From assembly GCF_900115505.1 (NCBI RefSeq), contig NZ_FOWQ01000004.1:180250-244249 (forward strand): 64,000 nucleotides of DNA, in the 5' to 3' direction. A program made the position numbers and the translations under genes. The stretch's first letter is position 1. Every line of letters begins with the position of its first letter. The notes beneath the pieces are model-generated. The model saw only the letters and a program-made list of their open reading frames with translations, was not told where the DNA came from and ran no database searches. This document shows, piece by piece, positions 1 to 64,000 of this stretch. This DNA is from Geodermatophilus dictyosporus. GTDB taxonomy: Bacteria; Actinomycetota; Actinomycetes; Mycobacteriales; Geodermatophilaceae.

Positions 1-1
1 T

Positions 2-2678
<2,677 letters not shown>

Positions 2679-2693
2679 GCGGACCCCACACGG

Positions 2694-2754
2694 CGACGGT
2701 GTGCGCCGACGCTCCGTTCCTGCGGTCAGGACCGGGCAGCAGCGCACACCGTCG
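2694..2754. terminator. bidirectional terminator hairpin
   Basis: A perfect 13-bp inverted repeat, CGACGGTGTGCGC at 2694-2706 and GCGCACACCGTCG at 2742-2754, lies between the convergent threonine aldolase and subtilase genes. The loop is 35 bases and there is no T run on either strand, as is common in high-GC actinomycetes. Confidence 0.65.
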
Positions 2755-2760
2755 ACCGGC

Positions 2761-3915
2761 TCAGTAGGTGCTGCGGAGCAGCAGGTCCGGCGTGCCCGTG
2801 GGCTCGCCCGCGATCCGGCCCGCGGTCGCGCCGCCGGTGACGGCCGAGGCGACCGCCGCGGGGGAGGCCGTCGGGGCGCCCTGCAGGAACAGCGCGGCGA
2901 CACCGGCCACGTGCGGGGTGGCCATCGAGGTCCCGCTGATCGTGTTGGTCGCCGTGTTGCTGGTGTGCCAGGCGCTGGTGATGCCGACGCCCGGCGCGTA
3001 GAGGTCCACGCAGGTGCCGTGGTTGGTGAAGGAGGCGGAGGCGTCGTCGCGGTCGCTGGCGGCCACGGTGAGCGCCGCCGGCACGTTCGCCGGCGAGGTG
3101 GTGCACGCGTTGGCGCTCTCGTTGCCGGCGGCGACGGCGTAGGTGACGCCGTCGGTGATCGAGGCCTTGACCGCGTTGTCGATGGCCGTGCTCAGACCGC
3201 CGCCCAGGCTCATGTTCGCCACCGCGGGTGCGCCGGGAGCGTGGTCCCGGGTGACGTAGTCGATGCCGGCGACCACCCCCGAGGTGGTCCCGCTGCCGGT
3301 GCAGCCCAGCACCCGGACCGGCACCAGCGTGACGTCCTTGGCCACCCCGTGGGTGGTGCCGCCGATGGTGCCGGCGACGTGGGTGCCGTGGCCGTTGCAG
3401 TCCTCGGTGGTGTTGCGCCCGCTGACCGCGTTGTAGCCCGCCCGGAAGCTGTTGGCGACCTCGGTGTGCGTCGAGCGGATCCCGGTGTCGATGACGTAGG
3501 CGGTCACCCGGGCGCCGGTGGCGGTGTAGGTGTACCTGCTGTCGAGGGGCAGGGCCTGCTGGTCGATGCGGTCGAGGCCCCAGGGGGCACCGGTCTGCGT
3601 GGCCTCCACGCCGAGCACCTGGTCGCGCTCCACGGCGACGACGCCGGGCTGGGCGGCCAGCCGGCTCGCGGCGGTCTCCGGCAGGGTGACGGCGTAGCCG
3701 CGCAGGGCCGCGGTGTAGACGTGGTCGATCGACCCGCCGAGCCCGCGGGCCCGCTCCGCCGCCTGCTCGGGGAGGGTGGCGCGGTCGACGGTGACGACGT
3801 AGGTGGCGCGCGGTCCGTCGGCCGGCGCGGCCGCGGCGGGACCGGCGGTGACGCCGAGGCCGGTGGTCGCCAGGGCGGCGACGGCGCCGGCGACCAGGGT
3901 GCGACGAGTGGGCAA
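2761..3915 (-). CDS. secreted S8 (subtilisin-like) serine protease
   Basis: A 384-residue secreted subtilase. Residues 1-31 form a signal peptide with an arginine pair (TRRTLVAG) and an Ala-rich cleavage region, so Tat export is possible. An inhibitor-I9 type propeptide follows (about residues 37-105). The catalytic triad is intact: D143 in YVIDTGI, H176 in [10 protein letters not shown] and S330 in [12 protein letters not shown]. The start codon is TTG, preceded by GAGGAG seven bases away; no ATG or GTG fits the signal peptide better. The C-terminus is short, with no cell-wall or binding domain. It is transcribed alone, converging with ltaE. Confidence 0.93.
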
Positions 3916-4053
3916 GGACGGCTCCTCGGTTCAGCTCCCCGCGGCCGGGTGACCGCGGGCAGATGCGACCCAACGCGGTGCCGTAGCTCACTGCAAGTCA
4001 GGACGCGTGTTCCCAGCGTGAGACCGCGTGTCGCCGGCCGCCGGGCGCGCCGG

Positions 4054-4938
4054 TCAGGCGGCCGACGGGATCCCGTCGGCGGGGCGGCCGTCGCGGAGGG
4101 CGCGGAGCAGGGCGATGTCGCGGGCGTGGCCGCGGTCGGCGCTGGGCGTCTCGACGACGACCGGCACCCCGGCCACCGACGGGTGGGCCAGCAGCTCGGC
4201 GAAGGCGGCCACGCCGATCGACCCCGCGCCGATGGTGGTGTGCCGGTCCCGCCGGGAGCCGCGCCCGTCGAGGGAGTCGTTGGCGTGCACCAGCCCGAGC
4301 CGCCCGGGGCCGACGGCGGCCTCCAGCGCGTCCAGCGTCGCCGTCGTCCCGCCGGGGGCGGCCAGGTCGTGCCCGGCGGCCCACGCGTGGCAGGTGTCCA
4401 GGCAGACGCCCACCTTCGGGTGCGCGTCCAGCGCGGCGAGGTAGGGGCCGAGGTCCTCCACGGTGGCCGCCAGCGAGCGCCCGCCGCCGGCCGTCGGCTC
4501 GACGAGCAGCCGCGGGCCGTCGTCGGGCAGCGCGTCGAGGACCGGCAGCAGCCGCTCCCGCAGCTGGCGCAGGGCAGCCTCGTAGCGGTCCTCGTCCACC
4601 GCCGACCCCGCGTGCACGACGACGCCGCGCACGCCCAGCTGGACGCCGCGGGCGAGGTCGGCGGCGATCGTCTCGACGGAGCGGTCGACGGTGGCCGGCG
4701 TGGGGGAGCCGACGTTGACCAGGAACGGCGTGTGCACGAACGACGGGACGCCGCGCTCGGCCAGGCCCTCGACGAAGGCGGCGTCCTGCGCGGGGTCGCC
4801 GGCGCTGCGCCGCCAGCCGCGCGGGTTCCCGACGAAGACCTGCACGGCCTCGGCGCCGACGTCGTCGGTGTAGCGCAGCCCGCCGGTGGCCAGGCCCCCG
4901 GCCACCTGGACGTGGGCTCCGACGGGGGTCGCCGTCAC
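4054..4938 (-). CDS. nfo: endonuclease IV (AP endonuclease)
   Basis: A 294-residue apurinic/apyrimidinic endonuclease that incises DNA 5' to abasic sites in base-excision repair. The TIM-barrel motifs are present: VHTPFLVNVGSP, VVVHAGSA, LLVEPTAG, VGVCLDTCHAWAAGHD, VHANDSLDGRGSRRDRH and a final VVVETPS. The His, Asp and Glu residues of the three-zinc site lie in these motifs. The GTG start lies inside the end of the kinase gene (4-base GTGA overlap at 4935-4938), which implies translational coupling to it. A much longer open frame runs upstream antiframe to the kinase but has no family similarity. Confidence 0.93.
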   Translation of the reverse strand: MTATPVGAHVQVAGGLATGGLRYTDDVGAEAVQVFVGNPRGWRRSAGDPAQDAAFVEGLAERGVPSFVHTPFLVNVGSPTPATVDRSVETIAADLARGVQLGVRGVVVHAGSAVDEDRYEAALRQLRERLLPVLDALPDDGPRLLVEPTAGGGRSLAATVEDLGPYLAALDAHPKVGVCLDTCHAWAAGHDLAAPGGTTATLDALEAAVGPGRLGLVHANDSLDGRGSRRDRHTTIGAGSIGVAAFAELLAHPSVAGVPVVVETPSADRGHARDIALLRALRDGRPADGIPSAA

Positions 4939-6929
4939 CCGAAGCTCAGCAGCAGGCTGACCTCGGTGCGGACGTCGACGACCGTGCCGGGTGCCGGGTT
5001 CTGGCGGTACACGCGGTCGCCGGTGATGAACGTCGAGGTGCTGTGGGTCAGGCCCGCGGCGTCCAGCGCCGCGACCGCCTCGCGCTCGCTCATCCCGGTC
5101 ACGTCGGGCACCTCGACCTGCGGCAGCCCGATGGAGACCTGGATGGTCACCTCGGCGCCGAAGGGCGCCTCCTCGCCCGGCGTCGGGCTGACCGCCATGA
5201 CCTGGCCGGTGCCGACGTCGGCGCTGCGGCCGTCGGTGCGGGCGACGGTGAAGCCCAGGGACTCCAGGTTGGTCCGCGCGGCGTCCGGGCTCTGGCCGAC
5301 CACATCGGGCACCGGGACCGGCGCCGGGCCACGGCTGACGTACACCGTCAGCGGGGTGTCGCGGGCCAGCTCGGTGCCGGCGTCGGGCTCGAAGCCGGTG
5401 ACCGACCCCACGGGGACGTCGTCGTCGTAGTCCTCCTGGACGGTGGCCTGCCAGGGCACCGTCTCGGCGAGCTCGGCCTGCACCTCCTCCAGCGGACGGC
5501 CGACCAGCTCGGGGGCGACGGTGAACCGCTCGGGACCCCTGGAGACGACCAGCTCGACGTCGGAGTTGCGGATGGCCTCGCCGTCGTCGGGGTCGGCGGA
5601 GATGACCTGCCCCTCGGGGACGGTCTCGCTGAACTGCTCGTCGGCGAACACCGGGTCCAGCCCCGCCTGCTGCAGCAGGTCGACGGCGGTCGCGCGGTCG
5701 GCACCCTCCAGCGAGGGCACCGTCGTCCAGCGGCCCGAGCCCAGCCACCAGCCGATCGCGCCGACGGTGACCGCCAGGAGCAGGACGACGGCGACGGCCA
5801 GCCGGGCGCGGCGGCGGCGGATGTGCTGCGGCACGCCGGGACGGGTGTGCGGCGGTGCGGGTCGCCGTCCGGCGACGTCGGTGGTGGGGCCGGCGCCCAT
5901 GCCGGGCAGCATGTTGGTCCCCCGGCCGCGGGAGGAGCGCCCGGCACCGAGCACCTCGGTGCCCGGGTCGCCGGGGCCGGGGTCGCTCGGGTGGCGCGGC
6001 CGCGCGGGCCGGTTGGTGGGGCGGATGGTGCCGGGGCCGGCGGAGCTGCGGCCGGTGGGCACCGGCACGCGGGCCAGGCCGAGGTCGGTGCGCACGTCCT
6101 CGAGGTCGGCGAGGAAGGCACCGGCGTCCAGCGGGCGGACGGCGGGCTCGCGGCGCGTCGTCCGCGTCACCAGCTCGTCGACCTGCCACGGCACGCCGGG
6201 CACCTCCTCCGACGGCACGGGGACGTCGTGGTGCACGTGCTGGTAGGCGACCGCCAGCGGGGTGTCGCCGCCGTAGGGCGGGTGGCCGGTGAGCATCTCG
6301 AACAGCACCAGCCCCGCGGCGTACACGTCGCTGCGCGCGTCGGCGCGGCCGCGCTCGAGCTGCTCGGGGGAGAGGTAGGCGACCGTGCCGATGAGCACGC
6401 CGCCGGTGTGGCTGGTCTGGCCGGTGCCGGTCAGCGCGCGGGCCAGGCCGAAGTCGGCGACCTTGACGGTGCCGTCGTGGCCGATCAGCACGTTCTCGGG
6501 CTTGACGTCGCGGTGCACGATCCCGGCGCGGTGCGCGGCGGTCAGCCCGGCGAGCACCGGCTCGAGGACGGCGAACGCCTCGGCGACGGTGAGCCGGCCG
6601 CGCGCCTGCAGCAGGTCGCGCAGGGTGCGGCCGCGGACGAGCTCCATGACCAGGAAGACCAGCCCCTGGTCGCTGCCCTGGTCGCTGACCGAGACGACGT
6701 TGGGGTGGCTGAGCATGGCCGCCGCCCGCGCCTCGCGGGTGAACCGGCTGACGAACGTCGGGTCGTGCGCGAGGTGCTCGGCCATCACCTTGACCGCGAC
6801 CGTGCGGTGCAGCCGCAGGTCGGTGGCGGCGTAGACGGTGGACATGCCGCCACGCGCCAGCCGCTCCTCGAGGCGGTATCGCCCCTCGAGGACCAGGCCG
6901 ACCACGGGGTCGGTCACGGCGGTGTCCAC
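4935..6929 (-). CDS. pknL: PknL-type Ser/Thr kinase with four PASTA domains
   Basis: A 664-residue transmembrane eukaryotic-type kinase. The kinase domain occupies about residues 16-280, with ATP-binding K47, catalytic D141 in HRDVKPEN and D159 of the DFG motif. A linker of about 100 residues precedes one membrane helix (AVAVVLLLAVTVGAIGWW, near residue 395), followed by four extracellular PASTA repeats, which in this family bind muropeptides or lipid II. The start is the GTG at 6929, because a TACACT -10 box lies seven bases upstream. M. tuberculosis PknL lacks PASTA repeats, while the corynebacterial protein has them, so the PknL name rests on the nearby Rv2175c-like gene and aroG. PknB identity cannot be excluded. 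The nfo gene overlaps its end. Confidence 0.88.
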   Translation of the reverse strand: MDTAVTDPVVGLVLEGRYRLEERLARGGMSTVYAATDLRLHRTVAVKVMAEHLAHDPTFVSRFTREARAAAMLSHPNVVSVSDQGSDQGLVFLVMELVRGRTLRDLLQARGRLTVAEAFAVLEPVLAGLTAAHRAGIVHRDVKPENVLIGHDGTVKVADFGLARALTGTGQTSHTGGVLIGTVAYLSPEQLERGRADARSDVYAAGLVLFEMLTGHPPYGGDTPLAVAYQHVHHDVPVPSEEVPGVPWQVDELVTRTTRREPAVRPLDAGAFLADLEDVRTDLGLARVPVPTGRSSAGPGTIRPTNRPARPRHPSDPGPGDPGTEVLGAGRSSRGRGTNMLPGMGAGPTTDVAGRRPAPPHTRPGVPQHIRRRRARLAVAVVLLLAVTVGAIGWWLGSGRWTTVPSLEGADRATAVDLLQQAGLDPVFADEQFSETVPEGQVISADPDDGEAIRNSDVELVVSRGPERFTVAPELVGRPLEEVQAELAETVPWQATVQEDYDDDVPVGSVTGFEPDAGTELARDTPLTVYVSRGPAPVPVPDVVGQSPDAARTNLESLGFTVARTDGRSADVGTGQVMAVSPTPGEEAPFGAEVTIQVSIGLPQVEVPDVTGMSEREAVAALDAAGLTHSTSTFITGDRVYRQNPAPGTVVDVRTEVSLLLSFG

Positions 6930-6936
6930 GGGCCCG

Positions 6937-6942
6937 AGTGTA
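6937..6942 (-). promoter_or_regulatory. -10 box TACACT of leaderless pknL
   Basis: On the minus strand TACACT ends seven bases before the chosen GTG start of the kinase, predicting a leaderless transcript. Confidence 0.6.
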
Positions 6943-7031
6943 GGAGCGCAGGTCGCCGGTTCCGACCGCACACGCGGGGTCGGTGAGCCCCTGCCACCCT
7001 CCCGTCACACCGGTCACGGCAGGGGCGGTGA

Positions 7032-7113
7032 TGACCAGGTGACCTGATCGTGCAGCGTCCTACCTGACCCCGGGACGTCGGGTAGGACACTCGGTGATCA
7101 GGTCACCTGGTCA
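7032..7113. repeat. 82-bp nested palindrome between glyA and pknL
   Basis: The outer arms TGACCAGGTGACCTGATC (7032-7049) and GATCAGGTCACCTGGTCA (7096-7113) are perfect 18-bp reverse complements. The inner arms GTCCTACCTGA (7057-7067) and TCGGGTAGGAC (7078-7088) pair with one mismatch. Both pairs share the centre 7072.5, so they form one long hairpin with a 7x7 internal loop. It begins 14 bases after the glyA stop on the minus strand and may end glyA transcription. It could also be a protein-binding site upstream of pknL. Confidence 0.8.
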
Positions 7114-7127
7114 CCGCGCGGCGGCGC

Positions 7128-8585
7128 TCAGGACAGCTCGAGGCCCGGGTAGAGCGGGTGGGTGGCGACCAGCTCGGCGGCCGCGGCGCGCGTCTTGTCG
7201 GCCAGGCCGCCGTCGACGACGTACTTCGCCTTCGAGGGGGACCCGTCCCGCGTCGACGTCGGGGTGGTGTTGGACAGCACGTCGACGATCAGCTCGGCGG
7301 TGCGGTCGAACTCGGCCGCGCCGAAGCCCCGGGTGGTCAGCGCCGGGGTGCCCAGCCGGACGCCGGAGGTGTACCAGGCGCCGTTCGCGTCGGCCGGGAT
7401 CGCGTTGCGGTTGGTGACGATGCCGGCGTCCAGCAGCGCCGACTCCGCCTGCCGGCCGGTCAGCCCGTAACCGGAGACGTCGAGCAGCACGATGTGGTTC
7501 TCGGTGCCCCCGGTGACCAGCCGGGCGCCGCGGCGGGTCAGCCCGTCGGCCAGGGAGACGGCGTTGTCGACGACGGCCTGTGCGTACGCGGTGAACTGCG
7601 GACGGCGGGCCTCGGCGAACGCGACCGCCTTGGCCGCCATGACGTGCGGCAGCGGGCCGCCGAGCACCATCGGGCAGCCGCGGTCGACGGCGTCGGCGTA
7701 CTCGGGCTGGGCCAGCACGAACCCGCCGCGGGGGCCGCGCAGCGACTTGTGGCTGGTGCTGGTGACGACGTGGGCGTGCGGCACCGGGTCGAAGTCGCCG
7801 GTGAAGACCTTCCCGGCCACCAGGCCGGCGAAGTGGCTCATGTCGACGATGAGCGTCGCGCCGACCTCGTCGGCGATCTCCCGCATCCTGGCGAAGTCGA
7901 CCTTGCGCGGGTAGGCGGAGTAGCCGGCCATGAGGATCAGCGGGCGGAACTCGCGGGCGCGGGCGGCGACGGCGTCGTAGTCGAGCAGCCCGGTCGCGGG
8001 GTCGGTGCCGTAGGAGGACTGGGCGAACATCTTGCCGCTGATGTTCGGGCGGAAGCCGTGGGTCAGGTGGCCGCCGGCGTCCAGGCTCATGCCGAGCATC
8101 CGCTGGTCGCCGAGCGCGTGCCGCAGCGCCGCCCAGTCCTCGTCGGTGAGGTCGTTGACGTGCCGGGCCCCGGCCGCCTGCAGCGCGGGTGCCTCGACCC
8201 GCTGGGCGAGCACGGCCCAGAAGGCGACCAGGTTGGCGTCGATGCCCGAGTGCGGCTGGACGTAGGCGTAGGGGGCGCCGAACAGCTCGCGGGCGTGCTC
8301 GGCGGCGAGCGCCTCGACGGTGTCGACGTTCTGGCAGCCGGCGTAGAAGCGGTGCCCGACGGTGCCCTCGGCGTACTTGTCGCTGAACCAGTTGCCCATG
8401 GTCAGCAGCACGGCGGGGCTGGCGTAGTTCTCGCTGGCGATCAGCTTCAGCGAGTCACGCTGGTCGGCGAGCTCGGCGCCGATCGCCTCGGCGACGCGGG
8501 GCTCGACCTCGGCGATGACCTGCAGCGCGCTGCGGTAGGCGGCCGAGGCGGTGGCGGCGTCGAAGGAGGGGGTCACGTCGGTCAT
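7128..8585 (-). CDS. glyA: serine hydroxymethyltransferase, long form
   Basis: A 485-residue PLP enzyme converting serine and tetrahydrofolate to glycine and methylene-THF. Signatures include [30 protein letters not shown] and [15 protein letters not shown], where the lysine binds PLP. It is about 60 residues longer than the usual 420-430. The extra part is mainly an insertion around [20 protein letters not shown], a form I know from other actinomycetes. ATG is preceded by AGGAG seven bases away. A ZTP riboswitch precedes the gene, so expression should respond to folate/purine shortage. A long palindrome follows the stop. Confidence 0.96.
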
Positions 8586-8617
8586 GGGTGGGCTCCTGCG
8601 CGGTCGGTGGTCGGCTC

Positions 8618-8690
8618 TGCCCAGGCGCCCGGCGGGGGAGTGCAGGCCGCTCCCCGGTGGTGCCCCACCTCGATGCGCCAGTCACGGCCC
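8618..8690 (-). ncRNA. ZTP (pfl) riboswitch upstream of glyA
   Basis: Read on the minus strand, the leader contains GGGCCGTGACTGGCG, then GGTGGGGCACCACCGGGGAGC, and ends in CGCCTGGGCA (8627 down to 8618). These are the conserved blocks of the ZTP/pfl riboswitch: the P1 5' strand, the GGTGG...CCACC hairpin with the CCGGGG pseudoknot segment, and the 3' CGCCTGGGCA block. The class senses the purine precursor ZTP/ZMP and is known upstream of glyA in actinomycetes. It starts at about the predicted transcription start and lies 33 bases before the glyA ATG. Confidence 0.9.
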
Positions 8691-8697
8691 GGACCCG

Positions 8698-8703
8698 ATC
8701 CTA
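8698..8703 (-). promoter_or_regulatory. -10 box TAGGAT of glyA
   Basis: TAGGAT on the minus strand puts transcription start near 8691, directly before the first paired base of the ZTP riboswitch. The divergent -10 box of the neighbouring regulator gene lies only 33 bases away. Confidence 0.55.
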
Positions 8704-8735
8704 GCCCGCTCCGGCGGCGGGTCCGGGGGGCGACC

Positions 8736-8741
8736 TAGGCT
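8736..8741 (+). promoter_or_regulatory. -10 box TAGGCT of the Rv2175c-like gene
   Basis: TAGGCT ends seven bases before ATG at 8749, so the mRNA should be leaderless. No Shine-Dalgarno sequence is present. Confidence 0.6.
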
Positions 8742-8748
8742 CGGATCC

Positions 8749-9087
8749 ATGGACGTCGACAGCCTGCAGACGATGACCCCGCAGGAGGTGGCCGCGGTCC
8801 TCGGGACCTCGCCCAACCGGGTCCGCCAGCTGCTGCGCGAGCACAAGCTGCTCGCCGTCCCGGGTAGCGGCAACAGCCGGATCCCCGCCGACTTCCTGCA
8901 GGACGGCGCGGTCCTCAAGCACCTGCCCGGGCTGATCACCGTGCTCCAGGACGGCGGGTTCAGCGACGCCGAGGTCTTCGAGTGGCTCTTCCGCCCCGAC
9001 GACTCGCTGCCCGGCACCCCGGTCGAGGCGCTGCGCAGCGACCGGCACACCGAGGTCACCCGCCGCGCCCAGGCCCTGGCCTTCTAA
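8749..9087 (+). CDS. Rv2175c-like winged-helix DNA-binding protein
   Basis: A 112-residue protein. Residues 9-55 hold a helix-turn-helix (MTPQEVAAVLGTSPNRVRQLLREHKL) followed by a wing with IPADFL. The C-terminal half (GLITVLQDGGFSDAEVFEWLF) is typical of the M. tuberculosis Rv2175c family, a DNA-binding protein reported as a PknL substrate. A PknL-type kinase gene lies about 1.8 kb away, which supports the match. Threonines near the N-terminus (T9, T20) could be phosphorylated, but this is inference. The gene is leaderless and its last four bases overlap the convergent crtB stop. Confidence 0.85.
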   Translation: MDVDSLQTMTPQEVAAVLGTSPNRVRQLLREHKLLAVPGSGNSRIPADFLQDGAVLKHLPGLITVLQDGGFSDAEVFEWLFRPDDSLPGTPVEALRSDRHTEVTRRAQALAF

Positions 9088-10007
9088 CTGCGTCGTGTCC
9101 CGAGGCGCACCGCCTGGGCGCGGGCGAGGCGGCGGGCGAAGATCCCGAGCCGCCGCGGCTTGGACACCGTCACCCGCCGGTCGAGCACCCGGTAGTCGGC
9201 CCGCTCGATCTCGGTGAGGATGCCGCCGTACAGCGCGGTCGCCGCCCGCACGCAGTCCCGCGACTCCGGCGCGAGCATCGGCGTCCCGGGCGCTGCGTCG
9301 TCGTAGCGGCGGCGCACGATCGCGACCATCTCCTGCATCAGGGCGCGGAAGCGGGCGTCGTGGCGCCTGGCCTCGAGCTGCTCGCGGGTCACGCCGTGCG
9401 CGGCCATGACGTCGGCGGGCAGGTACACCCGCCCGCGGTCGACGTCCTCGGCGACGTCGCGGAGGAAGTTGGTCAGCTGGAACGCCTCGCCCAGCGCGAT
9501 GGCGTGCGGCGCGGCCTCCTCCTGCGGCACGCCGCGGGCGGTGCCGAGCACCGGCAGCACCTGCAGGCCGATCACCGACGCCGAGCCCCACATGTACCGG
9601 TCCAACGCGGCCATGTCGGCGTAGCCGGTGACGGTGAGGTCGCTGGTCATCGCGGCGAGGAAGTCGACCAGGTGCTCCACCGGGATCCGGTACCGGCGGT
9701 AGGTGTGCACGGTGGCCAGCCGCACCGGGTCGTCGGACCAGCCGGCCTCCAGCTCGGCGAGCAGCGCCCGCGACCAGTCGGCCAGGTCGGCCTCGGGGTC
9801 GGCGCCGGGGTGGTCGACGAGGTCGTCGGCGGTGCGCGCGGCCGCGTAGAGCGCGTGGACCGCCGGACGGCGGTCGGCGGTGAGCAGCCGGGTGGCCAGG
9901 TGGTAGCTCTTGCCGTGCTCGGCGTTGACCGCGGCGCAGAACCGGTAGGCGGCGTCGAGCCGCTCCTGCCGCTCCGCCTGGGTCAGCGGCCGCTCGGTCG
10001 CCGTCAC
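9084..10007 (-). CDS. crtB: phytoene synthase
   Basis: A 307-residue squalene/phytoene synthase that joins two geranylgeranyl diphosphates into phytoene. Visible motifs are YAAARTADDLVD, with the first Asp-rich site, and GEAFQLTNFLRDVAEDVDRGRVYLP, with the second. The GTG start overlaps the crtI stop by four bases (10004-10007), so the genes are coupled. It is the last gene of the crtE-crtI-crtB operon. The product feeds crtI in the same operon. Confidence 0.94.
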   Translation of the reverse strand: MTATERPLTQAERQERLDAAYRFCAAVNAEHGKSYHLATRLLTADRRPAVHALYAAARTADDLVDHPGADPEADLADWSRALLAELEAGWSDDPVRLATVHTYRRYRIPVEHLVDFLAAMTSDLTVTGYADMAALDRYMWGSASVIGLQVLPVLGTARGVPQEEAAPHAIALGEAFQLTNFLRDVAEDVDRGRVYLPADVMAAHGVTREQLEARRHDARFRALMQEMVAIVRRRYDDAAPGTPMLAPESRDCVRAATALYGGILTEIERADYRVLDRRVTVSKPRRLGIFARRLARAQAVRLGTRRS

Positions 10008-11494
10008 CGCAGCGGCCCGGTGATCCGCTCGGCGGCCAGCCGGCCGGAGATCACCACCATCGGGACGCCGACGCCGGGCTGCACCGACGAGCCGGCCAGC
10101 ACCACGTTCTCCGGGCCGCGGCGGGGCAGCGTCGGTGTCCGGAACGGGCCGGTCTGGCCGAAGGTGTGCGCCAGGGCGAAGGGCGTGCCGGCGGCCATGC
10201 CCTGCCGCGCCCAGGTCAGCGGGGTGTCCACGTGCTCCACCTCGATCGCGTCGGTCAGGCCCGTCCAGCCGCGGGCCTCGAGCACCCCCAGCACCTCGTC
10301 GCGGTAGCGGGGGAGCAGCGCGTCCCAGTCGATGCCGGGGTTGCCGCCGCTGTGCGGGTCGAGGTTCGGTGCCGGCGCCACGACGCTGAGCACCTGCCCG
10401 CCGTCGGGGGCCAGCGACCGGTCGGTGAGCGAGGGCGAGCTCACCAGCAGACTCGGGTCGCTCATCGGCCGGCCGTCGCGGGTCAGCTCGTCGAACACCT
10501 GCTGCCAGGCCGCGCCGAAGGAGATGGTGTGGTGCGCCTGCCCCGGCAGCTCGTGCCGCACGCCCAGGTGCAGGGTCACGCACGAGGGCGAGTACACCGG
10601 CCGGCGGCGCCGCGCGACGCCGGGGACCAGCCGCTCGGGGACGTCGGTGGTGACGACGACGGCGTCGGCGGCCAGCCGCTCCCCGCCCGCGAGGCACACC
10701 CCGGTCACCCGACGCCCGCGCAGCTCGAGCTCCTCGACGGTCGCGCCGTAGCGGAACACCACCCCGGCGTCGGCGGCCGCGGCGGCCATCGCGCGGGGGA
10801 CGGCGCCGATCCCGCCGACCGGGTGCCAGACGCCGGCGCCGATGTCGAGCTGGGCGATCACGGCGTAGGCCGCGATCGCCCGGAACGGGGAGACGCCGGC
10901 GTAGAGCGCCTGGAAGCTGAACAGCCGCCGCAGCCGGTCGTCGGTGAAGGAGCGCGCCACGTGGCTCGACAGCCGCCCGAACCCGCCCCGGCGGACCAGC
11001 GCCCAGAGCTCCGGGCCGAGCAGGTCGAGCGGGGTGTCGAGGTTGCGGTCGATGAAGGTGTCCATCTGCAGCCGGTACAGCTCGGCCAGGTCGGCGAGGT
11101 AGCGGCGCAGCGCGGCCGCCTCGGCCGGGCCGGCCAGCGCCTCGACCTCGGCGGCGAAGCGGTCGACGTCGGCGTGCACGTCGAGGGCGGAGCCGTCGGC
11201 GAACTGCGCGCGGTAGGTCGTCTCCAGGGGCACCAGCTCGAGCCGGTCCTCCAGCTTCTCGCCGACGGCGGCCAGCGTGTCGGCCACCAGCTCGGGCGCG
11301 GTGAACACCGAGGGTCCGGTGTCGAGCACGTAGCCGTCGCGCGCGACGACGCCGGCGCGCCCGCCGGGGCCCCCGCCGCGGTCGACGACGGTCACCTCGC
11401 GGCCGGCGCCGCGCAGCCGCAGTGCCGTCGCGAGGCCCGCGAGGCCGGCGCCGACGACGACGACGCGGTCGGTGCGTCCGGGGACGGTGCGCAC
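10004..11494 (-). CDS. crtI: phytoene desaturase
   Basis: A 496-residue FAD-dependent carotenoid desaturase. The N-terminus VVVVGAGLAGLATALRLRGAG is the dinucleotide-binding fold, followed by GGPGGRAG. The C-terminal FAD segment VLAGSSVQPGVGVPMVVISG is the bacterial CrtI signature. It dehydrogenates phytoene, typically to lycopene. The GTG at 11494 is chosen because it follows the crtE stop by one base; an upstream extension would overlap crtE. The gene is followed by crtB with a 4-base overlap. Confidence 0.92.
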   Translation of the reverse strand: MRTVPGRTDRVVVVGAGLAGLATALRLRGAGREVTVVDRGGGPGGRAGVVARDGYVLDTGPSVFTAPELVADTLAAVGEKLEDRLELVPLETTYRAQFADGSALDVHADVDRFAAEVEALAGPAEAAALRRYLADLAELYRLQMDTFIDRNLDTPLDLLGPELWALVRRGGFGRLSSHVARSFTDDRLRRLFSFQALYAGVSPFRAIAAYAVIAQLDIGAGVWHPVGGIGAVPRAMAAAAADAGVVFRYGATVEELELRGRRVTGVCLAGGERLAADAVVVTTDVPERLVPGVARRRRPVYSPSCVTLHLGVRHELPGQAHHTISFGAAWQQVFDELTRDGRPMSDPSLLVSSPSLTDRSLAPDGGQVLSVVAPAPNLDPHSGGNPGIDWDALLPRYRDEVLGVLEARGWTGLTDAIEVEHVDTPLTWARQGMAAGTPFALAHTFGQTGPFRTPTLPRRGPENVVLAGSSVQPGVGVPMVVISGRLAAERITGPLR

Positions 11495-11495
11495 G

Positions 11496-12629
11496 TCAGG
11501 CGGTGCGCGAGGTCGCGGCGACGGCGAGGGCGTCGAGGGCGGCACCGGCCTCGACGGCGATCGGCGCGTCGGCGATCGCGGTGCGCGCGGTGGCGGTCCG
11601 CTCGGCGATCCGCTCCTCCACCCGGGCGCGGGCGCCGGTGTCCTCGATGAGGCGGCGCAGCGCGTCGAGCTGCTCGGTCCCGCAGTCGGGGTTGCCCAGG
11701 CAGGTGCGCAGCAGCTGCCGGCCCTGCTCGTCGGCCTCCTCCTCGGCCAGCGCGATGAGCAGCGTCTGCTTGCCCTCGCGCAGGTCGTCGTCGGCGGACT
11801 TGCCGGTCACCGACGGGTCGCCGAACACGCCGAGGACGTCGTCGCGCAGCTGGAACGCCTCACCCAGCGGCAGCCCGATCGCGGTGTAGACGTCGGCCGC
11901 GCGCGGGCCGGCGCCGGCGATCGCGGCGCCGAGCTGCAGCGGCCGCTGCACGGTGTAACCGGCGCTCTTGTAGCGGGCCACGGTCAGCGCGCCCTGGGCT
12001 CCGGGCAGGCCGCCCGCGGCGCGCAGCAGGTCGAGGTACTGCCCGGCGGTGACCTCGGTCCGCATCGTGTCCCACACCGAGCGGGCGCGGGCCAGGGCGG
12101 CGGCGCTGATGCCGGAGCGGCGCAGCAGCTCGTCGGACCAGACCAGCGCGAGGTCACCGACGAGGATCGCCGCGCCGACGCCGAAGGTCCCGCCGTCGCC
12201 GGACAGGCCGCCGTCGCCGTGCCGCACGGCGAACCCCACGTGCGTCGCCGGCCGGCCGCGGCGGGTGAGCGCGCCGTCCATGACGTCGTCGTGCACGAGG
12301 GCGCTGGCGTGCACGAACTCCAGGGCGGCGACCGCGCGCAGCACCGCGGCGTCGTCCTCGCCCGGGCCGCTGACGTCCTCGGTGACCCCGCGCCAGCCCC
12401 AGTAGGCGAAGGCCGGGCGCAGCCGCTTGCCGCCGTCGGCCAGCGCGCACACCTCGTCGACCACCGGCTCGAGCACCGGGTCCATGCCGGCCAGCGTGGT
12501 GCGCTGCTCCTCGAGGAAGCCGGTGAGCGCGGCCGCCACCGCGCCGCGGACGCGCCCCAGGTCGGCGGCCGCGAGCGGGGGCGCCAGGGGGCGGACCACG
12601 GACTGCTGCTGTCCCGCCCCGGTGATCAC
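11496..12629 (-). CDS. crtE: geranylgeranyl/polyprenyl diphosphate synthase
   Basis: A 377-residue trans-isoprenyl diphosphate synthase. The first Asp-rich motif is DDVMD at residues 114-118 and the second is [19 protein letters not shown] near residue 66 binds the diphosphate. It heads the crtE-crtI-crtB operon and most likely supplies geranylgeranyl diphosphate. The closest mycobacterial relative by position is IdsA2 (Rv2173). The GTG at 12629 is preferred because a GATACT -10-like box ends six bases upstream, suggesting another leaderless start. The residues around the first motif favour short to medium chain products, but chain length cannot be proven here. Confidence 0.88.
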
Positions 12630-12773
12630 CCGGCCAGTATCGCCCCATCGAGTCGTGCGCGTCCTGCCCGGGTTCCTGCCCACGGGACCTCCAGTCGTCG
12701 TCGGGAGAGCACTCCGGACCTGCTTCTCCCGGGAACGCCCGGACGGATGCGGGGGAGCGGCGTGTCCCGCACG

Positions 12774-12779
12774 TACCCT
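12774..12779 (+). promoter_or_regulatory. -10 box TACCCT of metF
   Basis: TACCCT ends eight bases before the GTG start of metF and predicts a leaderless or nearly leaderless mRNA. Confidence 0.55.
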
Positions 12780-12787
12780 CGGGACCC

Positions 12788-13711
12788 GTGACCCGAAGCG
12801 TCCGCGAGCTGCTCGCCTCGTCGCGGCCCACCTGGTCGTTCGAGTTCTTCCCCGCCAAGACGCCCGAGGGCGAGGCCCAGCTGTGGACGGCGCTGCGCCA
12901 GCTGGAGCGGCTGCAGCCGTCGTTCGTGTCGGTGACCTACGGCGCCGGCGGCTCCACCCGCGAGGGCACGGTCGCGGTCACCGAGCGGATCGCCGCCGAG
13001 ACCACGATGACCCCGCTGGCGCACCTGACCGCCGTCGACCACTCGGTCGCCGAGCTGCGGAACGTGGTCAGCCGGCTGGCCGCCGCGGGGGTGCGCAACC
13101 TGCTGGCGCTGCGCGGCGACCCGCCCGGTGCCGACCCGCAGGCCGACTGGGTGCGCCACCCCGAGGGGCTGGAGTACGCCTCGGAGCTGGTCGAGCTGAT
13201 CCGCTCGATGGGCGACTTCTCCGTCGGCGTCGCCGCCTTCCCCGAGCGGCACCCGCGCTCACCGGACTTCGACACCGACGTCGAGATGTTCGTGCGCAAG
13301 TGCCGCGCCGGCGCCGACTTCGCGATCACCCAGATGTTCTTCCGGGTGGAGGACTACCTGCGGCTGCGCGACCGGGTGGCCGCCCACGGCTGCGACGTCC
13401 CCGTGGTCGCCGGGGTGATGCCGGTGACCAACGCCCGGCAGATCACCCGCATCGTGCAGCTGTCGGGCCAGGCGTTCCCCGAGGAGCTGGCCGCCCGCTT
13501 CGCCGAGCTCGACGGCGACGCGCCCGAGGCCAAGGCGGCGGTGCGCGCCTACGGCGTGGAGGTGGCGACGGCGATGTGCCGGCGGCTGCTGGACGAGGGC
13601 GTGCCCGGCATCCACTTCATCACCATGAACCGGTCGACGGCGACCCGCGAGGTCTTCACCAACCTCACCGGCACCGGCACGTCGGTGCCCTCGACGCTGG
13701 CGGCCTCCTAG
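12788..13711 (+). CDS. metF: methylenetetrahydrofolate reductase
   Basis: A 307-residue FAD-linked TIM-barrel enzyme reducing methylene-THF to methyl-THF for methionine synthesis. Signatures are [18 protein letters not shown] at the N-terminus, [26 protein letters not shown] and [11 protein letters not shown]. It starts with GTG directly after a -10 box. Its substrate is the product of glyA in this window, though the two genes are not in one operon. It converges with the next gene, with only 13 bases between stops. Confidence 0.95.
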
Positions 13712-13724
13712 CCCTGCCGCCCGG

Positions 13725-14366
13725 CTAGACCGTGACCGGGCCGCCGGCCTCCAGCAGCTCCGCGGTGCGCCGGGCCGCCCGCCGCAGCGCCTCCCGCTCG
13801 GCGGCGTAGCCGCCCAACACGCCGACCAGCGGCAGGTTGGCCAGCGCGCGGGCGCCGAGACGGCCCTTCGGCCGGGCGTCGAGCGCCTCGTCGATCCGGC
13901 TGAGCAGCCGGGCGGCCCGCCACACGGTGCGCGCGGCGCCGCGCAGCCCGGCGCGGTCCTCGCGCACCCCCAGCGCCGCCTCGGTGTAGGTGCCGCGCAC
14001 CCGCTCGAGCAGGGGGCGCACCCGCTCGGCGGGCAGCTCGCGGGCCAGCAGCACCCGGGAGAGCAGCGACACCCGCTCGGCGGGGTCGACGACGCCGTGC
14101 TCGCCGGCCACCCCGAGGACGACCAGCGACTGCACCGCCGTCCCCACGGTGTTCTGCAGCGGGAGCAGGTCGGCCAGCCGGCCGGCCAGCCGCGGCAGGC
14201 CGCCGGCCACGGCGGCCACGCGGGAGACCCGCTCGGCCCACCAGTCGTCGCGCTGGGCGGCGGGCAGCTCCGGCGGGCGGCCCAGCCGCTGCACGAGGGG
14301 AGCGGTCAGCCGGTCGAGCCGGCGCAGGACGTCGACGACCACCGCGTCGCTCAGGGGAGGGGCCAT
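13725..14366 (-). CDS. conserved hypothetical helical protein
   Basis: A 213-residue protein I do not recognise. It is Arg/Ala/Leu-rich and predicted mostly helical. It has a segment LLPLQNTVGTAVQSLVVLGVAG near residues 65-90, possibly membrane-associated, and a second hydrophobic stretch ANLPLVGVLGGYAA near residue 177. No catalytic motif is visible. The ATG at 14366 (MAPPLSD) is preferred over an upstream ATG because the extra residues are Arg/Cys-rich and atypical. It is divergent from the RseB/LolA-like gene, and the shared upstream region is only 80 bases. Confidence 0.7.
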   Translation of the reverse strand: MAPPLSDAVVVDVLRRLDRLTAPLVQRLGRPPELPAAQRDDWWAERVSRVAAVAGGLPRLAGRLADLLPLQNTVGTAVQSLVVLGVAGEHGVVDPAERVSLLSRVLLARELPAERVRPLLERVRGTYTEAALGVREDRAGLRGAARTVWRAARLLSRIDEALDARPKGRLGARALANLPLVGVLGGYAAEREALRRAARRTAELLEAGGPVTV

Positions 14367-14433
14367 GACCCGCGCATACCCGCGTCGACCTGCGCACACC
14401 CGCCGCCGGGGGACCCCCGCGTCGCGGCGCTCG

Positions 14434-14439
14434 TACCGT
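14434..14439 (+). promoter_or_regulatory. -10 box TACCGT of leaderless gene at 14447
   Basis: TACCGT ends seven bases before ATG at 14447. This spacing fixes the start codon of the RseB/LolA-like gene, since an in-frame GTG at 14438 overlaps the box itself. Confidence 0.6.
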
Positions 14440-14446
14440 GGCGCGC

Positions 14447-15550
14447 ATGTCGGGACACGGGCGGGCGCGCCGCTGGGCGGTCGTCACCGCGCTGCTCGCC
14501 GTCCTGCTGGCGCTGCCCGCCGTGGTCGGCGCGCTGCCGGCCGACGACGCCGACGTCCCGGCCGCCGACCTGCGCGACGCCGTCGCGGCCAGCGCCGGGG
14601 TGGCCTTCTCCGGGTACGCGGTGTCCGCCGGCGGGCTGAGCCTGCCGGTGAGCGACCAGCTGCCCGGGGTCGCCGACCTGCTCAGCGACCGGACGGCGAT
14701 GCGCGTCTGGTGGCGCGGGCCCGACGAGCACCGCGTCGACGTGGTGAGCGCCGCGGGCGAGACCGGCGTGCACACCGACGCCGGCGGCGCCTGGACCTGG
14801 GAGTTCGAGTCGGCCACCGCCCGCCGTGACGCCCTGGCCGCCCTGGCGCTGCCCGCCCCGCCCGACCTCGTGCCCGCCGCCCTCGGCCGCCGGCTGCTGT
14901 CGGAGGCCGCCGACGACGAGCTGTCCCGCATCGGCGCCCGCCGGGTGGCCGGCCGCGACGCGCTCGGCGTGCGGCTGGTGCCGGCCGCGCCCGCCGCGTC
15001 GGTGGCCCGCGTGGACGTGTGGGTCGACGGCGGCACGGGGCTGCCCCTGGCCGTGGAGGTGGTCGCCGACGGTGCGACCGTGCCCGCGCTCGACACCCGC
15101 TTCCTCGACCTGGACCTCACCACCCCGCCGGCCGGCGTCGTCGCGTTCACCCCGCCGGCCGACGCCCGGGTGCTGCCCGGCGAGGACACCGGGGGCCTGC
15201 TGCGCGAGGCGGCCGACCGGGAGCTGTCCCCGGTCCGGCTCCCCGCCGAGCTGGCCGGCCTCGCCCGGCGCGAGGTGGACGGTGCGCCGGCCACGGTGGG
15301 TCTCTACGGCAGCGGCGTGACCCTGCTGGCGGTCGCCCCGCTGCCCGGCCGCCTCGCCGCGGGCCTGCGCTCGACGCTGGCCGCGGCGCCCGGCGCCGTC
15401 CGCGACGAGCTCGGCACCCGCATCGCCGCCGGCCCGCTCGGGCTGGTGCTCGTCGAGCCGCCCCGCAGCGGCGCCTACCTGCTCGTCGGCACGGTCACCC
15501 CCGACGCGCTCGCCGGCGCCGCCGCGGCGCTCACCGGAGCGCCGTCGTGA
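14447..15550 (+). CDS. secreted RseB/LolA-like protein
   Basis: A 367-residue exported protein with an N-terminal signal segment (WAVVTALLAVLLALPAVVGAL). The mature part starts ADLRDAVAASAGVAFSGYAV and continues with WWRGPDEHRVDV and WTWEFESATA. This looks like the beta-sheet fold of the LolA/RseB group. Such proteins bind lipids or lipoproteins. There is no lipobox cysteine. The last four bases overlap the ABC ATPase gene, so it is probably the extracytoplasmic partner of that transporter. The family assignment rests on general sequence character and could be wrong in detail. Confidence 0.65.
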   Translation: MSGHGRARRWAVVTALLAVLLALPAVVGALPADDADVPAADLRDAVAASAGVAFSGYAVSAGGLSLPVSDQLPGVADLLSDRTAMRVWWRGPDEHRVDVVSAAGETGVHTDAGGAWTWEFESATARRDALAALALPAPPDLVPAALGRRLLSEAADDELSRIGARRVAGRDALGVRLVPAAPAASVARVDVWVDGGTGLPLAVEVVADGATVPALDTRFLDLDLTTPPAGVVAFTPPADARVLPGEDTGGLLREAADRELSPVRLPAELAGLARREVDGAPATVGLYGSGVTLLAVAPLPGRLAAGLRSTLAAAPGAVRDELGTRIAAGPLGLVLVEPPRSGAYLLVGTVTPDALAGAAAALTGAPS

Positions 15551-16464
15551 CCTCCGTGGTCGTCACCCGCGGGCTGGTCAAGCAGTACGGCCGGGTGCGC
15601 GCGGTCGACGGCATCGACCTCGACGTCCGCGCCGGCGACGTCTACGGCTTCCTCGGCGCCAACGGCTCGGGCAAGACGACGACGGTGCGGATGCTGCTCG
15701 GCCTGGTGCTGCCCACCCGCGGCGAGGTCGAGCTGCTCGGCGGCCGGATGCCGCGGGCCGGCCGGCGGGTGCTGCCCCGGGTCGGCGCGCTCATCGAGGG
15801 ACCCGCGCACCACCGGCACCTCTCCGGCGCGGCCAACCTCGCGCTCCTCGACGCCGCCGGCCCGGGTGGGCGGCGCCGCGACCGCAGGCGGCGGGTCGCC
15901 GAGGTGCTCGACCAGGTCGGCCTCGGCGGGGTCGGCCGGCGTCCGGTGGGCGCCTACTCCCTCGGCATGCGGCAGCGCCTCGGCCTGGCCGGTGCGCTGC
16001 TGCGCCGCCCGGAGCTGCTGGTGCTCGACGAGCCGACCAACGGCCTGGACCCGCAGGGCATCCACGAGGTCCGCGAGCTGCTGCTCGACCTGCACCGCGG
16101 CGGGACGACGGTCTTCCTCTCCAGCCACCTGCTGGCCGAGGTCGAGCAGCTGTGCACCCGGGTGGGCGTGCTCGACCGCGGCCGGCTGGTGCTGCAGGAC
16201 CAGCTGGCCACGCTCACCGCGCCCACCGGCGCCACCGTCGTCGACACCCCCGTGCCCGAGCGGGTGCGCGCGGTGCTCGACGGGCGGGTGCTGGCGGCCG
16301 ACGGGGGCCGGGTGGTCGTGCGCGGGGCGGACCCGGCGGAGGTCAACGCGCTGCTGGTGGGCGCGGGCGTGCCGGTGCGCGGGCTGGCGCTGCAGCGGCC
16401 GACCCTGGAGGAGGTGGTGCTGGCGGCCGCGGGCGCCAGCACCGACCGGGTGGAGCGGTCGTGA
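15547..16464 (+). CDS. ABC transporter ATP-binding protein
   Basis: A 305-residue ABC ATPase. Walker A is GANGSGKTTT near residue 39, the signature is YSLGMRQRLGLAGALL, Walker B is LLVLDEPTNGLDPQG, and the H-loop is SSHLLAEV. A C-terminal extension of about 90 residues follows, as in the CcmA/bacitracin-resistance (DRA/BcrA) type of exporter. The GTG start overlaps the previous stop by four bases and the permease gene overlaps its end in the same way. The substrate cannot be inferred from the sequence. Confidence 0.93.
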   Translation: MTSVVVTRGLVKQYGRVRAVDGIDLDVRAGDVYGFLGANGSGKTTTVRMLLGLVLPTRGEVELLGGRMPRAGRRVLPRVGALIEGPAHHRHLSGAANLALLDAAGPGGRRRDRRRRVAEVLDQVGLGGVGRRPVGAYSLGMRQRLGLAGALLRRPELLVLDEPTNGLDPQGIHEVRELLLDLHRGGTTVFLSSHLLAEVEQLCTRVGVLDRGRLVLQDQLATLTAPTGATVVDTPVPERVRAVLDGRVLAADGGRVVVRGADPAEVNALLVGAGVPVRGLALQRPTLEEVVLAAAGASTDRVERS

Positions 16465-17273
16465 TCGGCGTCGAGCTGCGCAAGACCTTCGGCCGGCCGC
16501 GCACCTGGACGACGATCGCCGTCCTCAACGCGCTGCCGGTGCTGGTGGCGGTGCTGCTGCGGATCACCGACCTGGCGCCGCGGCCGGGGGAGGGGCCGCC
16601 GTTCCTGTCCGCCGTCCTCACCAACGGGCAGCTGTACCCGCTGGCGGCGCTGGCGATCGTGCTGCCGCTGTTCCTGCCGATCGCCGTCGCGGTGGTCAGC
16701 GGGGACGCCGTCGCCGGGGAGGCGCAGGCCGGCACGCTGCGCTACCTGCTCGCCCGCCCGGTCGGCCGCACCCGGCTGCTGGTGGCCAAGCTGGTCGCCG
16801 TCCTCGCCTTCGTCCTGGTGACGGTCGTGGTGGTCGCCGCGGTCGGCTACCTGGTGGGCACGCTGCTGTTCGACGCGCAGCCGGCGGCGGCCGGGACGTC
16901 GGTGTCGGGCACCTCGCTCACGGCCGAGCAGCTGGCCGGGCGCACGCTGCTGGCGATCGGCTACGTCGCGGTGTCGATGCTGGGGGTCGCCGCCTTCGGC
17001 CTGTTCTTCTCCACGCTCACCGACTCGCCGCTGGCCGCCGCCCTGGGGGCGCTGGCCGTGCTGGTGACCTCCTCGCTGCTGTTCACCCTCGACGCGGCCT
17101 CGCCGATCGCGCCGTACCTGCCCACGCGCTACTGGCTGGCCTTCGTCGACCTCTTCCGCGACCCGGTCCTGTGGCGCGACGTGGTCCGCGGGCTGGCGCT
17201 GCAGGGCGTCTACGTGGGCGTGCTGCTCACCGCGGCGTGGGCGAACTTCACCACCAAGGACATCACCAGCTGA
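16461..17273 (+). CDS. ABC transporter permease (ABC-2 type)
   Basis: A 270-residue membrane protein with about six hydrophobic segments, including AVLNALPVLVAVLLRITDL, LAALAIVLPLFLPIAVAVVSG, LVAVLAFVLVTVVVVAAVGYLVG and a last helix near LQGVYVGVLLTAAWANF. The cytoplasmic motif GEAQAGTLRYLLARPVGRTRLLVAK is typical of ABC-2/NosY-like permeases. GTG at 16461 overlaps the ATPase stop by four bases. It forms one exporter with the preceding gene. The operon ends at a hairpin. Confidence 0.9.
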   Translation: MIGVELRKTFGRPRTWTTIAVLNALPVLVAVLLRITDLAPRPGEGPPFLSAVLTNGQLYPLAALAIVLPLFLPIAVAVVSGDAVAGEAQAGTLRYLLARPVGRTRLLVAKLVAVLAFVLVTVVVVAAVGYLVGTLLFDAQPAAAGTSVSGTSLTAEQLAGRTLLAIGYVAVSMLGVAAFGLFFSTLTDSPLAAALGALAVLVTSSLLFTLDAASPIAPYLPTRYWLAFVDLFRDPVLWRDVVRGLALQGVYVGVLLTAAWANFTTKDITS

Positions 17274-17293
17274 CCGTCCTGCGGCCCGTGCGC

Positions 17294-17347
17294 GGCCTCC
17301 CTGCAGGGTCCCGCTGTGAGCCTGCGAGCGGTGGGGGCAGGGAGGCC
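17294..17347. terminator. terminator hairpin between convergent genes
   Basis: GGCCTCCCTGC at 17294-17304 and GCAGGGAGGCC at 17337-17347 are perfect 11-bp reverse complements. They lie between the permease stop and the lipase stop and can serve both strands. There is no T tract. Confidence 0.6.
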
Positions 17348-17372
17348 CATCCGCTGGTCGGGGCCCGTCCCC

Positions 17373-18182
17373 TCAGCCGCCGAGGCGGGCGCAGTCGGCG
17401 GGGCCGAGCTCGACCGGGTCCCCGGCCGCGAGCTCGGCCAGCACCATCGCCTGCACCAGCGGGTCGCGCGGCAGCTGGCCGTGGGCCACCCGCGCCTGCG
17501 CGCACACCGACTGCACGGTCAGGTTGAGCGCGCCCTCGAGGCGGGCGGAGTCCGGCGGGGTCACCGTCTCGTCCTGCGTCGTCCAGATCGACACCCAGGT
17601 GGGCCCCTCGGGCGTCTCGTCGTCGGCGTTGAGGTCGCCCAGCAGCGGGCTGCCGGTGGTCAGCTGCCGGCAGGCCTCCGGGCACTGGGCCGGGGCCACT
17701 CGCTCGGCGAGGTCGGCCAGCGTGGTGCCGTGGTGCGGGGAGCCGAGGGTGAGGACCCGCCGGGCGACGCCGGCCCCGCCGTCGGCGGCCCACACCCGCG
17801 CGATCACGCCGCCGGCCGAGTAGCCGACGACGTCGACGCTGCCGGCGCCGGTGCGCTCCAGCGCCGCGCCGGCCGCGGCGTCGAGCGCGGCGGCGGAGAG
17901 GGCGAGGTCGCCGGTGCCGCCCTCGGGGACGTCGACGACGGTGGCGTCGCGGCCCTCGGCGGTCAGCCGCTGGGCCAGCGACGCCAGCGACCCCGCGTTG
18001 CCGCCGTAGCCCGGCACCAGCAGCACCGGCCCGGGCTCCTCCTGGGACACCGGGTCGGCCGGCGCCGCGGCGTCCGTCCCGCGCACGACCAGCAGCGCCG
18101 TCGCGGCGGCGAGGGCGACGACGACCAGCGCCACCAGGACCAGGACCAGGCGGCGGCGGGCGGGGGAGAGGCCGGCGAGCAC
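17373..18182 (-). CDS. membrane-anchored alpha/beta hydrolase (lipase-like)
   Basis: A 269-residue alpha/beta hydrolase. An N-terminal hydrophobic helix (LVLVLVALVVVALAAATALLVV) acts as signal anchor, so the enzyme faces outside. PVLLVPGYGGNAG carries the oxyanion-hole region and VVGYSAGGVIAR the nucleophile serine. LGSPHHGTTLADL resembles secreted esterases and lipases such as the EstA/LipA group. Four or five cysteines in the mature part could form disulfides. The GTG at 18182 is the likely start, giving a short cytoplasmic stretch before the helix. It is divergent from the CDP-alcohol phosphotransferase gene. Confidence 0.85.
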   Translation of the reverse strand: MLAGLSPARRRLVLVLVALVVVALAAATALLVVRGTDAAAPADPVSQEEPGPVLLVPGYGGNAGSLASLAQRLTAEGRDATVVDVPEGGTGDLALSAAALDAAAGAALERTGAGSVDVVGYSAGGVIARVWAADGGAGVARRVLTLGSPHHGTTLADLAERVAPAQCPEACRQLTTGSPLLGDLNADDETPEGPTWVSIWTTQDETVTPPDSARLEGALNLTVQSVCAQARVAHGQLPRDPLVQAMVLAELAAGDPVELGPADCARLGG

Positions 18183-18229
18183 CTCCCCACTGTCCCCGGT
18201 GCGGCCGGCGGCTGCGGGAGACTGCGCGC

Positions 18230-18925
18230 GTGCTGAGCCGCGACGAGTACCTCGCCGAGTGGTCGCGGTGGCACGGCGGCACCGACCCGGCGAGCAGCCG
18301 GCTGGTGCACGGCTGGCTGACACTGGCCTACACGCTGGCCCGCTCGGTGGCCTGGCTGCCCCCGCTCGGGGCCACCGCGCTCGGCCTGCTGGTGGCCCTG
18401 GCCGCCGTCGGCCCGGCGCTGGCCGGCGGCGCGTGGCTGGTCGCCGCGGGCCTGCTGGTCGGGCTCTCGGGCCTGCTCGACTCGCTGGACGGCGCGCTGG
18501 CGCTGGCCGGTGGGCGGGCGTCGCGGCGCGGCTACGTCCTCGACTCCGCCGTCGACCGGCTCACCGAGGCCGGCTACGCGGTCACCCTCTGGGTCGCCGG
18601 GGCGCCGGGGTGGCTGGCCGCGCTGTTCGGCGCGCTGTGCTGGCTGCCCGACTACCTGCGCGCCCGCGCCGGGCAGGCCGGGGTGGCCGAGACCGGCTCG
18701 ATCTCGGTGTGGGAGCGGCCCACCCGGGTGGTCATGACCGGGTTCACCGTGGGCGGGGCCGGCGTCGTCGCCGCGGCCGGGCTCACCGGGGTGGCCGGCG
18801 TCGGCGACGTCCCCGCGGCCGTGGTGACCGCGGGAGCCGCCGTCGGCTCGCTGCTCGGGGTGGTGGGCACCGCGCAGCTCGGGTTCTCCCTGCGCCGCGC
18901 GCTGGAGGACCAGCCGCCGCGCTGA
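18230..18925 (+). CDS. CDP-alcohol phosphatidyltransferase family protein
   Basis: A 231-residue membrane protein with about five or six hydrophobic helices. The CDP-alcohol motif is DGxxA-x-(8)-G-(3)-D-(3)-D: D87, G88, A91, G101, D105 and D109 are all in place. The usual arginine after the alanine is L92. Enzymes of this family transfer a phospho-alcohol group from a CDP-linked donor in phospholipid or polyol-phosphate synthesis. The actual substrate is unknown. The GTG start follows a gap of 47 bases after the divergent lipase gene. It converges with a small gene 10 bases away. Confidence 0.85.
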   Translation: MLSRDEYLAEWSRWHGGTDPASSRLVHGWLTLAYTLARSVAWLPPLGATALGLLVALAAVGPALAGGAWLVAAGLLVGLSGLLDSLDGALALAGGRASRRGYVLDSAVDRLTEAGYAVTLWVAGAPGWLAALFGALCWLPDYLRARAGQAGVAETGSISVWERPTRVVMTGFTVGGAGVVAAAGLTGVAGVGDVPAAVVTAGAAVGSLLGVVGTAQLGFSLRRALEDQPPR

Positions 18926-18935
18926 GACGACCCGT

Positions 18936-19073
18936 TCAGGACGTCCTGCCGCCCCTCTCGCCCAGCTCGCTCTGGGCGGCCGAGCTCTTGCGGGGGTCCT
19001 CCTCGCCCTCCGCCTCCGCCTTGGCGTTCGCCTTCTCCGCCGTGTCGCTGCCCTTGCCGCTCTTCTCCGCCAT
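18936..19073 (-). CDS. small hydrophilic protein, 45 residues
   Basis: A 45-residue charged protein (MAEKSGKGSDTAEKANAKAE...) rich in Lys, Glu, Ala and Ser with no hydrophobic segment. The ATG is preceded by GGAGGT four bases away, a strong ribosome-binding site. An upstream extension in the same frame is Arg/Pro-rich and looks non-coding. The composition resembles intrinsically disordered stress-related small proteins, but no function can be assigned. It converges with the phosphotransferase gene. Confidence 0.6.
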   Translation of the reverse strand: MAEKSGKGSDTAEKANAKAEAEGEEDPRKSSAAQSELGERGGRTS

Positions 19074-19256
19074 GCCGACCTCCACGTCGAGGGTCGCCGT
19101 CCGGGTCCGGACGGCCGGGCGCTGCCACCACCCCCGGCGGACCGGCTCGGACACCGCCCGTCCGGGCGGACGAACGCACGCGGTCGGCGGTGGACCACCG
19201 CGGACGTGCCCGTCTCGCGGCCACACGCCGGGGTGTGCGCGAGCAGAGGCGCTGCC

Positions 19257-19262
19257 TAGGGT
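19257..19262 (+). promoter_or_regulatory. -10 box TAGGGT upstream of adenosine kinase
   Basis: TAGGGT would start transcription near 19269, giving a leader of about 68 bases before the GTG at 19337. Unlike the leaderless genes, this start has a Shine-Dalgarno sequence (GAGGAG, 19326-19331). Confidence 0.45.
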
Positions 19263-19336
19263 GGGCGTGCGCCGCCGTCGCGGCCGCGGTCCCCCCACCC
19301 TCCCGCCGCCGCCCCCCGCCGTCCCGAGGAGCCCCC

Positions 19337-20311
19337 GTGCCCGTCGTCGTCACCGGCTCCATCGCCACCGACCACCTGATGACCTTCCCCGGCCGGTTCA
19401 CCGACCAGTTCGTCGAGGGCCAGATGGAGAACGTCTCGCTGTCCTTCCTCGTCGACGACCTCATCCAGCACCGCGGCGGTGCCGGCGCCAACATGGCCTA
19501 CGGCCTCGGCCTGCTGGGGCTCGCGCCGGTGCTGGTCGGCTCGGTCGGCAGCGACTTCGCCGACTACGAGGCCTGGCTGACCCGCCACGGCGTCGACACC
19601 CGGGACGTGCGCTGGTCGGAGCTCAAGCACACCGCCCGCTTCGTGTGCACCACCGACGCGGTGAACAACCAGATCGCCTCCTTCTACTCGGGCGCGATGA
19701 GCGAGGCGGGGCAGATCGAGCTGGCTCCGGTGTGCGCGCGGGTCGGGGAGCCCGACCTCGTCGTCGTCGGCCCCAACGACCCGACGGCGATGGTGCGGCA
19801 CACCCGCGAGTGCCGGGAGCGCGGGACCGCCTTCGCCGCCGACCCCAGCCAGCAGCTGGCCTGGGCCGACGGCGAGATGATCCGCGACCTGGTCGACGGC
19901 GCCGAGCTGCTGTTCACCAACGAGTACGAGTCGGCGCTGCTGCTGCAGAAGACCGGCTGGACCGACGAGGAGGTCCTCGCGCGCGTGGGCACCTGGGTGA
20001 CCACCCGCGCCGCGCAGGGCGTGCGGGTGCGGCAGGCCGGCACCGACACGATCGAGGTCATCGCCGTGCCCGAGACCAAGCCGGTGGAGCCCACCGGCGG
20101 CGGGGACGCCTTCCGTGCCGGGTTCATCGCCGGCCGCGCGTGGGGGCTGGGACTGGAGCGGGCGACGCAGCTGGGCTCCGCGGTGGCCACCGAGGCGGTC
20201 GAGGTGGTCGGCACGCAGGAGTACGAGCTGCGCCGCGAGCCCTTCCTCGACCGCTTCGCCGACGCCTTCGGCCGCGCGGCCGCCGACGAGGTCGCCGCGT
20301 TCCTGCCGTGA
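19337..20311 (+). CDS. adoK: adenosine kinase (PfkB family)
   Basis: A 324-residue PfkB-family kinase. It matches the M. tuberculosis adenosine kinase (Rv2202c, also 324 residues) as I remember it along its length: VTGSIATDHLMTFPGRF at the N-terminus, VSLSFLVDDL, HRGGAGANMAYGLGLLG, FAADPSQQLA and the catalytic PTGGGDAFRAGF. It phosphorylates adenosine to AMP in purine salvage. The GTG at 19337 aligns with the family start and has GAGGAG five bases upstream. Residues before it, in a longer open frame, are Pro/Arg-rich and not part of the protein. Confidence 0.93.
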   Translation: MPVVVTGSIATDHLMTFPGRFTDQFVEGQMENVSLSFLVDDLIQHRGGAGANMAYGLGLLGLAPVLVGSVGSDFADYEAWLTRHGVDTRDVRWSELKHTARFVCTTDAVNNQIASFYSGAMSEAGQIELAPVCARVGEPDLVVVGPNDPTAMVRHTRECRERGTAFAADPSQQLAWADGEMIRDLVDGAELLFTNEYESALLLQKTGWTDEEVLARVGTWVTTRAAQGVRVRQAGTDTIEVIAVPETKPVEPTGGGDAFRAGFIAGRAWGLGLERATQLGSAVATEAVEVVGTQEYELRREPFLDRFADAFGRAAADEVAAFLP

Positions 20312-20582
20312 CGCCGCGGCCCTGCCGGACCGCGCCGGGGCCACGTGGCGTCCCCGCGTCGCGCTGAGCCCTGCCACGGCGTCCCGACCGCGAGCCTCCG
20401 GCCCCGTGGCCGGCGCACCGTCCTGCGGATCCTGTGCGCCGATACTGGTGTCCTTCGAGGCGGCCTGTCGGACGACAGGAGGAAGAGCCCGGTGTGCGGC
20501 CTCAGCGCCGGGGGGCTCGACACACGTCGTGCGGTACCGGTGTCGTCGGCGACCGCCGGGGGACGGTGCGATGGACACCGGC
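20312..20582. other. 271-base gap, no convincing gene
   Basis: This lies between the convergent adenosine kinase and small membrane protein genes. It holds a small perfect hairpin, CCTGTC at 20464-20469 and GACAGG at 20474-20479, followed by an AGGAGG sequence and a possible GTG start of a 37-codon frame. The peptide is Arg-rich and without features, so I do not call it a gene. Confidence 0.4.
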
Positions 20583-20951
20583 TCAGGAGGCGCGCGCCAC
20601 GATGACGGTGAGGACCAGCGCTGTGAGGGCGGCGGAGGCGAGAGCAGCGGCGAGCGCGACCGGGTGCCGGATCCCGGCGCGGGACTCCCCGGGGGCGTAG
20701 TCGCGGACACGGTGGTGTCGATCCAGGACGAGGGCCACCACTCCCACGGGCACAGCCGTGGTCAGCGAGCCGATGCCGATCCACGCAGTCGTCGACTGCC
20801 GCTCGACGTCCCAGTACATGCCGCTGTCCGGAGCTGCCGCGGCGATGAGGTAGAGGAGTCCGAAGAGGAGCAGGACCCAGCTCAGGCCCGCGACGGCGCG
20901 CGGGATGTCCTCGTGTTCCCTCACGGCCCGTCCCATGGCCGCCGTCCTCAC
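20583..20951 (-). CDS. small membrane protein, unknown function
   Basis: A 122-residue protein with three to four hydrophobic segments: AGLSWVLLLFGLLYLIAAAA, TAWIGIGSLTTAVPVGVVALVL and a C-terminal VALAAALASAALTALVLTVIVA. Short charged loops separate them. I do not recognise the family. Translation could start at ATG 20951 or at the second ATG five codons later. Third-position GC is lower than in most of its neighbours, which suggests a more recent or less selected gene. It is flanked by gaps of 271 and 216 bases. Confidence 0.65.
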   Translation of the reverse strand: MRTAAMGRAVREHEDIPRAVAGLSWVLLLFGLLYLIAAAAPDSGMYWDVERQSTTAWIGIGSLTTAVPVGVVALVLDRHHRVRDYAPGESRAGIRHPVALAAALASAALTALVLTVIVARAS

Positions 20952-21167
20952 CGGTCAGCACGCCTGGTGCCGGACCGCTCAGGCTGGACCTCCGTGCACG
21001 CCTCGGGAGGCCCGGCCTCACCTGGAGAGGCCGGCAGCGCTCTCCACGCCCCCGGCTGCACGTCGAGGAGTGTCGTCCGACGCGGACTCGAGCGTGTGGG
21101 GACGCCGCCGAGCCGGCCGGCTCGCCTGCTGGCGGTCCTCCGGTCCTCCGGTCGTCGGGTGGTCGGG

Positions 21168-21710
21168 TCAGGACTCCCGGCCGGCGCCGACGATGACGTA
21201 CGCCATCAGCGCCGGCTCGTCGCTGCGGTTGTGCCACGCGTGGCGGGTGCCACGCTGCACGACGCAGGTGCCGGGAGTGAGGTGCACCTCCTGGCCGTCG
21301 TCGAGCTCGAGCCACATCTCGCCTTCGACGCACAGGCCGTAGTCGATGGTGTCGGTGGTGTGCATGCCGGGGGCGTCCGGTTCGAACGCTCCGATCAACC
21401 CGGGCAGCTTCTCCTCGACCTCTGCCGAGAGATCGTCCGCTGAGCCGGTCGGTGACGGAGCGGAGGACTCCGGGGCGAAGCGCAGGAGCAGGAACCGGGT
21501 GCCGCCCACGCCGGGGAAGAACGGGAAGACCTCGGCGTCCGGAGCCCCGGTGCCGACGGTGGTGGTCCCGTCTGCGGTGCCCCACACCGGGTAGAACTGC
21601 GCGCCGGGGACGGCTCCGACCTCGATCGCGGGCGTCGCCTCGTCGGACACGACGACCGACCTGCCCTCGGCGTCATGACCGGTGACCACGTGACGTACCC
21701 GAACACCCAT
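21168..21710 (-). CDS. cupin domain protein
   Basis: A 180-residue protein ending in a cupin barrel. The motif HTTDTIDYGLCVEGEMWLELDDGQE followed by LTPGTCVVQRGTRHAWHN holds the His/Glu metal ligands expected in cupins. The N-terminal half (HVVTGHDAEGRSVVVSDEA) is typical of a family of small actinobacterial and proteobacterial cupins of unknown role. ATG is preceded by GGAGGAGG. A sensory, binding or dioxygenase role is possible, and none is shown by the context. Confidence 0.8.
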   Translation of the reverse strand: MGVRVRHVVTGHDAEGRSVVVSDEATPAIEVGAVPGAQFYPVWGTADGTTTVGTGAPDAEVFPFFPGVGGTRFLLLRFAPESSAPSPTGSADDLSAEVEEKLPGLIGAFEPDAPGMHTTDTIDYGLCVEGEMWLELDDGQEVHLTPGTCVVQRGTRHAWHNRSDEPALMAYVIVGAGRES

Positions 21711-21988
21711 GGGTCCTCCTCCGGCGCGGCGCTGCACCGGCAGGTGGGTCCGGTGCCATGACGCCGACCGCGCCCATGCTCGACCGATCCGGCCCGGGCC
21801 GGAAGCCCCGGCTCCGCGCGGGCCGTGCCGATCGTCGCCCCGCGCCGCCCCGGGTCGGACGTCCCGGCGTCGGCCCGGTACGAGGCCGGACGGGCTGCTC
21901 CGGCTGAGGCGTGGGGTGGCGTCGGCGCCCTCGAGTCGGTCGCGGACGGCGGCAGCACCGACGGCGCACACGATCCGCAGGACAGCTC

Positions 21989-22645
21989 CTAGCTGCCCCG
22001 GACCTGCTCGCCGATCGAGGGGTCCTGCGCCCACGTCGTGTAGGGGATGCGCGGGATGGTGCGCACCTCGCCGATCGTCGACCACTCGTTGCCGCCGAGC
22101 CGGGCCAGCGGCCGCAGCTCCTCGATGCGCGGCCGGCCGTCGCGGACGGCGGACTCCCACACGCTGATCCACTCGACCCGCCCGAAGACGACCGTGCTGT
22201 CACCCAGCCGCAGCGTCGAGTGCAGCGTGCACTCGATGGCGACCGGGGACTGCGCCACCCGCAGCGCGGCCACCTTCTCGCTGGGCTCGAGCCGGACGCC
22301 GGTGTGCTCGGCCTCGCTCTGGTCGGGCGGGAAGTCGGTGCCGGTGGCGTTGGCCTGCTCGAACAGCTCCTCGGGCACCAGGTTGACGGTGAAGTCGCCG
22401 GTGGCCTCGACGTTGGTCAGCGAGTCCTTGCGGCCCACCGAGGTGAACTGCACGACCGGCGGCTTGACGCAGGCGACCGTGTAGAAGGAGTGCGGCGCCA
22501 GGTTGTGCACGCCCTCGGCCGAACGGCTGCACACCCACGCGATCGGCCGGGGGACGACGACCGAGTTGACGACCCGGTAGAAGTCCGACGGCTTCATCGC
22601 CGCGGGGTCGAAGGTCGTGCGGGCAGGGGAGTCGGCCGAGGTCAC
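21989..22645 (-). CDS. flavin reductase family protein
   Basis: A 218-residue FMN-binding split-barrel protein. The sequence DFYRVVNSVVVPRPIAWVCS, NLAPHSFYTVACVKPP and FTSVGRKDSLTNVEATGDFTVNLV is the flavin reductase/YwrF type. Such proteins reduce FMN with NAD(P)H or act as flavoenzymes themselves. The start is GTG. The CruG gene follows downstream on the plus-coordinate side and is read in the same direction. A 278-base gap without a recognisable gene (21711-21988) separates it from the cupin. Confidence 0.88.
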   Translation of the reverse strand: MTSADSPARTTFDPAAMKPSDFYRVVNSVVVPRPIAWVCSRSAEGVHNLAPHSFYTVACVKPPVVQFTSVGRKDSLTNVEATGDFTVNLVPEELFEQANATGTDFPPDQSEAEHTGVRLEPSEKVAALRVAQSPVAIECTLHSTLRLGDSTVVFGRVEWISVWESAVRDGRPRIEELRPLARLGGNEWSTIGEVRTIPRIPYTTWAQDPSIGEQVRGS

Positions 22646-22663
22646 GCCCCATCCTCGCCCGCG

Positions 22664-23761
22664 TCAGCCGACCGCGCGCCCGCGCCAGGTGAGGGTGCCC
22701 CGCCGGTGCCCGCGCACCGACCCGGCCAGCAGCACGTCGAGCGCCAGCAGCGACACCGGGTGGGCCAGCGCGTCCGGCCACACCCGGCTCCCGGTGACAG
22801 CCGCACTCACCGCCCGCCCGGCCACCCCGGCCAGGTAGCCGGCCAGCCCCGCGCGCGAGCCGCCCAGCGCGGCCAGCGCCGGCACGACCCCGACGGCGGT
22901 GAGCACCGCGGCGGCGCCCAGCCCCGCGGCCGGCGACCCGCCGACCGAGGACCACAGCGACTTGCCGTAGCCCCCGCGCATCGCCGTCCAGCCGTCGTAC
23001 ATCCGGCAGGTGGCCAGGTCGGCGCCGGCGGCGGGGACGGCGCGGCCGCCCGCGCGTTTGACCGCCCGCGCCAGCGCGACGTCCTCCACCACCTGGTCGC
23101 GCACCGCGGCGTGCCCGCGGGCGCGCAGGTAGCCGCGGCGGGTCAGCGCCAGGAACTGGCCGTTGGCGGCGGTCAGCGACGGCCGCGGCGAGCGCTCGGC
23201 GGCCCGCAGCGGCAGCGTGGTCAGCCACAGCCAGGGCGACAGCGGCTGCACCAGCCGCTCGGCCGCCGACACCGCCACCGGCCGCGGCCAGGGCGAGACC
23301 AGGTCCAGACCGTGCGCGTCGAGCAGCCAGGCCGCTGCGGCGAGCGCGCCCGGCGCCAGCCGGACGTCGGCGTCGACGAACACCAGCACGCCGTCATCGG
23401 CCGTCTGCGCGCCCACCCAGCAGGCGTGCGGCTTGCCCAGCCAGCCGTCAGGCGGTGGCGGGGCGGTCAGCAGCCGCACCCGCGGGTCGCCGATCCCGCG
23501 GACGACGGCGGCCGTGCCGTCGGTGGAGCCGTCGTCGACCACGACCACCCGCAGGTCGGGCACCCCCCGCGAGGCGAGGACGGCGGACAGGCAGCCGCCG
23601 ACCGCGGCCTCCTCGTCGCGCACCGGGACGACGACGGTGACCGGCCGGGCCACCGCCGGCGGGTCGGCCGGGGCCCGGCGCAGCAGCCGGGCGTTGACCG
23701 CGGCGTGCGCGGCGCCCGCGACCGCCAGGCCGGACAGGACCCGGACGACCGGGCCGCTCAC
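22664..23761 (-). CDS. cruG: family 2 glycosyltransferase, CruG-like
   Basis: A 365-residue GT-A glycosyltransferase. The nucleotide-sugar region is VTVVVPVRDEEAAVGGCLSAV, the donor site VVVVDDGSTDG, and the metal motif VFVDADVRLAP; the C-terminal third has hydrophobic helices for membrane association. GTG at 23761 overlaps the CruF stop by four bases. Pairing with CruF and a CrtO-like enzyme points to transfer of a sugar to a hydroxylated carotenoid, as CruG does in cyanobacteria. The function is inferred from this context and from the motifs. Confidence 0.82.
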   Translation of the reverse strand: MSGPVVRVLSGLAVAGAAHAAVNARLLRRAPADPPAVARPVTVVVPVRDEEAAVGGCLSAVLASRGVPDLRVVVVDDGSTDGTAAVVRGIGDPRVRLLTAPPPPDGWLGKPHACWVGAQTADDGVLVFVDADVRLAPGALAAAAWLLDAHGLDLVSPWPRPVAVSAAERLVQPLSPWLWLTTLPLRAAERSPRPSLTAANGQFLALTRRGYLRARGHAAVRDQVVEDVALARAVKRAGGRAVPAAGADLATCRMYDGWTAMRGGYGKSLWSSVGGSPAAGLGAAAVLTAVGVVPALAALGGSRAGLAGYLAGVAGRAVSAAVTGSRVWPDALAHPVSLLALDVLLAGSVRGHRRGTLTWRGRAVG

Positions 23762-24570
23762 GGACGGCGGGCCTGCACGGCCAGCGTCACCAGCACCGGC
23801 ACCGCCAGGGCCGCGCCCCAGGCCGCGGAGCCGGGCAGGTCGAGGAAGGCCGCGTGCGCCAGCGCGCCACCGAGGGTCATCCACCCGAGTACCAGCAGCG
23901 GGGCGGCGTCGCCGGTGCGCCGGCCCCCGGGCAGCGCGGTGCGGGCGACCACCAGGTCGAGCAGCGTCATGAGCACCAGGCCGGCCAGCAGCCAGCCGGC
24001 GAGGTTGGTCAGCGGCACGGTGTCGATGCCGGGCAGGCCCGGCTGCGGGCGCGCCCACGTCCAGTAGCCGGCCTGCACCAGCTGCGGGTCGAGCACCACG
24101 TCCCACGCGGCGAACACCGCGGCCGCGACGACGACGCGCGCGGGCCGCTGCCGCCCGGGCCGCACGCGCCGGGTGAGCAGCCGGGCCAGCACCCAGCTCG
24201 GCCAGGCCATCATCAGCCAGGCCAGCGGCACCAGGAACGGGACGCCGAGCAGCGTGGGGCCCAGCACGTCGCTGTAGGCGTAGGGGCCGTAGGGGAAGCC
24301 GGTGGCCACCCCGACCGACTCGAACACCACCGCGGTGGCCGCCACCAGGCCGAGCACCGACAGCCCGGTGCGCGGGCCGTGCGCCACGGCGGCCGAGGTC
24401 ACCGACACCGCCGAGCCCAGCAGCACGATCGTCCAGGACACCGCGTCGCGGCCGCCGCCGTCGGTGAGCGGGTAGGCGATCGCGGCCAGGACGACCGCGA
24501 CGGCGAGGACCAGCGGCAGCCGCGCGGCCGGTGCCGCGGCCCGCCGGGCGGCCGCCGTCACCGAGCTCAT
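23758..24570 (-). CDS. cruF: carotenoid hydratase, CruF family
   Basis: A 270-residue membrane protein of the CruF/DUF422 family with about seven hydrophobic segments. Family landmarks are GFPYGPYAYSDVLGP, GVPFLVPLAWLMMAWPSW and AWDVVLDPQLVQAGYWTW. CruF enzymes add water to the end double bond of acyclic carotenoids. The ATG lies in an 11-bp tandem repeat that duplicates the start region. The gene is coupled to cruG and follows the CrtO-like gene. Confidence 0.88.
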   Translation of the reverse strand: MSSVTAAARRAAAPAARLPLVLAVAVVLAAIAYPLTDGGGRDAVSWTIVLLGSAVSVTSAAVAHGPRTGLSVLGLVAATAVVFESVGVATGFPYGPYAYSDVLGPTLLGVPFLVPLAWLMMAWPSWVLARLLTRRVRPGRQRPARVVVAAAVFAAWDVVLDPQLVQAGYWTWARPQPGLPGIDTVPLTNLAGWLLAGLVLMTLLDLVVARTALPGGRRTGDAAPLLVLGWMTLGGALAHAAFLDLPGSAAWGAALAVPVLVTLAVQARRP

Positions 24571-24608
24571 CGGGCGCTCATCGGGCGCTCATCGGGTGCT
24601 CACCGGGA
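24565..24608. repeat. four 11-bp tandem copies at the crtO/cruF junction
   Basis: Units GCTCATCGGGC start at 24565, 24576, 24587 and 24598; the last two carry one or two changes. Each of the first three includes an ATG AGC on the minus strand. The array spans from the last codons of the CrtO-like gene, through its TGA, to the ATG of cruF, so the stop/start junction appears to have been duplicated by slippage. Confidence 0.85.
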
Positions 24609-26246
24609 GCGGACGGCGCGCAGCGCCCGGCCGGCCCGGCTCCGGGCACGGGCGAGCGGACGGCGGTCGGCGAGCACCGCGCGCGCCGCCGTCCGGCCGG
24701 AGTTGCCCGACACCCCGCCGCCGGGGTGGGTGGAGGCACCGGCCAGGTAGAGGCCCGCGAGGCCGGGCACGCGGTAGCCCGACAGCGCCGGGGTGGGCCG
24801 GAACGCGAACATGCTGGCCAGGCCCATCTCCACGTGCATGACGTTGCCACGCAGCAGCGACAGCTCCCGTTCCAGCAGCAGCGGCGTCTGCACGTACAGC
24901 TGCTGCACCGAGGCGGCGAAGCCGGGGGCGAAGCGGTCGACGGCGGCCACCAGGCGGGCGGCCTCGGCGTCGGCGAGGGCGTCCCAGTCGCCGCCGTCGG
25001 CGAGGTCGTAGGGGTACCACTGCCCCCACACGGTGACCACGTGCCGCCCGGGCGGGGCGAGGGTGTCGTCGCTGGCGGAGAACGACATCGCCAGCGGCAC
25101 CGGCTCGCGCGGCAGCCGGCCGGCCAGCCAGTCGCCGTGCGCGGCGGCGAGCTGCGCGCGGTCGGTGCACAGCAGCTGCAGGCCCTGGGCCGAGACGGCC
25201 GGGTCGACGCCGGGGTAGGCCGGCAGGGCGTCGGTCAGGCAGCGCAGCACCAGGCCGAAGCCGTTGCCCACCGGCGGGGCGGCGGCGGCCAGCGCGGGCG
25301 GGGCGTGCTCGCCGGCCAGGTCGCGGGTGGCCAGCACGTGGCAGGCGGCGACGACGACCGGGGCGCAGACCCGCCGTCCGGACTCCGTCTGGACGCCGGC
25401 GACCCGCCCGTCCTCGACCAGCAGCCGCGCGGCGCCGTCGCCGAGGGTGACCCGCCCGCCGTCGGACTCCAGCCGCCGGCGCAGCGCCTCGGTCAGCCCG
25501 CCCGAGCCGCCCACCGGGTGACCCGGCGGGGTGTCGTGCAGCAGCGCCACCCAGGCGACCATCGCCGCGGTGCCGGGCTCGGACATCGGCGGGCCCGACT
25601 GCGCGCCGAACCAGGCCAGCGCCGCCTTGAGCCGCTCGCTGGTGAACCACCGGTCGAGCAGCGCGTCGCCGGAGCCGAGGAAGTCGACGGCGAGGTCGCC
25701 GCCGGGCGTGCGCGGGGCGTCGCCGCTGGGCGCGCCGAGCGGCCAGAAGGCGCGGACCAGCCCCAGCGGGGTCGGCTGCCGGCCGAAGGAGTCGACGACG
25801 GCGCGGCTGCGCGGGCCCCACACGCCGACGAACCGGCGGTAGGCGGCGGCGTCGTCCTCCCCGCAGGCGGCGGCGATGGAGGCGCAGGTGGCGTCGAGGT
25901 CGACGGAGAAGACCAGCGGCCGGCCGTCGGGGCCGGGGTCGCCGGGCACCGGCGCCGGCGCGAAGCCCCACGGGTCGCAGTCGACGTAGCGCAGCCCGAG
26001 CGCGGCGAGGTCGAGCTCCTCGACGACGCCGCTGTGCCGGACGATGACGTGCGCGCTGGAGCCGCGGTCGACCCGCACGCCGGGCCAGCGCTCCACCGTG
26101 GACACCGCGCCGCCGAGCACCTCGTCGCGCTCGACCACCTCGACGGCCAGCCCGGCCCGGGCCAGGTGGCAGGCAGCGACCAGGCCGTTGTGCCCCGCGC
26201 CGACGACGACGGCGTCGACCACGGCGTCAGTGGCGGCGTCGGCCAC
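24600..26246 (-). CDS. CrtO-like FAD-dependent carotenoid oxidoreductase
   Basis: A flavoprotein of about 548 residues. DAVVVGAGHNGLVAACHLARAG is the FAD fold, followed by GGAVSTVE. The C-terminus GLYLAGASTHPGGGVSGNSGRTAARAVL is that of CrtO-type carotene ketolases and related CrtI-like oxidoreductases. Its position above cruF and cruG suggests it acts on the same carotenoid, adding keto groups or desaturating. The start is uncertain: GTG codons at 26312, 26246 and 26222 are all possible; 26246 leaves a short N-terminus before the FAD motif. A 12-bp tandem repeat lies just before it. Confidence 0.8.
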   Translation of the reverse strand: MADAATDAVVDAVVVGAGHNGLVAACHLARAGLAVEVVERDEVLGGAVSTVERWPGVRVDRGSSAHVIVRHSGVVEELDLAALGLRYVDCDPWGFAPAPVPGDPGPDGRPLVFSVDLDATCASIAAACGEDDAAAYRRFVGVWGPRSRAVVDSFGRQPTPLGLVRAFWPLGAPSGDAPRTPGGDLAVDFLGSGDALLDRWFTSERLKAALAWFGAQSGPPMSEPGTAAMVAWVALLHDTPPGHPVGGSGGLTEALRRRLESDGGRVTLGDGAARLLVEDGRVAGVQTESGRRVCAPVVVAACHVLATRDLAGEHAPPALAAAAPPVGNGFGLVLRCLTDALPAYPGVDPAVSAQGLQLLCTDRAQLAAAHGDWLAGRLPREPVPLAMSFSASDDTLAPPGRHVVTVWGQWYPYDLADGGDWDALADAEAARLVAAVDRFAPGFAASVQQLYVQTPLLLERELSLLRGNVMHVEMGLASMFAFRPTPALSGYRVPGLAGLYLAGASTHPGGGVSGNSGRTAARAVLADRRPLARARSRAGRALRAVRSR

Positions 26247-26280
26247 GGTGCCGGGCACGGTGCCGGGCACGGTGCCGGCC
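26240..26280. repeat. 12-bp tandem repeat at the CrtO-like gene start
   Basis: A unit CACGGTGCCGGG is repeated about three times (26245-26280 region), ending in a diverged copy CACGGTGCCGGC. On the minus strand each unit offers a GTG start codon for the CrtO-like gene, which explains why its start is ambiguous. Confidence 0.7.
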
Positions 26281-26317
26281 ACGGCGTCGGCGCGGCGGCC
26301 GCCGGCCGGCACGCCGG

Positions 26318-26890
26318 TCAGGACGCGACGGCGCGCAGCGGGAGCCGGGCGCCGAGGATCGCGAAGGGACGGGCGTCCCCGGGGAAGTGGTGGCCGCGGG
26401 CGAGGTCGACGAAGCCGTCGGCGTGGTAGAGGCGGAACGCCTTGGTGTCGGCGTCGGGCGTCGACAGCAGCGCCACCGGCGCCGGGACGCCCTCGACCAG
26501 GGCGTGCAGCAGCCGCCGGCCCAGCCCGCGGCTCTGCGCGTCGGGGTGCACGTGCAGCTCGCACACCTCGAAGGCGCCGGGCAGCCAGCGCTTGGCGGTG
26601 CGCCGGTCGAGCGCGGCGCGCACCTGGTCGTGCCACCACTGGCCTGGTGCGACGAGGTAGCCGTAGCCGAAGCCCACGAGCCGCTCGCCGTCCCTGCCGG
26701 CCTCGAAGGCGCCGACGGCGCGGAAGCCGGGCCGCTCGGTGTGCTGGACGGCGTAGCCGTAGCGGCCGGCGACCACCGAGGCGTCGTAGCCCATCGCCTC
26801 GCCGTAGATGGTCAGCGCCTCGTGCATGTGGTCGCGCAGCCAGCCCACGGGCAGCTCGGTCACCCGCGTCGCGGGTGTCGTGCCGGTCAC
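26318..26890 (-). CDS. GNAT acetyltransferase, Rv2170-like
   Basis: A 190-residue GCN5-related N-acetyltransferase. The acetyl-CoA motif is VCELHVHPDAQSRGLGRRLLHAL, and the C-terminus GFVDLARGHHFPGDARPFAILG is typical of the mycobacterial Rv2170 group. The start GTG at 26890 is preceded by AGGAG with six bases of spacing. In M. tuberculosis Rv2170 sits beside mraZ-proximal genes, which fits the partial gene-order conservation of this window. The acceptor substrate is unknown. It is probably the first gene of the carotenoid CrtO-CruF-CruG set. Confidence 0.85.
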   Translation of the reverse strand: MTGTTPATRVTELPVGWLRDHMHEALTIYGEAMGYDASVVAGRYGYAVQHTERPGFRAVGAFEAGRDGERLVGFGYGYLVAPGQWWHDQVRAALDRRTAKRWLPGAFEVCELHVHPDAQSRGLGRRLLHALVEGVPAPVALLSTPDADTKAFRLYHADGFVDLARGHHFPGDARPFAILGARLPLRAVAS

Positions 26891-26904
26891 GGGTCTCTCC
26901 TCGC

Positions 26905-27519
26905 TCACGGACCCACCGCGGCGGCGGGGTCGTGGGTGGTTCCGGTGGGGGTGGTCCCGAGCGGCGTGCTCCCGAGCGGCGCGGCCCCGGGGTGCGCGGC
27001 CCCGCCCCGTGCCGCCTCGGCGCGGGCGGCCTCGGGAGGGCCGTCGCCGACCTCGGCGGCGGTGCCGGCGGTCAGCCGCAGCAGCTCGTCGTAGCTGGTG
27101 GGGAAGACCGCCGACGGGTGCCCGGCGGCGGCCCAGACGCGGTCGTGGCGGGCCAGCTCGACGTCGACGAGGGTGCCGATCGGCCCGGGGTGGCCGAGGG
27201 GGGCGACGCCGCCGATGGGCTGGCCGGTGTGCTCGCGCACGAAGTCGGCCGAGGCGCGCCGGACCTGCGGGACGCCGAGCAGCGCGGCGACCCTGGCGAC
27301 GTCGACCCGGTGCGCGCCGCTGGTGAGCACCAGCAGCGGCGCGCCGTCCACGTCGAAGACCAGGCTGTTGGCGATCGCGCCGATCGGGACGCCGAGCGCG
27401 GCGGCGGCCTCCGCGGCGGTGTGCGCGCCGGAGGGGAGCTCGTGGACCCGCCCGCTCGCCCCCGCCTCGGAGAGCAGGTCGGCGAACGCGGCCACCCGGG
27501 GGTGGGCGGGTCGGCTCAT
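26905..27519 (-). CDS. YbaK/EbsC-type aminoacyl-tRNA deacylase domain protein
   Basis: A 204-residue protein. Residues 1-160 form a YbaK/ProX-like domain (SGAHTAAEAAAALGV, ANSLVFDVDGAPLLVLTSGAHRVD, FVREHTGQPIGGVAPLGHPGP, HPSAVFPTSYDELL). Such domains hydrolyse mischarged tRNA, often Cys-tRNA(Pro). The last 45 residues are Ala/Gly/Thr-rich and disordered, with short repeats (GSTPLGTTPTGTT), an uncommon extension. ATG at 27519 is the clear start. The gene diverges from the SOS-regulated operon. Confidence 0.88.
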   Translation of the reverse strand: MSRPAHPRVAAFADLLSEAGASGRVHELPSGAHTAAEAAAALGVPIGAIANSLVFDVDGAPLLVLTSGAHRVDVARVAALLGVPQVRRASADFVREHTGQPIGGVAPLGHPGPIGTLVDVELARHDRVWAAAGHPSAVFPTSYDELLRLTAGTAAEVGDGPPEAARAEAARGGAAHPGAAPLGSTPLGTTPTGTTHDPAAAVGP

Positions 27520-27616
27520 GCGTCGATCCTGCCACCGCTGTCGGACCCCCGCCGTACCGTCCGCCGCGCACGGGCGGGGGAGGGGACGCCGGTCCCTGCT
27601 CCCGGGTGCGTCCGGC

Positions 27617-27645
27617 TTGACGACACCGTCGCGGTCGGGTGTACT
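27617..27645 (+). promoter_or_regulatory. sigma-70-type promoter of the DnaE2 operon
   Basis: TTGACG at 27617-27622 and TGTACT at 27640-27645 are separated by 17 bases, the optimal spacing. Transcription should begin near 27652, inside the LexA box that follows. Confidence 0.7.
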
Positions 27646-27653
27646 CGTGCTGT

Positions 27654-27669
27654 TCGAACAGACGTTCGA
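27654..27669 (+). promoter_or_regulatory. LexA (SOS) box, DnaE2 operon
   Basis: TCGAAC-AGAC-GTTCGA is a perfect palindromic actinobacterial SOS box (CGAAC-N4-GTTCG). It overlaps the predicted transcription start, so LexA binding would block the promoter at 27617-27645. Confidence 0.9.
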
Positions 27670-27749
27670 ACGGTCGGCCACCGCTCCCGGGACCTTCCCC
27701 GCCCGGGCGGTGGGCGGGCCGGTCGCGGGCACGGGGTGGGGAGTCGGGC

Positions 27750-28070
27750 ATGAGCCGGGTGCTGGGTGAGGTCGGCGAGCGGGTCGGCGAGGAGGTGCGG
27801 GTCGAGCGGGGGCCGCTCGGTCCGGCGCAGTTCTGGCGCGGTCAGTGGCGCTACGTCGTCGGCGAGCTGCTCGACTCCTGGGTGGAGACCGCGCCGTGGT
27901 GGCAGCGGTCGGCCGCCGGCGGCGCCTCGGCCGACCTGGTCGCACCCCGCGAGGTCTTCCGCGTCGAGGCGGTGCGGGCCGGGCGGTCGCGGATGAGCTT
28001 CGCCGGCGTCTACGACCTGTCCTGGGACGCCGCCGACAACCGGTGGTCGCTCGTGCGGGTGCACGACTGA
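27750..28070 (+). CDS. DUF6504 family protein
   Basis: A 106-residue protein (QFWRGQWRYVVGELLDSWVETAPWW, then LVAPREVFRVEAVRAG) of a small actinobacterial family commonly found beside error-prone polymerase genes. It has a mixed alpha/beta character with many Trp residues and no catalytic motif. It is the first gene after the LexA box and its TGA overlaps the next start (TGATG). An accessory role in damage-induced DNA synthesis is inferred from context only. Confidence 0.8.
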   Translation: MSRVLGEVGERVGEEVRVERGPLGPAQFWRGQWRYVVGELLDSWVETAPWWQRSAAGGASADLVAPREVFRVEAVRAGRSRMSFAGVYDLSWDAADNRWSLVRVHD

Positions 28071-28549
28071 TGGGCGCCGCTCGCGTCATGGCCGACCAGC
28101 TGCCCCTGCCCCCGCCGCTGCCGGCGGCCGCCGTCCAGCTGCTCGACCAGGCCACCCGGGCGCTCGCCGAGGCGGCGGGCTCGACCGACCCGCGCCGCCG
28201 CTACGCCACCGCCCACCTGGGCGCGCTGCGCGCCGCGGCGGCCGTGCTGGCCGCCCGCACCCGGCCCGAGAGCGGCCGCCGCCGGCCGCGCAGCGCCTGG
28301 GTGCTGCTCGGCCAGGTCGCTCCCGAGCTGGGCGAGTGGGCCACCTTCTTCGCTGCCGGCGCGGCCAAGCGGGCCGCGGCCGAGGCCGGGCTGTCCCGCG
28401 CGGTCACCGAGCGGGAGGCCGACGACCTGGTCCGCGACGTCGGCTCCTTCCTCACCGTGGTCGAGGACCTCCTCGGCCACGAGCCCGAGCCCGCCCCGCG
28501 CCCGCGCGTGGTCGGCGGCACCGCCCACCGTCCCGCCCGCGGGCGGTGA
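28070..28549 (+). CDS. SAV_6107-type HEPN domain protein
   Basis: A 159-residue helical protein of the SAV_6107 HEPN family. R44-x4-H49 in RRRYATAHLGALRA has the spacing of the HEPN RNase motif. A second helix pair carries GEWATFFAAGAAKRAAAEAG, with a disordered Pro/Arg-rich C-terminus. It lies between DUF6504 and dnaE2, overlapping both by one and four bases, so it is made with the SOS response. Whether it cuts RNA or only mediates protein contacts is open. Confidence 0.8.
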   Translation: MGAARVMADQLPLPPPLPAAAVQLLDQATRALAEAAGSTDPRRRYATAHLGALRAAAAVLAARTRPESGRRRPRSAWVLLGQVAPELGEWATFFAAGAAKRAAAEAGLSRAVTEREADDLVRDVGSFLTVVEDLLGHEPEPAPRPRVVGGTAHRPARGR

Positions 28550-31500
28550 GCGGGGACCCCTTCGTCCACCTCCACGTCGCCTCCGGGTACTCCCTGCGGT
28601 ACGGGGCCAACCACCCCGCCGACCTGGTGGCGCGCGCCGCCGAGCACGGCATGGGCGCGCTGGCGCTGACCGACCGCGACGGCCTCTACGGCGCGGTCAA
28701 GTTCGCGCTCGCGTGCCGGTCGGCCGGGGTGCGGCCGCTGTTCGGGGTCGACCTCGCGGTCGCCCCGGCGGTGGACACCGCCGTGCCGCGGGCCCGGGCG
28801 CGCGTGCTGGGGGAGGACGACGAGCTGACCGTGCCCGGGGTGGCCCGGGACCGGGGTACCCCTGTGCGGCCGGCCCGCCGCAGCCCGGCGCGCGGCGGGG
28901 CGAGCGTCGACCCGCGGCTGCCCCGGGTGACCTTCCTCGCCCGGGACGGCGCCGGCTGGCGGGCGCTGTGCCGGCTGACCAGCGCCACCCACCTGCGCGG
29001 CACCCGCGGCGAGCCGGTGGCCTCGCTGGCGCTGGCCGCCGAGCACGCCCCGGGGCTGGTCGCCGTGCTGGGACCGGACTCGCCGGTGGGCCGGGCACTG
29101 GCCGCCGGCCGGGCCGACGTCGCCGCGGCCCGGCTGGACGCCTGGCGCTCGGTGTTCGGCCCGGGCTCGCTGGTGGTCGAGCTGGTGCACCACCGCGGCC
29201 GGGGCGACCGCTCCCGCGCGCAGGGGCTGATGCGCTTCGCCGCCGAGCAGGGCGTGCCGGTGGTGCTCACCAACGCCGTCCGGTACGTCGACGCCCTCGA
29301 CGCGCCCACCGCCGACGTCCTCGACGCCTCCCGGCGGCTGGTCGCCCTCGACCGGCGGCACGTCGACCGGCGCACCGCCGAGGGCTACCTGAAGTCGGGC
29401 AAGGAGATGGCCGAGGTCGCCGGGGAACTGGCCGGCCCCGACCGCGACGCCGCGCTGCGGCTGCTGGAGCGCACCGCCCGGCTGGCCGAGCAGTGCGTCG
29501 TCGACGTCCGCAAGGACCTCGGCGTCGGCACCGTGCGCTATCCCGAGCTCGACGTCGTCACCCGTCCCGGCGAGCGGGGGATGGGCCCCTCGCAGGTGCT
29601 GCGCGCCCGCTGCGAGGCGGGGCTGGGCCGGCGCGGGATGGCGGCCACCGCGCAGGTCACCCGGCGGCTGGACGACGAGCTGGCCGTCGTCGACTCCCTC
29701 GGCTACCCGTCCTACTTCCTCACCGTCGCCGACGTGGTCGACCTCATCAGGAGCCTGAGGGTCCGCGCCGCGGCGCGTGGGTCGGGCGCGGGCAGCCTGG
29801 TCACCTACCTGCTGGGCATCTCCGACGTCGACCCGATCCGCTACGGGCTGCTGATGGAGCGCTTCCTCTCCCCGCTGCGCCACCAGCTGCCCGACGTCGA
29901 CATCGACGTGGAGTCCGCCCGGCGGATGGAGGTCTACGACGCGGTCATCGACCGCTTCGGGGCGCAGCGGGTCAGCTGCATCTCGATGATGGACACCTAC
30001 CGGGTGCGGCACGCCATCCGCGACGTCGGCGCCGCGCTCGGGCTGCCGCCGGGCGAGGTCGACGCCGTCGCCAAGGCCTTCCCGCACGTCCGGGCCGACC
30101 AGGTGCACGCGGCGCTGCGCGACCTGCCGGAGCTGCGGGCCAGCCGGCTGGGCTCGCGCCGGGGCGGGGGCACCGGCGACCTCGACCTGCTCTTCGACCT
30201 CGTCGCCCGGCTCGACGGGCTGCCCCGGCACATCGCGCTGCACCCGTGCGGGGTGCTGCTCTCCGACGCCACGCTGCTCGACCGCACGCCGGTGGAGAAC
30301 AGCTTCCTCGGCTACCCGATGAGCCAGTTCGACAAGGACGACGTCGAGGAGCTCGGGCTGCTCAAGCTCGACCTGCTGGGCATCCGGATGCAGTCGGCGA
30401 TCGCGCACGCGGTCGAGGAGGTGGCCCGGGTCGACGGCGAGACCCTCGACGTCGACGCGATCCCGAGGGACGACCCGACGACCTTCGAGCTCATCCGCAG
30501 CACCCGGACCCTCGGCATGTTCCAGATCGAGTCGCCGGGGCAGCGCGAGCTGGTCGGCAAGTTCGGGCCGGAGACGTTCGAGGACATCGTCATCGACATC
30601 TCGCTGTTCCGGCCCGGCCCGGTCAAGAGCGACATGGTGACGCCGTTCCTGCTGGCCCGGAACGGCTGGCAGGACCCGGTCTACCCGCACCCCGACCTCG
30701 CACCGTTCCTCGAGCAGACCGCCGGCGTCGTGGTCTTCCACGAGCAGGTGCTGCAGATCGTGGCGCAGATGACCGGCTGCGACCTGGCCCAGGCCGACGA
30801 GGCCCGCCGCGCGCTGGGGGACAAGGAGCTGCACCCGGAGGTGCGGGCCTGGTTCGTGCCGGTGGCGCTGCAGCGCTACCCGGTCGAGGTGGTCGAGCGG
30901 GTGTGGGAGGTGCTGGTCGCCTTCGGCTCGTTCGGCTTCTGCAAGGCCCACGCCGCGGCGTTCGCACTGCCCACCTACCAGTCGGCGTGGCTCAAGACCC
31001 ACCACCCGGCGGCCTTCCTCGCCGGGGTGCTCACCCACGACCCGGGCATGTACCCGAAGCGGCTGATCCTCGACGACGCCCGCAACTTCGGCATCCGGGT
31101 GCTCGGCCTCGACGTCAACGCCTCGACCGGCAGCTACCGGGTGGAGCGGCTGGCGACGCCGGACCGGGGAGGACCCGGCCGGGAACCCGACCGGCGGGCG
31201 GACTGGCAGCGTCCGGACTGGATGCCCGCGGCCATGCCCGACCCCTCCCGCTACGGCATCCGGCTCGCCCTCGCCGACGTCAAGGGCATCTCCGACGACG
31301 AGGTGACGCGGATCGTCGCCGGGCAGCCCTACCGGTCGCTCACCGACTTCTGGACACGCGCCGCGGTGTCCCGCCCGGTGGTCGAGCGGCTCGTCCTGGC
31401 CGGCGGGTTCGACTCCCTCTACGGCTTCGGGGTGCGCGACCGGGAGGCCGGCCGGCCCACCCGTGCCCGCGGCTCGATGACCCGCCGCGACCTGCTGCTG

Positions 31501-32376
31501 CAGATCAGCGAGCTCGACCGGTGGAGCCGCAGCGGCGCGAAGGCCGGCTCGGTGGGGCAGCTCAGCCTCGACCTCTTCGGCCTCGAGACGCCAGATGACG
31601 CCGACGCCGACGCCGCCGACGGCGAGGGCGCCGGCGTCTCCGAGGCGGAGGAGACGGCGCTGTCGGGAGGCGTGCTGTCGTGGGGCGCGGGCTCGGGGCT
31701 GCCCGAGTTCACCGACGCCGAGCTGGTGCGCGCCGAGCTCGAGGTGCTCGGGCTGGACGCCAGCCGGCACGTCGTCGACTTCTACCGGCCCTTCCTCGCC
31801 GCGATCGGCGCGGTGCCGGCCGGGGAGCTGCTCGGCAGCCGCAGCGGCGCCGAGGTGCTGGTCGCCGGGGTCAAGGTGGCCACCCAGACCCCGCCCATCC
31901 GGTCGGGACGGCGGGTGGTGTTCGTGACCCTCGACGACGGCACCGGCTGCACCGACTCGACCTTCTTCGAGGACGTGCAGGGCCCGTACGCGGCGACGGT
32001 GTTCCACTCGTGGCTGCTGGTGATCCGCGGGGTGCTGCGGCGCACCGGCCCGCGCGGGGTGTCGATCCGCGCGACCGGCGCGTGGGAGCTGCCGGCACTG
32101 CACGAGGCGTGGGAGACCGGCGGGCTGGCCGCGGTGGCCGAGCAGATGGCCGCCCCGGGGGAGTACACCGAGCAGGCGATCAGCGGGGCGGCGGCCTCGC
32201 ACGGGGCCCGGCCGGTGGTGGTCAAGCCGGTGCTGGTGCACCCCACCGGCTTCCGGATGTCGCCCTACGCCGACGTCAAGCCCGCCGGCGACGACGCCGC
32301 CACCGCCGCCCGCCGCGCCGCGGCCGCCGCACCCCGCAAGCTCTGGCACTCCAGCCCCGGCAGCCCGGGCCACTGA
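28546..32376 (+). CDS. dnaE2: error-prone DNA polymerase III alpha subunit DnaE2
   Basis: A 1276-residue C-family polymerase. An N-terminal PHP domain (HLHVASGYSLRYGANHPADL) is followed by the polymerase core. The catalytic aspartates are D450 and D452 in LPDVDIDVES and probably D609 in LKLDLLGI. A QLSLDLF stretch at about 1005-1011 looks like a beta-clamp binding motif, and a C-terminal OB fold follows. The GTG overlaps the HEPN gene stop. An extra Arg-rich linker lies near residues 85-120. The SOS-box operon and lack of a tau-binding tail mark it as the DnaE2 type, not the replicative DnaE1. No ImuA'/ImuB genes are next to it. Confidence 0.92.
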   Translation: MSGDPFVHLHVASGYSLRYGANHPADLVARAAEHGMGALALTDRDGLYGAVKFALACRSAGVRPLFGVDLAVAPAVDTAVPRARARVLGEDDELTVPGVARDRGTPVRPARRSPARGGASVDPRLPRVTFLARDGAGWRALCRLTSATHLRGTRGEPVASLALAAEHAPGLVAVLGPDSPVGRALAAGRADVAAARLDAWRSVFGPGSLVVELVHHRGRGDRSRAQGLMRFAAEQGVPVVLTNAVRYVDALDAPTADVLDASRRLVALDRRHVDRRTAEGYLKSGKEMAEVAGELAGPDRDAALRLLERTARLAEQCVVDVRKDLGVGTVRYPELDVVTRPGERGMGPSQVLRARCEAGLGRRGMAATAQVTRRLDDELAVVDSLGYPSYFLTVADVVDLIRSLRVRAAARGSGAGSLVTYLLGISDVDPIRYGLLMERFLSPLRHQLPDVDIDVESARRMEVYDAVIDRFGAQRVSCISMMDTYRVRHAIRDVGAALGLPPGEVDAVAKAFPHVRADQVHAALRDLPELRASRLGSRRGGGTGDLDLLFDLVARLDGLPRHIALHPCGVLLSDATLLDRTPVENSFLGYPMSQFDKDDVEELGLLKLDLLGIRMQSAIAHAVEEVARVDGETLDVDAIPRDDPTTFELIRSTRTLGMFQIESPGQRELVGKFGPETFEDIVIDISLFRPGPVKSDMVTPFLLARNGWQDPVYPHPDLAPFLEQTAGVVVFHEQVLQIVAQMTGCDLAQADEARRALGDKELHPEVRAWFVPVALQRYPVEVVERVWEVLVAFGSFGFCKAHAAAFALPTYQSAWLKTHHPAAFLAGVLTHDPGMYPKRLILDDARNFGIRVLGLDVNASTGSYRVERLATPDRGGPGREPDRRADWQRPDWMPAAMPDPSRYGIRLALADVKGISDDEVTRIVAGQPYRSLTDFWTRAAVSRPVVERLVLAGGFDSLYGFGVRDREAGRPTRARGSMTRRDLLLQISELDRWSRSGAKAGSVGQLSLDLFGLETPDDADADAADGEGAGVSEAEETALSGGVLSWGAGSGLPEFTDAELVRAELEVLGLDASRHVVDFYRPFLAAIGAVPAGELLGSRSGAEVLVAGVKVATQTPPIRSGRRVVFVTLDDGTGCTDSTFFEDVQGPYAATVFHSWLLVIRGVLRRTGPRGVSIRATGAWELPALHEAWETGGLAAVAEQMAAPGEYTEQAISGAAASHGARPVVVKPVLVHPTGFRMSPYADVKPAGDDAATAARRAAAAAPRKLWHSSPGSPGH

Positions 32377-32408
32377 GCGGGCCCGCTCCTGCGGCGGGGC
32401 CACCCGCC

Positions 32409-32441
32409 GGTCCGCCACCGGTCCGCCACCGGTCCGCCGCG
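32409..32441. repeat. 11-bp tandem repeat
   Basis: Three near-identical copies of GGTCCGCCACC lie in the short gap before the SGNH hydrolase gene, probably from replication slippage. The third copy ends in GCG instead of ACC. Confidence 0.75.
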
Positions 32442-32452
32442 GGTCCGGCACG

Positions 32453-33109
32453 ATGGCCCCGGTGACCCCGGACCTGCGCGTCTGCTTCCTCGGCGACTCG
32501 TTCACGGCCGGCGTCGGCGACCCCGAGCACCTCGGCTGGGTCGGCCGGCTCGCCGCGCGCAGCGCCCGGGCCGGGCGCCCGCTGACCGCCTACCCGCTGG
32601 GCGTGCGCCGGCAGACCGGCGTCGAGGTCGCTGCCCGCTGGGCGGCCGAGTGCGCGCCCCGGCTGTCGGGGGAGTGGGACGCGCGGCTGGTGGTCTCGTT
32701 CGGGGTCAACGACACCACGCTCGAGGACGGCGCCCCGCGGGTCGCACCGGAGCGCTCCGTGGCCGCCCTCGACACGGTGCTGGCCGGAGCCCGGGCCGCC
32801 GGCTGGCCGGTGCTGGTGGTCGGCCCGCCCCCGGTGGCCGACGCGGCGCAGAACGCCCGCACCGCCGACCTCGACGCGCGCTTCGCCGAGCTGTGCGCCA
32901 CCCGCGGCGTCCCCCACGTCGCCGTCCACGCCGCGCTGGCCGCCGGCCCGGCGTGGACGGCCGAGGTGGCCGCCGGCGACGGAGCCCACCCCGGCGCGGC
33001 CGGGTACGCGGCGCTGGCCGACCTGGTCTGGCCGCACTGGCGGGCGTGGACGGCGGAGGCCGACCCCCCTCCGTCGACGCCGACACCCCCGGGCGGCGCG
33101 CACCGATGA
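32453..33109 (+). CDS. SGNH/GDSL hydrolase
   Basis: A 218-residue esterase/lipase of the SGNH group. Block I is CFLGDSFTAGVGD with the catalytic serine, block III is SFGVNDTT with the asparagine, and block V is DGAHPGAAGY with the Asp/His pair. There is no signal peptide, so the enzyme is cytoplasmic. ATG 32453 and GTG 32462 are both possible starts. The C-terminus is Pro-rich. Substrates are likely small acyl esters but are not defined. Confidence 0.88.
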   Translation: MAPVTPDLRVCFLGDSFTAGVGDPEHLGWVGRLAARSARAGRPLTAYPLGVRRQTGVEVAARWAAECAPRLSGEWDARLVVSFGVNDTTLEDGAPRVAPERSVAALDTVLAGARAAGWPVLVVGPPPVADAAQNARTADLDARFAELCATRGVPHVAVHAALAAGPAWTAEVAAGDGAHPGAAGYAALADLVWPHWRAWTAEADPPPSTPTPPGGAHR

Positions 33110-33182
33110 CTCGGGCGGCACCGCGCGGTCTACTCCTGCACGCCGGCACGCCGCCGGTCGCCGGAGAGGAGCGAGGACCCCC

Positions 33183-33662
33183 ATGCCGAAGCAGATCCCG
33201 TGCCTGTGGTTCGACGGCCGCGCCGAGGAGGCCGCGCAGTACTACACGTCGGTCTTCCCGAACTCCTCGATCGACCAGGTCACCCGCTACGGCCCCGACA
33301 TGCCGGTCCCCGAGGGCACCGCGATGACCGTGAGCTTCACCCTCGACGGGCAGGCCTACGTCGGTCTCAACGGCGGCCCGCAGTTCCCCTTCTCCGAAGC
33401 GATCAGCTTCCAGATCCACTGCGCCGACCAGGACGAGGTCGACCACTACTGGGCGCGTCTGACCGACGGCGGCGAGGAGGGCCAGTGCGGCTGGCTGAAG
33501 GACCGCTTCGGCGTCTCCTGGCAGGTCATCCCGGTCGAGCTCTTCGCGCTGCTGTCCGACCCCGACCCCGGCCGGGCCCAGCGCGCCACCGAGGCGATGC
33601 TGCAGATGCGCCGGATCGTCGTCGCCGAGATGCGGGAGGCCGCCGACGGCGTCCCGGCGTGA
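33183..33662 (+). CDS. VOC family protein (PhnB/3-dmu-9-like)
   Basis: A 159-residue vicinal-oxygen-chelate fold protein. The sequence PCLWFDGRAEEAAQYYTSVFPNSSI, then GPQFPFSEAISFQIHCADQDEVD and GWLKDRFGVSWQVIP, is typical of the 3-demethylubiquinone-9-like subgroup often annotated PhnB-like. This subgroup usually has no assigned reaction. ATG is preceded by GAGGAG and stands alone after a short gap. The next gene starts from its own leaderless promoter. Confidence 0.9.
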   Translation: MPKQIPCLWFDGRAEEAAQYYTSVFPNSSIDQVTRYGPDMPVPEGTAMTVSFTLDGQAYVGLNGGPQFPFSEAISFQIHCADQDEVDHYWARLTDGGEEGQCGWLKDRFGVSWQVIPVELFALLSDPDPGRAQRATEAMLQMRRIVVAEMREAADGVPA

Positions 33663-33679
33663 CCCGGCGCCCCCGCCAG

Positions 33680-33685
33680 TAGGGT
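33680..33685 (+). promoter_or_regulatory. -10 box TAGGGT of the methyltransferase gene
   Basis: TAGGGT ends seven bases before the GTG at 33693 and predicts a leaderless mRNA for the methyltransferase-phosphodiesterase pair. Confidence 0.6.
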
Positions 33686-33692
33686 CGGGCGG

Positions 33693-34445
33693 GTGAGCGC
33701 CCCCGCCCCGTCCACCGGCGAGCAGCTGCCCGTCCGGACCGCCGCGGTGTGGGCCGCGCTCGACCCGGTCGTCGCCTCCGGCGAGGCGCTGCGGGTCCTC
33801 GACGTCGGCGGCGGCAGCGGCGGGTTCGCCGTCCCGCTCGCCCGGCTCGGCCACCAGGTCACCGTCGTCGACCCCAGCGCCGACGCCCTGGCCACCCTGC
33901 AGCGCCGGGCGCAGACCGCCGGGGTGGGCGAGCGCGTCCGCGGGCTGCAGGGGGACGGCGACCTGCTGCACGAGCTGCCCCTCGACGACGGGCACGGCGC
34001 CGGCGGCGGCTACGACCTCGCGCTGTGCCACTCGGTGCTCGAGGTCGTCGACGACCCCTCGGCCACCCTCCGCGAGGTCACCCGCGCGCTGCGGCCCGGC
34101 GGCCAGGTCAGCATCGCCACCGCCAACCGCGCCGGCGCCGTCCTCGCCCGGGCGCTGGGCGGGCACCCCAGGGAGGCCCTGGCCCTCCTCGAGGACCGCG
34201 ACCCCGCGCCGAGCCGCACCCGCCCGGCCCGGCGCCGCTTCGGCCCCGGCGACCTGCTGGCGCTGGTCACCGGCGCCGGGCTCGAGCCGGGGGAGTGGCG
34301 CGGCGTCGCCGTCGTCGCCGACCTGCTCGACGCCGCCTCCGGCGCCGGCCCCGAGGCGGTCCGCCGGCTCGAGCTCGCGCTCGCGGTCACCTCGCCCTAC
34401 CGCGACGTCGCCACCGGCCTGCACGTGCTGGCCACCCGTCCGTGA
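33693..34445 (+). CDS. class I SAM-dependent methyltransferase
   Basis: A 250-residue methyltransferase. Motif I VLDVGGGSGGFAVPLARLGHQVTVVDPS binds SAM and motif IV reads YDLALCHSVLEVVDD; REVTRALRPGGQVSIATAN is the post-motif region. The substrate is unknown; the family includes tRNA- and small-molecule methylases. The GTG start follows the -10 box directly, and the TGA overlaps the start of the phosphodiesterase gene by four bases. Confidence 0.88.
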   Translation: MSAPAPSTGEQLPVRTAAVWAALDPVVASGEALRVLDVGGGSGGFAVPLARLGHQVTVVDPSADALATLQRRAQTAGVGERVRGLQGDGDLLHELPLDDGHGAGGGYDLALCHSVLEVVDDPSATLREVTRALRPGGQVSIATANRAGAVLARALGGHPREALALLEDRDPAPSRTRPARRRFGPGDLLALVTGAGLEPGEWRGVAVVADLLDAASGAGPEAVRRLELALAVTSPYRDVATGLHVLATRP

Positions 34446-35614
34446 CGGCGCTGCCGGCCGGCCTGACCCGCCCGGACTACGGCACCGCCACCCTCGCCGA
34501 CGTGCTGCCCGGCGCGGCCGCCGCCCTCGGCGTCGACGTCGACCGCGGCGGGCTGCCGGCCGACCCGCTCGGCCTCACCGCGGCCCTGGCCGGCGCCCGC
34601 CGGGTCGCCGTCCTGCTCGTCGACGGCCTCGGCGCGCACCTGCTGCGCGAGCACGCCGCCCTCGCCCCGACCCTCGCCGGCCTGGCCGCCCCCGCCGGCG
34701 ACCTCGCCGCCCCCTGCCCGAGCACCACGCCGGTCAGCCTGACCACGCTGGCCACCGGCGTCCCCCCGGGCGGGCACGGCGTGCTCGGCTTCGTCACCGC
34801 CGTCCCCGGGCAGGACCGCACGCTCAACCACGTGCAGTGGGCCGACGACCCCGACCCGGCGCAGTGGCAGGCGCGGCCCACGGTCTTCGAGCAGCTCGCC
34901 ACCGCCGACGTCCCGGTCACCGCCGTCGCCCCCTACGCCTACCGCGGCTCCGGGCTGTCCACCGCCGCCTACCGCGGCGCCGGCTACTCCGGCACGGTCG
35001 GCGCCGGCGACCTGGCCGCCGTGGTCCTGCAGTCGTTGAGCCTGTCGCCGACCGGCCTGGTCTACGGCTACACACCCGAGCTCGACCTGACCGGGCACGT
35101 CCGCGGTGTGGACTCCGACAGCTGGCGGCTGCAGCTGGCGCTGGTCGACAAGCTGGTCGAGCAGGTCGTCGACGGCCTCCCCGACGACGCCGCGCTGCTG
35201 GTCACCGCCGACCACGGCATGCTCGACGTCCCCGCGCACACCCGCGTCGACCTCGACGAGGAGCCCGAGCTGCTCGACGGCGTCGCCCTGCTCGCCGGGG
35301 AGCCGCGGGCCCGCTACGTGCACGCCGTGCCCGGGTCCGCCGGCGACGTCCTCGGCGCGTGGCGCGGCGTGCTCGGCGACCGCGCCTGGGTGGCCGGCCG
35401 GGAGGAGGCGGTGGCCAGCGGGGTGTTCGGCGACGTCGACCCCGCGCTGGCCGCCCGCATCGGCGACGTCGTCGCGCTCGCCCGCGGACCCTGGGCGATC
35501 ACCGCCGGCCTGTCCGAGCCCGGGCCGAGCCGGCTGGTGGCCTACCACGGCTCGCTGACCGACGCGGAGCTGGCGATCCCGCTGCTGCTGGCCCGCGGCC
35601 GCGCGCTGGGCTGA
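34442..35614 (+). CDS. type I phosphodiesterase/nucleotide pyrophosphatase family protein
   Basis: A 390-residue alkaline-phosphatase-superfamily protein. VAVLLVDGLGAHLLREHA carries the first metal aspartate, CPSTTPVSLTTLATG has the nucleophile threonine region, and LLVTADHGMLDVP the second metal site. It probably hydrolyses phosphodiester or phosphonate bonds, and no signal peptide is seen. GTG overlaps the methyltransferase stop. It converges with the next gene with three bases between stops. Confidence 0.88.
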   Translation: MTALPAGLTRPDYGTATLADVLPGAAAALGVDVDRGGLPADPLGLTAALAGARRVAVLLVDGLGAHLLREHAALAPTLAGLAAPAGDLAAPCPSTTPVSLTTLATGVPPGGHGVLGFVTAVPGQDRTLNHVQWADDPDPAQWQARPTVFEQLATADVPVTAVAPYAYRGSGLSTAAYRGAGYSGTVGAGDLAAVVLQSLSLSPTGLVYGYTPELDLTGHVRGVDSDSWRLQLALVDKLVEQVVDGLPDDAALLVTADHGMLDVPAHTRVDLDEEPELLDGVALLAGEPRARYVHAVPGSAGDVLGAWRGVLGDRAWVAGREEAVASGVFGDVDPALAARIGDVVALARGPWAITAGLSEPGPSRLVAYHGSLTDAELAIPLLLARGRALG

Positions 35615-35617
35615 GCC

Positions 35618-36550
35618 CTACCCGGTCACCGACAGCGTCGTCCACACCCGGGAGTGCGCCGGGTGCGTCGCCCGGCAGGTCAGCTGCACCGCCTCGGCCG
35701 ACGGCCGGCTGTCGAGCCGGACGACGACGTCGCCCGCCGGGCCGGCCAGCACCACCTCGAACCGCTCGACGCCCTCGGCCTCCTCGGCGTCGGTGCCGGG
35801 CAGCCGCCGCGAGCCGCGCACCGGCAGGTCGTCGACGCCGAGCAGCCCGGTGGACTCCCTCGCCGCGGCCTGGGCGGCCTGCGCCGGCATCGACAGCCCG
35901 GCGCGTCCGCGCAGCCAGGGCAGCGCCACCTGCCCGCGGGTGTGCGCGGCCACCACGTCGGCGCCGTCGCCGGGCACCGCGCCGTAGGCGAACCCGTGCG
36001 GCAGCACCAGCACGTTGGAGGCGAACCGGCAGCCGCCGAGGTGGCTGCACTCCCAGACGTCGGCTGCGGGCATCGACCGGGCCAGCGGCCGGCCGCGCAG
36101 CGCGCAGCAGGCGTCGTGCTGGCCGTGCGTGCAGACCAGGTAGGTGGGTCGCTCCGCCCGCTCGCCGACCGACCCGTCCCAGGGGGCCGCCAGCAAGTCG
36201 GCGTCCTCCGTCCGCACCGACCACCACAGCCCCTCGCGGCCGGGCCGGCCGTCGGCGTAGGCCCAGCCCCGGCCGGTGTCGGCGAGCCGTTCCCCGGGAC
36301 GGCGGACCAGCAGCACCCGCACGCCCTCGGCCCGCGCGCGGGCCGACAGCCGGGCGGCGACACCGCGGTCGAAGCGGGACTGGGTCAGGGCGTCGCGGCC
36401 CCACGGCCCGGGCTGCTCGACCAGCAGCCAGCGCTGCGCCGGTGAGGCCGTGCCCACGGGGGAGTCCCCGCGGGCCTCGGCCGTCACCGAGCACCGGGTC
36501 GCGTCGAGCCGGCCGGCCGGGGTGGAGCGGGAGGCGGCCGGGGTGCTCAC
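35618..36550 (-). CDS. sucrase/ferredoxin-like family protein
   Basis: A 310-residue thioredoxin-like [2Fe-2S] protein of the sucrase/ferredoxin-like family. The conserved CTHGQHDACCALRGRPLA and WECSHLGGCRFASNVLVLP supply the cysteines for an iron-sulfur cluster, and GLWWSVRTEDADLLAAPWDG precedes them. The function is not known. The start is unsure: GTG at 36550 follows the JmjC stop, while ATG at 36607 would overlap the JmjC gene. It is encoded on the same strand as the JmjC gene and probably belongs to its operon. Confidence 0.82.
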   Translation of the reverse strand: MSTPAASRSTPAGRLDATRCSVTAEARGDSPVGTASPAQRWLLVEQPGPWGRDALTQSRFDRGVAARLSARARAEGVRVLLVRRPGERLADTGRGWAYADGRPGREGLWWSVRTEDADLLAAPWDGSVGERAERPTYLVCTHGQHDACCALRGRPLARSMPAADVWECSHLGGCRFASNVLVLPHGFAYGAVPGDGADVVAAHTRGQVALPWLRGRAGLSMPAQAAQAAARESTGLLGVDDLPVRGSRRLPGTDAEEAEGVERFEVVLAGPAGDVVVRLDSRPSAEAVQLTCRATHPAHSRVWTTLSVTG

Positions 36551-36569
36551 CGGGGGCAGGGCCGCGGGC

Positions 36570-37973
36570 TCACGACCCGGTCCCGAGGGCGTCGGCACGC
36601 TCCCCATCGTCCCCGCCGGCGTCCGGCGCGGGCGCACCGGGACCGGTCGGGCCCGGCTCGGGGGCGGTGGCCGGGACGCCGTCGACCCCGCCGCTGCCGG
36701 GGGAGGCGGCGTCGGCGACCAGCGCGATCGACTCGGTCACCAGGCGACGGGCGAGGGTGAGCCGGTCGTCGGGGTCCAGGCCGGTCAGGTCGGCCACCTT
36801 GAGCTCGCCGGCGGCCAGCAGCGCGGCCAGCGCGGGCCGGGTGGCCGCGGGGAACTCGTGCCGGCGCCGGCCGCCGAGCAGGACGACCCGGTCGCCGTCG
36901 CCCTCGCGCAGCGCCACCCGGAGCCGGCGGCGCAGCCGCAGCACCGAGTCCGGCGTGAGCGCCGCGGCGGCGGTGGCCTGGGCCAGCGGCGCCACCGGCT
37001 CGGGGCGCACCTGCGCCCAGGTCCGCGAGCGCAGCCGGTCGGCGACCTCGTCGGGGTCCACCCGGTCCAGCCAGTCCCCGAGCGCGGCGACGACGGCCCG
37101 GACCTCGTCGCGCACCGACCCCGGGTCGGCCAGGTCCAGGCCCAGCGGCAGCGAGCGGCGCAGCTCCCGGTCCTCGGCGGCCAGCACCCGCACCAGGTCC
37201 AGCGCCGACTCCGCGGCCGCCCAGCGGGTGACCGGGTGCACGCCGATGGTCAGGTGCGCGCTGGTCTGGCCGAGCGCCACCGCCGAGTGCAGGTAGCCGC
37301 GGGGGAGGTAGAGGGCGTCGCCGGGGCGCAGCACGGCGTCGATCACCGGTTCGCGCTCCGCGGCGGCGGCGACCGCGGCCGACCGGTCGGTCCAGGGCTG
37401 GGTGCGCAGCGGGTCGGGCAGCACCGGCTCGTGGATCGTCCAGTGCTTCTCGCCGGCCACCTGCAGCACGAACACGTCGTGGACGTCGTAGTGGGGGGAG
37501 AAGCCGCGCGAGGACGGCGGGGTGACGTAGGCGTTGACCTGCGTGGGGTGCCCGAGGTCGGCGGCCAGCTGGTCGGCGAACTCGATCAGCGGCGGCCAGA
37601 GCCGGTGCAGGCCCTGCAGGACGACGGTGCTGCCGTCGGCGAACAGCCGCAGCACGGCGTCGGAGGAGACCTGGTCGGCGATCTCGGCACCGGCGCCGCC
37701 GGAGCTGGTGAAGCGCGTGGCGTCGACGACCTGGCCGTCCTTGGCGATGCGCAGGAACGGGGTGCGCAGGCCGCGGCGGGAGAGCAGCTCGTCGACGTCG
37801 GCCAGGGTCAGCAGGTCGGCGAAGGACTCACCGGTGTCCTCGGCGCGGGCGAGCAGGGGGCGGCGGGACCAGTGCTGCCCGGCGAAGACCTCCGGGTCGA
37901 GGTGCGTGCACCGGCGCAGGGCCGGGCGGAGGTCGCCTCCGCCCGGCCCGGTGCCTGTCGGGTCCTGGCTCAG
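36570..37973 (-). CDS. JmjC/cupin ribosomal-oxygenase-like protein (CTG start)
   Basis: A 467-residue cupin_4/JmjC Fe(II) and 2-oxoglutarate oxygenase. Iron ligands are H161 and D163 in SPHYDVHDV and H229 in YLPRGYLHSAVA; EKHWTIHEPV and VNAYVTPP fit the fold. A winged-helix-like C-terminal region follows, then a disordered Gly/Pro tail. Relatives hydroxylate Arg or His in ribosomal proteins. The only start giving a protein without an Arg-rich run is CTG at 37973; its TGA overlap (CTGA) with the peptide gene mimics the ATGA/GTGA junctions seen elsewhere in the window. No ATG or GTG is available in frame until deep in the domain. Confidence 0.85.
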   Translation of the reverse strand: MSQDPTGTGPGGGDLRPALRRCTHLDPEVFAGQHWSRRPLLARAEDTGESFADLLTLADVDELLSRRGLRTPFLRIAKDGQVVDATRFTSSGGAGAEIADQVSSDAVLRLFADGSTVVLQGLHRLWPPLIEFADQLAADLGHPTQVNAYVTPPSSRGFSPHYDVHDVFVLQVAGEKHWTIHEPVLPDPLRTQPWTDRSAAVAAAAEREPVIDAVLRPGDALYLPRGYLHSAVALGQTSAHLTIGVHPVTRWAAAESALDLVRVLAAEDRELRRSLPLGLDLADPGSVRDEVRAVVAALGDWLDRVDPDEVADRLRSRTWAQVRPEPVAPLAQATAAAALTPDSVLRLRRRLRVALREGDGDRVVLLGGRRRHEFPAATRPALAALLAAGELKVADLTGLDPDDRLTLARRLVTESIALVADAASPGSGGVDGVPATAPEPGPTGPGAPAPDAGGDDGERADALGTGS

Positions 37974-38263
37974 GCCGAACCGTCCGCACCGCCGTCGGCC
38001 CCGCCGTCGGCGCCGCCGTCCGAGCCGCCGCCCGAGGCACCGCCGTCGGCCGGGCCGTGCCCGGCGCCGCCGTCCGCGCCGCCGTCGGCGCCACCGTCGT
38101 GACCGGCACCGCCGTCGGCCGTGCCGTCGGCACCGCCGTCGTGGCCGGCACCGCCGTCGGCCCCGCCGTCCGCGCCGCCGTCGTGGTGGCCCGGCGTGCC
38201 CTCGCCCGCGCCGCTGTCGGCCGGACCCTCCACGCTGGTCATGTCGTCGTCGTCGAGCGCCAT
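37970..38263 (-). CDS. Gly/Ala/Asp-repeat acidic peptide
   Basis: A 97-residue protein starting MALDDDDMTS and then made almost wholly of GGAD, GTAD and GAGHDGG repeats. It is strongly acidic with about seven His residues and no Lys. There is no signal or membrane segment. ATG has GGAGGAG upstream. The stop overlaps the CTG start of the JmjC gene. The shape, a short repetitive acidic peptide directly upstream of an oxygenase, suggests a substrate of that enzyme or a modified peptide product. This is inference from proximity. The GC-rich 9-bp codon repeats are prone to slippage. Confidence 0.7.
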   Translation of the reverse strand: MALDDDDMTSVEGPADSGAGEGTPGHHDGGADGGADGGAGHDGGADGTADGGAGHDGGADGGADGGAGHGPADGGASGGGSDGGADGGADGGADGSA

Positions 38264-38423
38264 CGAGCTCCTCCGGGGATCCGGGTCGGGACCGTCCGCC
38301 GGACGACGGTCGGTCGTGTCCCACCTAACCCGTTCGGTGTCCCGCCACACATGGCCCGACCTGCCGTTTCACGACACGCGCGGACACCCCGCCGACGCCG
38401 CGCCGGCGCCCGCGGCGGGCGGC

Positions 38424-38456
38424 TACGCTCCCCGGGTCGGTCCGAACAGGTGTTCG
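38424..38456 (+). promoter_or_regulatory. dinB promoter and LexA (SOS) box
   Basis: TACGCT at 38424-38429 is the likely -10 box, and CGAAC-AGGT-GTTCG at 38443-38456 is a full SOS box just downstream of the transcription start. dinB should therefore be induced by DNA damage, like the dnaE2 operon about 10 kb away. Confidence 0.85.
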
Positions 38457-38472
38457 AGGGAAGGGGTGCGGC

Positions 38473-39696
38473 GTGGCGCCGTCGCGGGGGCGGGCGGAGG
38501 GGTGCAGCGTGCTGCACGTCGACATGGACGCCTTCTTCGCCAGCGTCGAGGTGCGCCGGCACCCCGAGCTGGCCGGCACGCCGGTGATCGTCGGCGGGGC
38601 CGGCAACCGCGGGGTGGTCACCTCGGCCACCTACGAGGCCCGGGCGTACGGCGTGCACGCCGCCATGCCGACGGCGCGGGCGCTGCGGCTGTGCCCCACC
38701 GCCACCGTGCTGCCCGGCGACATGGCGCTCTACGCCGAGGTCTCCCGGTCGGTGATGGCGCTGTTCCGCTCGATCACCCCGCTGGTGGAGCCGCTGAGCC
38801 TGGACGAGGCGTTCCTCGACGTCTCCGGCGCCGGCCGCCGTCTCGGGGACGCCGCCGAGATCGGCGAGTACCTGCGCGCCCGGGTCTTCGACGAGCAGGG
38901 CATCACCTGCTCGGTCGGGGTGGCCGGCACCAAGTTCGTCGCCAAGCTGGCCTCCACCCGTGCCAAGCCCGACGGGATGCTCGTCGTCCGCCCGGCCGAG
39001 GTGATCGACTTCCTGCACCCGCTGCCGGTCGGCGCGCTGTGGGGCGTGGGCGCGAAGACCGAGGAGGTGCTGCTGCGGCTGGGGCTGTGCACCGTCGGCG
39101 ACCTCGCGCACGTCCCGGCCCGCACCCTGCAGCGGGCGGTGGGCCCCGCGGCGGGCGGGCACCTGCACGAGCTGGCGTGGGGCCGCGACCCGCGCCGGGT
39201 GGTGCCCGACGAGCCGGAGCGGTCCACCGGGCACGAGGAGACCTTCGGCACCGACGTCGACGACCCCGCCGTGATCCACCGGGAGCTGTTGCGGCTGGCC
39301 GAGCGGACGGCGGGCCGGCTGCGCGCCGGGGGCTGGCTGGCCCGCACGGTGAGCATCAAGGTCCGCTTCGCCGACTTCACCACGATCACCCGCAGCCGCA
39401 CCCTCGGCGTCCCCACCGACGTGGGGCAGGAGCTGTACGAGACCGCCCGGGGGCTCTTCGACGCCCTCGGCCTGGACCGGGCCCGCATCCGGCTGGTCGG
39501 CGTGCGCGCCGAGCGGCTGGTGGACGCCGGGTCGGCGCCCCGCCAGCTCGAGCTCGGCGCCCGGGAGCACGGCCGCCGCGACGCCGAACTGGCCGCCGAC
39601 CGGGCCGCCCGGAGGTTCGGGGCCGGCGCCGTCCGCCCGGCCACCCTGCTGCACCGCGACGGCGACCGACGGGTCCGCGACCACCCGCGGGGGTGA
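38473..39696 (+). CDS. dinB: DNA polymerase IV (Y family)
   Basis: A 407-residue Y-family translesion polymerase. The catalytic residues are D17 in HVDMDAFFASVE and D111/E112 in SLDEAFLDVSG, so it is likely active rather than an ImuB-type pseudo-polymerase. The palm, thumb and little-finger regions are all present (GVGAKTEEVLLRLGLCTVGDL is the helix-hairpin-helix). GTG at 38473 has GAAGGGG upstream. The gene is SOS-controlled and divergent from the repeat-peptide gene. Confidence 0.95.
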   Translation: MAPSRGRAEGCSVLHVDMDAFFASVEVRRHPELAGTPVIVGGAGNRGVVTSATYEARAYGVHAAMPTARALRLCPTATVLPGDMALYAEVSRSVMALFRSITPLVEPLSLDEAFLDVSGAGRRLGDAAEIGEYLRARVFDEQGITCSVGVAGTKFVAKLASTRAKPDGMLVVRPAEVIDFLHPLPVGALWGVGAKTEEVLLRLGLCTVGDLAHVPARTLQRAVGPAAGGHLHELAWGRDPRRVVPDEPERSTGHEETFGTDVDDPAVIHRELLRLAERTAGRLRAGGWLARTVSIKVRFADFTTITRSRTLGVPTDVGQELYETARGLFDALGLDRARIRLVGVRAERLVDAGSAPRQLELGAREHGRRDAELAADRAARRFGAGAVRPATLLHRDGDRRVRDHPRG

Positions 39697-39756
39697 TCGA
39701 CGACGCCTCCCGGCGGGTCGCCGCGTGCTCGCCTTTCGCACCCCGCAATCGCCTCG

Positions 39757-39792
39757 TATCCTCGGTGTCACCGCCGGGTAGAGACCGGCGGT
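39757..39792 (+). promoter_or_regulatory. DUF3040 promoter and leader hairpin
   Basis: TATCCT at 39757-39762 suggests transcription from about 39769. A perfect 8-bp dyad, ACCGCCGG (39770-39777) and CCGGCGGT (39785-39792), then begins at the first transcribed base. Its role is unknown; it could stabilise the mRNA 5' end or be an operator. Confidence 0.5.
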
Positions 39793-39819
39793 ATTGGCTC
39801 CGCCCACCTGGAGGTCTCG

Positions 39820-40218
39820 GTGCCGCTCTCCGAGCACGAGCAGCGACTGCTGGAGCAGATCGAGCGCGCCCTCGTCGACGACGATCCCAAGTTCGCCTCC
39901 TCCGTCCGCACGGGTGACCGCAGGCTCAAGGCCCGGCGGAAGCTGCAACTCGGTGCGCTGCTGGTGCTGGTTGGCCTGGCCGTCCTCGTCGGTGGCGCCG
40001 TCGCCCCGTCCGTTCCCCTGGGGGTCCTCGGCTTCCTGGTGATGTTCGGCGGTACCGCTCTCGGCGTCCTCAACTACCGCAGCGCCACCGGCGTGGTCGA
40101 GGCCGGCCCGGCCGGTGCACGCGGGGGCAGCACGGCCCGCGGGCGGGGCGGCAAGCCCCGCCGGCAGCCGCTGAAGAACCGGCTCGAGGAGCGCTTCCGC
40201 CGCCGCTACGACCAGTAG
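39820..40218 (+). CDS. DUF3040 membrane protein
   Basis: A 132-residue protein with two membrane helices (LGALLVLVGLAVLVGGAVAPS and LGVLGFLVMFGGTALGVL) between a charged N-terminus (MPLSEHEQRLLEQIERAL) and an Arg-rich tail. The N-terminal motif is the DUF3040 signature. In mycobacteria a relative (Rv2169c) is found near mraZ, as here. The GTG start has GGAGGT five bases upstream. The function is unknown. Confidence 0.9.
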   Translation: MPLSEHEQRLLEQIERALVDDDPKFASSVRTGDRRLKARRKLQLGALLVLVGLAVLVGGAVAPSVPLGVLGFLVMFGGTALGVLNYRSATGVVEAGPAGARGGSTARGRGGKPRRQPLKNRLEERFRRRYDQ

Positions 40219-40230
40219 CACCCCGACCGT

Positions 40231-40272
40231 CGCCGACGGCCGCCGTCCCGCCCGGGACGGCGGCCGTCGGCG
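40231..40272. terminator. perfect 19-bp terminator hairpin
   Basis: A stem of 19 base pairs (40231-40249 with 40254-40272) with a GCCC loop follows the DUF3040 stop by 12 bases. The free energy must be extreme for such a GC-rich stem. No T tract follows. It most likely ends DUF3040 transcription. Confidence 0.8.
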
Positions 40273-40315
40273 TTCCGGGGGAGGACGGCGGTCCGCGTGC
40301 GGCGTCCGCCGCGCC

Positions 40316-40380
40316 CGTCCTCACCCCGTGGTGCCCGACCACGCGCTGCGGGGTGAGGTCGGGCACCACGGGGCGAGGCC
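40316..40380. repeat. two overlapping inverted repeats
   Basis: CCCCGTGGTGCCCGACC (40324-40340) and GGTCGGGCACCACGGGG (40357-40373) form a perfect 17-bp stem. CCTCACCCCG at 40319-40328 can instead pair with CGGGGTGAGG at 40349-40358. The two pairings share bases and exclude each other. They lie 97 bases beyond the end of the transglutaminase gene and may end that operon. Confidence 0.65.
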
Positions 40381-40469
40381 GGGCCGGGGCGAGGCCGGGC
40401 CCGCGGGGACGGACCGCGCTGCACGGGCCGCGCTGCGCTGCCCGGGCCCGCGCGGGCGGTGACCCCTCG

Positions 40470-42899
40470 TCAGGCGGTGGTGCGGCGGCGCGGGGTCCGG
40501 GCGGCGAGGCCGGTGCGGACGGCGTCGCCGAGCGAGGCCGGCCACAGCAGCGCCCGCACCCGCACCCGGGCCGGCGCGGCAGCGACCAGCCCGCGCCGCG
40601 CCGCGGCCAGCGCGTCCTGCAGCGTCGGGTCGGCAGCCGCGCCGGGGCGGCCGTAGCTGGCGCCCTCCTCCGCGCGCGCCAGCCGCTCGACGGCCTCGGC
40701 CGCACCGGCGGCACCGGCGCGGTGGGCGCCCGCTCCGGGCGCCCGATCGGGATCGAGGGTCCGGGCCAGGACGGCGGCCTGCTGCCGGGGCGTGCGGGCC
40801 GGGTCCCAGGGCAGGCCGAGGTCGCGGGCGGTGGCGGCCAGCTCGTCCCACAGCGCGGCCGGGCCGCCGTCGGCGAGCCTCCGGCGCCGCTGCAGCGCGC
40901 GGGCGCCGGCCGGGGCGGCCAGCAGCGCGGCCAGCCCCAGCAGCACCCCGGCGCCCACCAGCACCGGGCGGGCCGAGGTGGCCTCGGCGGTCCCGCCCTG
41001 CCCCTGCGGCGTGGCGCCGTCAACCCGGTCGGTCTGCGGCGTCGGCGCGGGCGCGGGCACCGTGGGCACGGTCGGCACGTCGGTCGGCCGCTCCAGGATC
41101 TCCTGGTCGGCCGGCCGCGGCGCCCACGGCAGCTCGACGGCGCGCTCGGTGTCGATCGGCGTCGGGTCGAAGGCGATCCACCCCAGGTCGGCGAAGTAGA
41201 CCTCCACCCAGGCGTGCGCGTCGTCGCTGGTCACCATCCGGCCGCCGCCGGGCTGCACCCGGCCGGGCGTGTAGCCCAGCGCCACCCGGGCGGGGATGCC
41301 GGCGGCGCGGACCATCGCGGCCATCGCGCCGGCGTACTGCTCGCAGTAGCCCTGCTTGAGGCGCAGGAAGTCGGCGAGGTCGTCGCCGCTGGTGCCCGGG
41401 GCGGTCGAGAGGGAGTAGACGAAGCCGTTCTGGCGGGAGAAGGAGTCGTGGATGGCGCGCACCGCGTCGTACGGCGTCGCCGCGCCCGCGGTGAGCGCCG
41501 CCACGAGGTCGGTCACGGCGGGGTCCAGGGGCGGCAGGGCGGTGTCGCGCTCCCGCAGCGGGGAGTCCACCGGCAGCGGCCCGGCCGCGCGCAGCTCCTC
41601 CTCGGTGGGCTGCGGCTCGACGGCGGTGACCCGGTAGCCGGCACCGCCGGTGGTGACGTCGCGGCCGAACACCGTGCCGGTGGCCGGGTCGAACCGCCAG
41701 GCCTCGGGGGCGTCGATGTCCACCTGCAGCGGCGAGGTGGGCACCGGCAGGAACCGGTCGTCGTGGCCCACGGCGGTCACCGCCACCTCCACCTCGCGGC
41801 CGCCGCGCCGTCCGGGCAGGGGGGCGAGGTCCTCCTCCTGCGCCACCGACGCCTCGCCGTCGAGGTTGCCCAGCGTCCAGCCCTCCTCGGCGTCGTACAC
41901 GTCGAGGGTGACCACCCGCAGGTAGCCGGGGTCGAGCACGGAGCTGTCGACCTGCAGCAGGTCGATCGGCTCGGGCAGGGTCAGCTGCCCCTGCAGCGCC
42001 GCCGCGGGGTCGAGCGCGGTGCCGGTGGCGCCGCCGCCCCCGCCGCCGGGGCCGAAGCCCGCTGCCAGCCGGCCCTCGGGGAGGGTGGGCACCAGGCTGC
42101 CGAGCACCAGCCCGGCCACCAGCGCGACGCCGGCGGTGGTCACGGCCGCCGTCCCGCCACCGCGCCCGCTGCCCGGCCGCCCGGAGCGCTCGGCCAGCCG
42201 CCGCGCCTGGTCGGCCCACAGCAGCAGCGCCAGCCCGGCCGCCGGCGCGGCCAGTGCCAGCAGCCCGACGTCCCCGGTGACGGTGCTGACCGGCACGCAG
42301 AACAGCACCAGCAGGCCCAGTCCGGCCAGGGCCGGCTGCCGCCCGCCGACGGCGACCAGGTCGACGGTGACCGCCACCAGCCCGACCAGCAGCACGGTCA
42401 GCGCCAGCAGCCCGGTCAGCGGCAGCGCCGGCGTCGACTGTTCCCGGATCTCAGCCGAGCCGTCGAGGAGCACCCGGCCCAGGGCGTCCAGCGACGACGG
42501 CGTCGGCAGCCAGCCGCCCAGCGCGCGCTCCGGCGCGAACTGCGCGGTCAGCAGGCAGGTGAGCAGCCCCAGCTGCCCGAGCGGCACCAGCGGGACGGCG
42601 ACGGCCGACGCCCGGGCAGGAGCCGGCCGACCGCCCGAGGCCCACGCCCACAGCGCCGGCCCGGCGGCCCGCAGCAGCAGCCCGCCGGCCGCGACGACGG
42701 CGATCGCCGCCAGCGTGGGCAGCACCCAGGCGGGGCGGACGAAGACCGGCCCGAGCGAGCAGGTGCCCAGCGCGCTCGCGGTGGCGGCGGCCAGCGTGGT
42801 GCCGCCGTCGCGCCGCAGCGTCCCCGGCGGCAGCGGCGGCGGATCGGCCCGGCGCGGCGGCGGAGGCGTCCGGACGGGGGGCGGGGCGAGGGCGGTCAC
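40470..42899 (-). CDS. transglutaminase domain membrane protein (TgpA-like)
   Basis: An 809-residue protein. The N-terminal third has about six to eight membrane helices. A long extracytoplasmic region holds a transglutaminase fold: catalytic Cys in KQGYCEQYAGAMAAMVRAAGIPAR, His in SDDAHAWVEVYF and Asp in IAFDPTP. A further helix (VLVGAGVLLGLAALLAAPAGA) and a cytoplasmic DUF4129-like tail end it. The GTG overlaps the DUF58 stop by four bases. The MoxR-DUF58-transglutaminase trio is common in actinomycetes, with a suspected role in envelope protein processing. Confidence 0.88.
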   Translation of the reverse strand: MTALAPPPVRTPPPPRRADPPPLPPGTLRRDGGTTLAAATASALGTCSLGPVFVRPAWVLPTLAAIAVVAAGGLLLRAAGPALWAWASGGRPAPARASAVAVPLVPLGQLGLLTCLLTAQFAPERALGGWLPTPSSLDALGRVLLDGSAEIREQSTPALPLTGLLALTVLLVGLVAVTVDLVAVGGRQPALAGLGLLVLFCVPVSTVTGDVGLLALAAPAAGLALLLWADQARRLAERSGRPGSGRGGGTAAVTTAGVALVAGLVLGSLVPTLPEGRLAAGFGPGGGGGGATGTALDPAAALQGQLTLPEPIDLLQVDSSVLDPGYLRVVTLDVYDAEEGWTLGNLDGEASVAQEEDLAPLPGRRGGREVEVAVTAVGHDDRFLPVPTSPLQVDIDAPEAWRFDPATGTVFGRDVTTGGAGYRVTAVEPQPTEEELRAAGPLPVDSPLRERDTALPPLDPAVTDLVAALTAGAATPYDAVRAIHDSFSRQNGFVYSLSTAPGTSGDDLADFLRLKQGYCEQYAGAMAAMVRAAGIPARVALGYTPGRVQPGGGRMVTSDDAHAWVEVYFADLGWIAFDPTPIDTERAVELPWAPRPADQEILERPTDVPTVPTVPAPAPTPQTDRVDGATPQGQGGTAEATSARPVLVGAGVLLGLAALLAAPAGARALQRRRRLADGGPAALWDELAATARDLGLPWDPARTPRQQAAVLARTLDPDRAPGAGAHRAGAAGAAEAVERLARAEEGASYGRPGAAADPTLQDALAAARRGLVAAAPARVRVRALLWPASLGDAVRTGLAARTPRRRTTA

Positions 42900-44272
42900 G
42901 CCGGCACCCCCACCGCGACGCTGCGCGTGTGCGCGAGCTCGGCCCACACCGACTCGAGGCTGCGGTCGGCCCCGGCGCGGACCACCTGCCAGCCCGCGCC
43001 GCGCAGCAGCGACGCCGACTGCTCGAGCTGGCCGGTCAGGTGCGCGCGAGCGGACGCCGACAGGGCCCGCCGGCTGCGGCTGCCGGCCGGGTCGGCCCAG
43101 CCGGTGACGTCGAGCAGGACGGCGACGTCGCGGGCCGGGCCCGACCGCGCGGCCACCAGCTCGCCGAGGTCGTCGGGGCCGACGGTGCCCAGCAGGGCGA
43201 CCACCGGGCCGTCGCCGGCCACCCGGGAGAGCAGCTCGACCGCCGGGGCCAGCGAGGCGCCGCGGGAGGGGGTGAGGGCGGCCAGCCGGTCGAGCAGGTC
43301 GGCCGGGCCCAGCCCGCCGCGCCCGGTCGCCGACCCCAGCTCGCCGGCCTCGGTCACCACCCGCAGGACCGCGCCGCGGCGGGCCAGCTGGCTGCCGATG
43401 CCGGCCGCGGCCTCCACCAGCCACTCCAGGCTGTCCGGCGGCGGCGCCGGGTCACCCGGCGGGCCCGGGACGGCGGCGGCCGCCGCGCCGCCCGGGGCGG
43501 TGGTGCGAGCGAGCAGGTGGGCCCGGGCGCGGGTGTCCAGCAGCAGCGCGGCCGAGGCCCGCCACGGCCGCTCCTCCATGCGGACCTGCAGCTCTCCGGT
43601 GCGCGCGGTGGCCCGCCAGTGCACCTTGCGCAGGTCGTCGCCGTGCCGGTACGCCCGGGTGCTGACGTCGTCCTCGCCGTGCACCGCGATCGACCGGCGG
43701 GCGCCCTCCGCGCCGCCGCCCTGTCCGCCGGCGGGGCCGCCCGGCCCCAGCTCGCGGACCCGCGGGACCACCAGCAGCGGGGCGTCGCCGGTGCCGCTGG
43801 TGGTGCGCTGCACCAGGCCGAAGGGGTCGACCAGCCGCAGCCGCAGCGGGCCGATCCGGTAGCGCCCGCGCCGGCCGCCGTGCACCCGGTAGCGCAGCGC
43901 GGCCGTCCCGCCGGTGGCCAGCCGCTCGACGACGAAGCGGGGGGAGCGGCCGAGCTCGGCGGGCAGCTGCTCGGTCAGCAGCCACAGCCGGCCGGTGCGG
44001 CGCTCGGTGTTGGTGACCTCGAGCAGCACCTCGGCGTCCTCCCCGCGCGGCACCCGTGCGGGGGAGACCGCCCGGCGGGCGGCCACCCGCACCCGCTGCC
44101 GGGACACCGCCAGCGCCGACAGCAGCGGCAGCGTGAGCACGAAGACGGCCAACTGGGCCAGCGCCCGCTCGCCGAGCAGCGCGGCGAGCGCGAGCAGGGT
44201 GAGGCCGGCGGCGACCAGGCAGCGGCCGCGGAGGGTGAGCGACGTCAGGGCGGTCCGCAGCGGGCCGGTCAC
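42896..44272 (-). CDS. DUF58 protein, MoxR-associated
   Basis: A 458-residue protein with two N-terminal membrane helices and the DUF58 core, seen as YRHGDDLRKVHWRATARTGELQVRMEE. A vWA-like C-terminal half follows (GPVVALLGTV, DVAVLLDVTG). DUF58 proteins work with MoxR ATPases, probably in the assembly of a complex. GTG at 44272 is five bases after the moxR stop, so the genes are coupled. Another in-frame start further upstream would run into moxR. Confidence 0.88.
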   Translation of the reverse strand: MTGPLRTALTSLTLRGRCLVAAGLTLLALAALLGERALAQLAVFVLTLPLLSALAVSRQRVRVAARRAVSPARVPRGEDAEVLLEVTNTERRTGRLWLLTEQLPAELGRSPRFVVERLATGGTAALRYRVHGGRRGRYRIGPLRLRLVDPFGLVQRTTSGTGDAPLLVVPRVRELGPGGPAGGQGGGAEGARRSIAVHGEDDVSTRAYRHGDDLRKVHWRATARTGELQVRMEERPWRASAALLLDTRARAHLLARTTAPGGAAAAAVPGPPGDPAPPPDSLEWLVEAAAGIGSQLARRGAVLRVVTEAGELGSATGRGGLGPADLLDRLAALTPSRGASLAPAVELLSRVAGDGPVVALLGTVGPDDLGELVAARSGPARDVAVLLDVTGWADPAGSRSRRALSASARAHLTGQLEQSASLLRGAGWQVVRAGADRSLESVWAELAHTRSVAVGVPA

Positions 44273-44277
44273 GGTCC

Positions 44278-45261
44278 TCAGCGTCCCCGCAGGACCGGCA
44301 CGTCCGCCAGCAGCCCCGCCACCACCTGCTCGGGCGTGCGCCGCGCGGCCGCGGCGTCGGGGGTGAGCAGCAGCCGGTGGGCGAGCACCGGCTGCGCCAT
44401 GGCCTGGACGTCGTCGGGCAGCACGTGGTCGCGGCCGGCCAGCGCGGCGGCGGCGCGGGCGGTGCGCAGCAGCTGCAGGCCGGCCCGGGGCGAGGCGCCC
44501 AGGCGCAGCTCGGGGGCGCGGCGGCTGGCCTCGACCAGGGCGACCACGTAGCGGCGGATCGCGTCGGAGACGTGCAGCTGCTGCACCGCGGCCACCAGCG
44601 CGCGCACCGAGGCGGCGTCGGCCACGGGGGCGAGGGTGGCCAGCGGGTCGGTGGTGCCGCGGTCGTCGAGCATCGCCACCTCCGCCTCGCGGTCGGGGTA
44701 GCCCATCGACACCCGCGCGGTGAACCGGTCGCGCTGCGCCTCGGGGAGGGGGTAGGTGCCCTCCATCTCCACCGGGTTCTGCGTGGCCACCACGAGGAAC
44801 GGGGCGGCCAGCTCGTAGCTGACCCCGTCGACGGTGACCTGCCGCTCCTCCATGGCCTCCAGCAGCGCCGACTGGGTCTTGGGCGAGGCCCGGTTGATCT
44901 CGTCGGCGACCACCACGTTGGCGAACACCGCGCCCGGCTTGAACTCGAAGGCGCGGGTCTCCTGGTCGTAGACCGACACCCCGGTGACGTCGCTGGGGAG
45001 CAGGTCGGGGGTGAACTGGATGCGCCGCACGCTCGCGTCGACGGACGCGGCCAGCGCCTTGGCCAGCGTCGTCTTGCCGACCCCGGGCACGTCCTCGACC
45101 AGCAGGTGGCCCTCGGCCAGCAGCACCACGAGGGCGAGGTGCACGACCCCCGGTTTGCCCTGGACGACGCGGGAGACGTTGGCCGCGATGCGCGCGCCCT
45201 CCGTGGCGACGTCGACCGGCAACCCCGCCGTCCCGTCGGCCGCACGCATGGTGTCGGTCAC
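44278..45261 (-). CDS. moxR: MoxR-family AAA ATPase
   Basis: A 327-residue AAA+ ATPase. Walker A is EDVPGVGKTTLAKALA, Walker B VVADEINRASPKTQSALLEAMEE, and sensor 1 VATQNPVEMEGTYPLPEAQRDRF. It heads the moxR-DUF58-transglutaminase operon and probably acts as a chaperone for it. GTG at 45261 is favoured over ATG 12 bases downstream because a TACCGT -10 box lies seven bases upstream, giving a leaderless mRNA. It is divergent from mraZ. Confidence 0.94.
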   Translation of the reverse strand: MTDTMRAADGTAGLPVDVATEGARIAANVSRVVQGKPGVVHLALVVLLAEGHLLVEDVPGVGKTTLAKALAASVDASVRRIQFTPDLLPSDVTGVSVYDQETRAFEFKPGAVFANVVVADEINRASPKTQSALLEAMEERQVTVDGVSYELAAPFLVVATQNPVEMEGTYPLPEAQRDRFTARVSMGYPDREAEVAMLDDRGTTDPLATLAPVADAASVRALVAAVQQLHVSDAIRRYVVALVEASRRAPELRLGASPRAGLQLLRTARAAAALAGRDHVLPDDVQAMAQPVLAHRLLLTPDAAAARRTPEQVVAGLLADVPVLRGR

Positions 45262-45268
45262 CCGGCCC

Positions 45269-45274
45269 ACGGTA
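45269..45274 (-). promoter_or_regulatory. -10 box TACCGT of leaderless moxR
   Basis: On the minus strand TACCGT ends seven bases before the GTG start of moxR. The 184 bases between this and the first mraZ operator box are GC-rich without a gene. Confidence 0.6.
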
Positions 45275-45458
45275 CGTGCCACGCGGGCCTCCGGGCGGGC
45301 CTCGCGGTCCCCACCCCGCGCCCCCGGCGGACCTCCGGGCGGGGTCGGCGGCCCCACCGCGACCCACCTGCTGCCCCACCCGGCCCCACCGCGCGCCGCC
45401 GGGGTGGTCGCACGCCGCTGACCTGCACCGCAGGCGGTGGAGGGCGCCGGTCACGACA

Positions 45459-45513
45459 TGGTGTCGAGTGGTGTCCGGTGGGGCGTAGTGGGTTACTGTG
45501 TGGCGCGGTGGGG
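45459..45513 (+). promoter_or_regulatory. MraZ operator: six boxes at 10-bp spacing
   Basis: TGGTG, TGGTG, TGGGG, TGGGT, TGTGG and TGGGG start at 45459, 45469, 45479, 45489, 45499 and 45509, each separated by five bases. In E. coli, MraZ binds TGGGN direct repeats with N5 spacers. The array overlaps the predicted -10 box TACTGT (45494-45499), so MraZ could repress its own operon. Confidence 0.85.
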
Positions 45514-45562
45514 AGCCAGGGCCCGTCCCGGGTCCGCTGAGGACACGAGGAGGACCGATGGG

Positions 45563-45573
45563 GGAGGTGATCC
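45563..45573 (+). promoter_or_regulatory. 11-nt perfect Shine-Dalgarno of mraZ
   Basis: GGAGGTGATCC is an exact complement of the 16S rRNA 3' end over 11 bases. It ends one base before the GTG start at 45575. An out-of-frame ATG at 45558 with its own GAGGAGG opens a 36-codon frame that overlaps both. Confidence 0.85.
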
Positions 45574-45574
45574 G

Positions 45575-46009
45575 GTGTTCGTCGGCAGCTACACGTTGCG
45601 CCTCGACGAGAAGGGCCGGCTCGCACTCCCGGTCCGCTTCCGTGACCAGGTGGCCGACGGCATGGTGATCAAGAAGGGTCAGGAACGCTGCATCTACGGC
45701 CTCACCATGGGCCGGGTCGCCGAGCAGAGCGCCGCCGCCGCCCAGATGGCCCCCGCCGACACCGCCGAGGCCCGCATGCGCGCGCGCATGAGCTTCGGCT
45801 CGATGGTCGAGGTCGAGCCGGACAAGACCGGGCGCATCACCATCCCCGCCAACCTCCGGCAGTACGCCCACCTCGACCGAGACGTGGTCGTGGTCGGCGT
45901 CGACACCCGCTTCGAGATCTGGGACCAGGCCACGTGGGACACCTACGTGGAGGAGCAGGAGGCGGCCTTCGCCGCCATGGAGAGCGAGGGGATGCCCACG
46001 CTGTCCTGA
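45575..46009 (+). CDS. mraZ: transcriptional regulator MraZ
   Basis: A 144-residue MraZ with two AbrB/SpoVT-like swapped-hairpin repeats, the first at GSYTLRLDEKGRLALPVRFRDQV and the second at VEVEPDKTGRITIPANLRQYAHL. MraZ is a DNA-binding protein that regulates the division and cell-wall operon it heads. GTG at 45575 fits the family N-terminus (FVGSYTL) and the perfect ribosome-binding site. An upstream frame extension has no similarity. The operator upstream suggests autoregulation. Confidence 0.96.
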   Translation: MFVGSYTLRLDEKGRLALPVRFRDQVADGMVIKKGQERCIYGLTMGRVAEQSAAAAQMAPADTAEARMRARMSFGSMVEVEPDKTGRITIPANLRQYAHLDRDVVVVGVDTRFEIWDQATWDTYVEEQEAAFAAMESEGMPTLS

Positions 46010-46481
46010 CCCCGTCCCGCCGGTCGCCCCGACCACCTGCGCACCCCGACGCGAGCCGTCTTCCCCGCGGCTCGACCGGGTGCGGCCCGAACCGTCTTCC
46101 CCGCGGCTCGGTCCCCGCGCACCGGGCGGCACCCCGCCGCCGGTCGGACCGGCACCGGCTCCCGGCGGCCTCCGCTCCCCGCGGGCACCACCTGACGCAC
46201 TTCCCCGGCGCCAGGCGGAGCCCGCGGGGGGTGGGGGTCCCACCCCCGCCACCTCCGGGACCCCACCCCGCCCCACGGTGCCCACCCGCCCCCACCCACC
46301 GGCCTCCCGGCTGCCGTGGGTTCCTCCCGTCTGCCCGCCCCTCGCCGCCCGCCCGACCGCCGCGCCCCACCCGTCGCGCGGCGCGCCCGTCGAGCTCCCG
46401 CCGACGACCCGCCGACCGCGCGACCATGAGGACGACGCGCCACCCCTCCCGGCGCGGGAGCCCGACCCGAGGAGGCCGACG
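46010..46481 (+). other. 472-base gap, possible rsmH leader RNA
   Basis: No gene is visible in the gap between mraZ and rsmH. It contains two copies of a hairpin: CGAGCCG...CGGCTCG at 46052-46074 and CGAACCG...CGGCTCG at 46088-46110, the loop being TCTTCCCCG in both. The rest is C-rich. A conserved structured RNA, the mraW motif, is known upstream of this gene in some actinomycetes, but I cannot confirm it here. Confidence 0.5.
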
Positions 46482-47489
46482 ATGAGCACGCCCGAGCCCA
46501 CGCGGCCCGCGCCGCAGGACTCGGCGGCCCGGTCGCAGCCCGTGCACGTGCCGGTCCTCCTCGACCGGGTGACCGAGCTGCTCGGCCCGGCCTGCGCCAC
46601 CGAGGGGGCGGTGCTCGTCGACGCCACGCTGGGCCTGGCCGGCCACGCGCTGGCCCTCCTCGACGCCCACCCCGGCCTCCGCCTGGTCGGGCTGGACCGC
46701 GACCCGCAGGCCCGCGCCGAGGCCGCCGCCCGCATCGCCGCCGCCGGCCACGCCGACCGCGCCACCCTGGTGCCCGCCGTCTTCGACGAGCTGCCCGACG
46801 TCCTCGACGGGCTGGGCCTGACCGAGGTGCAGGCGGTGCTGTTCGACCTCGGCGTCTCCTCGCTGCAGCTCGACCGGCCCGAGCGCGGGTTCAGCTACGC
46901 CGGCGACGGCCCGCTGGACATGCGCATGGACCCCGGGGCCCCGCGCAGCGCCGCCGACGTCGTCAACACCTACTCCGCCGCCGAGCTCGCCCGGGTGCTG
47001 CGGGTCTACGGCGAGGAGCGCTTCGCCGCCCGGATCGCCGGCGCCATCGTCCGCGAGCGGGCCCGCGCGCCGTTCACGCACACCGAGCGCCTGGCCCACC
47101 TGGTGCGCGACGCCATCCCCGCGGCCACCCGGCGCACCGGGGGACACCCGGCCAAGCGGACCTTCCAGGCGCTGCGCATCGAGGTCAACGACGAGCTCGG
47201 CGCACTGCGGCGGGCACTCCCCGCGGCGCTGGACGCGCTCGCCGTCGGGGGCCGGGTCGCCGTCATCACCTTCCACTCCCTCGAGGACCGGATCGTGAAG
47301 CAGACCCTCGCCGCCGGCGCCACCGACCGCACCCCGCCGGACCTGCCGGTGCGCCTGCCCGAGTACGGGCCGGTGCTGCGGCTGCTGACCCGCGGCGGCG
47401 AGGCGGCGTCCGACGCCGAGGTGGCCGCCAACCCGCGCGCGGCCTCGGCCCGCGTCCGGGCGGCCGAGCGCACCCGGCGGGCCGCGTGA
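46482..47489 (+). CDS. rsmH: 16S rRNA (cytosine-1402-N4) methyltransferase
   Basis: A 335-residue SAM-dependent methyltransferase (RsmH/MraW). The N-terminus HVPVLLDRVTELL and the SAM site VDATLGLAGHALALLDAHP are family features, followed by LFDLGVSSLQLDRPERGFSY and KRTFQALRIEVNDEL. Its C-terminus VITFHSLEDRIVKQ is the typical ending. ATG has GAGGAGG upstream. It is the second gene of the dcw cluster; its GTGA junction with ftsL indicates translational coupling. Confidence 0.96.
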   Translation: MSTPEPTRPAPQDSAARSQPVHVPVLLDRVTELLGPACATEGAVLVDATLGLAGHALALLDAHPGLRLVGLDRDPQARAEAAARIAAAGHADRATLVPAVFDELPDVLDGLGLTEVQAVLFDLGVSSLQLDRPERGFSYAGDGPLDMRMDPGAPRSAADVVNTYSAAELARVLRVYGEERFAARIAGAIVRERARAPFTHTERLAHLVRDAIPAATRRTGGHPAKRTFQALRIEVNDELGALRRALPAALDALAVGGRVAVITFHSLEDRIVKQTLAAGATDRTPPDLPVRLPEYGPVLRLLTRGGEAASDAEVAANPRAASARVRAAERTRRAA

Positions 47490-48193
47490 GCGCCGCCGCC
47501 CGCGCGCCCCGCGAGGGCGCCGCCGTGCCGAGGACGCCGGCGACGGGCTCGCCCGCCACGAGGACGCCCGTGCCGGCGACCACCTCCCGCCCGGTGCCGG
47601 CGATGGCCTCCCGGCCGGTCCCGGCGACCACCTCCCGCCCGGTCCCGGCGACCACCTCCCGCCCGGTCCCGGCGATGGCCTCCCGGCCCGTCCGCGTGCA
47701 GACCTCCGGCGCGCTGCCCTCCCGCCCGCTGCGCGCGCTGCCCTCCCGGCCGTCCCGTGGCCGGGCGACCGGGCCGGCACCGCGCGTGAGCGCGCCGGTG
47801 CTCCGGCTGGTCCCCGGCGGTGACGCCCCCCGGTCGCGGCGCGGCGCCCTCGCCGGCCGCCGGGCACCGTTCGTGCTGCTCGTCGTCGCGCTGCTGGTGC
47901 TCACCACGCTGGGCCTGCTCGTGCTCAACACCACCGTCGCGGTCAACTCGCTCAAGGCCACCGCGCTGCGCACCGCCAACGCCGAGAAGGCCGAGGAGGT
48001 GCAGCGGCTCGAGCAGCAGGTGGTCGACGGCGCCGCGCCGGCCCAGCTCGCCGCAGCGGCCGCCGCCGCCGGCCTCGTGCCCGCCGGCGCGGCGGCCTAC
48101 CTCGTCGTCGCCCCCGACGGCAGCGCCACGCTCCGCGGCACCCCGGAACCGGCGCCCGCGCCCGGGGAGCCCGAGGCCGGGACGGGGGGCTGA
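47486..48193 (+). CDS. ftsL: FtsL-like division protein with N-terminal repeats
   Basis: A 235-residue bitopic protein in the FtsL position. One membrane helix (PFVLLVVALLVLTTLGLLVLNTTVAVN) is at about residues 128-154, then a coiled-coil-like segment (KATALRTANAEKAEEVQRLEQQVVD). The cytoplasmic part is unusually long. It has five copies of an eight-residue unit, TTSRPVPA or MASRPVPA, encoded by 24-bp repeats from about 47566 to 47690. The GTG overlaps the rsmH stop. FtsL is part of the divisome FtsQLB complex. The name is given by position and topology because the family is weakly conserved. Confidence 0.75.
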   Translation: MSAAARAPREGAAVPRTPATGSPATRTPVPATTSRPVPAMASRPVPATTSRPVPATTSRPVPAMASRPVRVQTSGALPSRPLRALPSRPSRGRATGPAPRVSAPVLRLVPGGDAPRSRRGALAGRRAPFVLLVVALLVLTTLGLLVLNTTVAVNSLKATALRTANAEKAEEVQRLEQQVVDGAAPAQLAAAAAAAGLVPAGAAAYLVVAPDGSATLRGTPEPAPAPGEPEAGTGG

Positions 48194-48196
48194 CCC

Positions 48197-50143
48197 GTGG
48201 CCGTCCCACCCCGCGACCCCGGCCGCCGCACCGCGCCGCGGGCCGCCGTCCGCAGCACCCGGTCCGGTGTCCCCGTCCGCCCGCGCGCCCCGCTGCCGCC
48301 GGCTCCCACCCGCGGCGGCGCGCCCCGCGGCGGGACCCCCCGCGTCGGCGCCTTCGCCCCCCGCCGCCCGCCCGGCAGCCGCCGCGCCGGGCGCCCGCTG
48401 ACCGCCGGCCCGCGCCGGCTGTGGTGGGGCCTGGTGCTCGTCGTCGTCCCGCTGCTGGTCGTCACCGGCAAGCTGGTGCTGCTGCAGGGCGTGGACGGCG
48501 CCGACTACGCCTACGCCGCCGAGCAGGACCGGCTGGCGACCTACCCGATCGCCGCGCTGCGCGGCGCCGTCGTCGACCGCGACGGCAACCCCCTCGCCTA
48601 CACCGTCGAGGCCTCCCGCGTGGTGGCCGACCCCACCGTCGTCGACGACCCCGAGCGGACGGCGCTCGCGCTCTCGGCGCTGCTCGAGGCGCCCGTCGAC
48701 GTGCTCACCGGCCAGCTCACCGAGGAGGGCCGGTACGTCGTCCTGGCCCGGCAGGTCCCGCCGGAGACCACCGACGCCATCGAGGAGCTCGGCCTGGCCG
48801 GCGTCTCCTTCGAGGACGACCCGGTGCGCCTCTACCCGGCCGGTTCCGTCGGCGGGCAGATCGTGGGCTGGGTGGGCCGCGACGGCGCGGGCCTGGGCGG
48901 GGTCGAGCTGCGCTTCGAGGACCTGCTGGCCGGCGCCGACGGGCAGCGGCGGGTCGAGGTGGGCAGCGGGGGCAACCCCATCCCGTCGGGCATCGACGAG
49001 TCCACGCCGGCCACCGACGGCAGCACCGTCGAGCTGACCGTCGACCAGGACGTGCAGTTCCGGACCGAGCAGCGGCTGGCTCAGGCCTGCGCCGACGGTG
49101 CCACCACCCGCGCCTCCGCGGTCGTGCTCGACGTGCACACCGGCGAGGTCGTCGCGATGGGCTCGTGCCCGGGTTACGACCCGTCGCAGGCCGGCAGCAC
49201 CGACCCCGAGCTGCTGGGCAACCCGGTCGTCTCCGACGTCTTCGAGCCCGGCTCGGTGATGAAGGCGGTCACCCTGGCCGCGGCCGTCGAGGAGGGCAGG
49301 GCGACGCCGGACACGGTGCTCAGCGTCAACGGCCACATCCAGGCCGGTGACGTCGTCGTCACCGACGCCCACGACCACGCCCCGGTCGACTGGACGGTCA
49401 CCGGCATCCTCGCCAAGTCCAGCAACGTCGGCACGATCATGCTGGCCCGCGAGGTGGGCGACGAGACGCTCGAGCGGTACCTGCGCGCGTTCGGCGTCGG
49501 GGAGGAGACCGGCATCGAGCTCCCCGGCGAGAGCGCCGGCCTCCTGCAGGGCTCGGCCGACTGGACCGAGAGCCGCGCGGCCAACGTCCCGATCGGCCAG
49601 GGCGTCTCGGTGACGACGCTGCAGATGGCGTCGGTCTACCAGGCCATCGCCAACGGCGGCGTGCGCATCCCGCCCCGGCTGGTCGGCTCGGTCACCGCGC
49701 CGGACGGGACGACGACGACGCCGGAGGCCCCCGAGCCCACCCGCGTGGTCAGCGAGGACACCGCCGACGCGCTGGCCTACATGCTCGAAGCCGTCGTCGG
49801 CCCGGGCGGCACCGCCCCGCTGGCCCAGGTAGAGGGCTACCGGGTCGCCGGCAAGACCGGGACCGCGCAGCGGCCCAACCCGGAGTGCAACTGCTACGCC
49901 GGCGGCGGCTACGTGACGACGTTCGTCGGGTTCGCCCCGGCCGACGACCCGCAGTACGTCGTCGCCGTCGACCTCGAGCGGCCCAGCAGCGACGCCGAGG
50001 GCGGCCAGGTCGCCGCGCCGGTGTTCGCCGACGTCATGGGCGCGGTGCTCACCAACGGGGGCGTGGTGCCGTCGGGGACGGAGCGGCCCGACTTCCCCCT
50101 CACCGCCGCCGACCTCGCCGCCCGCGAGCCAGCCGGCGACTGA
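48197..50143 (+). CDS. ftsI: division transpeptidase (PBP3 type)
   Basis: A 648-residue class B penicillin-binding protein. A long Arg/Pro-rich cytoplasmic tail precedes one membrane helix (LVLVVVPLLVVTGKLVLLQG). The transpeptidase motifs are SVMK with S353 and K356, KSSN near 412 and GKTGT near 553. It crosslinks septal peptidoglycan. GTG is three bases after the ftsL stop. A hairpin repeat follows the stop, and murE then has its own promoter, so the operon may be divided here. Confidence 0.96.
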   Translation: MAVPPRDPGRRTAPRAAVRSTRSGVPVRPRAPLPPAPTRGGAPRGGTPRVGAFAPRRPPGSRRAGRPLTAGPRRLWWGLVLVVVPLLVVTGKLVLLQGVDGADYAYAAEQDRLATYPIAALRGAVVDRDGNPLAYTVEASRVVADPTVVDDPERTALALSALLEAPVDVLTGQLTEEGRYVVLARQVPPETTDAIEELGLAGVSFEDDPVRLYPAGSVGGQIVGWVGRDGAGLGGVELRFEDLLAGADGQRRVEVGSGGNPIPSGIDESTPATDGSTVELTVDQDVQFRTEQRLAQACADGATTRASAVVLDVHTGEVVAMGSCPGYDPSQAGSTDPELLGNPVVSDVFEPGSVMKAVTLAAAVEEGRATPDTVLSVNGHIQAGDVVVTDAHDHAPVDWTVTGILAKSSNVGTIMLAREVGDETLERYLRAFGVGEETGIELPGESAGLLQGSADWTESRAANVPIGQGVSVTTLQMASVYQAIANGGVRIPPRLVGSVTAPDGTTTTPEAPEPTRVVSEDTADALAYMLEAVVGPGGTAPLAQVEGYRVAGKTGTAQRPNPECNCYAGGGYVTTFVGFAPADDPQYVVAVDLERPSSDAEGGQVAAPVFADVMGAVLTNGGVVPSGTERPDFPLTAADLAAREPAGD

Positions 50144-50215
50144 CGAGGGACCCTCCTGCCCCCCCACCCCTCGCCGGCGCTCGGGGCGGACCCCTGCAGG
50201 AGGGCCGCACCGCCG
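50144..50215 (+). repeat. stop-codon hairpin repeat, copy 1
   Basis: It begins right after the pbpB TGA. Arms CCCTCCTGC (50151-50159) and GCAGGAGGG (50196-50204) flank an inner CCCC...GGGG stem. It is one of four related elements that follow stop codons in this cluster. Confidence 0.8.
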
Positions 50216-50253
50216 AGGAGCCGCGGGTGCGCGGGGCGCGACCGGTCCGCCGG

Positions 50254-50259
50254 TAGATT
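50254..50259 (+). promoter_or_regulatory. -10 box TAGATT of murE
   Basis: TAGATT ends eight bases before the GTG of murE, giving murE a promoter of its own and a leaderless or nearly leaderless mRNA. Confidence 0.55.
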
Positions 50260-50267
50260 GGCCCGAC

Positions 50268-51821
50268 GTGAGCCCGACCGGACCCGGGTCGGTGCCCCGG
50301 CCAGCGGGGACCCGCCCGCTCGCCCTCAGCGCGCTGGCCGACCTGGTCGGCGACCCCGTGCAGGGCGACCCCGGCACCGCCGTCCGCGGTGTCACCCTCG
50401 CCTCTCCCGAGGTGCGCCCCGGTGACCTCTACGCCGCGCTGCCGGGCGCCCGCACGCACGGCGCGCGCTTCGCCGCCGACGCGGCCGCCCGCGGCGCCGT
50501 CGCCGTCCTCACCGACCCCTCGGGCCGCGAGCAGGCGACGGCCACCGGGCTGCCGGTGTGCGTGGTCGAGGACCCCCGCGGCGTGCTCGGCGCCGTCGCC
50601 GCCCGCGTCTACGGCGAGCCGGCCCGCCGGCTGCCGGTCGTCGGGATCACCGGCACCAACGGCAAGACGACGACGAGCTACCTGGTCGAGGCGGGCCTGG
50701 CCGCGGCCGGCCGCGCCACCGGCCTGATCGGCACCGTGCAGTCGCGCACCCGCGGCCGCGACGGCCGCGAGGCCGCCATCACCAGCGTGCGCACCACCCC
50801 CGAGGCGCCGGTGCTGCACGCGCTGCTGGCCGCCATGCTGGAGTCCGGCGTCGACACCGTGGTCATGGAGGTCTCCAGCCACGCGCTGGTGCAGGGCCGC
50901 GTCGGCGGGGTGCCCTTCGCCGCGGCCGGCTTCACCAACCTCAGCCAGGACCACCTCGACTTCCACGGCGACCTGGAGAGCTACTTCCGGGCCAAGGCGC
51001 TGCTGTTCGACGGCCGCGCCGCGCGGGAGGTCGTCGTGGTCGACGACGAGCACGGCCGCCGCCTCGCCGGCACCCTCGGCGGGCGCGCGGTCACCGTGTC
51101 GGCCGAGGGCGCTCCCGCCGACTGGACGGCCACCGGCGTCGGGGCCGGCCCCGACGGCGGCTCGGCGTTCACCCTCACCGGTCCCGGCGGCACCTGGCCG
51201 GCGCGGGTGCGGCTGCCCGGGCGGTTCAACGTGACCAACGCCGTGCTCGCCGTCGCGCTGCTCGACGCGGTCGGCGTGCCGGTCGAGGCGGCGCTCGAGG
51301 GCATCGCCGGCACCGTCGTCCCGGGCCGCATGGAGCCGGTCGACGCCGGCCAGCCGTTCACCGCCGTCGTCGACTACGCGCACACCCCCGACGCCGTCGC
51401 CACCGCCCTCGACGCGCTGCGCGGCGCGACCCGGGGCAGGCTGATCACCGTGCTCGGCTGTGGCGGCGACCGCGACCCCGGCAAGCGCCCGGCGATGGGG
51501 GCCGCCGCGGCCACCCGCAGCGACCACCTGGTCGTCACCGACGACAACCCGCGCTCGGAGGACCCGGCCGCCATCCGGGCCGCGACGATCGCCGGCGTGC
51601 CGGCCGACCGGCGGGACGCGGTGGAGGAGGTCGGCGACCGCCGAGCGGCGATCGCCCGCGCCGTGGCGCTGGCCCGGCCCGGCGACACCGTGCTCGTCGC
51701 AGGCAAGGGACACGAGACCGGCCAGGAGGTCGCGGGCACCGTGACGCCGTTCGACGACCGCGCGGTGCTGCGCGAGGAGATCGCCGCCCTGCCGTCCACC
51801 GCCGGGGCGGCCCGCCGGTGA
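50268..51821 (+). CDS. murE: UDP-MurNAc-tripeptide synthetase
   Basis: A 517-residue Mur ligase that adds the third residue to UDP-MurNAc-L-Ala-D-Glu. The ATP site is GITGTNGKTTTSYL. DNPRSEDP carries the DNPR signature linked to meso-diaminopimelate rather than lysine, so the wall is of the mDAP type. It starts with GTG after a promoter and overlaps murF by four bases. Confidence 0.96.
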   Translation: MSPTGPGSVPRPAGTRPLALSALADLVGDPVQGDPGTAVRGVTLASPEVRPGDLYAALPGARTHGARFAADAAARGAVAVLTDPSGREQATATGLPVCVVEDPRGVLGAVAARVYGEPARRLPVVGITGTNGKTTTSYLVEAGLAAAGRATGLIGTVQSRTRGRDGREAAITSVRTTPEAPVLHALLAAMLESGVDTVVMEVSSHALVQGRVGGVPFAAAGFTNLSQDHLDFHGDLESYFRAKALLFDGRAAREVVVVDDEHGRRLAGTLGGRAVTVSAEGAPADWTATGVGAGPDGGSAFTLTGPGGTWPARVRLPGRFNVTNAVLAVALLDAVGVPVEAALEGIAGTVVPGRMEPVDAGQPFTAVVDYAHTPDAVATALDALRGATRGRLITVLGCGGDRDPGKRPAMGAAAATRSDHLVVTDDNPRSEDPAAIRAATIAGVPADRRDAVEEVGDRRAAIARAVALARPGDTVLVAGKGHETGQEVAGTVTPFDDRAVLREEIAALPSTAGAARR

Positions 51822-53233
51822 TCGCCCTCTCCCTCGCCGAGGTCGCGCAGGCCGTCGGCGCCGGCGTCCCGCACGCCGCCCTGCACCCGGGGACGGCGAC
51901 CGTGACCGGGGTGACCCTCGACTCGCGCGCCGTCGGCGCCGGCGACCTGTTCGTCGCCGTCGCCGGGGAGCGGGTCGACGGCCACGACTACCTCGAGGCC
52001 GCCGCGGCCGCCGGTGCCGTCGCCGCGCTGACCACCCGTCCCGGCGGCCCGCTGCCCGCGCTGGTCGTCGACGACACCGTCGCCGCCCTGGGCCGGCTCG
52101 CCGCGGCCGTGCACCGGCGGCTGGCCGACGGCGACCTGGTGACCGTCGGCATCACCGGCTCCTCGGGCAAGACCTCCACCAAGGACCTGCTCGGCCAGGT
52201 GCTCGGCACCGCCGGCCCCACGGTCAGCCCGCCCGGCTCCTACAACAACGACATCGGCCTGCCGCTCACCGTGCTCTCGGCCGACGCGGGCACCCGGTTC
52301 CTCGTGCTGGAGATGGGCGCCCGCGGCATCGGGCACATCGCCCGGCTGTGCGCGGTCGCCCGGCCCGACGTCGGCGTGGTGCTCAACGTCGGCTCGGCGC
52401 ACCTGGGCGAGTTCGGCTCGGCCGACGCCGTCGCCCTCGCCAAGGGGGAGCTGGTCGAGGCGCTGGCGGAGTCGGGCACCGCCGTGCTCAACGCCGACGA
52501 CCCCCGGGTGGCCGGCATGGCGCCGCGCACCCGCGCCCGCGTGGTCACCACCGGCCGCGCCGCCGACGCCGACGTCCGCGCCACCGGCGTCACGCTCGAC
52601 GAGGCGGCCCGCGCCCGGTTCACGCTCGTCGCCCCGGGGGAGGAGCACCCGGTCGCGCTGCAGGTGGTCGGCGAGCACCAGGTGGCCAACGCGCTGTCGG
52701 CCGCGGCCGCCGCGATCGCCGCGGGGATGACGCCGGCCGCCGTCGCCGGCGCGCTGTCGGCGGCCACCGCGCGCAGCCGCTGGCGCATGGAGGTCACCCG
52801 CCGCGCCGACGGCGTGACCGTGGTCAACGACGCCTACAACGCCAACCCCGAGTCGATGCGGGCGGCGCTGGCCGCCGTCACCGGGATGCCCGCCACCCGC
52901 CGCGTCGCCGTCCTCGGCGGCATGGCCGAGCTCGGTCCCGCCGCCGGCGCTGAGCACGAGCGGCTGGGCCGCGACGCGGTGGCCGCCGGCGTGGACCTGC
53001 TCGTGGCCGTCGGGTCCGACGCGGCCGGGCTGGTGGCGGGCGCGACCGCCGCCGGTGCCCGCCGCGGGGAGACCGCGGTGGCCGTCCCCGACCGGGCGGC
53101 GGCCCGCCAACTGCTCACGGAGGTGCTGGTGCCCGGTGACGTCGTGCTGGTGAAGGCCAGCCGGTCCCACGGGCTGGAACAGCTGGCCGCCGACCTGCTG
53201 GGCCCCGATGCCAGTGCCGGGGCAGGCGCGTGA
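51818..53233 (+). CDS. murF: UDP-MurNAc-tripeptide-D-Ala-D-Ala ligase
   Basis: A 471-residue Mur ligase that completes the stem pentapeptide. The N-terminal domain ends in SRAVGAGDLFVAVAGERVDGHDY; the ATP site is GITGSSGKTSTKDLL; NPESMRAALAAV is in the C-terminal domain. GTG overlaps the murE stop and its own stop overlaps mraY, each by four bases (GTGA), so the three genes are tightly coupled. Confidence 0.95.
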   Translation: MIALSLAEVAQAVGAGVPHAALHPGTATVTGVTLDSRAVGAGDLFVAVAGERVDGHDYLEAAAAAGAVAALTTRPGGPLPALVVDDTVAALGRLAAAVHRRLADGDLVTVGITGSSGKTSTKDLLGQVLGTAGPTVSPPGSYNNDIGLPLTVLSADAGTRFLVLEMGARGIGHIARLCAVARPDVGVVLNVGSAHLGEFGSADAVALAKGELVEALAESGTAVLNADDPRVAGMAPRTRARVVTTGRAADADVRATGVTLDEAARARFTLVAPGEEHPVALQVVGEHQVANALSAAAAAIAAGMTPAAVAGALSAATARSRWRMEVTRRADGVTVVNDAYNANPESMRAALAAVTGMPATRRVAVLGGMAELGPAAGAEHERLGRDAVAAGVDLLVAVGSDAAGLVAGATAAGARRGETAVAVPDRAAARQLLTEVLVPGDVVLVKASRSHGLEQLAADLLGPDASAGAGA

Positions 53234-54309
53234 AGTCCGTCCTCGTCGCCGCGTCCTTCGGGCTGATCATCTCGATCCTGTGCACGCCGCTGGCGGTGCG
53301 CGCCTTCCGGCGCCGCGGCTTCGGCCAGGAGATCCGGGACGACGGCCCCGAGTCGCACCTGTCGAAGAAGGGCACGCCCACCATGGGCGGCACCGTCATC
53401 GTCGGCGCGACCGTCGGCGGCTACCTGCTCGCCCACCTGTTCGTCATCAACCAGCCCGGCCGCGGGGTCACCGCCACCGGCCTGCTGCTGCTGTTCCTCC
53501 TGGTGGGCCTGGGCACCGTCGGCTTCCTCGACGACTACCTCAAGATCCGCCACCGCCGCAGCCTCGGCCTGAACAAGACCGCCAAGCTGGTCGGCCAGCT
53601 CGTCGTGGGCGTGGGCTTCGCCGTCCTGGCGCTGAACTTCCCCGACGAGGCCGGGGTGACGCCGGCGTCGGAGTTCGTCTCCTACGTCCGCGACATCCAG
53701 CCGCTGTTCCTCAGCGCGATCGGCTTCGTCGTGCTGGCCTACCTCTTCATCGCCGGCTTCTCCAACGCGGTCAACCTCACCGACGGCCTCGACGGGCTCG
53801 CGGCGGGCTGCTCGGCCATGGTCTTCGGCGCCTACGTCGTCATGAGCTTCTGGCAGTTCACCCACGACTGCGCCGCCACGGCGGTCGACGGCTGCTACCA
53901 GGTGCGCGACCCGCTCGACGTCACCCTGGTCGCGGCCGCGGCGATGGGCGCCTGCCTGGGCTTCCTCTGGTGGAACACCAGCCCGGCGCGGATCTTCATG
54001 GGCGACACCGGCTCGCTGGCCCTCGGCGGGCTCATGGCCGGCCTCGCCATCGTCACCCGCACCGAGCTGCTGCTCGTCGTCCTCGGCGGGCTGTTCGTCG
54101 CGGTCACGCTCTCGGTGGTCATCCAGGTCGCCTTCTTCCGCGCCACCCGCCGGCGGGTGTTCCGGATGGCCCCGCTGCACCACCACTTCGAGCTGGCCGG
54201 GTGGGCGGAGAACACCGTCATCGTCCGGTTCTGGCTGGTCACCGGGATGGCCGTGGCGTTCGGCCTCGGCCTGTTCTACGCCGACTGGCTGTCCGTCACC
54301 GGCCTGTGA
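53230..54309 (+). CDS. mraY: phospho-MurNAc-pentapeptide translocase
   Basis: A 359-residue membrane enzyme with about ten helices that makes lipid I from UDP-MurNAc-pentapeptide and undecaprenyl phosphate. Conserved cytoplasmic motifs are FLDDYLKIR, NAVNLTDGLDGLAAG and MGDTGSLALGG, with HHHFELAGW near the end. GTG overlaps the murF stop. The next gene in related genomes would be murD; here ftsW follows after a 128-base gap. Confidence 0.96.
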   Translation: MKSVLVAASFGLIISILCTPLAVRAFRRRGFGQEIRDDGPESHLSKKGTPTMGGTVIVGATVGGYLLAHLFVINQPGRGVTATGLLLLFLLVGLGTVGFLDDYLKIRHRRSLGLNKTAKLVGQLVVGVGFAVLALNFPDEAGVTPASEFVSYVRDIQPLFLSAIGFVVLAYLFIAGFSNAVNLTDGLDGLAAGCSAMVFGAYVVMSFWQFTHDCAATAVDGCYQVRDPLDVTLVAAAAMGACLGFLWWNTSPARIFMGDTGSLALGGLMAGLAIVTRTELLLVVLGGLFVAVTLSVVIQVAFFRATRRRVFRMAPLHHHFELAGWAENTVIVRFWLVTGMAVAFGLGLFYADWLSVTGL

Positions 54310-54386
54310 CGAAGGACCACCCCTCCCCCCACACCTCGCGAGCCCGGCGCGGGTCCTCAGGGGGCGGCCGTTCCAGCACCTCACGA
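54310..54386 (+). repeat. stop-codon hairpin repeat, copy 2
   Basis: A variant of the element starts with the base after the mraY TGA (CGAAGGACCA) and ends with GGCCGTTCCAGCACCTCAC, identical to copy 3. The arms CCCCT and AGGGG can pair. It fills the place where murD would be expected. Confidence 0.7.
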
Positions 54387-54437
54387 CACGCGCGGAGGCT
54401 GCACGGGCGCGGGCCGGCCAGCGGCGACGATGACCGG

Positions 54438-55925
54438 ATGGACAGCCGGACCGCTCCGTCCCGTGGCGGCACCCGACGCACTCCCGGCCGCGGCGCCTCC
54501 CGCACCCCCGGACGGCCCCGGCTGCGCGGGCCCGCCTGGCTCGACGGCCCGATGACCAGCTGCCACCTGGTCATCGGCGCGGCCGGTCTGCTGCTGGCCA
54601 TCGGCCTGGTCATGGTCTTCTCGGCCTCGGCCATCGAGGCCGCGCTCAACGACGAGCCTGCCTGGCAGCCGGGCCTGGACCAGCTGGTCTTCGCCGCGCT
54701 GGGCCTGGTCGCGCTCGGCGTCGCCGTGCGGCTGCCGGTCGGGCTGGTGCGCCGCTGGTCGCCGGTCGCGCTCGTCGTCGTCACGGTGCTGCTGGTGGCG
54801 GTGCTGGTCCCCGGCATCGGCACGGAGTACAACGGCTCGCGGGCCTGGATCAGCCTCGGGTTCACCGACTTCCAGCCCTCGGAGCTGTCCAAGCTCGTCG
54901 TCGCCCTGTGGGGCGCGCACGTGCTCGCGCTGCGCGGCCGCTCCCTGACGGTGCGGACGCTGCTGGTCCCGCTCGTCCCGGTGTTCCTCCTGCTGTCGGT
55001 CCTGCTGATCCGCGAGCCCGACTTCGGGGCCGTCGTCAGCCTGCTGCTGGTCGTCGTCGGCCTGCTGTGGGCCGGCGGCGCGCCGTGGCGGGTGTGGGCG
55101 ATCGCCCTCGCGTCCGCCGCCACCGCCGTCGTCCTCCTGGTGCAGGCCGCGCCCTACCGGCTGGAGCGCATCACCGCGTTCCTGGACCCCTTCGCCGACC
55201 CCACCGACACCGGCTTCCAGGCCATCCGCGGCTTCTACGCGCTGGCCACCGGCGGGCTGTGGGGCGTGGGCCTGGGCAACAGCGCCATGAAGTGGAACCT
55301 GCTGCCCGAGGCGGAGTCGGACTACATCTTCGCGATCATCGGCGAGGAGCTCGGCTTCCTCGGCTGCCTGGTCGTGGTCACCCTCTACGCGGTGCTGGCC
55401 TACGCCGGCTTCCGCATCGCCCGCCGCACGGCCGACCGCTTCGTCCAGCTGGCCAGCGTCGCCATCACCGTGTGGCTGGTCGGCCAGGCGGCCATGAACA
55501 TGGGGTACGTCGTCGGCCTGCTCCCGGTCACCGGCGTCACCCTGCCGCTCGTGTCCGCCGGTGGCACCTCGCTGGTGCTCACCCTGTTCATCGTGGGGAT
55601 CCTCATCCGCTTCGCACGGTCCGAGCCCGAGGCCATCGAGCACGCCCGGCGCACCGAGCGCGGCCGCCTGGCCCGCTGGCTGCTGCCGGTGCCCGAGCAC
55701 GCCGTCGACCCCGTCCGGCCCCGCCGCCCGCGCCCGGGGCGCGGCGACGGCGCCCCGGCCGGCCGCGCCGGCGCGCTGCCGCGGCACCCGGTCGACGCCC
55801 ACCCCGTCCGCCGGCCCGCCGAGGTGCCGCGGCCCGACCGGCGCACCACCGCGTCGCCGGGTCGCCGTCCCGAGCGCGACCGCGTGCCGGCCCGCCCGGC
55901 CGACCGCCCGGGTCGGTCCCGGTGA
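54438..55925 (+). CDS. ftsW: septal SEDS polymerase FtsW
   Basis: A 495-residue SEDS glycosyltransferase with about ten membrane helices and an Arg/Pro-rich cytoplasmic tail. Landmarks are [73 protein letters not shown] and [15 protein letters not shown]. It polymerises lipid II at the septum with the ftsI product. ATG 54438 is chosen; a nearby ATG at 54430 is in another frame. The GTG of murG overlaps its stop. Confidence 0.95.
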
Positions 55926-57031
55926 CCGCCGGGGCAGCGCGCAGCGTCGTGCTCGCCGGCGGCGGCACCGGCGGGCACATCGAGCCGATGCTCGCGCTGG
56001 CCGACGCGCTGCGCCGCCGGGACGCCGGCCTGCGGATCACCTGCCTGGGCACGGCCCGCGGCATGGAGACCCGGCTGGTGCCCGCGCGCGGCTACGACCT
56101 GCGGCTCATCCCGCCGGTGCCGCTGCCGCGCAGGCCCACCCTCGACCTGCTGCGGGTGCCCGGCCGGGTGCGCCGCTCGGTCGCCGAGACCCGCGCGCTG
56201 CTCGACGAGGTGGGCGCCGACGTCGTCGTCGGGTTCGGTGGCTACGTCGCGCTGCCGGCCTACCTCGCCGCGCGCCGGGCGGGGGTGCCGGTGGTGGTGC
56301 ACGAGCAGAACGCGCTGCCGGGCCTGGCCAACCGGGTCGGTGCCCGCATCGCCGCGCGGGTCGCCGTCACCGTCCCCGGCACGCCGCTGCACCGCGGCGA
56401 GCACGTCGGCATGCCGCTGCGCGCGTCGATCACCACCCTCGACCGCGCCGCCCGCCGCGCGGAGGCCCGGGCCGCCTTCGGCCTGGACGCCGACCGGCCG
56501 ACGCTGCTGGTCTTCGGCGGGTCCCAGGGCGCCGCCTCGCTCAACCGGGCCGCCGTCGCCGCCGCCGACGCGCTCACCGCCGCCGGCATCCAGGTGCTGC
56601 ACGCCCGCGGCCCCAGGAACACCGACGTCACCGTGCCGCCCCGCCCGGCGGGCGCGGCGCCCTACGCCGTCGTCGACTACCTGGAACGGATGGACCTCGC
56701 CTACGCCGCCGCCGACCTGGCGCTGTGCCGCTCGGGCGCGGTGACCGTGGCGGAGCTGTCCGCCGTCGGCCTGCCCGCCGCGTTCGTGCCCCTGCCCATC
56801 GGCAACGGCGAGCAGCGGCGCAACGCGCTGCCGGTGGTCGAGGCCGGCGGCGGGTTCCTGGTCGACGACGCCGACCTGTCCCCGGCGTGGATCGAGGCGA
56901 CCCTCGTCCCGCTGCTCACCGACCCCGCAGCCCTGGCCGGGTACGCCGCGCACGCCGCCGCGGCCGGCGTCCCCGACGCCGACGACCGGCTGGCCGACAT
57001 CGTCCTGGAGGTGGCGACCGGTGACCGCTGA
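55922..57031 (+). CDS. murG: lipid II-forming GlcNAc transferase MurG
   Basis: A 369-residue GT-B glycosyltransferase converting lipid I to lipid II on the inner membrane face. The N-terminal [15 protein letters not shown] binds acceptor phosphate; [26 protein letters not shown] and [11 protein letters not shown] are family motifs, with [24 protein letters not shown] at the nucleotide site. GTG overlaps ftsW by four bases, and murC overlaps its last 11 bases. Confidence 0.96.
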
Positions 57032-58478
57032 CGCGACCGCCGCGTGGACCGCGCCGGTGCCCGCGCTGGAGGAGCTCGGCGCGGTGCACTTCGTCGGGAT
57101 CGGCGGTGCCGGCATGAGCGGCATCGCGCGCATCCTGCTGGCCCGCGGGGTGACCGTCTCGGGCAGCGACCGCCGCGACACCCCGACCCTGCTGGCGCTG
57201 CGCGCGCTGGGCGCCCGGGTGGAGCTCGGCCACGACGCCGCGCACCTCGGCGACGCCGACTCCGTGGTGGTGTCCTCGGCGATCCGCGAGGACAACCCCG
57301 AGCTGGCCGCCGCCCGGGAGCGCGGCCTGCGCGTGCTGCCCCGCGCGGTCGCCCTGGCCGCGGTGATGGCCGGACGGCGCAGCGTCGCCGTCGCCGGCAC
57401 GCACGGCAAGACCTCGACCACCTCCATGCTCACCGTGGCCGTGCAGGCCTGCGGCGTCGACGCCTCCTTCGCCATCGGCGGCGACCTCAACGAGTCGGGC
57501 AGCAACGCGCACGCGGGGGAGGGCGACGTGTTCGTCGCCGAGGCCGACGAGAGCGACCGCTCCTTCCTGCTGCTGGCGCCGTACGGGGGGATCGTCACCA
57601 ACGTCGAGGCCGACCACCTGGACAACTACGGCGACCTCGCCGCGGTCGAGGCCGCCTTCGACCGGTTCCTGCAGACGCTCGACCCGGCGGGCTTCGTCGT
57701 GCTGTGCGCCGACGACCCGGGCTCCGCGCGGCTGCGCGGCGTCCCGACGCCCGCGCGGGTGCGCACCTACGGCACCGCGGCGGACGCCGACCTGCGGCTG
57801 GCCGACCTCGAGGTCGGCCAGGACGCCACCAGCTGGACCGCCGTCCTCGACGGCACCGAGCTCGGCCGTGTGCGCATCCGGGTGCCCGGCGAGCACATGG
57901 CCCGCAACAGCGCCGCGGCCCTGCTCGCCGGGCTGGAGCTCGGCCTGCCCGCCGAGGGGCTGGTGGCGGGGCTGGAGCGCTTCGGCGGGGTGCACCGCCG
58001 CTTCGAGCTCAAGGGCACCGCCGCGGGCGTGCGCGTCTACGACGACTACGCCCACCACCCCACCGAGGTGACCGCCCAGCTGCGCGCGGCGCGGGCGGTG
58101 GCGGGGGAGGGCCGCGTGGTGGTGGCGTTCCAGCCACACCTCTACAGCCGGACCCGCGAGTTCGCGGCCGCCTTCGGCGAGGCGCTGGGCCTGGCCGACG
58201 AGGTCGTGGTCATGGACGTGTACGGCGCCCGCGAGGACCCCGTCCCCGGCGTCACCGGCGCCATGGTCGCCGAGGCGGTGCCGCTGCCGGCCGAGCGGGT
58301 GCTCTTCGAGCCCTCCTGGTCCGCGGCCGCCCCGGCCCTGGCCGCCCGCGCCCGGCCCGGCGACCTGGTGATCACCATGGGCGCCGGCAACGTCTCGATG
58401 GTCGGCCCCGAGGTGCTGGCCGCCCTCACCGGCACCGGCACCGGGAACGGCGGCGGCTGCGCCGACCCCGACCGGTGA
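57021..58478 (+). CDS. murC: UDP-MurNAc-L-alanine ligase
   Basis: A 485-residue Mur ligase adding the first amino acid, L-alanine. [22 protein letters not shown] is the N-terminal UDP site; [14 protein letters not shown] is the ATP loop; [18 protein letters not shown] is diagnostic of MurC. GTG at 57021 overlaps the murG end and ftsQ overlaps its own end by four bases. Confidence 0.96.
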
Positions 58479-59263
58479 GCCGCACCGGCCGCACGACCGC
58501 CGACCGGGAGCGCGCGGTCCCGGCGGAGGCCGTCCGGCCGGGGCCCCGCCGCCGGCGGCCCGACACCCCCGCCGAGCGGCGCCGCCGCCGGCTGGTGCGC
58601 GCGGCCCTCGCCCTCGCGGCCGTCGCCGCCGTGTGGTGGGCCGTGTGGGCCAGCCCGCTGCTGGCCGTCCAGGCGGTCCGGGTCGACGGCGCCACCACGC
58701 TGACCGCCGACCAGGTGCGCACCGCGGCGGGAGTGGCCGAGGGCACGCCGCTGCTGCGGGTCGACGTCGACGCCGCCGCCGGGCGCGTCGCCCGGCTGCC
58801 CCAGGTCGCCTCCGTCGAGGTCACCCGCGGCTGGCCGCGCAGCGTGGTCGTCACCGTCGTCGAGCGGCGGCCGGTCGCGGTGGTCGAGGAAGCCGGCACC
58901 CGCTCCCTCGTCGACGCCGACGGCGTGCTGTTCGACACCGTCACCGGCGAGTCGCCTGCCGGCGTCGTCCCGCTCGACGTCGCCGACCCCGGCCCCGACG
59001 ACCCGGCCACCCGCGCGGCGCTCGGTGCGCTGGTCGCCCTGCCGGCGGACGTGCGCGGTGACGTGTCGGCCGCCTCGGCGGGCTCCGGCGAGGACGTCAC
59101 GCTGACCCTCGCCGACGGCACCACCGTCGTCTGGGGCGGAGCCGACGACGCCGCCGGCAAGTCCGACGCGCTCGTCGCGCTGCTCGACCAGCTCTCCTCC
59201 GGGGCGCTGGAGCCGGCGGGCACCATCGACGTCAGCGCGCCCGGCGCCGTCGTCCTCCGCTGA
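58475..59263 (+). CDS. ftsQ: division protein FtsQ
   Basis: A 262-residue bitopic divisome protein. A basic cytoplasmic tail of about 45 residues precedes one membrane helix (ALALAAVAAVWWAVWASPLL). The POTRA domain (VQAVRVDGATTLTADQVRTAAGVAEGTPLLRVD) and the FtsQ domain (PRSVVVTVVERRPVAVVEE) follow. GTG is coupled to murC. A 367-base regulatory gap lies after it. Confidence 0.93.
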   Translation: MSRTGRTTADRERAVPAEAVRPGPRRRRPDTPAERRRRRLVRAALALAAVAAVWWAVWASPLLAVQAVRVDGATTLTADQVRTAAGVAEGTPLLRVDVDAAAGRVARLPQVASVEVTRGWPRSVVVTVVERRPVAVVEEAGTRSLVDADGVLFDTVTGESPAGVVPLDVADPGPDDPATRAALGALVALPADVRGDVSAASAGSGEDVTLTLADGTTVVWGGADDAAGKSDALVALLDQLSSGALEPAGTIDVSAPGAVVLR

Positions 59264-59528
59264 GCGGCCTCTCGGTCGTCGCCGTCCGTGTCGCGGCGGC
59301 CGCGCACCGCTGCGACGGCGACCGCGGCCGACACGCCGACCGGCGCGACACGCCCGACACGGCGAATGACCTGCCGAGTTCCGCGCGCCGCCCCCTGGAG
59401 TGGGTCTCGACCCGAGCCTGAGGCTCCGAACAGGCGGGTCGTCACCGACCGTGGTGCAGATGTGACCAGCGGGTCGCCGGAGATCCGTGGTGTTCGGCTC
59501 CTGCGACACGCCGGGCCGGGGAGGGTGC

Positions 59529-59567
59529 TTGTAGGCCGCGTGAACGCGCACCTAACTTCGTGCGCGT
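59529..59567 (+). promoter_or_regulatory. ftsZ promoter with a dyad over the -10 box
   Basis: TTGTAG (59529-59534) and TAACTT (59553-59558) are 18 bases apart, a plausible sigma-70-type promoter. ACGCGCAC (59544-59551) and GTGCGCGT (59560-59567) form a perfect 8-bp dyad around TAACTT. This looks like an operator covering the promoter. The rest of 59264-59528 holds no gene that I can see. Confidence 0.65.
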
Positions 59568-59575
59568 CGACCCAG

Positions 59576-59617
59576 TTGACATAACTATAAGGCTTTACTT
59601 GAGGATGAGGGTCGAGG
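59576..59617 (+). promoter_or_regulatory. AT-rich leader element before ftsZ
   Basis: GTTGACATAACTATAAGG (from 59575) is strikingly AT-rich in this genome and resembles the conserved GTTGACATAAC block I recall upstream of other actinobacterial ftsZ genes. TTGACA and TATAAG are only four bases apart, so they are not one promoter. Direct copies of a TGAGG/CGAGG unit follow up to 59617. Confidence 0.55.
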
Positions 59618-59630
59618 TCGGGAGCCCCAC

Positions 59631-60905
59631 ATGACACCTCCGCACAACTACCTCGCGGTCATCAAGGTCGTCGGCATCGGCGGCGGTGGCGTGAACGCGG
59701 TCAACCGGATGATCGAGGTCGGTCTGAAGGGCGTCGAGTTCATCGCCATCAACACCGATGCGCAGGCGCTGCTGATGAGCGACGCCGACGTCAAGCTCGA
59801 CGTCGGCCGCGAGCTCACCCGCGGCCTGGGCGCCGGCGCCCAGCCCGACGTCGGCCGCCAGGCCGCCGAGGACCACCGCGAGGAGATCGAGGAGGTGCTC
59901 AAGGGCGCCGACATGGTCTTCGTGACCGCCGGCGAGGGCGGCGGCACCGGTACCGGCGGCGCGCCCGTCGTGGCCTCGATCGCCCGCAAGCTCGGCGCGC
60001 TGACCATCGGTGTGGTCACGCGGCCGTTCTCCTTCGAGGGCAAGCGCCGCGCGGTGCAGGCCGAGTCGGGGATCGAGGAGCTGCGCAACGAGTGCGACAC
60101 GCTCATCGTCATCCCCAACGACCGGCTGCTGCAGCTCGGCGACCGCAACGTCAGCGTCATGGACGCCTTCCGGACCGCCGACCAGGTCCTGCTCTCCGGT
60201 GTCCAGGGCATCACCGACCTGATCACCACCCCCGGCCTGATCAACCTGGACTTCGCCGACGTGAAGTCGGTCATGTCCGGCGCGGGGTCGGCGCTCATGG
60301 GCATCGGCAGCGCCCGCGGCGACAACCGGGCGCTGCTGGCCGCCGAGCAGGCGATCGCCAGCCCGCTGCTGGAGGCCTCGATGGAGGGCGCCCACGGCGT
60401 GCTGCTGTCGATCTCCGGCGGCTCGGACCTCGGCCTGTTCGAGATCAACGAGGCCGCCTCGCTCGTCTCCGACGCCGCGCACGCCGACGCCAACATCATC
60501 TTCGGCGCGGTCATCGACGACGCCCTCGGCGACGAGGTGCGGGTGACCGTCATCGCCGCGGGCTTCGACGGCGGCCGCCCCTCGGCGCGCAAGGAGGGCG
60601 GCGTGGCCGCGGTGCCGGCCGCCCCGCCGGCGCCGCCCCGCGTGGCCCAGCCGTCGCTGCCCGCGGCCCCGAGCCTGCCGCGCGCCACCGGCGAGCGGCT
60701 GGTCGGCCAGGTGCCCCCGGCGCCGGCCGCCACCCCGGCCCCGGCCCGCCCGGCGCCGCAGGGGGGCCTCACCGTCCCGCCGCTGCCGCCGGTGCACAAC
60801 GCCGCCGCCGGGACCGGCTCGGCCGCCCCGGCCGCCGGCCGCCGGCCGCTGGGCAACGAGGACTTCGAGGAGGAGCTCGACATCCCGGAGTTCCTCCGCC
60901 AGTAG
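59631..60905 (+). CDS. ftsZ: cell division GTPase FtsZ
   Basis: A 424-residue tubulin-like GTPase forming the Z ring. The G-box [20 protein letters not shown] binds [22 protein letters not shown]-type sequence opens the fold and [11 protein letters not shown] is the synergy region. A Pro/Ala-rich linker leads to the C-terminal peptide [11 protein letters not shown], which binds SepF and FtsW. ATG at 59631 has GGGAG upstream. A hairpin repeat follows the stop. Confidence 0.98.
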
Positions 60906-60985
60906 CAGGACCCCCGTGCCCCCCACCCCTCGCTCCGCTCGGGGCGGGCCCCTGCACGGGGGCCGTTCCAGCACCTCACCCGCCC
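60906..60985 (+). repeat. stop-codon hairpin repeat, copy 3
   Basis: Directly after the ftsZ TAG. Arms CCCCCGTGC (60911-60919) and GCACGGGGG (60954-60962) pair perfectly. They differ from copy 1 in both arms, so pairing is conserved while sequence is not. The inner part CCCCTCGCTCCGCTCGGGG is shared with copy 4. Confidence 0.85.
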
Positions 60986-60993
60986 CGCCGGCG

Positions 60994-61695
60994 GTGCGAC
61001 CCCGACGGGTCGTCACCGACCGGCGGGGCGGCTCGTCGCACCCGCCCTACGACACCTTCAACCTGGGCGGGCACGTGGGCGACGACGCGGGTGACGTCGC
61101 GGCCAACCGGGCCCGGCTGGCCCGCGAGCTCGGCGTCCCCGGTGACCGGCTGGTGTGGATGGACCAGGTCCACGGCACCGGCGTCGCCGTCGTCGACGGG
61201 CCGGTCGACGGGCCGCTGACGGCCACCGACGCCGTCGTCACCCGCACGCCCGGCCTGGTGCTGTGCGTGCTCGTCGCCGACTGCGTGCCGGTGCTGCTCG
61301 CCGACCCGGTCGCCGGGGTCGTCGCCGCCGTGCACGCCGGCCGGGAGGGCGTGCGGGCCGGCGTCGTCCCCGCCACGCTCGCCGCCATGGCCCGCTTCGG
61401 CAGCCGCCCGGCCGACACCACCGCCCTGCTCGGGCCCGCCGTGTGCGGCGCCGACTACGAGGTGCCCCGCGCCATGCAGGCCGAGGTGGCCCGGGTGGCG
61501 CCGGCGGCCGCCGTCCGCACCCGGAAGGGGACGCCGGGGCTGGACCTGCGCGCCGGGCTCGCCGAGCTGATGACGCGCGCCGGGGTGGCGCAGGTGGTGC
61601 ACGACCCGCGCTGCACCGTCGAGGACCGGCGCCTGTTCAGCCACCGCCGCGACGGCGTCACCGGCCGCCAGGCCGGCGTCACCTGGCTGGGCTGA
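60994..61695 (+). CDS. pgeF: YfiH/PgeF-type polyphenol oxidase, purine nucleoside phosphorylase family
   Basis: A 233-residue DUF152 (YfiH) protein; members cleave peptidoglycan-editing errors or purine nucleosides. Zinc/active-site residues lie in LCVLVADCVPVLLADP and VVAAVHAGREGV and in FSHRRDGVTGR. The usual HAGWRG motif is HAGREG here. The GTG at 60994 is chosen because an upstream ATG at 60916 lies inside the hairpin repeat. It is in the dcw cluster after ftsZ, as in mycobacteria. Confidence 0.88.
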   Translation: MRPRRVVTDRRGGSSHPPYDTFNLGGHVGDDAGDVAANRARLARELGVPGDRLVWMDQVHGTGVAVVDGPVDGPLTATDAVVTRTPGLVLCVLVADCVPVLLADPVAGVVAAVHAGREGVRAGVVPATLAAMARFGSRPADTTALLGPAVCGADYEVPRAMQAEVARVAPAAAVRTRKGTPGLDLRAGLAELMTRAGVAQVVHDPRCTVEDRRLFSHRRDGVTGRQAGVTWLG

Positions 61696-61778
61696 AGGAC
61701 CCTCCTGCTCCCACCCCTCGCTCCGCTCGGGGCGGGCTCCTGCGGGAGGGCCGTGCCGGCACGTCACCAGGGAGGATC
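61696..61778 (+). repeat. stop-codon hairpin repeat, copy 4
   Basis: It begins right after the pgeF TGA. Arms CCCTCCTGC (61700-61708) and GCGGGAGGG (61742-61750) pair with one G-T wobble. The inner CCCCTCGCTCCGCTCGGGG is as in copy 3, and GGCCGTGCCGGCACGTCAC follows. Confidence 0.8.
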
Positions 61779-61783
61779 ACGGC

Positions 61784-62533
61784 ATGACCTCCCCGGCCGA
61801 CCGGCTCCGCGCCGTCCGCGAGCGCATCGCGGTCGCCGCCCGCGCCGCGGGCCGCGACCCGGCGTCGGTCGGGCTGCTGGCGGTGAGCAAGACCTGGCCG
61901 GCCGACGACGTCCGCGCGCTGGCCGCGCTCGGTCAGACCGCCTTCGGCGAGAACCGCGCCCAGGAGCTCGCCGCCAAGGCCGCCGAGCTCGCCGACCTGT
62001 CCCTCGAGTGGCACTTCGTCGGCCAGCTGCAGCGCAACAAGGCCGCCGCCGTGGCGCGCACCGGCGCCGTCGTCCACTCCCTCGACCGCTCCTCGCTGGC
62101 GCGGGCGCTGTCGCGGGCGGGGGAGGAGCGCGGCCGGCCGGTCGACGTCTTCGTCCAGGTCGACCTCGGCGGCGCGGCGGGTGAGCTGGCCGAGCGCGGC
62201 GGTGCTGCCCCGGCCGACGTCCCCGCGCTCGCCGACGAGGTCGCGGACCTCCCCGGCCTGCGGCTGCGCGGCCTCATGGCCGTCGCCCCCCGCGGGGAGG
62301 AGCCCGGCCCCGCCTTCGCCCGCCTCGCCGCGCTCGCGGGGCGGCTGCGCGCCGACCACCCCGGCGCCACCGAGGTCTCGGCCGGCATGAGCGGCGATCT
62401 CGAGGAGGCCGTCGCGGCCGGCGCCACGCTGGTGCGTGTCGGAACCGCGCTCTTCGGCTCACGACCCCTAACCTCGCCCCGAGTCACACCAGTCACAGGG
62501 GTCCCACCAGAGGGCGCCCCGGAGGAGGTCTGA
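61784..62533 (+). CDS. yggS: PLP homeostasis protein YggS
   Basis: A 249-residue PLP-binding TIM-barrel protein (PLPBP/YggS). [19 protein letters not shown] contains the lysine for [29 protein letters not shown] and [27 protein letters not shown] are family motifs. ATG has GGAGG upstream. The last base overlaps the sepF start (TGATG). It controls PLP and amino-acid balance; its position beside sepF is conserved in Gram-positive bacteria. Confidence 0.95.
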
Positions 62534-63402
62534 TGGCCGGGGCCATGCGGAAGATGGGCATCTACCTCGGACTCGTCGAGGAGGACGACGCCCGCGCCTA
62601 CGGGCGCTACGACGCGCGCCAGGCCGACCCCGCCGGGCACTACGACGGCGACCGCTACGACGCCGACCGCTACGAGAGCGACCGCTTCGACAGCCGCCCC
62701 GGCCGCTACGAGGGCCGCTACGACGACCGCTACGCCTCCGACGCGCACGGCTCCTTCGACTCCTACGGCGGCGAGTACGACCGCTACGACGACCGGCGCC
62801 TCGACGAGCGGCGCCTCGACGACCGGCGGCTCGACGACCGGCGGCTCGACGACCGGCGCTACGACGACGACCGCGATGCCGGCCGTCCCGGCGAGCGCGG
62901 CCGCGGCGTGGAGCTGGCCCCCGCCCCCGACCCGGAGCCGGTCGCGCTGCGCCGCGCCGGGGCCACCCGCCTGGGCCTGGCGCAGCCGCCGGCCGCCCCG
63001 GTCGCCCCGGTGTCCGCCGGTCCCGCCCGCCTCGGCCCGGTCGGCTCCGCCGCCGCGGCGGGGCTGGCCGCCCGCGAGCCCGTGGCCGTCGCTCCCGAGC
63101 CGGCTCCGGCGCCGGTGCGCGAGCCCTACCGGATCACCACGCTGCACCCCAAGACCTACAACGAGGCGCGCGCCATCGGCGAGGCCTTCCGCGACGGCAG
63201 CCCGGTCATCATGAACCTCACCGAGCTCGACCACGCCGACGCGCGGCGGCTGGTGGACTTCGCTGCGGGCCTCATCTTCGGCCTGCGCGGTAGCATCGAG
63301 CCGGTCACGGCCAAGGTGTTCCTGCTCAGCCCGCAGGACGTCGACGTGACGGCCGAGGACAAGGCCAAGATCCGCGAGGGCGGGTTCTTCGACCAGTCCT
63401 GA
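62533..63402 (+). CDS. sepF: cell division protein SepF with repeat linker
   Basis: A 289-residue SepF. A short membrane-binding N-terminus ([15 protein letters not shown]) is followed by a long linker and the SepF core ([67 protein letters not shown]). The linker has Tyr/Arg/Asp repeats, including five RRLDD-like units from about 62800 to 62865, encoded by 15-bp repeats. SepF links FtsZ to the membrane. ATG is preceded by GGAGGT. Confidence 0.96.
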
Positions 63403-63471
63403 CGCCGTCGGCCGGGGCGCAGCAGGTCAGGCCCACCCGGCACCCCAGGTGCCCCGGCACGAGCGAGGACA

Positions 63472-63768
63472 GTGGCTCTCTTCTGGCAGATCGTGTCGTC
63501 GGTCCTGCTCGTCTTCCTCATCCTGCTGTTCGCGCGGTTCGTCGTGGACTGGGTGATGGTGCTGGCGCGCAACTGGCGCCCCTCCGGGCTGGTCGCCGCG
63601 GGCCTCGAGGTCGTGTACGCGACCACCGACCCGCCGCTCAAGGTGATCCGGAAGGTGATCCCACCGCTGAACCTGGGGTCCATCCGGCTGGACCTGGCGT
63701 TTATGGTGCTCCTGATCGCCGTCTACATCCTGCGGAGCATCACGCTGTCGCTCGCCATCAGCGCGTGA
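63472..63768 (+). CDS. yggT: YggT family membrane protein
   Basis: A 98-residue membrane protein of the YggT family with two helices ([23 protein letters not shown] and [20 protein letters not shown]), typical for the ORF after sepF. The loop contains [14 protein letters not shown], the family signature. GTG has GAGG upstream. The role is unsettled, possibly in envelope or division control. Confidence 0.93.
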
Positions 63769-63838
63769 CCGTCGAGTCCGCGCGGCCCCGCGTGGGACCG
63801 ACCGACCCGTATCCGCCGTCCACCCCGAGGTGAGCCCG

Positions 63839-64000
63839 TTGCCACTCACGCCAGCCGACGTGCACAACGTCGTCTTCAAGAAGCCGCCGATCGGCAAGCG
63901 GGGCTACGACGAGGACGAGGTCGACGCGTTCCTCGACGTGGTCGAGGCCGAGCTGGCCCGGCTCATCGAGGAGAACAACGAGCTGCGCGCGAGCTCGAGC
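63839..64000 (+). CDS. wag31: polar growth/division protein DivIVA (Wag31), N-terminal part
   Basis: The first 54 codons of DivIVA/Wag31: [49 protein letters not shown], close to the mycobacterial protein. DivIVA forms coiled-coil scaffolds at poles and septa. The start is TTG at 63839, preceded by GAGGTG; an in-frame GTG at 63830 is possible but lies within that ribosome-binding site. It continues beyond the window. Confidence 0.93.

Follow-up and report, generated by a model that had tools for sequence, protein, structure and literature searches.

How is the short Gly/Ala/Asp-repeat reading frame that lies directly ahead of a JmjC oxygenase gene in Geodermatophilus dictyosporus related to the enzyme whose gene it overlaps? 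The window, a stretch of 64,000 nucleotides from this genome, carries on its minus strand a putative Asp-repeat precursor peptide gene of 97 residues (37970..38263; ATG at 38263-38261, stop codon TGA at 37972-37970), preceded by a Shine-Dalgarno sequence, GGAGGAG, that can be read from the sequence (38268..38274, minus strand). The translation, MALDDDDMTSVEGPADSGAGEGTPGHHDGG...GADGSA*, is built of Gly/Ala/Asp repeats: the N-terminal segment MALDDDDMTSVE (38228..38263, minus strand) is kept and constitutes a putative leader or recognition motif of [DN]DD[IM] type, and behind it stands a variable Asp-repeat core (GPADSGA..., HDGGADGGA, GADGSA; 37973..38227, minus strand). The window peptide matched no family in Pfam or NCBIfam; the peptide family likewise gave no match in NCBIfam, and eight other peptides searched against Pfam returned a single sub-threshold match (E 2.8). 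When the N-terminal 40 codons were compared between related pairs, third codon positions differed about twice as much as first and second positions (0.35 vs 0.17 and 0.15); nonsynonymous differences counted over these pairs (16847) were slightly more numerous than synonymous ones (15466) and hence the amino-acid constraint in this segment is moderate.

The JmjC gene (36570..37973, minus strand) encodes a JmjC_2 (PF08007) 2-oxoglutarate/Fe(II) oxygenase with a predicted NO66-like fold, 467 residues in length when read from a CTG codon. This CTG is part of the bases CTGA (37970..37973, minus strand), which also hold the stop codon of the peptide gene, and translation of JmjC probably begins there: from the shared CTGA to the conserved RPALRRC stretch the JmjC frame contains no ATG, GTG or TTG, and the sole upstream start given for this frame in the list of open reading frames, GTG 38324, lies ahead of the peptide gene. 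A weak CTG start may serve to keep the enzyme low relative to the peptide.

The JmjC protein was found in 108 of 112 Geodermatophilaceae genomes and in 12/12 genera. At 70/70 family loci examined (a subset of all matches, with two loci, L050 and L074, cut at a contig end) the orthologous JmjC gene is immediately preceded by a Gly/Ala/Asp-repeat reading frame of the GGAD type, with an in-frame CTGA overlap at 67 loci, GTGA at one and a gap at two (L072 and L073, where about 115 bases separate the peptide gene from the JmjC start as projected). The arrangement that the initial annotation had described for the window, a 97-residue repeat peptide immediately ahead of JmjC and sharing CTGA with it, is confirmed there, and with a reading frame of this type at all 70 family loci it can hardly be a product of chance. 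As a separate observation, the bases GCCTGA are nearly always retained (window, L009-L078), although the synonymous Ala codons GCA and GCG would yield ATG or GTG; part of this retention is possibly codon bias, since GCC is the most frequent Ala codon in these peptides (797/1337).

Beyond the family, a GGAD-type peptide was recognised at 19 of 20 loci fetched at the order level by reading, and at 18 by an automatic rule; L126 carries an Asp repeat of another type. At the class level the peptide was present at 23/23 higher-scoring JmjC loci (20 GGAD, 3 DADGTD), and among 15 lower-scoring loci it was present at two (L159, L160) and found at none of the other 13. A set of 80 named loci from Geodermatophilus, Blastococcus, Modestobacter, Kribbella, Micromonospora, Paractinoplanes, Actinokineospora, Pseudonocardia, Saccharopolyspora, Cellulomonas, Herbiconiux, Marmoricola and others showed the peptide at 74, with five loci beginning too near the gene to judge and one lacking it (73, six and one by a second rule). 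This single locus, L218 from Kribbella pratensis, holds a close JmjC orthologue and no recognisable Asp-repeat reading frame; there the JmjC frame is open upstream and carries a different, Asn/Leu/Gly-rich repeat. In the sample of 20 loci from other classes, peptides such as ...RDDDMSTSGPLDADRPAADADGTDGDATD... occur at 16, two loci (L261 and L265) display different repeats after a [DN]xDI start, one is cut and one (L268) has no peptide.

With the distinct loci sampled over the whole phylum sorted by JmjC score, an Asp-repeat peptide is found upstream at 180 of 181 testable ones of at least 255 bits (176 by the automatic rule and four by eye; six further distinct loci untestable), at 3/6 distinct loci between 200 and 255 bits and at 0/11 below 200 bits, with the 255-bit cut having been chosen after inspection of the data. 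A profile built from 15 peptides and run against 51 whole genomes matched 14 of them: all 16 matches lie at a JmjC locus, and no match came from the 30 genomes in which JmjC was not found at 1e-20. The profile is not fully sensitive, because 7 of the 21 genomes with JmjC went unmatched; their peptides are pure GGAD or divergent, and the window's own is among them. Absence of the peptide beside JmjC homologues in related genomes would have spoken against a functional pair; what we found instead is a pairing that is near universal in close orthologues, near-exclusive and widely conserved in the phylum.

The family peptides vary in repeat number, whilst the start MALDDDDMTS is kept and the end GADGSA mostly kept. 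A strict [DNES][DEN][DE][IM] motif stands ahead of the repeats in 148 of 179 peptides, a rule that misses some peptides having the start, for example at the window's own locus; GGAD, DADGTD and ADGTDQGVxGGTYGPRD (L261) cores are all located behind a [DN]DD[IM]-type start. The peptides thus exhibit a conserved-start/variable-core architecture. Core composition was taken from the C-terminal 45 residues in a set of 182 peptides: Asp is present in 182/182 cores (mean 9.1, least 4), Ser in 173, Pro in 124 (absent from 58), His in 103 and Cys in none. The most frequent spacing of core Asp residues is 4, and Gly follows 74% of them. GPAD and PGxHDGG units are found repeatedly across many lineages, and the L141 peptide is a near-pure GGAD repeat. 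In the L048 peptide (3424-3810, minus strand), a GGLIDKVRDKVRDVIGGDKGAD stretch is inserted within the GGAD repeats. Histidine, which the initial annotation had named beside Asp as a residue to be modified, is ruled out by these counts as the general target: 79 of 182 cores are without it and none is without Asp.

Core type follows the JmjC enzyme tree: on a tree of 102 proteins, made with a quick method and including some long branches and near relatives, the GGAD label required 2 changes (31.3 when shuffled) and the DADGTD label required 4 (20.0 when shuffled).

Turning to the enzyme, the window JmjC protein matches PF08007 with 98.7 bits (curated cut-off 22), and 37/37 scanned JmjC members matched this family at E up to 1 (best 1.6e-30). 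The HxD iron ligands of the JmjC domain, His161 and Asp163, are encoded at 37485..37493 (codons 37493-37491 and 37487-37485) and the distal ligand His229, within PRGYLH, at 37287..37289, all on the minus strand; the three residues are invariant in the 37-row alignment. HxDxHD, containing the first two ligands, occurs in 189/191 distinct JmjC loci and the strict distal-His pattern PRGx1-3H in 173/190. As HxDxHD is likewise present in 11/13 distant JmjC relatives, it marks a wider actinobacterial group and not the peptide-JmjC pairing. The AlphaFold2 model (mean pLDDT 85.3) predicts a double-stranded beta-helix, a helical middle and a winged-helix C-terminal domain; Foldseek placed NO66 (4ccn) first with TM 0.64/0.65 and 24% identity over 460 alignment columns, followed by MINA53, YcfD and YxbC. 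The winged-helix-like domain (JmjC residues 341-422; 36708..36953, minus strand), modelled with strands within 344-375, helices 376-388 and 401-413 and a short element between the helices, is a candidate leader binder. One enzyme clade of seven members has peptides without DDD[IM] that begin with a different short start: its enzyme changes fall in 3/27 conserved columns of the winged helix, 4/133 of the JmjC part and 1/30 in between, a weak concentration in the winged helix that speaks little for covariation of leader and enzyme there. A scan of 37 JmjC proteins at E up to 1 brought up 13 families; PF05402 (PqqD/RRE) was not one of them, and a PqqD/RRE identity by sequence was rejected on this ground. 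An AlphaFold2 prediction of a read-through precursor-JmjC chain gave the peptide at low confidence, with docking not seen.

The gene that follows (35618..36637, minus strand) encodes a Suc_Fer-like (PF06999) [2Fe-2S] ferredoxin-like protein with 61.2 bits against a cut-off of 34.9; its start is uncertain (GTG 36637 or ATG 36607), and with either candidate it overlaps the end of the JmjC gene. The initial annotation had proposed it as an electron source for the pair. It proves to be a frequent third member, present on the same strand after JmjC at 90 of the 122 loci whose DNA extended far enough (88/119 distinct loci) and in 17/20 loci from other classes, with one weak match (L256), and also beside the lower-scoring loci L159 and L160; the proposal does not extend to 22 named Micromonosporaceae loci (family by organism name), where the gene was not found, nor was it found at 10 others. 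None of the 13 distant JmjC relatives has it on the same strand (12 testable; L149 has 437 bases downstream), and two of them (L157 and L162) show a weaker Suc_Fer match on the opposite strand. C169, C177, C178 and H199 are conserved in 48/48 aligned Suc_Fer-like proteins, an alignment whose seeds were picked by a motif containing His199, and are the presumed cluster ligands. Position 203, which we take to be the HxxxH position of yeast Apd1/Aim32, is Asp in 35/48 and Cys in 13/48.

The dedicated pairing, the tracking of the enzyme tree by core type, the common start motif and the intact active-site motif lead us to infer a leader/core precursor that is modified by the JmjC enzyme. That the peptide is a JmjC substrate by some chemistry appears likely; that it is a RiPP-like precursor on which the NO66-like enzyme hydroxylates Asp is the reading we favour, and we regard it as reasonably probable. 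The earlier suggestion of an enzyme-substrate pair is supported in part, by the dedicated pairing, with its extension to His as a general target having fallen away. Asp is favoured over His because it is present in all cores and stands before Gly in 74% of cases, whilst His is found in only 103/182. The translationally coupled operon would supply a short, disordered precursor together with its modifying enzyme. The peptide would consist of a short N-terminal recognition segment (MALDDDDMTS, or a [DN]DD[IM]-type start elsewhere) and a core with many copies of small units, each presenting a central Asp beside Gly or Ala. The JmjC enzyme would bind the recognition segment, perhaps via its C-terminal winged helix, and with Fe(II), O2 and 2-oxoglutarate would hydroxylate many core Asp residues, adding 16 Da each, probably at the beta carbon. 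Where present, the Suc_Fer-like ferredoxin might keep the enzyme iron reduced or act in a later redox step. If Asp is the target, a minimal RiPP-like class would be defined and hydroxyaspartate polymers would become accessible to genetic programming; we know of no earlier JmjC enzyme that is dedicated to aspartates repeated along a peptide. We know of few bacterial JmjC oxygenases with known substrates; here a large JmjC group, covering the window's class and other classes, has its presumptive substrate encoded adjacent, so that the chemistry is testable by one co-expression.

The enzyme could also act on the peptide by other chemistry, for example hydroxylating Pro or His in the GPAD and PGxHD units, or introducing a hydroxyl group that leads on to cross-links or, at Asp-Gly, to backbone changes of the isoaspartate type, a possibility that we consider unlikely. 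The recurrence of GPAD and PGxHDGG units in many lineages and of Gly after most core Asp residues agree with it, as do the His, Arg and Orn targets of known JmjC hydroxylases; yet His is missing in 79 and Pro in 58 of the 182 cores, and the L141 core is almost pure GGAD. We see a rather slim chance that JmjC modifies another protein, for example a ribosomal one as in the case of NO66 and YcfD, with the peptide regulating the enzyme, be it by stoichiometric inhibition, by activation or as a translational leader that determines how much enzyme is made: the nearest folds are those of ribosomal oxygenases, the tight coupling and CTG start suggest a set stoichiometry and the peptide is disordered in the AlphaFold2 model. 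However, such a role poorly explains a core that diverges in sequence and length yet keeps its Asp residues, or the several repeat chemistries that share an N-terminal motif, and the peptide is retained at some loci despite an intergenic gap. Quite improbable is an unmodified metal chaperone or iron-loading subunit for the JmjC-ferredoxin pair; Asp-rich, Cys-free repeats, often with His, whose gene is followed by that of an iron enzyme and at many loci by that of an iron-sulfur protein, are in keeping with such a function, but it accounts less simply for the conserved-start/variable-core architecture, and to our knowledge 2-oxoglutarate oxygenases generally have no need of a dedicated chaperone. 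A GC-rich low-complexity artefact deserves virtually no credence and was ruled out: simple repeats of this kind do leave more than one frame open over long distances, and the peptide gene has 41 low-complexity DNA matches elsewhere in its own genome, but start, frame, Shine-Dalgarno sequence and position are all kept across the sampled phylum and third codon positions vary about twice as much as first and second ones.

Amongst known systems, the ribosomal oxygenases NO66, MINA53 and RoxA (YcfD) of PF08007 share the predicted whole-length fold, including the C-terminal domain, and the HxD...H iron site. What sets the JmjC enzyme here apart is a small Asp-repeat peptide gene of its own beside it, to which a Suc_Fer-like gene is often added; NO66, the nearest solved structure at 24% identity, reads HYDDIEAF where the window JmjC group has HxDxHD. 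According to PMC12707348 and PMC12257519, ornithine in biphenomycin-type RiPPs is hydroxylated by the JmjC protein BipG (BipG/BpmG) and by PbsQ, a related cupin-like enzyme: there too an Fe/2-oxoglutarate enzyme is encoded beside a precursor peptide, which is hydroxylated in that case and would be by analogy here, but the target is ornithine and the cluster a large one with MNIO/radical-SAM enzymes, as opposed to a two- or three-gene unit with an Asp-repeat core. The accessible text of PMC12710340 reports fish and algal PF08007 proteins with RRE-like folds and bacterial homologues in RiPP-like contexts, and the general idea of JmjC proteins in RiPP pathways is therefore already known; the winged-helix end of the window JmjC may resemble these RRE-like domains, and in that same text Asp-repeat precursors, a ferredoxin gene and the operon are not described. 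For nitrilobacillin, PMC13060819 describes Asp beta-hydroxylation of a RiPP precursor, a reaction like the one proposed here, although performed by an MNIO enzyme on one Asp and not by JmjC on repeated Asp residues. No description of the peptide family or operon was found in titles or the beginnings of abstracts among the matches listed from the open-licence literature, which is no proof of absence, and the peptide motif strings gave no match in that literature. The peptide-JmjC(-Suc_Fer) set looks like an undescribed peptide-modification system.

As to the purpose of a hydroxylated product, we can offer a doubtful proposal: genetically encoded poly-hydroxyaspartate polymers might serve as an intracellular multivalent Fe(III)/Ca chelator, with Suc_Fer reducing and releasing the iron, possibly in a general stress response. 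If true, this would represent a new type of encoded metal-buffering biopolymer. The element GTT-N14-19-GGGTA, which we take to resemble SigB/SigF stress promoters, precedes the peptide gene at 20/42 loci that our split of the set placed outside Geodermatophilaceae (L202 and above; shuffle mean 0.34), at 33-70 bases ahead of the start codon (L202-L248). These occurrences are not independent, because 19 of the 20 are from Micromonosporaceae, the remaining one being L217; in the Geodermatophilaceae set the element is present at 3/30 loci (shuffle mean 0.09). A looser variant was found at 13/42 loci outside and 18/30 within this family. The element is a hint of a stress-sigma promoter of the peptide genes. 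Within 3-4 kb, no protease or exporter was recognised by eye in the 14 largest neighbour clusters, based on crude gene calling. Finally, distant JmjC_2 loci (L152, L155, L158, L150 and L151) have short precursor-like reading frames nearby that end in DSDGTDSSSDFI, SDSDGSDGLNYPEGQ, DPDPSDDCWIVCNPNYCY or TDPDPTDAAWHPA, which suggests that JmjC-linked peptides extend beyond the Asp-repeat type.
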